Of a DNA stretch of 32,236 bases, positions 1 through 32,236 are shown piece after piece. The notes under the pieces are model-generated. The model did no database searches. It had not been told where the DNA came from and was given only the letters and a program-made list of their open reading frames with translations. Origin of the DNA: a virus; IMG/VR virus record IMGVR_UViG_3300030419_006051, positions 1-32,236 of that record, one strand, 5' to 3'. A program made the position numbers and the translations under genes. The first letter of the stretch is position 1. Each line of letters starts with the position of its first letter.

Positions 1-1
1 G

Positions 2-118
2 CCGTCGACCCCCAACGCATTTATGGCATTGAGCGAAAGTAAGCTCATGAATGAGCAAGCTCAACAGAACAACAAAATCCTTAACTTGATGAATGAGATT
101 ATTGGAGATCAAAGCTGA
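2..118 (+). CDS. C-terminal end of an unidentified upstream gene
   Basis: The frame starting at base 2 is open into the window and ends at TGA 116-118, giving about 38 residues that finish in MNEIIGDQS. The stop overlaps the ATG of the next gene (TGATG), a typical phage translational coupling. The fragment is polar, rich in Asn and Gln, and probably helical. An internal ATG lies at base 23, but the frame is open upstream of it, so the gene probably begins outside the window. Nothing in the fragment identifies a family. Confidence 0.5.
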   Translation, partial: PSTPNAFMALSESKLMNEQAQQNNKILNLMNEIIGDQS

Positions 119-1167
119 TGAAGATTTCAAAAGATGAATTGGAGAAATTAATTAAAGAAGAACTTGCCGCAGAGCTGAGCGAGAGAGGCCTTGATGAAGT
201 CAGTCTTAATCCGTTTAAGGGCATCACCACACCAGTAAAGACCCTACAGCGCTCTTATAATAAGGGACGCATCCAGGGTCGCAATTGGCGCGAGAAGCTT
301 AGCAAGTGGCTTGACGCCCCAGCTCCCGGCCGCTTCGGCGCTGGCCCGAGAGGCACACCAGCGACAACAGCAACTACGCCGACAGCAGCTCCCACAGCAA
401 CCCCGGCAGCACCAACCTCGGCAACGCCAAAAAAGACAGGCGAAGACGTTATGCCAATCTCGGGGACAGAATTTCAAACTATGCAGTATGTCGCAAAACA
501 GAATGGCACTGATATTTTAAAAGCCATTCGCAGGGGTGCTGCCAACATCGGCGCAGCCGCCCGAGATCCTCAGTCACAACAGCTGGTAAAGAGTTTTAAC
601 AAGGCTTTCTTTCCAGCGCTCGTTAAAATGACAAAGAACCCCAACATTGATATCGCCGAGGGTGTTGACATGGAGGCTTTTTTGGAAGAGCTTCTATTGG
701 AGCAAAATGAGCCTCTCACTCGCCGCCAACAAGCCCAAAAGAAAGGTAAAGCCCGCGGACGATTAGGCGCCCAGGCATATTTTAAGTCCGTGGGAGGAAA
801 GCCTCCGCTCATTGTGCGTCAAATTGCTAAATCTTTAGAAGACGCTCTTTTGAAGAAAGTCGATGCAACTCCTGATGGAATTTTGTATGATGCCGCGGCC
901 GAGGCGGCCGCGCAGATTAAAGACCCTAAAGATAAGAAAGAATATGAGGGGGCATACATCAAGTTGTTGGCCACAAATCCTAAAAAGCGTCTAGAGATTT
1001 ATAAGCAAAATGTAGCAGCCTTCATCCAAGCCGTAGCCCAAATAGCCATGGCTGCTGCGGCCTCAGTCGAGGCCCCTGCGGCCCCACGCCGATCGTTGCC
1101 AGAGGAGATCAGGGAATCTGAAAATAAAGAACTAGGCAGAATGAAAGTATCATCAGGTATCCAATGA
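118..1167 (+). CDS. Unrecognised protein with capsid-targeting-like N-terminus and Ala/Thr/Pro linker
   Basis: A 349-residue protein I cannot assign to a family. Residues 1-24 form a short charged amphipathic helix (MKISKDELEKLIKEEL...), a type of N-terminus I associate with many small proteins of aquatic T4-like phages. Residues about 77-107 are a low-complexity Ala/Thr/Pro linker. The rest is Lys/Ala-rich, predicted helical and soluble, with no membrane segment or signal peptide. The start is fixed by overlap with the previous stop, and the gene ends in an ATGA overlap with the next, so the two are probably co-translated. I infer an internal head or other virion-associated role from its location and from I/L-x-E motifs near the N-terminus (LIKE, residues 11-14) that could suit a T4 gp21-type prohead protease. 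Function is unproven. Confidence 0.7.
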   Translation: MKISKDELEKLIKEELAAELSERGLDEVSLNPFKGITTPVKTLQRSYNKGRIQGRNWREKLSKWLDAPAPGRFGAGPRGTPATTATTPTAAPTATPAAPTSATPKKTGEDVMPISGTEFQTMQYVAKQNGTDILKAIRRGAANIGAAARDPQSQQLVKSFNKAFFPALVKMTKNPNIDIAEGVDMEAFLEELLLEQNEPLTRRQQAQKKGKARGRLGAQAYFKSVGGKPPLIVRQIAKSLEDALLKKVDATPDGILYDAAAEAAAQIKDPKDKKEYEGAYIKLLATNPKKRLEIYKQNVAAFIQAVAQIAMAAAASVEAPAAPRRSLPEEIRESENKELGRMKVSSGIQ

Positions 1168-1610
1168 AAAAATCACAACTTAAGCAAATTTTAAAGCCAC
1201 TTGTTAACGAATGTATTAAAGAGTCGTTAATGGAGGATGGCCTGATCTCCGGCATAATTGCCGAGGTTGTAAAGGGAATGGCCAACCCGGTTACGATTAC
1301 TGAGGTAAAAGCGCCCCCAACAGACCCCGAGATCGACAGAATGAAAAGGAATGCCTTTAATGAGGAGAAGACAGCAAAACTTCAACAACACCGATCGGCA
1401 CTGATGTCTGCGATTGGTTCGCAGGCCTATAATGGGGTGGACCTTTTTGAGGGAACTACTCCAGCCGCCCCGCAGGCTTCTCCTAGCCAACAGGCGACGC
1501 CGCTCGCGGGTCAAGCACCAGAAGACCCTGGCGTAGATATATCTGGCATTTTTGGTTCTGTGGCTCGCAATTGGAATGCCCACATGAATGATTTGAAAGA
1601 GAGTAAGTGA
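1164..1610 (+). CDS. Unrecognised small protein with the same style of N-terminus
   Basis: A 148-residue protein of unknown function. It begins MKKSQLKQILKPLVNECIKE, again a short basic/amphipathic helix followed by I-x-E and L-x-E motifs (IKE, LME) at residues 18-24. The middle is charged, and residues about 95-120 are a Pro/Ala/Gln-rich linker. The start ATG overlaps the TGA of the preceding gene, and the next gene starts 1 base after its stop, so it sits in a tight operon. The resemblance to its neighbour is limited to the N-terminus. A packaged head protein is one possibility, and a small scaffolding or assembly factor is another. Confidence 0.65.
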   Translation: MKKSQLKQILKPLVNECIKESLMEDGLISGIIAEVVKGMANPVTITEVKAPPTDPEIDRMKRNAFNEEKTAKLQQHRSALMSAIGSQAYNGVDLFEGTTPAAPQASPSQQATPLAGQAPEDPGVDISGIFGSVARNWNAHMNDLKESK

Positions 1611-1611
1611 T

Positions 1612-1833
1612 ATGGCCGTAAATGTAGTAGTAAGACCGCGTCGCAACGAAAGTCCAGAAAGAATGATCAGGAGATTCATTAAAAAATGTAAAAAAGAAAA
1701 GGTCGTAGAGCGCTATAGGGCCCGTACCGATTACTACATAAAACCCTCAGTCAAGAGAAAATTAAAAAGCGAAAAGGCACGCCGGGAGCAGAAAAAGCTT
1801 CAACGCAAGAGAGATGGGCGATTGTTTAGATAA
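1612..1833 (+). CDS. rpsU: Phage-encoded 30S ribosomal protein bS21
   Basis: A 73-residue, very basic protein that matches the bS21 family over its whole length. It has an N-terminal beta-type segment (VVVRPRRNESPE), then a helix with RMIRRFIKKCKKEKVVE, corresponding to the ALRRFKRSCEKAGVL region of E. coli S21. After that come the RYRARTDYYIKPSVKRK segment, equivalent to the REFYEKPTTERKR region, and a Lys/Arg-rich tail. Bacterial bS21 sits on the 30S platform near the anti-Shine-Dalgarno sequence and promotes initiation. Phage copies are known from aquatic virus genomes. ATG 1612 follows the previous stop by 1 base, with a GAGAG-type ribosome site upstream. Placement between virion genes suggests late expression. 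I infer that it could replace host bS21 to favour phage mRNA. Confidence 0.88.
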   Translation: MAVNVVVRPRRNESPERMIRRFIKKCKKEKVVERYRARTDYYIKPSVKRKLKSEKARREQKKLQRKRDGRLFR

Positions 1834-1846
1834 AATCGCTTATAAG

Positions 1847-1856
1847 CAACTAGTTA
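1847..1856 (+). promoter_or_regulatory. Variant of the CAACTATTTA late-promoter-like motif
   Basis: CAACTAGTTA differs at one base from the CAACTATTTA repeated upstream of later structural genes. It ends 16 nt before ATG 1873, with the GGAG-type ribosome site between, which is the same arrangement seen elsewhere. A single variant copy could arise by chance, so this is weaker than the exact copies. Confidence 0.3.
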
Positions 1857-1872
1857 GTGAACGGAGATAAAA

Positions 1873-2277
1873 ATGTCGCAGTACAATTACAAAGCAGGAT
1901 TAAGAAACGTAGGCTCATATCAAGCCTCGGGAAATCCATATGTGAGTGGAGGGATTGATGCCCGGGCCGTCACCGCTCCGGTACTAAATCTTCCCTCGGT
2001 TACTCGGTGGGTTGTGATCAGCAATAACGATGGCAGCAATCCTTGTAAGGTCGGGTTCTCGCAGAATGGGATTGAGGGGTCTAATTATTTAACTGTGCCG
2101 GTTAGCAGCATATCTCCTCGATTAGAGGTGAGGGTTACTCAGCTGTTTCTTACTGGCTCAAGCAATGTTGATGTGATGTGTGGCCTGACATCAATTGTCC
2201 CAGAGGCTATAGATAATGCTAGTATATCGCCGGATGGTAGTAATTGGTCTGGTTCTGCCGGAACTTTAGTGGGCTAA
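1873..2277 (+). CDS. Small virion-like protein, beta-rich
   Basis: A 134-residue protein starting MSQYNYKAGLRNVGSYQ, preceded by a good ribosome site (ACGGAGA). It is rich in Ser, Val, Gly and Asn, alternates hydrophobic and polar residues, and has no predicted membrane or catalytic features. This looks like a compact beta-sandwich. The RNVGSYQxSGxPYxSGG opening resembles small structural proteins I remember from aquatic T4-like phages. The two downstream genes carry a neck-type domain, so a head decoration or connector accessory role is plausible. That role is inferred from context. Confidence 0.65.
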   Translation: MSQYNYKAGLRNVGSYQASGNPYVSGGIDARAVTAPVLNLPSVTRWVVISNNDGSNPCKVGFSQNGIEGSNYLTVPVSSISPRLEVRVTQLFLTGSSNVDVMCGLTSIVPEAIDNASISPDGSNWSGSAGTLVG

Positions 2278-2311
2278 GGAGGGCGACTAGCCTCTCATAG
2301 GAGGACAAGCC

Positions 2312-2821
2312 GTGGCAGATCCTAAAAATAAGTGGGACCAACCATCAGCCCCTCCTCCCCCTATGTTTTTTGGGGAGAAAGAGCGCGATCTAGTAAAACA
2401 AGTTAATGATGAGTTATCTGAGCGAATCATCGGTCAGGCAATTGCTTATTATTCTATTTCGCTAGAAGATTCAAACTATAACACAACCTATGGTGAGGCG
2501 ATTGACAAAATAACGCTTCCGCCTGTGCGTGTTTATGCATATGTGGTGGTTGACAATGAGCAGACAAACGAAAAGTTTGGCTATGACTATACAAACAACC
2601 TCACAGTAAACTTTAATCGCCGGCGCCTTGTGGAAGATCAGGACTTGTATGTCCGACCCGGCGATTTCATTCAATACGGCGAGCTTTTTTACGAAATCGT
2701 TCGCACCTATAACGACACAAGGTTCTATTTTGGTCAGGTAGAACATAAATTTCAGGTAACTGCCGAGTGTGTTCGCGCACGTCGTGGTATATTTAAAGTG
2801 AAGAAGGCACTATCACGATAG
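2312..2821 (+). CDS. Neck/head-closure-like virion protein (stand-alone copy)
   Basis: A 169-residue protein with a GTG start at 2312, chosen because a strong AGGAGG lies 7-12 nt upstream and because the encoded MADPKNKW matches the next gene's start. The order is a Pro-rich N-terminus, a MFFGEKERDLVKQVNDEL helix, PPVRVYAYV strands, then a beta-rich part with PGDFIQYGELFYEIVR and YFGQVEHKFQV. That last pattern (GD-x-I/V-x-YG-x-x-YYEI, later VxAxCxxAR) recalls small beta-barrel head-closure or tail-terminator folds. The next gene opens with a close paralogue of this whole protein. I infer a neck or head-tail joining role; another virion docking role is possible. Confidence 0.65.
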   Translation: MADPKNKWDQPSAPPPPMFFGEKERDLVKQVNDELSERIIGQAIAYYSISLEDSNYNTTYGEAIDKITLPPVRVYAYVVVDNEQTNEKFGYDYTNNLTVNFNRRRLVEDQDLYVRPGDFIQYGELFYEIVRTYNDTRFYFGQVEHKFQVTAECVRARRGIFKVKKALSR

Positions 2822-3328
2822 AAGCGGGAGACAACATGCATGGCAGATCCTAAAAACAAGTGGACTCGACCCGTAGCGCCCCCAGCGCCGATGTTCTTTG
2901 GTGAAAAAGAGCGTAATCTAGTCAAGCAAATTAATGATGAGTTGTCTGAGCGTGTTCTTGGGCAAACAATCGCCTATTATCCGATCAGCATTGAGGAGTC
3001 TAACTTTAATGATATTTACGGAGAGGCAAAAGAAAAAGTTTCGCTCCCCCCGGTCCGTGTGTTTGCCTACGTGGTGGTAGAGAACGAGCAAACAAATGAA
3101 AGATTCGGATATGAGTACCAGACGAAGCTAACGGTCAACTTTCATAGAAAAAGATTAGTAAATGACCAAAATCTTTTTGTTCGAGTGGGAGACTACGTCC
3201 AGTATGGTGATCAGTTTTATGAAATAGTAAGGCTTTATAATGATACGCGCTACTACTTTGGGCAGGTAGAGCATAAGTTCCAGATTAGTGCCGAGTGTGT
3301 TAAAGCGCGTCAAGGCGCCTTCCGGGTT
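2312..3328 (+). repeat. Tandem duplication of a ~163-residue coding unit
   Basis: Codons 1-163 of the gene at 2312 and codons 1-163 of the gene at 2840 encode proteins about 70% identical by eye, in perfect collinearity. They include the identical blocks MADPKNKW, MFFGEKER, NDELSER, LPPVRV, AYVVV, NEQTNE and YFGQVEHKFQ. The first ~23 bases of each coding region are almost identical at the DNA level. This is a tandem gene duplication followed by divergence, with a fibre attached to the second copy. Confidence 0.85.
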
Positions 3329-4666
3329 ACACCAGCCATTGACCGCCCTACCGACCGCCCCCCCGTATCTGGGGAAGGTCAACAGCCCGCCCCGCGTGAC
3401 GTTCCATATCCTCCGCTAGCGGCTTCCTACATCACTGTAGCCGCAGAGCGCAAGTTGCCCAATGAGCGAGTCCTGACGGCCGGCACAGGGATCACATTAG
3501 TCGATGGAGGAGCAGGCGGTGCGCTGACTATTGCAGCCTCTTCCCCCGGGGCCGCAGGAATCGCTGGAGCAGTCCAGCTGCAAGATGGCAGCGGCGTTTC
3601 TGAGGGTAGTAGTAACCTTGTTTTCTTAACAGGCAGTAATCGATTGGGAATCGGCACCGATGAGCCATCTCATGAGGTGACTGTGGTTGGTAGTGTGTCA
3701 GCCTCGGCGGATGTTTTGATAGGAGGCGATCTTACGGTTAAAGGAATTGTGATTGGAGGTTCACCACTTAAGATTGCCGGAGCGATTCAGGTTGTTGACA
3801 CCAACAACACGACTGAGGTTCTTGCTAGCGTGGGGGATACTGCCGGCGACGGCACAGTTGGTTTGTCGGGGAGTTTGATAGAGGGAACTAGCCTCACAGC
3901 TAGCTTAGCATACTTACCAAATATCGTATCGACAACTCAAATATCTGCTAGTACTGTGTTGGCGGATAGTTCCTTGTGGAATGATATTACATGTTCGTCC
4001 TTTATGTCTTCGAGTCTATACTATGGTGATGGAAGATATTTAACTAATGTTACTGCTAGCGCTGTCGAAGTGGCTGACGGGCCCGAGTTCTCAATTCAAT
4101 TCCGTTATGACTCTCCCATCGGCCGGGAGATCAGCGGCAGCTCCAGCTTAACCTTTATCACATCTAGCAATACTCTTTCGCTTCTTGGTGATTTAAGTGC
4201 TTCTACAAACATCTCAGCATCAGCGTTTTACGGCGATGGTTCTAATTTAACAGGGATTGCTTCTACTGCTAAGGGAGTCGCCGGTTCTCTCCAATTCAAG
4301 ACCGGTTCGGCCGAGATGACCGGAAGCAGCACGGTCACATATGATATAGCTAAGAATCGCTTAACAGTTGCTGGGGGGCTGATTCATAATAGGACTGCGG
4401 TGTCTACATCGCATACTGCATCTGGTGGGGACTATATTCTAGGAGTTACCACAGTGCCAACGAATATCCTTTTTGACGCTGCTACCTTTGTTACGGGACA
4501 GGTTGTGGTGATAAAAGATGAAACTGGCAACGCATCCTCAGCAAACTCAATTTCACTCAATGCATCGGGCCTCCAGACCATAGATGGTAATAGTTCTGCA
4601 CACATAGAATCGCCTTATGGTTCAGCATTGCTGTATACGGACGGTGCGGACTGGTTTATTTACTAA
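2840..4666 (+). CDS. Neck-type domain fused to a fibre: putative collar/whisker fibre
   Basis: A 608-residue fusion. Residues 1-163 repeat the neighbouring neck-like protein, and residues about 166-195 are a Pro-rich hinge. From about 210 the chain becomes fibre-like: NERVLTAGTGITLVDGG, then GIGTDEPSHEVTV, and modules such as NISASAFYGDGSNLTG, YYGDGRYLTNVT and FRYDSPIGREISGS. Residues about 530-608 form a C-terminal cap ending in SPYGSALLYTDGADWFIY, whose pattern recurs in the next gene. The start is ATG 2840, preceded by a weak GGGAGA site. The fusion suggests a fibre anchored through a virion docking domain, comparable in concept to T4 fibritin whiskers but not homologous to them by eye. 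I see no S74 self-cleaving chaperone. The fibre nature is clear; the attachment point is inferred. Confidence 0.75.
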   Translation: MADPKNKWTRPVAPPAPMFFGEKERNLVKQINDELSERVLGQTIAYYPISIEESNFNDIYGEAKEKVSLPPVRVFAYVVVENEQTNERFGYEYQTKLTVNFHRKRLVNDQNLFVRVGDYVQYGDQFYEIVRLYNDTRYYFGQVEHKFQISAECVKARQGAFRVTPAIDRPTDRPPVSGEGQQPAPRDVPYPPLAASYITVAAERKLPNERVLTAGTGITLVDGGAGGALTIAASSPGAAGIAGAVQLQDGSGVSEGSSNLVFLTGSNRLGIGTDEPSHEVTVVGSVSASADVLIGGDLTVKGIVIGGSPLKIAGAIQVVDTNNTTEVLASVGDTAGDGTVGLSGSLIEGTSLTASLAYLPNIVSTTQISASTVLADSSLWNDITCSSFMSSSLYYGDGRYLTNVTASAVEVADGPEFSIQFRYDSPIGREISGSSSLTFITSSNTLSLLGDLSASTNISASAFYGDGSNLTGIASTAKGVAGSLQFKTGSAEMTGSSTVTYDIAKNRLTVAGGLIHNRTAVSTSHTASGGDYILGVTTVPTNILFDAATFVTGQVVVIKDETGNASSANSISLNASGLQTIDGNSSAHIESPYGSALLYTDGADWFIY

Positions 4667-4823
4667 AATAACTTAAAATATATTTTTCTTTTGTTCGTCT
4701 AACGGCCTATATGTAACGAGGCATGTGTGGGTGTATATTTGTTTCATGCTCCTCCGATAGTGGTACACCCCTTATTTTTTGTTTTCAACACGGTCTCGGT
4801 CATTTTATAGGAGGATTTAAAAA
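4667..4823 (+). other. 157-bp non-coding leader before the abundant fibre-like gene
   Basis: This is the longest gap between annotated genes apart from the frameshift region. It is T-rich and contains a 12-bp AT palindrome (AAAATATATTTT, 4675-4686) just after the upstream stop, followed by a T-rich run. It has no GC-rich terminator stem and no exact CTATTTA motif. It ends with a strong TAGGAGG ribosome site 8-10 nt before ATG 4824. It may carry a promoter or structured leader, but I cannot identify one. Confidence 0.4.
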
Positions 4824-7214
4824 ATGGCATATAAATTCCAAATTGGTTCCGCTACCCTTAGCGGTTCATTGGTACAAGAAGGTGACCTTTACGTTTCCAG
4901 TTCTCACGGATCTGGCGATGCAAAGAACCTTGATGTTCAGGGCTCCATCAAGCTCGACGGTACACAGGTGCTTAACACAGATCGTGATCTTGTTAACCTT
5001 GCAGACGTCGACGGTACTGGTGACCTTACAATGGGCAGCATCACAATGACAGGCTTTGCTGTCGATTCTGCTGGTCGCACAGCTCTTACGAGCCTCAAAG
5101 TGGACGATGGATCAACCATCGGTCCAGATTCAGTTGGTGACCTTATCACACTTGCTGCTGATGGCGACATCACAATCAAGGACGGTGCTTATGACTTTAA
5201 CATTGCGTCTCACGATGGAACGAACGGGCTTGCTCTCGCCGGTACCGTCGTTGGCGCTGCAGCCAACGATCTTAACCTTGCGCAGGGAATGTCTAGTAAC
5301 ACAGGTACTGCCGTCGCGAATGCATTCGTTGCTCTCGATGGCAACAAGGATGTTTCGGGTCTCCGTAACGTTGGCGCTGCGCAGCTCACGACCTCTGGTC
5401 GCGTTCTTGTTGACGATACAACCGAAGCTAGTTCCACCACAGACGGCTCTTTGCAGACTGACGGTGGTTTGAGTGTTGCCAAGAGCGCCGTGATCGGCGA
5501 CGATCTTGACTTGCTTTCTGATGGAGCAATCTTGAACTTTGGTGCTGACAAAGAAGTCAATCTGACCCATGTGCATGGCAAAGGTCTTCTGCTGAATGGA
5601 GCTATGGAGCTTCAGTTCGGCGACAGTGACACCAAGATTTATCAAGAATCAGATGGTACCCTTGAAATCGAGGCTGATACACAAGTTGCTCTGATGAGCC
5701 CGGTTGTTGACTTCGCGGAAGACAACGTCAACTTGAAGTTTGGTGACGACAGTGACGTTCAGCTTTTGCACGTTCCTGACACCGGTCTCCGGTTGAATGC
5801 CGGCATGGGACTTAGTTTCCGTGAGGCTGGTATTAATATCAACTCGGACAACACCGGTTACTTGGATATTGGCGCTGGCACCGGAGTGAGAATTGCTTCG
5901 GCTCTTTCCGGCTCAGGGAAACTCGAACTGGGTGGAACAGTTCGGCTTGATGGTGTTGCAGACAACGCAATGGTTATTACTGACAGTATTTACTACTATG
6001 ATGCAACTGATGACCTGATGAAGAAAGATCTGGCCTCAGACGTCCGCAATCTTTACTTCAGTGCTGTTAGTGGTGATGCCACTATCGCTGCTGGTGGTGC
6101 TCTGACAATTGCTGCCGACGCTGTTGAAAGCGGAATGCTTAACGACAATGTTATTAGCGGTCAGACAGAGTTGGCTCACGCTGATATCATAGACGCTGAT
6201 GAGCTTATGATTTCTGATGGCGGTACCCTCAAGAAGGTTGGCGTTGATAGCATTCGTGATCACTTTTTCGGTGTTATTTCCGGTGATGCCACAGTCGCTG
6301 ACGGTGGTGCTCTTACAATTGCGAACGATGCTGTTGAGCAGGCAATGATTGCTGACGACGCAGTTGGTGCAGACCAGCTTGCTTCGGACGCCGTTGTCAA
6401 CGCTTCGGTTCAGGACGGCGCCATCAAGGCTGACAAGCTTGACATTGACGGTTCTACCGATATCGGTGCAGATCTTGTTGATGCTGACCTCGTGATCGTT
6501 GATGACGGTGCTGGTGGTACTAACCGCAAGTCCGCATTGAGTCGCGTGAAGAAGTATATCTTCGGCGCTGCGAGTGGTGATGTTAGCGCTACTGCCGCTG
6601 GTGTAGTGACCATCGCTGCTGACGCCGTCCACGCTACCATGCTTAACGACGACGTTATTAGCGGGCAGACAGAGCTTGCCCTAGACGGTCTTGTCGCTGC
6701 TGACGAGCTTTTGATCTCCGATGGTGGAACACTCAAGAAGATTGGTGTTGATAACCTCTTCGCTGATGGTCCGGCGCTGCTGACTGAGGCAGATATGGCA
6801 GTTGCTGACGATTACGTGATGTTCCTTGACGGCGGTGCTACTGGCGATGCCAAGAAAGAAAAGTGGGCTGACCTCGTATCTGCTATGGCTGGTGCTGGTC
6901 TCAATGCCAGCGGTGGTCAGCTTTCGACCCAGGCCGGTTCTGTTCAGACAGTTGCTGACGGTGGTACGCTTGCAGAAGGTTACAACTACCTTGCCGACCT
7001 TTCCTCTGATGCCGAAGTTTCACTCCCGGCTGCACCGTCGGTGGGTGATGTTATACACGTTAAGGCGGCAGATCTGAACAGTGGCGCCAACGTCATTATT
7101 AAAAAGCAAGGCAGTCACACCATTGATGATGATCACACTTCGGTCCGTATCGAATCTAGTTTCGGTGCAGTATCGCTCGTTTATGTCGTAGCCAACAAGT
7201 GGAGAATCGTATAG
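4824..7214 (+). CDS. Long fibre-like/appendage protein with capsid-like codon bias
   Basis: A 796-residue protein with a very strong AGGAGG ribosome site. It is rich in Asp, Gly, Ala, Thr and Ser. It consists of beta-helix-like fibre segments: SGSLVQEGDLYVSS, DVQGSIKLDGTQVL, repeated GDS/DLTMGS-type units, and LKFGDDSDVQLLHVPDTG-type repeats. Three degenerate tandem repeats follow in residues about 413-647. The C-terminal cap (HTIDDDHTSVRIESSFGAVSLVYVVANKWRIV region) shares a pattern with the end of the preceding fibre gene. Arg codons are mainly CGC/CGT, and Asn and Asp favour AAC and GAC, as in the capsid gene, which suggests high expression. The protein is probably a tail or head fibre present in many copies. 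No catalytic motif or S74 domain was seen. Confidence 0.75.
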   Translation: MAYKFQIGSATLSGSLVQEGDLYVSSSHGSGDAKNLDVQGSIKLDGTQVLNTDRDLVNLADVDGTGDLTMGSITMTGFAVDSAGRTALTSLKVDDGSTIGPDSVGDLITLAADGDITIKDGAYDFNIASHDGTNGLALAGTVVGAAANDLNLAQGMSSNTGTAVANAFVALDGNKDVSGLRNVGAAQLTTSGRVLVDDTTEASSTTDGSLQTDGGLSVAKSAVIGDDLDLLSDGAILNFGADKEVNLTHVHGKGLLLNGAMELQFGDSDTKIYQESDGTLEIEADTQVALMSPVVDFAEDNVNLKFGDDSDVQLLHVPDTGLRLNAGMGLSFREAGININSDNTGYLDIGAGTGVRIASALSGSGKLELGGTVRLDGVADNAMVITDSIYYYDATDDLMKKDLASDVRNLYFSAVSGDATIAAGGALTIAADAVESGMLNDNVISGQTELAHADIIDADELMISDGGTLKKVGVDSIRDHFFGVISGDATVADGGALTIANDAVEQAMIADDAVGADQLASDAVVNASVQDGAIKADKLDIDGSTDIGADLVDADLVIVDDGAGGTNRKSALSRVKKYIFGAASGDVSATAAGVVTIAADAVHATMLNDDVISGQTELALDGLVAADELLISDGGTLKKIGVDNLFADGPALLTEADMAVADDYVMFLDGGATGDAKKEKWADLVSAMAGAGLNASGGQLSTQAGSVQTVADGGTLAEGYNYLADLSSDAEVSLPAAPSVGDVIHVKAADLNSGANVIIKKQGSHTIDDDHTSVRIESSFGAVSLVYVVANKWRIV
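6062..6766 (+). repeat. Three degenerate in-frame repeats in the fibre gene
   Basis: Units begin near 6062, 6271 and 6564. Each encodes a variant of SGDATxAxGGALTIAxDAVE, then MLNDNVISGQTELA (or a diverged version), then ADELMISDGGTLKKVGVDS. Units one and three are most alike (NDNVISGQTELA against NDDVISGQTELA). Unit two is longer and has QDGAIKADKLDIDGST in place of the middle part. Such repeats usually build elongated trimeric shafts and change length by recombination. Confidence 0.8.
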
Positions 7215-7250
7215 TCTAGCACTATCGACCTTTACTGGTTGTTATTATTT

Positions 7251-7281
7251 AGGGGGCCCTCCGAAAGGGGGGCTCCCTTTT
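7251..7281 (+). terminator. Strong rho-independent terminator
   Basis: A 12-bp stem (7251-7262 with 7267-7278) carries a GAAA tetraloop, mostly G-C pairs with two G-T wobbles, followed by a short T run to 7281. It lies 36 nt after the fibre stop and just before the next promoter-like motif. Confidence 0.85.
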
Positions 7282-7290
7282 AGGTTGAGA

Positions 7291-7300
7291 CAACTATTTA
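7291..7300 (+). promoter_or_regulatory. Late-promoter-like motif CAACTATTTA
   Basis: An exact copy of the 10-mer that also occurs at 11619-11628. It lies 10 nt after the terminator and ends 20 nt before ATG 7321, with a GCAGGAG ribosome site between. Position and recurrence suggest a -10-like late promoter element. No -35 box is apparent, as is usual for sliding-clamp-dependent T4-type late promoters. Confidence 0.5.
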
Positions 7301-7320
7301 AGAAAGCAGGAGTATAGTTC

Positions 7321-10300
7321 ATGGCAAAAGTATACACAGGGTGGGCCTATGTAAGTGGCTCCGGGACCGCTGGTGGGTCCGACACACAAATTCAGTTCAA
7401 TGATTCGGGCGCCCTTAATGGCACTGGGAGCCTTACTTGGGATGGATCTCAGGTTTTTACTACTAACCTCTCGGCATCTCATCACATTTCAGCATCTGCA
7501 TTTACTGGCGATGGTTCCAACCTAACCGGCCTTACTGCTAGTGCCGTGGCTGTCGCCGACGGTCCGGAGATGTCGGTACAGTTCCGCTACGATTCACCAA
7601 TTGGCCGCGAGATAAGTGGCTCCGCTGACTTAATGTGGATCACGGGATCTACAGATTTTCTACAAGTAACCGGCGCGGTAAAGGTCGCAGGGTTTATATC
7701 CGCGTCTACTAGCGTATCTGCGTCAGAGTTTTACGTGGCCGGCAATACCATATACTTTGGTACGGGTAATACCTATAAGATTGGGCGTAATGGTACCAAC
7801 CTCGATATTAACGCGGGCGACAGTATTGTTCTAAACGCGGGATCTGGCCATGTTTCGGCTTCAACTAATCTCTCTGCTTCTGCTTTTTATGTTAAGGATT
7901 CGGCGGCTACGGCTACGGCGGACCCTAACTATGCCGATATAGTTGTCGCCAAGAACGGTACGGCTGGTGTTAGTGTGTTGTCTTCCGATGGTACTTCGGC
8001 CGCTCTCCTCCTCGGATCCCCCACGGACAACGTTGCATCCGAGCACCTTTATGCGCCGGGTGCCAACTATTCTCAAATCGGTCATGCCCGAGCAGGAGGT
8101 TATGTTAAACTAACGAGTGGCAACTCAGCAGAGGCGCTCCGTTTGGATGCAAATCAGAACGTAACAGCATCTAACGACTTGACGGCGAGTGGCAATATTT
8201 CGGGATCCTCTTTCTACGGTGGCACTTTTTATGGAAGCGCCGCTGGCTTAACCAACACTACCATTCCTTCAAATGCAAGTGATAACCACGTATTAATCGC
8301 TTCAAGTGGGTTCATTACGACGAACCCTGCGAACGCAGTTCTTAAGAGTGATCGGTTCGACATAGGGTCTAGCGGGTTTACTTCGGCTATGACAGGTTCT
8401 CTTTTTCACGTAACTGGGGCAGGCGCCCTCGGTAACGATCACCTGTTTAAGGTTAGCGGCCGTGATGCGGGACAGATATTTGAGGTGACCGGCTCTGGCG
8501 GCGCGGTTGTTACAGGATTCTTATCAGCTTCACAGAACATCTCTGCCTCAGCATTCTATGGCACCACCTTTTCATCTAGCCTGGCTTTCGTTTCCGGAAA
8601 CCACGGCGCCCTTGAGTACGTGAAAGACTGGGGCGACGGCGACATGTCAACCACCGAATCTTTGGGTGGCAAGATAACACTTGGCGGCTACGGAAACCCA
8701 TATTTACAGACTCGCAACATTGCGCTTCAGGGCATGGGGAGCCTCTACAACAACTTTAACATAGGACACTCAGGACAAATACAACTTAGCAGCTCTATGG
8801 CCGACGGGGATATGGACCTAGAGGGGATTAAATTTACGAATAACCCCGGACAAGGATATGTTGCTTTTGAGGTAAACAGAGTTGGTTTCATACATAATAC
8901 GGCCTCCCTCAACACTGACCCCGACGTCGGGGCCCTAGAATACGTGTGGGAGATCGCGTCGGCCCATGCCGCGGAAGATGAAGAGTCTGCATGGGTTAAA
9001 TTAGATCTTTCATCATCCACAAAGAATTTTCAAGTCGGAGGAAGAGATAATATTCAGCTTCAAGCCAAAGCCGGGCTTCTTGTTGAGGGTGGCACTACTA
9101 TAGGAAATGCACATAGCGACAGCCTAATTGTTAATGCATCCGCGTCATTTAATAATATGGGCAATATATACTCGACGGCGTCGAATGTAGTATGGCAACT
9201 TCATAGTGGGTCCAGCGCAACGGGATCCGGCCCCACGCAAAACGGCCCCCTCCTCTTTTTCTCAAGCGGCGCCGCAGGCACTAAAGATTATTTGAAATTC
9301 CACACTGAGGGGCCCTCCCCTGGTGTAGTCATCCCCAACAAGGCTTACATGGAAAATGTCTCTGCTTCCGCAAATATTTCTGCTTCTGCCTTTTATACAG
9401 CTGGCGATATATTTTTAGGTTCCGATCAGAAAGTATACTTTGAATCTGATTTGGGTAGCTATATTGAATCAGACGCGACCGATAGAATAAGATTCGTTGT
9501 TGGCGGCAATCAAATGTTGCTCCTGGATGAAGATGAGGACAGAGTAAACATTGGATTTGGAAACAAACTGGCCGTAGGCTTAGGGAACAACACAACCCCT
9601 GATGCTGTTTTACATGTTAGTGGATCCGGAGGCTCGACTCCGGCACTTCAGGTAACTACTGATGATGATGAGGGCAGCCTCTATGTAACCAGCAACACCG
9701 GTAGAGTGGGTGTTGGTACCACAAGTCCGTCGTACCTCCTGCATGTTTCGGGTACCACCTCCACCGCCCGGGCCACAGTCGCCTCAGATGCTGCAGTCAT
9801 AGATATGGTCCCCGGCTCCGGCCCTGCGGTTAAGTTTGGTACCCCTGCCGATACAGACCAGTACATGTCCTTTGGCACGTTTTCAGGACGCAACCAAATC
9901 TGGATTAACAGCTTAAGTTATGACTTCCAGATCTCGGCCAGCGCTGCCGGCGTTGGGTACTACTTCGATCAGTCCGAAAAAACAGTCGGCGTTGGGACTC
10001 AGGCACCCCGGGCTGCGTTTCATGTTTCTTCATCAAGTGACGAAGCGCTATTTAAGATTGACAGTCTGCGCGGTAGCGACTCCGTACTATTTGTAACGGG
10101 CGCCCAAGGCGTGGGGATCAACACTGACGATCCAAAGCTGGCACTAGATGTACATTATAGCGGCAATCTTAACCCGGTCAATCTGGCTAGTGGTCAAGGT
10201 GGGGGCGAAGTCGCATACTTTGGCACATCATCAGCAGAGATGAGCGTAGGAGCACTATATTACCTTAATCGGGACGGAGGTTGGATGTCGGCTAACTCTG

Positions 10301-10605
10301 CCTTTACTGGCAGCGGACATGACCAGCTCTTAGGAGTTGCCCTAGGTGTTAAGCCGGCTCGCGGCGTACTTTTGCGCGGGTACTTTAATGTTAGTACCTA
10401 TTTCTCGGGCTCGTTCGTCAAGGGCGCCCCCATGTATATTCAATCCAGTAGTGTGGCCCGGGCTGATGTGGAGGGTGGATATATCTCAGGCGCCGCTCCC
10501 TCAGCCGGTAATTCTTATGTCCGCGTTGTGGGCTATGGCACAGACACTGCGAATGTGATTTATTTTAATCCTTCGAGTACATACGTAGAAATTTCAGGAG
10601 AATAA
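7321..10605 (+). CDS. Large modular tail-fibre protein
   Basis: A 1094-residue fibre protein. It opens with GSDTQIQFNDSGALNGTGSL and contains at least six copies of an ISASAFYG-type motif (near 7480, 7708, 7858, 8191, 8530 and 9364). The later part has G(V/I)GTxxPxxxLHVSG units (such as VGVGTTSPSYLLHVSG) typical of fibre shafts. One block (TASAVxVADGPE...QFRYDSPIGREISGS) is shared with the fibre at 2840. The C-terminal ~130 residues (GALYYLNRDGGWMSANSA onward, ending STYVEISGE) resemble receptor-binding or tip domains I recall from cyanophage fibres. Ribosome site GCAGGAG precedes ATG 7321. I see no S74 protease signature. It is probably a host-recognition fibre; its attachment site is not determined. 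Confidence 0.8.
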   Translation: MAKVYTGWAYVSGSGTAGGSDTQIQFNDSGALNGTGSLTWDGSQVFTTNLSASHHISASAFTGDGSNLTGLTASAVAVADGPEMSVQFRYDSPIGREISGSADLMWITGSTDFLQVTGAVKVAGFISASTSVSASEFYVAGNTIYFGTGNTYKIGRNGTNLDINAGDSIVLNAGSGHVSASTNLSASAFYVKDSAATATADPNYADIVVAKNGTAGVSVLSSDGTSAALLLGSPTDNVASEHLYAPGANYSQIGHARAGGYVKLTSGNSAEALRLDANQNVTASNDLTASGNISGSSFYGGTFYGSAAGLTNTTIPSNASDNHVLIASSGFITTNPANAVLKSDRFDIGSSGFTSAMTGSLFHVTGAGALGNDHLFKVSGRDAGQIFEVTGSGGAVVTGFLSASQNISASAFYGTTFSSSLAFVSGNHGALEYVKDWGDGDMSTTESLGGKITLGGYGNPYLQTRNIALQGMGSLYNNFNIGHSGQIQLSSSMADGDMDLEGIKFTNNPGQGYVAFEVNRVGFIHNTASLNTDPDVGALEYVWEIASAHAAEDEESAWVKLDLSSSTKNFQVGGRDNIQLQAKAGLLVEGGTTIGNAHSDSLIVNASASFNNMGNIYSTASNVVWQLHSGSSATGSGPTQNGPLLFFSSGAAGTKDYLKFHTEGPSPGVVIPNKAYMENVSASANISASAFYTAGDIFLGSDQKVYFESDLGSYIESDATDRIRFVVGGNQMLLLDEDEDRVNIGFGNKLAVGLGNNTTPDAVLHVSGSGGSTPALQVTTDDDEGSLYVTSNTGRVGVGTTSPSYLLHVSGTTSTARATVASDAAVIDMVPGSGPAVKFGTPADTDQYMSFGTFSGRNQIWINSLSYDFQISASAAGVGYYFDQSEKTVGVGTQAPRAAFHVSSSSDEALFKIDSLRGSDSVLFVTGAQGVGINTDDPKLALDVHYSGNLNPVNLASGQGGGEVAYFGTSSAEMSVGALYYLNRDGGWMSANSAFTGSGHDQLLGVALGVKPARGVLLRGYFNVSTYFSGSFVKGAPMYIQSSSVARADVEGGYISGAAPSAGNSYVRVVGYGTDTANVIYFNPSSTYVEISGE

Positions 10606-10606
10606 G

Positions 10607-11572
10607 ATGGGCGCCGAACATGTTGATGCAAAAACTGTTTTAGGAGTTGAGTCAGCAAGGATTTACGGGATTAACGGGGTCGAGGCCGGCTCGATTGAAA
10701 GTATTACTGGTGGGGTCGCCGTTGCTTCGGATACCTTTATATCCACATGTCAAGGAACGGGAAATCTGTTTGGGCTGTGGACCTGTAGGGATGCTACTGC
10801 GGGAGACCTAGATAACGGGAGCACAATAATGTCGGATGTAAGTGGTAATGATAGATCCGCTCTTGTTGCCACTCTGGCCTCGGCCGGCAATTGGCAAGTT
10901 AAGGCCGATGATAGTGGCCCGGGCAGTACCTCTCCATCCCTACAACAGTATGTTTCTAGTGATTCTGGTACGCAGAATACATCGAACTTCGGCGCAGCCG
11001 GAGACAGCTGGTCCCAGCCCGTTACTCTTAATAATACGTCGGATCCTTTATTTTATGGTCAGGCTGCAGGTTTTGCTCTTTTTTATACCCCTTCAATACA
11101 TAATCGTACTGAGATCGTTACTTACTTCGGGGATGACGGAACTCCGCAGGGCACCGCCAATGTATTGGGTTTGGTTATGTATAGTAGTAAGATTTATGCT
11201 GTACAATACGGAGCCACAGGTGTAAACTTTTCGTTGACCCATGGCAATAGCGGTACTTCACCTACGGCCGACAAATGGTTGTTTATTGCTTGGAGACTGT
11301 ATAACTCAAGTGGGCCCAGCGCATCTGCCAATAAGTTTGAAGGCTTCGTCCAAGAGGTGGGCAGTAATTGGGGAACAAATCAGCAAACTTGGGATGTCAG
11401 CCCAGCTTGTGATCCGTGCACTAGCATCCAAACAGGCCTTCGTTTTGGATACAACACAACAGGAACGCCACCCGCTGGAATTGCTTGGGCTGCCCATGCG
11501 ACGTTCACCGGCGATGTGACCGAGTCGACCTTTCAATCTATTTATGAAGCAGCTGGTTTGGGCGCCCACTAG
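10607..11572 (+). CDS. Putative LamG/concanavalin-like adhesin
   Basis: A 321-residue protein starting 1 bp after the large fibre gene, with its ribosome site (AGGAGA) inside that gene's end. Residues about 60-80 (GNLFGLWTCRDATAG), the central beta-rich stretch, KWLFIAWRLYN, and the C-terminal HATFTGDVTESTFQSIYEAAG recall the ends of LamG/concanavalin-like jelly rolls, where a D/E-x-x-I-x-x-L-Y-x-A-G helix is common. A CDPC pair is present near residue 270. I infer a carbohydrate-binding tip or adhesin working with the preceding fibre. The fold assignment is tentative. Confidence 0.65.
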   Translation: MGAEHVDAKTVLGVESARIYGINGVEAGSIESITGGVAVASDTFISTCQGTGNLFGLWTCRDATAGDLDNGSTIMSDVSGNDRSALVATLASAGNWQVKADDSGPGSTSPSLQQYVSSDSGTQNTSNFGAAGDSWSQPVTLNNTSDPLFYGQAAGFALFYTPSIHNRTEIVTYFGDDGTPQGTANVLGLVMYSSKIYAVQYGATGVNFSLTHGNSGTSPTADKWLFIAWRLYNSSGPSASANKFEGFVQEVGSNWGTNQQTWDVSPACDPCTSIQTGLRFGYNTTGTPPAGIAWAAHATFTGDVTESTFQSIYEAAGLGAH

Positions 11573-11618
11573 GGATTCTGTTGTTAAATCACATCTATTA
11601 GTCATTTCCTGATGTTGG

Positions 11619-11628
11619 CAACTATTTA
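11619..11628 (+). promoter_or_regulatory. Late-promoter-like motif CAACTATTTA
   Basis: The second exact copy of the 10-mer, in the 89-bp gap before the scaffold gene. It ends 33 nt before ATG 11662. No clear terminator stem precedes it here. Confidence 0.5.
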
Positions 11629-11661
11629 TTTTTGACGAGATGTCGGATTTGGAGTATTTTT

Positions 11662-12741
11662 ATGTCTTCACTATTAGAAGAGGCGATTATAGACGCCAAA
11701 GCCCTTAAGGAGGCTGCGCTTAAAAACGCGGAAACCGCTGTATTAGAGAAGTATTCGGGAGAAGTTAAGAAAGCTCTGGATACGCTGTTAGAACAGGATG
11801 CGCTTGGCCTAGAGGAAGAAGCTGCGGCTGATCCCGAGCTTACTGAGTTTGTAGACGAAGTTCCATATGCCTTTCAGAATGAAGAACTTGATGCCCCCCC
11901 TGAACACCAGATTGTAGAAATCGATTTTGATTCCCTTAAGCAGCGCCTCGAAGAAGAGGGCGAAGTTGTTGAAGGCGATGACATGATCGACGCCACCGCC
12001 ATGGCTGATGAGATTGCACTTGAAGAGGGAGACGACGAAGATTCTACCTTTAAAAGGATGGCTCAGGATGAGGACGCAGCACAGTACGCCGCCGCAATTG
12101 CCGAAGGTGACGAAGACGAGGACATCAACCTCACCGAAGAAATGCTCGCCGAACTAGTTGAAGAACTCGTTGTAGATATGAATCCGGTCCCCCAGGGCTG
12201 GTCCTCATTCAATTCGGCCTACAACAGCATCGAGCAGGCCAACCAAACTGCTATGGCCGATGCCCAGGCCACAACCCTGGAAGAAGATGAAGAACTCGAA
12301 GAGGAAGTTGAAACAGCCCCCGACGTTGTATCCAGCGACGGTCTATATGAGGCTAAGATTTCCGAACTTAAAGAATCAACTAGGGAGCTTCGCGCTCTCT
12401 TAATTGAATCCAAGGATCAGCTTACTAAGTTGAACTTGGAAAATGCCAAGCTTGTTTATCAAAACAAGGCATTAAACAGCACCTCCTTGAATGAGCGGCA
12501 AAAAAATCAAATTGCCGAAGCTGTTCAATCTGCCAATTCTGTTGAAGAAGCAAGTATGATCTATGAAACAATTCAAAACGCAGTGGGGGCATCGGCTGAT
12601 CCCCGAGTACGCCCACAAACACTTCGTGAAGCTGTTCAGAGACCTACATCGCTTTTGATCAATCCTAAGAAAAACAATGAGGCACCACGCGATCCAAATT
12701 TGAATCGCATGCTGCGTTTAGCAGGTTTAACAAAACAATAA
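11662..12741 (+). CDS. Prohead core/scaffolding protein, gp22-like
   Basis: A 359-residue, strongly acidic and helical protein. I chose ATG 11662 because GGAG at 11651-11654 is well spaced from it; the frame extends upstream through a TTG at 11632 that lacks a ribosome site. Glu/Asp-rich blocks occupy residues about 50-215. The C-terminal half has a heptad-like region (LKESTRELRALLIESKDQL) and KLVYQNKALNSTSLNERQK, a pattern I recall from prohead core proteins of aquatic T4-like phages. Position directly before the capsid gene matches T4 gene 22-23 order. LRE/A at about residue 323 resembles the predicted capsid cleavage site. The core is normally degraded by the prohead protease during maturation. 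Confidence 0.75.
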   Translation: MSSLLEEAIIDAKALKEAALKNAETAVLEKYSGEVKKALDTLLEQDALGLEEEAAADPELTEFVDEVPYAFQNEELDAPPEHQIVEIDFDSLKQRLEEEGEVVEGDDMIDATAMADEIALEEGDDEDSTFKRMAQDEDAAQYAAAIAEGDEDEDINLTEEMLAELVEELVVDMNPVPQGWSSFNSAYNSIEQANQTAMADAQATTLEEDEELEEEVETAPDVVSSDGLYEAKISELKESTRELRALLIESKDQLTKLNLENAKLVYQNKALNSTSLNERQKNQIAEAVQSANSVEEASMIYETIQNAVGASADPRVRPQTLREAVQRPTSLLINPKKNNEAPRDPNLNRMLRLAGLTKQ

Positions 12742-12761
12742 CATAAGGAGGTATATTAAAA

Positions 12762-14534
12762 ATGTCTATTGTTGAAAAATTGACTGAAGGCATCGTTAAT
12801 CGCGACCTCTCTGCAGAAGGCGCTGCGCTTATTACTAAGTGGCAGCAGACTGGCTTGCTAGAGGGAATCGGTGATGACGCTGTCAAAAACGGCATGGCCC
12901 GTTTGCTTGAGAACCAGGCGAAGGAGCTACTCCGTGAGGCGTCCAGCATGTCTGCTGGTGACGTCGCGGGCTTTGCAGCTGTTGCATTCCCGCTTGTTCG
13001 CCGTGTATTCGGCAACCTGATCGCCAACGATCTCGTTAGCGTTCAGCCGATGAGCCTACCTAGTGGACTCATCTTCTTCCTGGACTTCACCATCTCGACC
13101 GATATTGGCGCAGGCCTCACGGCGATGGATCCCCGTCTAGGATACCCCACAGGCACTTCCATCTATGGTGGTGGCCGTGTGGCTAGCCAGATCACCGGTG
13201 GTGTTCTCCTCTCAGGGGTGAATGCCGAGCGTGGTCCTTATGCTCTTAACAACGGCTACTCGTCTCCAACAGGCTCGGTCGACGTGACCACGACCATGAT
13301 TTTCTCTGGTACAGTTGGGGCAAATGGTCAGCTTGAGGTGGCAGCTGATACGGTCGCAGAAGGTCTTTACCCAGATCTTCGAGTCGCCAACATGCTGGAG
13401 TATGATCCGGACTTGGTTTCAGGTTCTGCTGTTGCTGGTTGTATTATTCCTAAGTCTGAGCTTACCACAGGTCAGTTCAACTTTGATGATTTCGTCGCCG
13501 CTATTGACATTGCGTATGATGGTGTTGCCCTCACAGAGGGTCGTCTCGTGCGTCGTCTCAGTCGCGAAGATCCCACGAACGCCGAGCGCGTCGTTCTTAT
13601 TGCCAATGGTACTGGTTCTGAAACGGTTCCTACCCTTGGCGCTGCACTCGATGCCGTGACCAGGCTTAGTGTCCCCACGAAGGATGACTTCATTAACTCT
13701 GCTGGCACCATTGGTGCTGTTGAGGGTGACGACTTCTGGAACCTTGAGAACAACGCTCAGATCCCAGAGATCGACATCAAGGTCGACAGTGTGGCCGTCA
13801 CCGCGGTTACCAAGAAGCTCAAGGCCAAGTGGACTCCGGAGTTAGGACAGGATCTTAACGCCTACCACAACCTTGACGCCGAGGTCGAGCTGACTCAGAT
13901 CCTTTCTGAGCAGATTGCTCTCGAAATCGATCGTGAGATCCTTGAGGACCTCGTCCGTGGTGCAGAGGCTGGTACACGCTACTGGTCGCGCTCCCCAGGC
14001 AAGTTCCTGAACCGCCTGACTGGTGCTGACGCATCTAACGGAACAAGTCCTCCGGACTTCACCGGTAACGTCAGCGAGTGGTATGAGACTCTCATTGAGA
14101 CCATCAATGACGTCTCCGCACAGGTCCACCGTAAGACTCTTCGCGGTGCTGCCAACTTCGTCGTCTGCGGACCTGAAGTTGCCAACATCCTTGAGTTCAC
14201 GGCTGGCTTCCGTGCTAACGTGACTGCTGATAGCGACCGCGGCGACGCGGGTGCTGTTAAGGTTGGTTCGCTTTCCAAGAAGTTCGACGTTATTGTCGAT
14301 CCGTACTTCCCGCGCCAGTTGGTCCTTGTTGGCCGACGCGGTAGTAGCTTCCTTGAAAGCGGCTATGTGTACGCACCTTATGTGCCACTGCAGACCACAC
14401 CTACCATTTTCGGTGTTGAAGACTTCGTGCCCCGCAAGGGCGTGATGACTCGTTACGCCAAGAAGATGGTCCGTCCGGATATGTACGGTCTGGTCATTGT
14501 TACGGATCTTGAGTTTGGTAACCCGACCTCTTAA
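12762..14534 (+). CDS. gp23: Major capsid protein, gp23 family
   Basis: A 590-residue capsid protein recognisable against T4 gp23. VRRVFGNLIANDLVSVQPM aligns with the T4 VRRAIPNLIAFDICGVQPM segment. KKLKAKWTPELGQDLNAYH and DAEVELTQILSEQIALEIDRE align with the T4 RQLKAAYSIELAQDLRAVH region. YAPYVPLQTT and MTRY near the end also correspond. An ENQ motif (residues 51-53) and LRE followed by Ala at residues 57-60 suit a gp21-type cleavage after E59. The protein is about 70 residues longer than T4 gp23 (521), the extra lying mainly around residues 115-325. Very strong ribosome site (AAGGAGG) and CGC/CGT-dominated Arg codons suggest very high expression. A terminator follows. Confidence 0.95.
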   Translation: MSIVEKLTEGIVNRDLSAEGAALITKWQQTGLLEGIGDDAVKNGMARLLENQAKELLREASSMSAGDVAGFAAVAFPLVRRVFGNLIANDLVSVQPMSLPSGLIFFLDFTISTDIGAGLTAMDPRLGYPTGTSIYGGGRVASQITGGVLLSGVNAERGPYALNNGYSSPTGSVDVTTTMIFSGTVGANGQLEVAADTVAEGLYPDLRVANMLEYDPDLVSGSAVAGCIIPKSELTTGQFNFDDFVAAIDIAYDGVALTEGRLVRRLSREDPTNAERVVLIANGTGSETVPTLGAALDAVTRLSVPTKDDFINSAGTIGAVEGDDFWNLENNAQIPEIDIKVDSVAVTAVTKKLKAKWTPELGQDLNAYHNLDAEVELTQILSEQIALEIDREILEDLVRGAEAGTRYWSRSPGKFLNRLTGADASNGTSPPDFTGNVSEWYETLIETINDVSAQVHRKTLRGAANFVVCGPEVANILEFTAGFRANVTADSDRGDAGAVKVGSLSKKFDVIVDPYFPRQLVLVGRRGSSFLESGYVYAPYVPLQTTPTIFGVEDFVPRKGVMTRYAKKMVRPDMYGLVIVTDLEFGNPTS

Positions 14535-14559
14535 TCCCTGACGTAAGGTCAAAATAGTT

Positions 14560-14589
14560 AAAGCCCCGCCTCTTTTGAGGCGGGGCTTT
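14560..14589 (+). terminator. Strong rho-independent terminator after the capsid gene
   Basis: A perfect 13-bp stem (14560-14572 with 14577-14589, AAAGCCCCGCCTC and its complement) with a TTTT loop, followed by a T-rich run. It is 25 nt past the capsid stop. Confidence 0.92.
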
Positions 14590-14596
14590 CTATTTA
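14588..14596 (+). promoter_or_regulatory. Late-promoter-like CTATTTA motif
   Basis: CTATTTA (14590-14596) directly abuts the capsid terminator and ends 27 nt before ATG 14624, with an AGAGGAAA ribosome site between. It lacks the CAA prefix of the best copies. Confidence 0.4.
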
Positions 14597-14623
14597 GTAC
14601 TGGACAACTAGAGGAAAAAACAA

Positions 14624-15874
14624 ATGGCAATTCCACAACTAACCCCAGCGTCGACTTCAAATGTTAATGTGCTTCCAATTACAGGGAGTACCACTAACGT
14701 AGTAGCTACATTGCCTTTTGGTGTTTATGCGGCTTCGGCTGCCTTTTTGACCGGCGCCTCCGACCAGGTGGCATATACATATAAGAAACTAGGTGGCGAT
14801 GTGTTAGATATCGAACTCACCGAAGGAAATGTTTACTCTGCATATGAAGAGGCAGTTTTGGAATATTCCTATTTAGTCAACTTACACCAAACCAAGAACT
14901 CTCTGTCCAGCCTCCTTGGCGCCGCAACCGCCTCCTTTGATCAAAACGGACAAATAGTTTCGGGACACTCTCTTTCCGGATCGGACGTAGCACTTAAGTA
15001 CCCAAGATTTGATTATGGCTTTGCCAAGAGGGTATCCCAGCGCATTTCTACTGATGCTGATGTGGGAGGTTTATTACCAATTTACTCGGCGTCTTTTGAT
15101 GTAGTAAACGGGCAGCAAGATTATGATTTGCAAACCATTCTGTCTACTTCGGCAACGTTTTCAGGATCTATTGGAGATCGTCGTGTTATAGTACGAAAGG
15201 TGTTTTTTAAGACTCCGCGCGCCATGTGGCGTTTTTATGGCTATTATGGGGGTTTCTCGGTTGTGGGGAATCTGAGAACCTATGGGCAGTTTGCTGATGA
15301 TTCTACTTTTGAGATAGTTCCCACATGGCAGAACAAGCTTCAAGCCATGGCTTATGAGGACGCACTGTATACGCGTGTGTCTCACTATTCTTATCAGCTT
15401 CAAGATAATATGTTACGTCTGTTTCCGAGACCATTTGATACACCCCCTACTAAGTTTTGGGTTCAATTTACAATTGATAATCAATTCGAGCCTTGGGCTG
15501 AAACTGGCCGCGGCGCTGAAGGAGTTGAGGGAATTAATAATATGAATACGCTTCCTTTTGAGAACCTTCCTTATAATAGGATTAACTCAATCGGAAAACA
15601 GTGGATTCGCCGGTTTGCTTTGGCCTTAACAAAAGAAATGCTGGGCCAGGTTCGTGGCAAGTTTGCAGTTGTGCCTATTCCGGGTGAAAGCGTTACGATG
15701 AATGCAGCTGACTTGCTGTCACAGGCCAGAACTGAACAGGATAATCTGCGACTCGAACTCAAGACACTCCTGGAAGAGACCACGTATGATAAGCTGGCTA
15801 CCATCGACTCCGGTCTGCAGGATAGTACCAAGAAGGTCATGGAAAATGTCCCCACTGGTATTTTTGTGGGTTAG
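14624..15874 (+). CDS. Neck protein, gp13-like (tentative)
   Basis: A 416-residue protein immediately after the capsid transcription unit. Features include a Ser/Thr-rich N-terminus, EGNVYSAYEEAVLEYSYLV (about residues 66-85), an aromatic beta-rich centre, and a C-terminal part with INSIGKQWIRRFALALTKEM and PIPGESVTMNAADLL. The latter resembles neck/head-completion proteins I remember from cyanophage-type myoviruses. T4 gp13 is 309 residues, so this would be a longer relative. It is followed after 4 bp by a gp15-like gene, which fits a head-tail connector cluster. The family call rests on pattern memory and order. Confidence 0.6.
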   Translation: MAIPQLTPASTSNVNVLPITGSTTNVVATLPFGVYAASAAFLTGASDQVAYTYKKLGGDVLDIELTEGNVYSAYEEAVLEYSYLVNLHQTKNSLSSLLGAATASFDQNGQIVSGHSLSGSDVALKYPRFDYGFAKRVSQRISTDADVGGLLPIYSASFDVVNGQQDYDLQTILSTSATFSGSIGDRRVIVRKVFFKTPRAMWRFYGYYGGFSVVGNLRTYGQFADDSTFEIVPTWQNKLQAMAYEDALYTRVSHYSYQLQDNMLRLFPRPFDTPPTKFWVQFTIDNQFEPWAETGRGAEGVEGINNMNTLPFENLPYNRINSIGKQWIRRFALALTKEMLGQVRGKFAVVPIPGESVTMNAADLLSQARTEQDNLRLELKTLLEETTYDKLATIDSGLQDSTKKVMENVPTGIFVG

Positions 15875-15878
15875 GTAG

Positions 15879-16826
15879 ATGGCTAAAAATCGCAGAACTC
15901 AGCAGCAGATTCAAGATAAAGCCGCTAATCGCTACAATTATGTGGGCGACAAAGACGTTGCTGATAAGCTTCACGAAATAGAATTCATGCCATCGTCCTT
16001 AGAGACTATTGATGGAGCAATGATGAGGTTTATTGATGAAGAGCTTAACTTATCCACAACAACAAACGAGGGCTTTAAAAAGGTCCCAGTATTGTGGGTG
16101 ACTGCCGAGCGCGCCTACCAACTGAAGCACAATAAGGATTTGCGAGATTCAGAAGAAACGTTAATCCTTCCCCTTATTAGTGTTAACAGGTCTTCGGTTA
16201 CAAAAGACCCCACATTCAGAGGGAGCATCTATGCGAATCTTTACCCAGCAGCAGACCCAAAAGGGGCCGTAAATGTCACGATTGCTCGAAGAATAAACCC
16301 TAAGAAAACTGCTGAATTCCAGAATGCATATGCCAATCGAAAGTTTGGTCCCGATAAAGATATACCGTCCAAAAACTACAATACCAATAAGCGTAATATG
16401 TCCACTCAGCGCGCCGTTTATGAAACGATAACCATCCCATTGCCGGTGTGGGTTAAGGTTATGTATGAAATTACAGTTAGGACTGAATATCAGCAACAAC
16501 TTAATGAATTGATCAGGCCATTCTTAACTGTGCCGGGCAACTCTCGGATGCCAAAGAAGATCGAGAATGAGGGCCATTTCTACGAAGTATTTATTAATGG
16601 CGACCTTGCCAATAATTCCAATAAAGCCAATCTAGGAATGGCTCAGCGCAACTATGAAACTACTATTAATATCGAAGTATTAGGGTACCTCATCGGGGAG
16701 GGTGAAAACCAGGAAAGACCGAAGATTGTGACCCGCGAAAACGCAGTTGAAGTTAAGATTGGTAGAGAGAGAACAGTCTTGGGCGATATCCCCACTACTA
16801 TTAAAGATGGATTTTATAGAGAATAA
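15879..16826 (+). CDS. Tail completion/sheath terminator protein, gp15-like
   Basis: A 315-residue protein. Residues about 65-115 carry KKVPVLWVTAERAYQLK, ETLILPLISVNRSSVTKDP and RGSIYANLYP. The later part has TIPLPVWVKVMYEITVRTEY and INIEVLGYLIGEGENQERPK followed by RENAVEVKIGRER. This combination matches what I recall of gp15-type tail completion and sheath-stabiliser proteins in aquatic T4-like phages (T4 gp15 is 272 residues). It lies between a neck candidate and the sheath gene, the expected place for a protein capping the tail. Its start has only a weak ribosome site (TTAGGTAG), and translation may be coupled to the upstream gene 4 bp away. Confidence 0.65.
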   Translation: MAKNRRTQQQIQDKAANRYNYVGDKDVADKLHEIEFMPSSLETIDGAMMRFIDEELNLSTTTNEGFKKVPVLWVTAERAYQLKHNKDLRDSEETLILPLISVNRSSVTKDPTFRGSIYANLYPAADPKGAVNVTIARRINPKKTAEFQNAYANRKFGPDKDIPSKNYNTNKRNMSTQRAVYETITIPLPVWVKVMYEITVRTEYQQQLNELIRPFLTVPGNSRMPKKIENEGHFYEVFINGDLANNSNKANLGMAQRNYETTINIEVLGYLIGEGENQERPKIVTRENAVEVKIGRERTVLGDIPTTIKDGFYRE

Positions 16827-16834
16827 TACCATTG

Positions 16835-16854
16835 CCACTATTTAACACTATTTA
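16835..16854 (+). promoter_or_regulatory. Two tandem late-promoter-like motifs
   Basis: CCACTATTTA (16835-16844) and ACACTATTTA (16845-16854) are directly adjacent copies of the motif, ending 36 nt before the sheath ATG. A tandem pair before one of the most heavily needed tail proteins supports a promoter role. Confidence 0.5.
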
Positions 16855-16890
16855 CTTTGAACATTTTCATAATGTAGGAGAACCTCACGA

Positions 16891-19722
16891 ATGTCGGTAA
16901 AAAATTACAGATTTGTATCACCTGGAGTTTTCGTTAACGAGATCGATAACTCCCAACTTCCAGCTTCACCGGCAGGCATTGGCCCTGTCATTTTTGGTCG
17001 AGCGCAAAAAGGGCCCGCACTACGGCCCGTTTCAGTTAACTCCTTTGAAGAGTTTGTAAACGTCTTCGGCGCCCCGGCCCCTGGCAATGGTGTTGATGAT
17101 GTATGGCGCGAAGGGAATAACATCACGGCTCCCACATACGGTGCCTATGCAGCACAGGCCTACCTAAGAAACAGTTCTCCACTGACATTCGTACGCCTTT
17201 TGGGTGCTGACGACGATAGTGCCACCACTGCTGGCGTCGCAGGCTGGGAGAGCACAAATGCCTACGGCCTCGTCGTTTTCGAGACCGGCTCCGGCGCTAT
17301 GTGTGAACTTACGGGAGCCCTCGCTGCTGTCTTCTATTCCACAGATGCCACCACCACATTTGAACTTAGTGGCGCTATTGCCACGGTTACTGGTTCGATG
17401 GCTGGTGGAGGCCAGAACGCGGTCGTCCTCGGCGGTCCAGTCACAGGTTCGGGCCCCGTTGTGGCCAACGTTGGCGGTAAGTTTGAATATAAGCTTCTCA
17501 TCAAGAACTACAAGGGCACAAGTACCCTTACTAGTACCTTTAACTTTAGTGAGAACGATTCAAAGTACATTCGAAAGGTATTTAACACCAACCCCCAGCA
17601 GACCAATAGCGGAATCACTAATGGTCCCGTTAACTACTGGCTTGGCGAGACGTTCGACCGACACCTAGCCGCACAGATCGACAACACTCAGACTAATACG
17701 TTTGCAGCCATTGTGCCCATTAGGACAACTGGTAGTGCCAAAGGCTATGATTTCCGCACCTCCTTGCAGAGCGCTCAGACACCGCAGGTTATTAGTTGTC
17801 GCTTAAGCCCTTCAGCGACTCCGCAGGATCTGTTTAAGTTTGTAGCACTTGACCAGCCCGGCGATTGGTCCAACAAGAATATTAAGGTTGCCATCCAGGA
17901 TATTAAGGTTTCTACCAACGATAGTAGTGAGTATGGCAGCTTTTCAGTTGTGGTCCGCCACTTGAGTGATAGCGATAATGTCGTGCGAGTACTCGAACAG
18001 TTTAACAATTGCGATCTTAATCCAGATTCGCTTAATTATGTCGGGCGCCTCGTTGGCGATAAGCGTAAAGTTTGGAACGCCGATGAGAAGCGTTATCGTG
18101 TAGAGGGAGACTACGACAACCGCTCAGACTTTATTCGTATTGAAGTGAACGCTGATGTTGCAGCCGGTATTACTGACCCTCAGTTGCTCCCCTTCGGATT
18201 CCGTGGAATCGTTAAGTACAACGACGAAGATCTTCTTCAATCGGGATCCGAGGCCGGCCAGTGGCTTTCTGGCTCCTCCGTTACGGGCTTACCAGTCCAA
18301 GGCTCTGGTTTAATCTCTTCGGGGTCTTTGTTTGCTGTTTCTGGCGCCGCTGCACTCGATTTGAACTACAATGCCAGCGTCATCTACCCGGCCCCTGAGT
18401 TCCGAATCAACGCCTCTGACGGTAACCTGAACAATCCTAAGGACGCTTACTTTGGTTTACAAACTGCAAAGACCGCCGGAAGCACAGTATTCGATCGATC
18501 CACGATCGATCTCCTGCGTCCTCGCGGCGGTATTGTTGGAAGCTTCGCAGCTGCGAGTGCCAACAACACTGAGACATCGATGGTCTTTACGCTCGATGAC
18601 GTGTCGGGCTCCACCGGCGTGTGGACTAGTGGTTCACACAGTTCCACATCTCTAACCTATGCTAATGGGCCCGTGAGTGGTGTTCTGAATGCCGGCTTCG
18701 ATCGGTTCACCGTGCCTATGTACGGTGGTTTCGACGGCCTCGATGTCCAGGAAATGGATCCGTTCGCCAACAGAACAATGGATTCAACCTCCACTATGAC
18801 AAACAGCTACGAGTTCTTCTCGATTCGCCGCGCAATCGACAGCGTGGCAGATCCTGAGGTAGTGGAGATGAATCTTGCTTCGGTCCCAGGCCTTACTCAG
18901 GAGAGCCTGACGACCCACCTGATTCGCACTTGCGAAGATCGTGGGGATGCTCTGGCAGTCGTGGATCTTCCCAACGGCTACAGTCCTCGCGAAGAAGGCC
19001 TTGAAGCAGCACGGAATAACACCGCTAGCGAGATTCGATCGGCGATCGCAAACTTGCGTGACCGCAGCCTCAACACTTCCTATGGTTGTACTTACTACCC
19101 ATGGGTACGTTGCCGCGACAACATTAACGGAGCCCTTGTGTGGATGCCCCCCTCTGTTGCCGCAATCGGCACCTTCTCTAGTTCGCAGCGTAGAACGCAG
19201 CTATGGTTTGCCCCTGCTGGCTTCAACCGAGGCGGATTGACCGAAGGTTCCGCCGGCCTGCCGGTCCTCGACGTGGCCCACCAGCTACGCCGTCAAGACA
19301 GGGATGACCTCTACAGTGCTAACATCAACCCGATTGCGAAGTTCCCCGCAGAGGGTATTGTGATCTTCGGTCAGAAGACGTTGCAAACTACTCCTTCCGC
19401 TTTGGATCGGATCAATGTGCGACGCCTGATGATCTTCGTAAAGAAGCGCGTTTCTCAGATGGCCGCAACCATCCTGTTTGATCCGAACGCCAAGACAACT
19501 TGGGCACGCTTCACCTCTCAGGTGAATCCCTTCTTGGCCAATATCAAGACCAACTTCGGTCTGTCGGACTACAAGGTTGTTCTGGACGAGACAACCACAA
19601 CCCCTGAGCTGATTGATAGAAACATCCTTTATGCTCAGATTTTCTTGAAGCCGACCCGTGCCATCGAGTACATTGCAATCGACTTCAATATCACGAGAAC
19701 GGGGGCATCATTTGACGACTAG
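16891..19722 (+). CDS. gp18: Contractile tail sheath protein, gp18 family, enlarged
   Basis: A 943-residue sheath protein. Residues 1-110 contain the classic start: VSPGVFVNEIDNS, GPVIFGRAQKGP, SFEEFVNVFGAP, YAAQAYLRNSSPLTFVRLLG. Residues about 640-943 form the conserved core: RRAIDSVADPEVVEMNLAS, YYPWVRCRDNINGALVWMPP, PAGFNRGGL, ANINPIAKFPAEGIVIFGQ, NVRRLMIFVKKRV, and the terminal strand region. T4 gp18 is 659 residues, so the middle (about 110-640) carries nearly 300 extra residues rich in Gly, Ser, Ala and Thr, probably surface domains. Ribosome site TAGGAGA is good. It forms the contracting outer tail cylinder around the gp19-type tube encoded next. Confidence 0.93.
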   Translation: MSVKNYRFVSPGVFVNEIDNSQLPASPAGIGPVIFGRAQKGPALRPVSVNSFEEFVNVFGAPAPGNGVDDVWREGNNITAPTYGAYAAQAYLRNSSPLTFVRLLGADDDSATTAGVAGWESTNAYGLVVFETGSGAMCELTGALAAVFYSTDATTTFELSGAIATVTGSMAGGGQNAVVLGGPVTGSGPVVANVGGKFEYKLLIKNYKGTSTLTSTFNFSENDSKYIRKVFNTNPQQTNSGITNGPVNYWLGETFDRHLAAQIDNTQTNTFAAIVPIRTTGSAKGYDFRTSLQSAQTPQVISCRLSPSATPQDLFKFVALDQPGDWSNKNIKVAIQDIKVSTNDSSEYGSFSVVVRHLSDSDNVVRVLEQFNNCDLNPDSLNYVGRLVGDKRKVWNADEKRYRVEGDYDNRSDFIRIEVNADVAAGITDPQLLPFGFRGIVKYNDEDLLQSGSEAGQWLSGSSVTGLPVQGSGLISSGSLFAVSGAAALDLNYNASVIYPAPEFRINASDGNLNNPKDAYFGLQTAKTAGSTVFDRSTIDLLRPRGGIVGSFAAASANNTETSMVFTLDDVSGSTGVWTSGSHSSTSLTYANGPVSGVLNAGFDRFTVPMYGGFDGLDVQEMDPFANRTMDSTSTMTNSYEFFSIRRAIDSVADPEVVEMNLASVPGLTQESLTTHLIRTCEDRGDALAVVDLPNGYSPREEGLEAARNNTASEIRSAIANLRDRSLNTSYGCTYYPWVRCRDNINGALVWMPPSVAAIGTFSSSQRRTQLWFAPAGFNRGGLTEGSAGLPVLDVAHQLRRQDRDDLYSANINPIAKFPAEGIVIFGQKTLQTTPSALDRINVRRLMIFVKKRVSQMAATILFDPNAKTTWARFTSQVNPFLANIKTNFGLSDYKVVLDETTTTPELIDRNILYAQIFLKPTRAIEYIAIDFNITRTGASFDD

Positions 19723-19760
19723 CAAATAATGTGGATTGTGAAGAATAATATATCTCACCA

Positions 19761-19770
19761 CACTATATAA
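19761..19770 (+). promoter_or_regulatory. Degenerate late-promoter-like motif CACTATATAA
   Basis: CACTATATAA resembles the ACTATTTA series and ends 26 nt before the tube ATG, in the 74-bp gap after the sheath gene. It is AT-rich enough that chance is a concern. Confidence 0.35.
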
Positions 19771-19796
19771 TACTAGAGTCACAGGAGACACAGACA

Positions 19797-20384
19797 ATGG
19801 CATTTTGGACAAGCGCACTATCAGAACCGAAAAGACAACATAGATTTTTGCTGAGACTACCCAGTCTTACGACAGGTGGCCCTCAGCCAGAGTTTGCCTA
19901 CACGGAATACTTGGCTCGATCTGTAACCAAGCCGTCTTTCACTGTCTCCGAAACACCTCACAAGTTCTTGGGTAACACCTATTACTACCCGGGAATTGTT
20001 GAGTGGAATACTATCACGGCTACGATTGTTAACTCCGTGGCTCCTGATGGTAATGCCCTTTTGTATGCTGCTCTTGAGCAGATGGGATACTTGAGGCCCG
20101 ATGTTCAGGAGTTGATTACTCGCGGCGAGCAGGCTCCCTCGACTGTTAATAAAGATGCAGCGCTTAATGCTTTGGGTCAGGTCGAGATTGAGGAACTTAC
20201 TGGAGAAGGTACAACAGCAGGTATTTGGATTCTCAACAACGCATTCATTACGTCCGCTACTTTTGGTGATCTTAACTATGATACCGAAGATATCCTTAAC
20301 ATTGAGCTTACAATGCGGTATGATTGGGCTACGTATGAGATTGGCGCAGGTGCCAGAGCAGTCGCATCGGCTGCGGGGACCTAG
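19797..20384 (+). CDS. gp19: Tail tube protein, gp19 family
   Basis: A 195-residue protein in the standard position after the sheath. It begins MAFWTSALSEPKRQHRFLLR, then has a SVTKPSFTVSETPHKFLGNT segment, YYPGIVEWNTITATIVNSV, and a C-terminal GDLNYDTEDILNIELTMRYD. This is the usual pattern of gp19-type tubes: the KP-x-F-x-V segment, a W-x-x-I/V-T strand, then a final Y-D-W strand (T4 gp19 is 163 residues). Ribosome site CAGGAGA. It forms the inner tube that channels DNA. Confidence 0.9.
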   Translation: MAFWTSALSEPKRQHRFLLRLPSLTTGGPQPEFAYTEYLARSVTKPSFTVSETPHKFLGNTYYYPGIVEWNTITATIVNSVAPDGNALLYAALEQMGYLRPDVQELITRGEQAPSTVNKDAALNALGQVEIEELTGEGTTAGIWILNNAFITSATFGDLNYDTEDILNIELTMRYDWATYEIGAGARAVASAAGT

Positions 20385-20406
20385 ACCGCCAGAAAGAAGG
20401 TAATTA

Positions 20407-21261
20407 GTGAGTAGAAGAAAGAACTCGTCCAGGACTTCTTCCCCGGACATTGAAACGCCTCCCTCCATGGAGGTGCCCCCACTCGCGAATAATAATGTCT
20501 TCTCCTTCGCAACCCCCACAGAATTTGTGGAGTTGCCGAGTAGAGGTGCATTTTATTCCGCGGATCATCCACTCCACGACACAGAAGTTGTAGAGATTAA
20601 ACACATGACCGCTAAGGAGGAAGATATCCTTACCTCCGAGGCACTCCTTAAAAATGGCCTAGCCCTAAACCGATTGCTAAGGTCCGTTCTTGTGAATAAG
20701 ACTATTGATCCAGAATCTTTGTTGATTGGAGACAAGAACGCTGTATTGATGGCTGTACGACAGACAGGTTTTGGAGACACATATACTACATCGGTTAATT
20801 GTCCTGCATGTGGGGCATTGGTTGAGAGAGATTTTTCGTTGCAAGATAAGGAAATTAAAGAGTCTGTTCTCCCTGATGATGTGAAGTTGCTAGAAAATGG
20901 TAATTTTATGTTTGAAGAAGAACAGTATGGATTGCAAGTAGAAATTAGGCTGCTCCGAGGCAAAGACGAGACAAGAATAACGAAGACCCTGGAAAGGCTG
21001 AAAAAGCTTAAGAAAGAAACAGGAAATGTGACAACGATGCTGCAGAACATTATCGTGAGTGTTAATGATTTACGGGAACCTACAGCAATCCGACAGGTAG
21101 TGGACGCCATGCCTGTTACGTTGTCTAGAAAGATTAGGAATATCTACGAAGAGGTAATGCCAAACATTAGCATGTACGCTGATTTTGATTGTGACTCTTG
21201 CTCCCACGTAGATCGGTTAGAGGTGCCGATTAACTTAAACTTTTTTTGGCCTGAACTCTGA
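20407..21261 (+). CDS. Tail/baseplate-hub assembly chaperone, gp26-like
   Basis: A 284-residue protein starting at GTG 20407 with an AAGAAGG ribosome site. After a disordered N-terminus come FVELPSRGAFY, IKHMTAKEEDILTSEALLKN and LALNRLLRSVL, a pattern I know from gp26-type baseplate hub proteins of cyanophage-like T4 relatives. It has a CPAC pair (C132, C135) and a CDSC pair (C262, C265), a likely zinc ribbon. Its position between tube and tape measure is that of tail assembly chaperones, which in many phages are made in short and frameshifted long forms. The frame ends just after a seven-T run, and an open frame continues beyond it (see next entries). Confidence 0.75.
   Translation: MSRRKNSSRTSSPDIETPPSMEVPPLANNNVFSFATPTEFVELPSRGAFYSADHPLHDTEVVEIKHMTAKEEDILTSEALLKNGLALNRLLRSVLVNKTIDPESLLIGDKNAVLMAVRQTGFGDTYTTSVNCPACGALVERDFSLQDKEIKESVLPDDVKLLENGNFMFEEEQYGLQVEIRLLRGKDETRITKTLERLKKLKKETGNVTTMLQNIIVSVNDLREPTAIRQVVDAMPVTLSRKIRNIYEEVMPNISMYADFDCDSCSHVDRLEVPINLNFFWPEL
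21241..21247 (+). other. Candidate slippery site: seven-T run
   Basis: Seven consecutive T residues (zero-frame AAC TTT TTT TGG) lie 12 nt before the chaperone stop TGA 21259-21261. A +1 or -2 shift here enters the downstream open frame. A CTC TGA context at the stop itself is an alternative +1 site. Confidence 0.5.
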
Positions 21262-21436
21262 GTATCAACAAGGCCTTTACGAAGAATTCTTCATTCTAAA
21301 GCAACACGGTAATTGGTCTTTCGCCGAAGCCTATAATCTTCCAACCGGATTGAGAAGATGGTTCTTATCCCGGTTGGTTCAACACTTTAAAGAAAAGCGA
21401 GAGGCAGAAGAGAAACAACAAGAAGGCGCCTCTTAG
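21248..21436 (+). CDS. Frameshift extension of the assembly chaperone (GT-like)
   Basis: The frame one base forward of the chaperone is open from 21239 to TAG 21434-21436. It encodes about 62 residues from GLNSEYQQGLYEEFFILKQH through GNWSFAEAYNLPTGLRRWFL to a charged tail ending QQEGAS. It contains no ATG or GTG, only two late TTG codons, so independent initiation is unlikely. The composition looks like real protein: an HG-x-(F/W)-SF-x-EAYNLP motif and a helical Lys/Glu tail. Read with the upstream gene it would give a product of about 342-343 residues. This matches the G/GT pattern of tail assembly chaperones next to a tape-measure gene. A gene broken by an indel or sequencing error is the alternative. 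Confidence 0.65.
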   Translation, partial: GLNSEYQQGLYEEFFILKQHGNWSFAEAYNLPTGLRRWFLSRLVQHFKEKREAEEKQQEGAS

Positions 21437-21450
21437 GGGCGTCTTTTTTT
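21423..21450 (+). terminator. Rho-independent terminator overlapping the extension's stop
   Basis: An 8-bp stem (21423-21430 with 21438-21445, one G-T wobble) has a 7-nt loop that contains the TAG stop, followed by a T run to 21450. It is moderately strong. Confidence 0.75.
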
Positions 21451-21455
21451 ATGCC

Positions 21456-21465
21456 AAACTATTTA
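21456..21465 (+). promoter_or_regulatory. Late-promoter-like motif AAACTATTTA
   Basis: The motif begins 6 nt after the terminator T-tract and ends 18 nt before ATG 21484. It lies inside a longer open frame from ATG 21451, which argues for the downstream start of the next gene. Confidence 0.45.
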
Positions 21466-21483
21466 TCAAAGGAGCAGACTATC

Positions 21484-21801
21484 ATGAAGCGTGAAAAAAT
21501 TGTTATAGATCTCACCAACAAGGACCTCAACGAGGGGCTCTACACTCAATTTGCGAACAACATGCGGAGCTTGCTGTTGGATCTATATTTTGCAGGTTTT
21601 GATGCACCTCTTTCACTAAAGGGCACGCAAGAACAGATAGACGCATTTTTCCGCGCGCTAAAAAGAGAAAAGCGTTACATGGACAGCTACATCAAGCATG
21701 GCCTTAACGACAATCGTACTATCTCCGATCGACATCAGCTCATGAATTCAGTTCAAAGCTTCGAGCGTGAAACGGGCCTAAGGTGGCCATTTAAAAATTA
21801 G
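21484..21801 (+). CDS. Conserved-looking small protein before the tape measure
   Basis: A 105-residue protein. I prefer ATG 21484 over ATG 21451 because AAGGAG lies properly before it and because the upstream ATG sits on the terminator and promoter motif. It is helical and basic, starting MKREKIVIDLTNKDLNEGLY and ending SFERETGLRWPFKN. The terminal (F/L)E-x-ETGL-(K/R)WPF pattern is familiar from small uncharacterised proteins in cyanophage-type genomes. Its place between the chaperone and tape measure suggests a tail assembly role. No enzymatic motif was seen. Confidence 0.7.
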   Translation: MKREKIVIDLTNKDLNEGLYTQFANNMRSLLLDLYFAGFDAPLSLKGTQEQIDAFFRALKREKRYMDSYIKHGLNDNRTISDRHQLMNSVQSFERETGLRWPFKN

Positions 21802-21815
21802 CGTGGTGAGGCGTA

Positions 21816-24092
21816 ATGGCTGAGTTAACAGACGAAACAGTTCAAAAACTGATTGCGAAACTCTCAGAGGGTGAAAGAGGTCAGGGCCCTGGTCGCCGCG
21901 GCCCCTCGACTCCTGAGGAGGTCGAAAAACTCCGGGCTGCAGAATTAAAGTTCGCTGAGTCTCTCTCCGAGAGAATCGAGATCAATCGCGAAGCGGACGA
22001 AACGCTAATTGAATTATATAAAAGACAGAGGCTCAGCTCGGAGGCTAGCAAAGCAGATGTCGAAGATTTAACCAAAAAAATCAAAGATCTTGAAGCCGGG
22101 CTGAAAGACCTCGGTGGCACAGCGCAAAAGGTCAATAAGTTTTTTAGCGCTTCCGAACTTGCCTTTCAGGAGACAGCAGGCTCGGTGTTGGAGCTGGGAA
22201 GCAATTTTAGAAAGGTTGGTGCAACTATTTATGGAGTTTTAGGTCCATTCACTTCTCTTGTTAAAGCATTCAAGAAGGGGAATGTCGTATCAACAGTTAC
22301 TATGGGCGCCTTTAAGACTCTCTTGAACGTTGGCCTCAAGCTTCTTAGCAACACCATAGAATTAGCATTTGCTGTTGATAAGGCGGCAGCTTCCTTTCGG
22401 AAAGTAACAGGCGCCGGTTATGGCTACGAGCGCGTCATTCAGAGAGTTGCTACCTCGTACTTAGCATATGGCATAAATGCCGAAGATGCCGGCGCAGCCA
22501 CAACTGCCCTATTTGGATCCTTCAGGGAGTTTACTGAGCTTTCCGACTCACAGCAAGCAAATATTGCCACAACCGCGGCCATTCTTGGTAAGTTCGGCGT
22601 GAGCGGTCAGCAAGTTGGCGAGATATTAAACACTGCAACCAAATCTTTGGGGATGAACGTTACTGAGTCAGAACACCTGTTGCGTGAGTTTGAAGCCATC
22701 GCCAAGTCAGTTGGGAAGCCCATTTCTGAGATAGCAGGAGACTTCGCGTCTGCCGTTCCCAAGATTGCTTTCTACGGCGCGGATGCGATAAGCGTATTTA
22801 AGGAATTAGAAGCGCAATCTAAGAGCACTGGTCTCTCTGTTAGTCAACTTTTGGGTGTTTTCGGCCAGCAGCTCGATACTTTCGAAGGCGCCGGCCGCGC
22901 TGTTGGCAAACTTAATGCGTTATTAGGTGGTCCGTATCTAAACTCCATCGACATGCTTAATGCATCTGAGGCCGAACGTTTAGAAATGCTTCAAGATGCC
23001 ATGAAGGCATCTGGAACGCTGTTCTCAGACCTTAACAAGTTTGAGCAAAAAGCTTTTGCTTCTGCTCTCGGAACAGATGTAGATACTTTGCGCAAAGCAA
23101 TGACAGAATTGGATCCCTATCAGGAATTGCAGGTCCAGCGCCAAGAGATGTTGGCCCGCAAAGCAGGACAGGCTCGCGATATTCTACAAAAGCTGCGGGA
23201 TGCATTTAATAGCTTTATCATCAGCGCCAAACCTTGGATTGATACCATAACTAAACTTGTTGATAAGTTTGCCGACTGGGCCCATCGCAACAATGATCTA
23301 GAAAAAGTCTTTAAAACAAAGCTGCTACCTAGAATTCAGGCTTTAGCTAAACACATGAAACCGTTGATTAGTACTGTAAAGTTTGTGGTTAAGAACTGGA
23401 AAGAGTTACTATTTGTATTCGGCGCCTGGAAAGCTCTAACTGCCGGCGCATGGGCCGTAGGAATAATCCGTGATCTCGTTGGGGTTGCAAGGGCAGCCAA
23501 CGTTGCCGCGGCATCCACAGCACGTGCCGCCAGCGCCGCTCGAATGATGAGATTTGCTGGCTTGGGCTTAGGGCTTGGTATGGCAACTGGCGCTGGCGTA
23601 AACATGTTGCGAAACCAGGGTAAGGGCGGCGCCGCTATTGGCGCGGGCATCTTGGGCGGCGCGGCATCCGGCGCTGCAATGGGCGCCTTCTTCGGTCTAC
23701 CCGGCGCCGCCATCGGTGGCGCTATCGGCGCAATCGGCGGCGGCCTTTATGCCAGCCGCGACTATAATGATATGCTCCCAGACGGTAGTACATTAGATGT
23801 CGCAGACAAGCCTTTCTGGGCCCAGGATGGCTCCTTTATGGGATTTGGAACATCCGGTGGGCCACTAGATCAGGCTTCCCGGGGGGAAGGGAATGTATTC
23901 ATGCCTAGAGCGCAAAGTACACAAGGATCCCCTGGCGGGATCACCATTGAGCAGCTAGTAGAAGCCTTGGCCGCAGCGCCACTGCAAGCAAGGGTAATGG
24001 TACAGGGTGGCAACGGGCTTAAGGAAGGGATGCTTGATTTTCAGAACGCCCCTGATAGCCCAATGAATCCATTTAATCAAGGGTCCTTTTAG
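21816..24092 (+). CDS. Tail tape-measure protein
   Basis: A 758-residue, mostly helical protein. Residues about 30-105 are charged and coiled-coil-like. The centre is Ala/Ser-rich helix with repeated small-hydrophobic patterns. Residues about 530-650 contain hydrophobic and Gly/Ala-rich segments (AAIGAGILGGAASGAAMGAF, GAAIGGAIGAIGGG), typical membrane-interacting parts of tape measures. The C-terminus is polar, ending NPFNQGSF. Its position after the tube and chaperone and before the baseplate genes fits. At roughly 0.15 nm per residue it would set a tail of about 110 nm, slightly more than T4. Start ATG 21816 is 15 nt after the preceding stop. Confidence 0.8.
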   Translation: MAELTDETVQKLIAKLSEGERGQGPGRRGPSTPEEVEKLRAAELKFAESLSERIEINREADETLIELYKRQRLSSEASKADVEDLTKKIKDLEAGLKDLGGTAQKVNKFFSASELAFQETAGSVLELGSNFRKVGATIYGVLGPFTSLVKAFKKGNVVSTVTMGAFKTLLNVGLKLLSNTIELAFAVDKAAASFRKVTGAGYGYERVIQRVATSYLAYGINAEDAGAATTALFGSFREFTELSDSQQANIATTAAILGKFGVSGQQVGEILNTATKSLGMNVTESEHLLREFEAIAKSVGKPISEIAGDFASAVPKIAFYGADAISVFKELEAQSKSTGLSVSQLLGVFGQQLDTFEGAGRAVGKLNALLGGPYLNSIDMLNASEAERLEMLQDAMKASGTLFSDLNKFEQKAFASALGTDVDTLRKAMTELDPYQELQVQRQEMLARKAGQARDILQKLRDAFNSFIISAKPWIDTITKLVDKFADWAHRNNDLEKVFKTKLLPRIQALAKHMKPLISTVKFVVKNWKELLFVFGAWKALTAGAWAVGIIRDLVGVARAANVAAASTARAASAARMMRFAGLGLGLGMATGAGVNMLRNQGKGGAAIGAGILGGAASGAAMGAFFGLPGAAIGGAIGAIGGGLYASRDYNDMLPDGSTLDVADKPFWAQDGSFMGFGTSGGPLDQASRGEGNVFMPRAQSTQGSPGGITIEQLVEALAAAPLQARVMVQGGNGLKEGMLDFQNAPDSPMNPFNQGSF

Positions 24093-24109
24093 GACAGGGA
24101 GGAGGTAGA

Positions 24110-25003
24110 ATGAGAACTGCAAAGCCGGGAATGATAGAAAAAGAACATTTTCAGATCTATATTACTCATCTTCCTACCGACAACACAATTAACTTTGATG
24201 GCTGGGTCACGGGATTTAGAGACAGTTTTGCTTCCAGCTGGAAAGGCACTCCGGTCTATGGACGCATGGATGACCTTTACAATTTTCAAGGAACTACGCG
24301 AAAGATAAGTCTGGCATTTGATGTTGTTGCTGCTAATAAAGCTGAAGCAGCGCGTAATATTAGGAAGCTCAATAAGTTAGCGCAGTTTCTTTATCCTACC
24401 TACACTCCTTCTATCGGTGACTCCGGCGGCGCAAACAGCCAAACTCTCCAAGCGGCGCCTTTGTTGAAGATGAAGTGGAATGGCCTTGTCTCAAATGCTT
24501 TGGACGGCGCAGGTCTTGTGGGGTTTTTGAATGGTTTTTCCTATGATCCTCAACTTGAATCCGGACAGTTTTTCGTTAAGGGCCGCGGCTCCGGTAAGCC
24601 CTTCATCGCATATCAGCTTCACCGCGTTCAGCTTCAATACACCGTGCTTCACACACATCTTGTTGGCTGGACACCGCGAGTGGTAGATTTGGGCGGCGGC
24701 GTTAGCAAGTACATCTTTGGTGGCGACGACGCGCGTGAATTAGGAGCCACCTTCCCAGTGGCAATATCCGACCCAATCATACTTCCAGAAGATGGGTCTG
24801 TTCCGGAAGAGACAACACAAAATCCGGCTGCCCCTGCGCCCGTAAATCCGGGCGAATCCGCACCTCCGACGTTGATAGTTGGTGACGACCCATGGGGAAT
24901 CGGCGCCGAACCGCTTCCCGAGGGAACTACTGAGGTCGATGAAGCGAGCGAGCAGGCTGTTCTTACTCCCGCCAGCGATAATCCGTGGGGAGTGCCACAA
25001 TGA
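24110..25003 (+). CDS. Baseplate/tube-initiator-like structural protein
   Basis: A 297-residue protein with a strong GGGAGGAGG ribosome site. Residues about 25-100 include NFDGWVTGFRDSFASSWKGT, VYGRMDDLYNFQGTTRKISL and LNKLAQFLYPTYTP. This W-x-x-x-x-VYGR...FQGT-x-R-x-I-x-L-x-FD pattern is familiar from baseplate proteins of aquatic myoviruses. The C-terminal ~80 residues are Pro/Glu-rich and probably disordered, ending in two WG(I/V)-type repeats (DDPWGIG, DNPWGVPQ). It follows the tape measure and overlaps a LysM/gp53-like gene, consistent with a tube-initiation or hub-adjacent role (analogous to gp48/gp54). The exact counterpart is not established. Confidence 0.65.
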   Translation: MRTAKPGMIEKEHFQIYITHLPTDNTINFDGWVTGFRDSFASSWKGTPVYGRMDDLYNFQGTTRKISLAFDVVAANKAEAARNIRKLNKLAQFLYPTYTPSIGDSGGANSQTLQAAPLLKMKWNGLVSNALDGAGLVGFLNGFSYDPQLESGQFFVKGRGSGKPFIAYQLHRVQLQYTVLHTHLVGWTPRVVDLGGGVSKYIFGGDDARELGATFPVAISDPIILPEDGSVPEETTQNPAAPAPVNPGESAPPTLIVGDDPWGIGAEPLPEGTTEVDEASEQAVLTPASDNPWGVPQ

Positions 25004-25335
25004 GTAGATATAGCAGCCGCCGGCTTTTAAGGAACGATCTTGAAGAGTACGAGGAGTTTTTAGACGAGAGAGGTGTAAAACAAATTACACATTTTGGGAC
25101 AGGTGTGTTAAAATACCCTACTGTGAGTCAGATTTCTCGCCTCCAGAGTGTACAACACGTATGGAAAACCGGGGACAGGTATTACAAGCTCGCAGCCGAA
25201 CACTATGGTAACCCGCGCTTGTGGTGGGTTATCGCTCATTATAATAAGAAACCCACAGAATCCGATGCAAATCTCGGCGACATCATTTATATTCCTCTTC
25301 CTTTGGAGAAGATTCTTTCATACATTACGGACTAA
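25000..25335 (+). CDS. LysM-like baseplate protein, gp53-like
   Basis: A 111-residue protein. I chose ATG 25000 because it forms an ATGA overlap with the previous stop and has GGGGAG 8 nt upstream; the in-frame ATG 24985 is less well placed. The C-terminal half (GDRYYKLAAEHYGNPRLWWV, IAHYNKKPTESDANLGDIIY, IPLP) is a LysM-like signature: a D-x-x-x-x-LA-x-x-xYG-x-x-x-LWW-x-IA-x-x-N core, then G-D-x-I-x-IP. T4 gp53 and small LysM proteins of many contractile phages use this fold to bind the baseplate hub and wedge. No lytic activity is implied. Confidence 0.75.
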   Translation: MSRYSSRRLLRNDLEEYEEFLDERGVKQITHFGTGVLKYPTVSQISRLQSVQHVWKTGDRYYKLAAEHYGNPRLWWVIAHYNKKPTESDANLGDIIYIPLPLEKILSYITD

Positions 25336-25338
25336 CCT

Positions 25339-28300
25339 ATGACGACGACAACAGCGGCCACTCGACGGTGGTTTAATGATACAAAAGTAGGTAACTATAC
25401 AATAGCTGAGGCTTTTGTGATTATGTTTTTGTATGAGTATTTAACTAAAGATGATGACGATGTTGCGGCGGATAGGTTAAATGCGTTCATTGAAAAATAT
25501 GCCGAACTGTTCCCAGAGTTCCAGGCTACATCCTCAACTTCCGATAACATCGTAGCCAAACAATTCAAAAAAGAGTCGATGAGCGAACTTCGTCAGAGAA
25601 TCAAGGGTGACGATTATTTGGGCTCTCATGATAACGGAGCGTACAAAACGCTGCTTCAGATGTGTCGGCAGATGTTTACAGACCCCAGGGGTAGGCAACA
25701 TTATTACAATCTGGTTTACCATATGGAAGATATTATTTATGAGGAGAATACCGACACCGGAGTGAATACAAAAGGATACATTTCCAACGCACCATCAAGC
25801 GAAGTTAGGGAGACGTGGCGAATGCCCGATGTGGGTGACGATGGGGACACCGAAGTGACGAAAATGGACTGGGTGTTGTTTGGTAGTCTTGCCAATGCGA
25901 CCGCACTATTGTCTAAAGGCGCCATGGATAAATCAATAGATGAAGGCCTCTTAGATAAGGCCTCCGGCCAAAGCTATGATGATTTTTTATCAAAAGTCGA
26001 TAGGTTTTTTGGGAACCCGTCCGAGGCCTCCGCCCAGTATAGTACAATTAGCGCCTACAGAAAGCGTAAGCAAACCAAGGGCCCCAACAAGGGGTGGAAA
26101 CCCCGAAGCGATCCCAGCAAATTCATAGCACTTCAATATCCTCTGAAGCGCCCAGAGGAGCCCGGTTACTTCACGGATTCCCTAACACTGTGGAAGATAA
26201 AAAAAGAAGCAGACGGCACCTACGACAAGGATGGAATCCCGTATATACTTACAAATGAAGCCATCGAACTCAAGGACTGGTCGGAGGTAACCGGAAAGCT
26301 TTTAACCCTGGACGATAATGTCCAATATTGGCACGCTGACGGTGCTCCGGACGCCTTCACAGCCAACAAACGCCGTGTTGTCGGCGACGAGCGCGGCCAC
26401 CTTACGCCTAAACCCGAAGGCGGTATGGTAAGGTTGCTTAAAGATGGATTCGTCGTTGAAGGTACTTTTGAATACACCCCTAGTACCGATAGCGGCGCGC
26501 CACATACAGTTATATTAAGTGGCTTAAATCGAGCGCCCCCAGCGGACCAGAAGGCCCAAGAAATCTGGGCGGGCACCACAGCAAACGAGCGCTTTAAGGA
26601 ACTAACAGTGCCCGGAGGCGATCAAGGTTGGAAAACCTTTTTTCCCAACGGGGAAGTTAAATATTATAAATGGGGCTCCGGCGATTACCTAGGCGAACCC
26701 ATTGGGTCTTTTAAAGATAAGGTGCTGCCTTCGATGGTTCGCATATTTACGCCTCCCGCAAAAATCCCTGGGACTGATCTTGACAACCCGTTGCGGTTCA
26801 ACGATTGGGAGGGCCAAAAAAAGAAGCCCCTGCTCAACTCGTATGACACCACAATACCGGGTGTTAGGGAACAACTCTATGCGTTTTGGGAACAAACGGG
26901 CGAAGTTCAATTTAAATATTATGTTAAAGATCCCACGCAGTGGCCAACTCCCGGAGTCTTCCTGGCCCCCACGGCCCACGATTTCAGCAACTGGGCTGAG
27001 CCCTATAAGTTTGGTGGTTCAGCACAGTATTTTGATTATGACCCAACTTATAATCATAGGGCCGACGACGCCGCGCAGGCCTCTGGCCTCGCAGCTGTTA
27101 GTGTTTATACATCCCGAATCATTGCGAGGGTCGCTCGCTGTTATCCGGACCTAATAAACAAGCTTCTTGTACAAGTCCTTCAGGGTATTTTAACAGAGGA
27201 GGAGCAGGTCGCGGCGAAGAAGAAAAAGAAATCGCTAGCGGAACCACGCCCGGCGCAACCAGAGGTCGAAGTCGAAGGCCTGAAGCCGTACGATCTGCAG
27301 TGTTTTTTGATTCAAAATATTCGTAATCTTACAAAAGCCAAAGACACAGAGATTCAAAAAAGGGTTGACGAGGGCAAAGGCGCCTACGAAAATTTATCTG
27401 TGATCGTAGATTTAAAAAACCATGAAGTGGTGGAAAATCCATTTGTAGGCCCCGTTTCGGGCCCCGCCCGAGGCGTGCAGCCCGGTAATATGATATCCTA
27501 TATCCATCACGGAGGCCCAGAACAAACACAAAAGGTTAATGCTTTATTAAGTCTTTGTCCGGATGCATATGCTCTGTTGCAGCCGTATATTAAAATATAT
27601 CGCGTGGACTATAAAGATGACGACACGCTGGTTCCATATCGAGAAACAGAAATACCTTTTCCAACTTTTATAGATCCTAAAGATATTGAAGAAATAACCC
27701 GGGGCACTTTGGGAAGATATGGTGGAGCTGGAATTAAATCCTTTTCGTGGAAGCTGGACGGTGTTAACCCGGCCGAGGTCGAGAATAACATCACGGCCAT
27801 GCTTCAGCTGAGGTTTCAAACCCTTCAAGACCTGTTTTCCCTAAATCAGAGCCTCGCAGCCGGCGGGGACGCCCCCGGTTACCTGGATTTAATCATTGGA
27901 TCGGGCACATCCTTTCGAAGTGCGCCTGCCGAGGCCCCAAAAGCCAATCCTCGGTCATCCCCGGGGTGCACTGATTTTTTGAGCGAGACTTACGAAGGTG
28001 CAAGATTTAGAATAAAGGCCGCTGTAGGGTGGGCCACCCCACCCGGCTTCGCTAATATGCCGTTTAGAAATTTCCAGAAGCCCATGGGTGCTTCTTCGCA
28101 GACCTATGGACAGTTTCTCGAACAGGCAATAGAAGAGTCTCGTGTAGGACTATATCTTCAGGTAGTGGGCCATGAGTTGAACTTTAACGAAGATGGTGGA
28201 GTAGATCTCCAGGTGAGATATCAGGCCGAATTGGACGGTATTTTGAAGGCGCCTAATGCTGATATTTTCATGGGGGGCACCGAATTTGACGAAACGCTAA

Positions 28301-29898
28301 AAGAGTTGCGTCAGGCCCTAAAGACATCTGATGAGGCGGACGCAGAGTATATTGAGTCCAATCAAGATAACACAAATGAGATAGATAGGCTCTCAAAGAA
28401 GCGTGAGAAGAAGCTAGAAGAAATGGCCAAGCTAACAACTAAAAACAAAGCCTTGAAGTATAAAAGATTTCTGTGTAACCTGTACGATAAGAGCCAGATT
28501 TATATGCTACGCGTCCCAGTAGACGAACTGCGACAAAGGCCTGAGGACATGACTGCAACGCAACGCGCTGCTTTAGCTAATAACCGCCTCGACCCTAATG
28601 GAAATTACGTTGACATAGAGTTGAGCGCCCAACGCGCTAGCGAGACCGATGTTGGCACGCTTATAACTTCTGCAGAAGATGCAGTTAACCGCGCGGTGCA
28701 AACGAGGACCAACAATCCAGAGAATCTTGGTGACGTAAATCGATCAGTTATTAGAAGCCTGAGAAAAGATAAGAAGAGTATTGTAGAGCCTGAGTTTTTA
28801 GATGTACCGTACTTTTATCTAGGCGATCTTATTGACGGGGTGTTGTCGTATTTGAAAAACATTGTGGATCTCGGCTCCGGAGTAGACGGAAGTTTCCAAA
28901 TGCTTCTATCTAACATCGAAATACTAGATCCTCTTTTGGCCTTTAAATATCCCGAAGTCAGTGTGATGTGTGGGGATGTTGATGGGCAGATTGTCCAGCG
29001 CGCACTGGCGGATATCGATCCTTTAAGATTTAAGAACTCCCATATGCTAGCGTTCTACACTAATATCGGCAGTCTTCCTGTATCGCTGGAATATTTCCAG
29101 GAATGGTTCGTTAACAATATCGTACGACCCCAGCGGGAAACTTATACCTTTATTAACTTTCTTAAGCAGATTTGTAATTCTCTTATTGGTAGGGCATTTA
29201 ACTCTAAGTGTTTTGGCGACACTCTGAACTTCAATTTAAGGTTTGATACGGCCAACTTTGTTTTAGATAAATCCTTCACATCTCAGATTGTTAGTCCAGA
29301 TGCCGTCGCGCGCTCAAAGTTTGCAGCAGCACAAAAGGCCTCGGTCGCCATGAATCAGGATGAGGGAATATATCCTGTTATTCCTAGTTTGGTGTTGTAT
29401 TCTCCAAATTCGAGGCCATCGGTTAGCAAGAGCGAAATCGAAAATATCCAAAATGGAATCTATACGCACTATATTGGTGGTAGCTGTGGCCTTAGTAAAA
29501 AAATATCTTTTCACAAAACTGATATGCCTTATATGAGAGAAGCTCGACTCCAGCGCGAAGGCTCGCTATCTGCGCTGCAGCTGCGGGAGCTTTATAATGT
29601 CAACATTGATATGGTGGGAAACACCCTGCACAGGAATGGTCAATATATTAAGGTTGATCCAACGGCCATTGGGGTGGGCTCTATCGAATCATTAGGGTCT
29701 ATTTCGAATGCTGCTCAATTGTTGGGTATTGGAGGATACTATTTGATATCGTCAGTATCTCATACGATCAGTCGTTCCGGGTTCGACGTGAAGGTTGCTG
29801 GCTTGCAAGAAGGAATTAACCTGGACACAGGAACTCTCGTCGCGATCCATGAGTTTGAAGGCAAAAAGACAGATCCCAAAACAGATCCTGATAGCTAG
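25339..29898 (+). CDS. Very large baseplate protein, candidate hub
   Basis: A 1519-residue protein with no family I can firmly name. Landmarks: a hydrophobic N-terminal helix (IAEAFVIMFLYEYL, about 22-35), a Lys-run and Pro/Glu linker near residues 627-645, a coiled coil near residues 1005-1040 (EIDRLSKKREKKLEEMAKL), and a C-terminal domain. The last ~60 residues (GIGGYYLISSVSHTISRSG, then DVKVAGLQEG) resemble the closing beta-hairpins of phage hub proteins of the gp27/gpD type, which often read G-x-Y-x-(I/V)-x-x-V-x-H-x-(I/F). Its place after a gp53-like LysM gene supports a baseplate hub fused to extra domains. Ribosome site is weak, and the start lies 3 bp after the previous stop. Confidence 0.65.
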   Translation: MTTTTAATRRWFNDTKVGNYTIAEAFVIMFLYEYLTKDDDDVAADRLNAFIEKYAELFPEFQATSSTSDNIVAKQFKKESMSELRQRIKGDDYLGSHDNGAYKTLLQMCRQMFTDPRGRQHYYNLVYHMEDIIYEENTDTGVNTKGYISNAPSSEVRETWRMPDVGDDGDTEVTKMDWVLFGSLANATALLSKGAMDKSIDEGLLDKASGQSYDDFLSKVDRFFGNPSEASAQYSTISAYRKRKQTKGPNKGWKPRSDPSKFIALQYPLKRPEEPGYFTDSLTLWKIKKEADGTYDKDGIPYILTNEAIELKDWSEVTGKLLTLDDNVQYWHADGAPDAFTANKRRVVGDERGHLTPKPEGGMVRLLKDGFVVEGTFEYTPSTDSGAPHTVILSGLNRAPPADQKAQEIWAGTTANERFKELTVPGGDQGWKTFFPNGEVKYYKWGSGDYLGEPIGSFKDKVLPSMVRIFTPPAKIPGTDLDNPLRFNDWEGQKKKPLLNSYDTTIPGVREQLYAFWEQTGEVQFKYYVKDPTQWPTPGVFLAPTAHDFSNWAEPYKFGGSAQYFDYDPTYNHRADDAAQASGLAAVSVYTSRIIARVARCYPDLINKLLVQVLQGILTEEEQVAAKKKKKSLAEPRPAQPEVEVEGLKPYDLQCFLIQNIRNLTKAKDTEIQKRVDEGKGAYENLSVIVDLKNHEVVENPFVGPVSGPARGVQPGNMISYIHHGGPEQTQKVNALLSLCPDAYALLQPYIKIYRVDYKDDDTLVPYRETEIPFPTFIDPKDIEEITRGTLGRYGGAGIKSFSWKLDGVNPAEVENNITAMLQLRFQTLQDLFSLNQSLAAGGDAPGYLDLIIGSGTSFRSAPAEAPKANPRSSPGCTDFLSETYEGARFRIKAAVGWATPPGFANMPFRNFQKPMGASSQTYGQFLEQAIEESRVGLYLQVVGHELNFNEDGGVDLQVRYQAELDGILKAPNADIFMGGTEFDETLKELRQALKTSDEADAEYIESNQDNTNEIDRLSKKREKKLEEMAKLTTKNKALKYKRFLCNLYDKSQIYMLRVPVDELRQRPEDMTATQRAALANNRLDPNGNYVDIELSAQRASETDVGTLITSAEDAVNRAVQTRTNNPENLGDVNRSVIRSLRKDKKSIVEPEFLDVPYFYLGDLIDGVLSYLKNIVDLGSGVDGSFQMLLSNIEILDPLLAFKYPEVSVMCGDVDGQIVQRALADIDPLRFKNSHMLAFYTNIGSLPVSLEYFQEWFVNNIVRPQRETYTFINFLKQICNSLIGRAFNSKCFGDTLNFNLRFDTANFVLDKSFTSQIVSPDAVARSKFAAAQKASVAMNQDEGIYPVIPSLVLYSPNSRPSVSKSEIENIQNGIYTHYIGGSCGLSKKISFHKTDMPYMREARLQREGSLSALQLRELYNVNIDMVGNTLHRNGQYIKVDPTAIGVGSIESLGSISNAAQLLGIGGYYLISSVSHTISRSGFDVKVAGLQEGINLDTGTLVAIHEFEGKKTDPKTDPDS

Positions 29899-29913
29899 AC
29901 TAGTTAAAGTGAT

Positions 29914-31221
29914 ATGACAAACACATTTGACTATACAGAAGAAGACTTAGCCAATCCGGCAGGAAGTAACAGCCTATCGCCGCGTGCAAAGTTTTTTCAG
30001 CGCACTCTCTATAAAGAGGTCATATATCCAGAAAATGTTACAAAGCCCTTGGATAGCTGGTATGACAAAAACTTCTTTGGCCGAGTCGACAAAGAGCAGC
30101 ATTGTGTTATTCCCCGAGCGGGGCGCCTAGTCACTATGCAAAACGCTGGGTCCCCGTCGCTATGGTGTTTGGATTTTGTTAATGTGGCTTTTGGCGATTT
30201 CGTGTCTCATATGAAGAATGCCTTTTTAACGGGGTGTATTAACCGAAGCGGAAACTCGGTATTATATGATATGCGGGCCGTTATGGCGTATACTAACCCG
30301 TCCGTTAAATATCAGACCTATTTGAATGCTCTGATAGAGGCCTTTATAGTGAGCTATACGCCCTCATCATCCGCTCCTATAAAGAACTTCAAAGACTTTA
30401 AGCCCGTCTTTCTGGGGTATCTTCGTGAAATGTCTAAGAGCTATCCTGTTACAATGCCCGGGCTTTTGCTCTCGGGGTTTGCAAGCCCGATGATAAGTGG
30501 GCTTAAGATTGCCATAGATACCCAGGATGCCGGCAATGATTCTATAAAGTATGAAAACTTTATTAATGATCCAAACTTTCTTTACTATATTCAATCAGCT
30601 AAAAAGTTTGGTTTTTTGGTCGACAAGAACGCACCATGGATATTAACAGCAGATCTTTTTTCTGACGCAGCCTTGAGTTACATAGGCTTGTATGCTACGC
30701 CCACTGGCCAGTACGTATCCGAAAATAATTTCTTTGCAACCTATTTTTATAATATTCGATCTGTAGCCGTTGGTCAGTTTTCATCTTTTATTAGGGATGC
30801 ATATAGAAAGTTTTCGGATAGAAAGCCTCTCTATGAGGAAGAGAAAGTTCATTTTCGGCGTTGCAACAACCCTTCTGGTGGCGTTTTGGAGGAGGAGTCA
30901 TTTTATCGAGCCTACCTGGCGCCATCTGATCAAATGACGGATCAAGAGATCATAGAACTGTATACTTTTTTGAGGACCCAAGAGACTCAGGCGCCCGTTG
31001 AGGTTCTTGAGACAGCAAGACAAAAATGCTACGAACTCTATCGTACATATGGCGCACCAGCCATGCAACAGCAGATCCCAATATACTTGGATAACCTGTA
31101 CAAAAATTATCTCTACCCCAAAAACTATCATATGAATTCTAAAATCAGTCTTGACAGCGACAGCATTCCTGATATACTGGATACAGCTGCTGAAATAGTG
31201 GCATCATTAACTACCGGATAA
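29914..31221 (+). CDS. Unrecognised probable virion protein
   Basis: A 435-residue protein, aromatic-rich (Phe, Tyr) and of mixed alpha/beta character. Motifs visible include FFGRVDKEQHCVIPRAGRLV, FVNVAFGDFVSHMKNAFLTG and PVFLGYLREMSKSYPVTMPG. I recognise no family. It follows the giant baseplate gene after 15 bp with only a weak ribosome site, so it is probably translationally coupled. Location suggests a baseplate or tail protein. It ends 9 nt before the start of the polymerase gene. Confidence 0.6.
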   Translation: MTNTFDYTEEDLANPAGSNSLSPRAKFFQRTLYKEVIYPENVTKPLDSWYDKNFFGRVDKEQHCVIPRAGRLVTMQNAGSPSLWCLDFVNVAFGDFVSHMKNAFLTGCINRSGNSVLYDMRAVMAYTNPSVKYQTYLNALIEAFIVSYTPSSSAPIKNFKDFKPVFLGYLREMSKSYPVTMPGLLLSGFASPMISGLKIAIDTQDAGNDSIKYENFINDPNFLYYIQSAKKFGFLVDKNAPWILTADLFSDAALSYIGLYATPTGQYVSENNFFATYFYNIRSVAVGQFSSFIRDAYRKFSDRKPLYEEEKVHFRRCNNPSGGVLEEESFYRAYLAPSDQMTDQEIIELYTFLRTQETQAPVEVLETARQKCYELYRTYGAPAMQQQIPIYLDNLYKNYLYPKNYHMNSKISLDSDSIPDILDTAAEIVASLTTG

Positions 31222-31230
31222 GGAGGTTCC

Positions 31231-32236
31231 TTGCTGTTTCAGGTCCTAGACACAAAAGCGGATTGTGTCGGCTACTACGCCAATAATGTAATATATCCAG
31301 ATCGACCACTCCCTCTGAAGGGAAGTACTTGGGACTACTCGCCGCACCTCCTCGGGCAAGACTACGAGATTGCACGTATTTACAGCCACGGAGCGACGAT
31401 TACAGACGTTTGTCCGGAGGATCTGAAGGAAGACTGGGAGAAGATCAAAAAGACGCTCAAATCGTGCCTCAAAGCCTTCTCCACGGCAGCCATAAATATG
31501 CATGAAAACTGCTTCTATGATTTGGTGCCGGAATACTTCCTTTATCAATACTTGGAGGCCAAGAATCGAATCACGCAGCATGTGTTCGACACCCATGTGC
31601 GCCCCGAGAATTATCAACACCTCCATAACCTTGTGGAAATGGTGACGGACATTCGTGCACGCCACTTGAATGTGGATCTGGCGCCCATTAAGCATCTTTT
31701 GAGTTCTGTAAAAGGCCAGAACTTCCATCGCACGGCCCAGACTGTTCGCCACGTGTGTGATTACAACCCATGGGGCACCATAACTGGTCGTCTTGCCGCC
31801 AATCCTAAGAGTTTCCCCATTCTCACGATGGGCAAAGAGTTTCGTTCCTGCATCAAGCCGAATAATGACTGGCTTCTGGAGTTGGATTTTAACGCTGCGG
31901 AACTACGGGTTCTGCTGGCACTTTCGGGTCAAGAGCAGCCCCAAAACGACATTCACGATTGGAATGTAAAGAACGTTTTCGGAGGCGCCTTAAGTCGTGA
32001 AGAGGCCAAGGTTAAGACTTTTGCATGGCTGTATTCCAGCAATGAAAACAAGGACTTAGAGCGACTTTATACCAAGGATTTTGTGCGGAATAAGTACTGG
32101 GACGGCTTTAAAATTAAGACGGATTATGGTAGAATAATAGAGAACGTAGACGAGCACCATGCTCTCAATTACATCGTTCAAAGCACCACGATTGACATGG
32201 TGCACGAGCAGGCTTACAAGGTCTACGAGCTTTTGA
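31231..32236 (+). CDS. Compact family A DNA polymerase, 3'-truncated by the window
   Basis: The frame is open from TTG 31231 to the window edge, giving 335 codons. TTG is chosen because a near-perfect AAGGAGG ends 4 nt upstream and no ATG occurs before about codon 91. Family A palm motifs are clear. TGRL (185-188) corresponds to the TGRLSS region. LELDFNAAELR is motif A, with D219 and E224 matching Pol I D705 and E710. R256, K260, F264 and Y268 match the O-helix R754, K758, F762 and Y766. A Q317 helix (NYIVQST) matches QGT. Motif C lies beyond the window. Only about 180 residues precede TGRL, so no 3'-5' exonuclease domain fits. It probably replicates or repairs phage DNA. Confidence 0.82.
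   Translation, partial: MLFQVLDTKADCVGYYANNVIYPDRPLPLKGSTWDYSPHLLGQDYEIARIYSHGATITDVCPEDLKEDWEKIKKTLKSCLKAFSTAAINMHENCFYDLVPEYFLYQYLEAKNRITQHVFDTHVRPENYQHLHNLVEMVTDIRARHLNVDLAPIKHLLSSVKGQNFHRTAQTVRHVCDYNPWGTITGRLAANPKSFPILTMGKEFRSCIKPNNDWLLELDFNAAELRVLLALSGQEQPQNDIHDWNVKNVFGGALSREEAKVKTFAWLYSSNENKDLERLYTKDFVRNKYWDGFKIKTDYGRIIENVDEHHALNYIVQSTTIDMVHEQAYKVYELL

Follow-up and report, generated by a model that had tools for sequence, protein, structure and literature searches.

Does the gp26-like gene of a T4-type tail module, which ends shortly after a run of seven T, also encode a longer protein by programmed frameshifting, as the tail assembly chaperone genes of the lambda G/GT type do? The question is raised by a locus in IMG/VR virus record IMGVR_UViG_3300030419_006051, of which positions 1 to 32,236 (32,236 nucleotides) were analyzed; this whole stretch is referred to as the window. 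It carries a T4-type tail module composed of sheath (16891-19722), tube, gp26-like protein, a small gene, tape measure and hub genes. The gp26-like gene sits between the gene for the tail tube protein, just upstream (19797-20384, plus strand; phrog_4542, E 3e-19), and that for the tape measure protein, downstream (21816-24092, plus strand; phrog_167, E 1e-13), with one small gene intervening before the tape measure. From the sequence comparisons described below, this locus is very probably a programmed +1 ribosomal frameshift gene of the G/GT type, and its resemblance to G/GT in anatomy is well supported.

The gene read in the 0 frame (20407-21261, plus strand) has a GTG start and encodes a gp26-type protein of 284 aa, which corresponds to the short, G-like form. 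This protein matches PF12322 (E 6e-14, 52.7 bits versus a curated cut-off of 24.5) and phrog_150 (E 3e-15); NCBIfam yielded nothing useful. The 3' end of the gene is AAC TTT TTT TGG CCT GAA CTC TGA, in which the seven-T run occupies 21241-21247 and the TGA stop 21259-21261; an end at 21261 shortly after seven T had been claimed in the preliminary description of this DNA. That description also assigned the protein a zinc ribbon, which is present in the window's own protein (CPAC...CDSC) but is not a property of the family, since the cysteines are not conserved in the family consensus. Using AlphaFold, the short form (20407-21258) and the extension discussed below were folded as separate domains. 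The short-form model (pLDDT 90.9) has T4-type baseplate hub proteins as structural neighbors, and the HK97 gp13 tail assembly chaperone (2ob9) appears at PDB rank 3 (probability 0.47, E 0.41, TMt 0.45). This weak fold match is a lead, not proof, that gp26-type proteins and the tail chaperones of siphophages are distant homologues. When the short form was compared by hhalign with lambda G and HK97 gp13 as single sequences, the probability was <1% for both, and scans to broaden these two families gave only near-identical copies.

Beyond the T run, the +1 frame is open from 21239 to 21433 and closes at a TAG stop (21434-21436). It contains no ATG or GTG, in line with the earlier description and coordinates, and its first possible start is a TTG located 34 codons into the extension. 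The T-like extension (21248-21436 with its stop, plus strand) comprises 62 codons (21248-21433), lies one base out of frame and is entered at TTT_TGG, three codons before the gp26-like stop. Read from the GGC behind the T run, it encodes GLNSEYQQGLYEEFFILKQHGNWSFAEAYNLPTGLRRWFLSRLVQHFKEKREAEEKQQEGAS. Translation with a one-base step at TGGC yields a predicted +1 fusion (20407-21436, plus strand) of 342 aa, within the 342-343 residues anticipated beforehand, and 64 such +1 fusions align; no PDB relatives of the fusion were found by sequence search. In close pairs of relatives, 66% of the nucleotide differences in the extension (4386/6651) fall at third positions of the +1 frame, and this frame is intact in all complete relatives. 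The extension is thus more than a chance open frame, and the convincing protein content first attributed to it is borne out. Among isolates, immuto, GXN1 and RM378 have the +1-frame extension (L083 5695-5943, L093 4700-5100 and L091 5460-5688, respectively), which carries either no annotation or that of an unrelated small ORF.

The stop codon of the extension is overlapped by a terminator-like hairpin (21423-21450, plus strand), which was read from the sequence and is absent from the terminator scanner output. It is made up of AGGCGCCTC TTA GGGGCGTC followed by a T run, and terminator-like hairpins are present at the equivalent place in only 27 of 125 relatives. The listed start of the ORF after the hairpin (21451-21801), ATG 21451, falls where the terminator-like T run ends; the likelier start is ATG 21484, which follows AAGGAG. 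No family was matched by the ~105-aa protein of this ORF. Small ORFs between the extension and the tape measure gene are also present in HTVC008M, Melnitz-2, Rhizobium I1_9 and Cr30.

Searched alone against phrog_634 (the gp51 family), the extension gives a weak match (E 0.15). At a loose threshold (E up to 1), phrog_634 also matches the Bacillus subtilis and Deinobacterium chartae control genomes. An HMM was built from the C-terminal regions of cyanophage, pelagiphage, Cr30 and T4 gp51, and the extension is its sole significant match (E 1.7e-4) when 537 six-frame fragments of the window are searched. In the opposite direction, the gp51 ORFs of nt-1, P-SSM2, Melnitz-2, HTVC008M and S-PM2 took the first five places among 1048 fragments, the first alone passing the inclusion threshold, and profile-profile comparison of the extension with the gp51 domain (hhalign) gave P 1.2e-5 at a probability of 81%. 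The extension domain of one relative was compared with 17 whole phage records and found matches in six, always directly behind gp26. The AlphaFold model of the extension is a three-helix domain (pLDDT 92.6); ranked by E-value, its best viral structure match is the Gp51 protein from Prochlorococcus phage P-HM1 (probability 0.98, TMt 0.72), which at E 0.23 is not significant alone. Judged by these comparisons, the extension is a homologue of the T4 gp51 C-terminal domain.

Conservation of the site was assessed in relatives. A scan of IMG/VR with the gp26-like protein returned 80 relatives at 40-77% identity. Nearly all of these have seven T before the stop, with TTCTTTT in a few, and the extension occupies the same +1 frame in every one that has enough downstream sequence. 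The set was widened with three more seeds, Flavobacterium immuto, Rhodothermus RM378 and Microcystis Mel-JY01; scans for relatives of LR756508 gave none and for RM378 only itself. In the pooled survey, the extension is in the +1 frame in all scorable loci of the clade (about 240), eleven loci with a longer -1 frame by chance having been assigned +1 through profile scoring. The T run, the stop position and the frame offset, which the preliminary description had singled out for comparison, are all conserved over these loci, and no relative with a single continuous frame was found in this clade.

The slip site itself is TTT TTT TGG in the window (21241-21249, plus strand). Across the clade, the sequences are TTT TTT TGG CCT (181 loci), TTT CTT TGG CCT (35), TTC TTT TGG CCT (7), TTT CTA TGG CCT (4), CTT TTT TGG CCT (3) and TTT TTT TGG plus another codon (6), together with the rarer TTT TTT TAC (2), TTT CTT TAC, TTT CTA TTC and TTC TTT CGT. 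All variants let the P-site tRNA re-pair one base downstream (UUU to UUU, UUU to UUC or CUU to UUU), and the +1-slippery codons of the clade are UUU_U, CUU_U or UUU_C. The A-site codon is the sense codon UGG in the window and sometimes UAC, CGU or CUA elsewhere. Codon choice was tested on 130 scored clusters (90% identity). A P-site Phe is encoded by TTT in 111/111 clusters versus a background of 76% (p 9e-14) and a P-site Leu by CTT in 17/19 versus 21% (p 4e-10), although these p values overstate the strength of the effect because the clusters share ancestry. Neither RNA structure downstream of the +1 site nor any other stimulator was found; reading of 21220-21249 in the window gave no prfB-type Shine-Dalgarno element 3 bases upstream, and there were no Rfam matches and no tRNA genes.

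From this anatomy we infer the following course of translation. Most ribosomes would stop at 21261 and release the gp26-like short form. In a fraction of them, with tRNA-Phe on UUU in the P site (21244-21246) and UGG in the A site, the tRNA would slip one base forward and re-pair at 21245-21247, making GGC (21248-21250) the next codon. The slipped ribosomes would then add the 62-residue gp51-type domain and produce the 342-residue long form. If lambda is a guide, the tape measure is probably bound by the short form in many copies, and the long form, in few copies, would recruit subunits of the tube or hub. In cyanophages and their relatives, this protein pair is likely made by -1 frameshifting, and in T4-like Straboviridae by two duplicated genes, with gp26 as the short and gp51 as the long protein.

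A gp26 gene followed by a -1-frame extension across T_TTT_TTY was observed in cyanophages, HTVC008M, Melnitz-2, Cr30, Rhizobium I1_9, Vibrio nt-1 and K571, and Aeromonas P19. KVP40-like and other T4-superfamily phages likewise pair gp26 with gp51 at a canonical -1 site, often with a stem-loop. T_TTT_TTY is present in 23/23 scored clusters, as is a preceding NNT codon. In the cyanophage set, a stem-loop begins a few bases downstream of the heptamer (mean z -2.2). A canonical -1 site is defined by an X_XXY_YYZ heptamer with a stem-loop 5-9 bases downstream, and this sister group agrees with that definition in its heptamer and in its stem close behind it. The structure is weak in P19, Rhizobium I1_9 and HTVC008M; in S-PM2, a 13-bp stem with a different sequence occupies almost the same position. 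Stem-loops lie just past the -1 heptamer at L102 2181-2256 (S-PM2) and L100 2184-2259 (P-SSM2), and since the annotated gp51 start ATG falls within the stem's reach and is overlapped by it, the stem could also affect initiation. Aeromonas phage Aeh1 has the same -1 arrangement (L530, record 118822-119723, minus strand), its gp51 domain being unannotated and in the -1 frame behind T_TTT_TTC, with no junction ATG. Aeromonas phage P19 (L356 3160-3380) likewise has an extension in the -1 frame after T_TTT_TTC that is left unannotated. Vibrio phage D510 (L357 3180-3439) has a -1-frame extension with a TAATG overlap and no heptamer, and may use start-stop coupling in place of frameshifting.

T4 has two PF12322 genes, gp26 and gp51 (residues 1-201, E 4e-52), of which only gp51 carries the extension; gp51 is thus a gp26-like domain plus the extension in one frame. 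One-to-one blastp of T4 gp26 and gp51 gives E 2e-6, and by sequence the two are paralogues. They lie on opposite strands, and T4 has no -1 slip site of this kind. Matches to gp51 were found in 1339 phage records and cover at least 80% of its length in 1334. No more than one PF12322 gene is recognized in phages whose extension is out of frame or separate; in Mel-JY01 and immuto, this gene was missed by the Pfam scan and recovered by tblastn. In a tree of 26 sequences, the +1 proteins form one clade (100/99); the T4-type gp26 and gp51 groups are sisters with moderate support (88/85) inside the other clade, whose remaining members are the cyanophages, HTVC008M, Melnitz-2, Cr30, Rhizobium I1_9, Vibrio nt-1 and K571, and Aeromonas P19.

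A link from T4-type gp26 to lambda G/GT had been proposed at the outset, and the findings exceed that guess, since the extension is the gp51 domain and T4 gp51 joins a gp26-like domain to it. A simple history would begin with a frameshifted pair, its direction differing between two deep branches, followed by duplication with in-frame fusion in the T4 lineage. We consider it likely that T4-superfamily phages are no exception to the G/GT rule: gp26 and a frameshifted gp26-gp51 fusion would be ancestral, with +1 and -1 shifts in the deep branches at the same Phe-Phe hinge, and the T4 lineage would have swapped its -1 shift for a duplication and an in-frame gp51 fusion, making gp26 T4's 'G' and gp51 its 'GT'.

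The same gene order might be produced if the T domain were translated as a protein of its own, through translational coupling to the short form or reinitiation behind it, with the slippery run being incidental. Such a reading accords with the ATG found 5 bases after the gp26 stop begins in 21/23 cyanophage clusters, where gp51 is annotated as its own gene, and with Vibrio D510, which has TAATG and no heptamer. However, a proper start for the second gene, which the preliminary description had named as contrary evidence, is not conserved: in the window there is no start codon before half of the extension domain is lost, 47 of the 130 clusters of the +1 clade have none at all, and Syn9 and Aeh1 have no ATG at the junction. 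In addition, the slip codons are under nucleotide-level constraint, and T4 fuses the same domain in frame to a gp26-like domain. On these grounds the stand-alone T gene was rejected as very unlikely. The frame change was also originally given as '+1 (equivalently -2)'; the two shifts do reach the same frame, and a seven-T run permits a -2 slip of one tRNA-Phe. Four site variants in relatives (TTC TTT TGG, TTT CTT TGG, TTT CTA TGG and TTC TTT CGT) are incompatible with re-pairing after a two-base backward slip, whereas all permit +1, so that the -2 shift was rejected as highly improbable and the offset is best read as +1 alone. We regard it as equally improbable that RNA polymerase slips on the T run and leaves an mRNA pool that holds both lengths. 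Long T runs can provoke transcript slippage and most sites have seven T, but TTTCTTTGG, TTCTTTTGG, TTTCTATGG and TTCTTTCGT contain just three or four consecutive T with the same gene organization, and the sister clade bears a -1 translational signature; transcript slippage was rejected because the organization is kept at sites without a long T run. Although a homopolymer run invites suspicion of a sequencing error or a decayed gene, the same arrangement recurs in about 240 contigs drawn from many different samples, as well as in the isolate genomes RM378, Mel-JY01, immuto and GXN1, and this scarcely credible explanation was likewise rejected.

If the +1 frameshift is real, both of its products could nevertheless serve baseplate hub assembly alone and not act as tape-measure chaperones. 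T4 gp26 and gp51 are listed as hub assembly chaperones, gp51 being essential and absent from virions (PMC3004832), and the hhalign comparison with the single lambda G sequence gave no homology. On the other hand, the gene lies between tube and tape measure, and the short form has the weak fold match to the HK97 tail assembly chaperone. Moreover, the hub and tape-measure roles may be one, because the T4 gp29 tape measure is itself a hub component. We therefore see the hub-only role as an unlikely but serious alternative to that of tape-measure chaperone; a role in tail length is proposed by analogy, because the T4 literature puts gp26/gp51 in baseplate hub assembly. That gp51 is essential yet absent from virions would suit a rarely needed long form, which is suggestive only; a "catalytic vs. 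stoichiometric" study, discussed with gp51, is included in the reference list of the same paper (PMC3004832).

Previous observations on gp51 can be read in the same terms. Sullivan et al. 2010 reported that gp51 of cyanophages and vibriophages is shorter by ~200 residues at its N-terminus and that Aeh1 is missing gp51 (PMC3037559). Under the frameshift model, the short cyanophage gp51 is explained because gp26 supplies the missing residues, and Aeh1 gp51 would have been called missing because the domain is in the -1 frame. According to a 2016 review (PMC5009743), G-T frameshifting is a conserved feature of long-tailed phages "except T4", and our results suggest that this exception is only apparent. 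In the open-access literature we found no paper tying gp26/gp51 to frameshifting; subscription papers could contain one. The comparison provides a testable identity for T4 gp26 and the essential T4 gp51, both of unclear function, and a natural series in which the same fusion would be reached by +1 slip, -1 slip or gene duplication, useful for the study of gain and loss of recoding. Many phage annotations in which gp51 is split or the extension is left unannotated could be corrected.

Among known systems, lambda G/GT (and HK97 gp13 with its -1 product) shares with this locus the position between tube and tape measure, a short protein with an extension in a rare form, a shift a few codons before the stop and a conserved slip site. 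It differs in direction, the shift being +1 in this clade and -1 usually, though not universally, in G/GT, and in the short form, which here belongs to PF12322 and shows no homology to either lambda G or HK97 gp13 that is detectable by sequence. As at prfB-type and UUU_CGU-type +1 sites, the P-site tRNA would re-pair one base forward, and CUU_U and UUU_C variants occur here; re-pairing from CUU to UUU is known from prfB. In a prfB-type site, the A site holds a stop codon and a Shine-Dalgarno element precedes it at a distance of 3 bases, whereas the A-site codon here is usually the sense codon UGG and no stimulator was found. UUU_CGU, which is contained in the Streptococcus phage GXN1 site, forms the core of a +1 site that mass spectrometry has located in an unrelated virus (PMC3498833). 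The tail chaperone of the haloarchaeal myovirus HSTV-2, for which +1 frameshifting was reported as very likely (PMC5009743), is by its published description a further case in a contractile-tailed virus. Cyanophage gp26/gp51 have the same two domains in overlapping frames with a Phe-Phe hinge at the shift, but use the -1 frame with a T_TTT_TTY heptamer and a downstream stem-loop, and their gp51 usually has an ATG and hence is annotated as a separate gene. In T4, gp26 corresponds to the short form and gp51 to the whole fusion by their homologous domains, although the two are encoded there by paralogous genes on opposite strands, without a frameshift.
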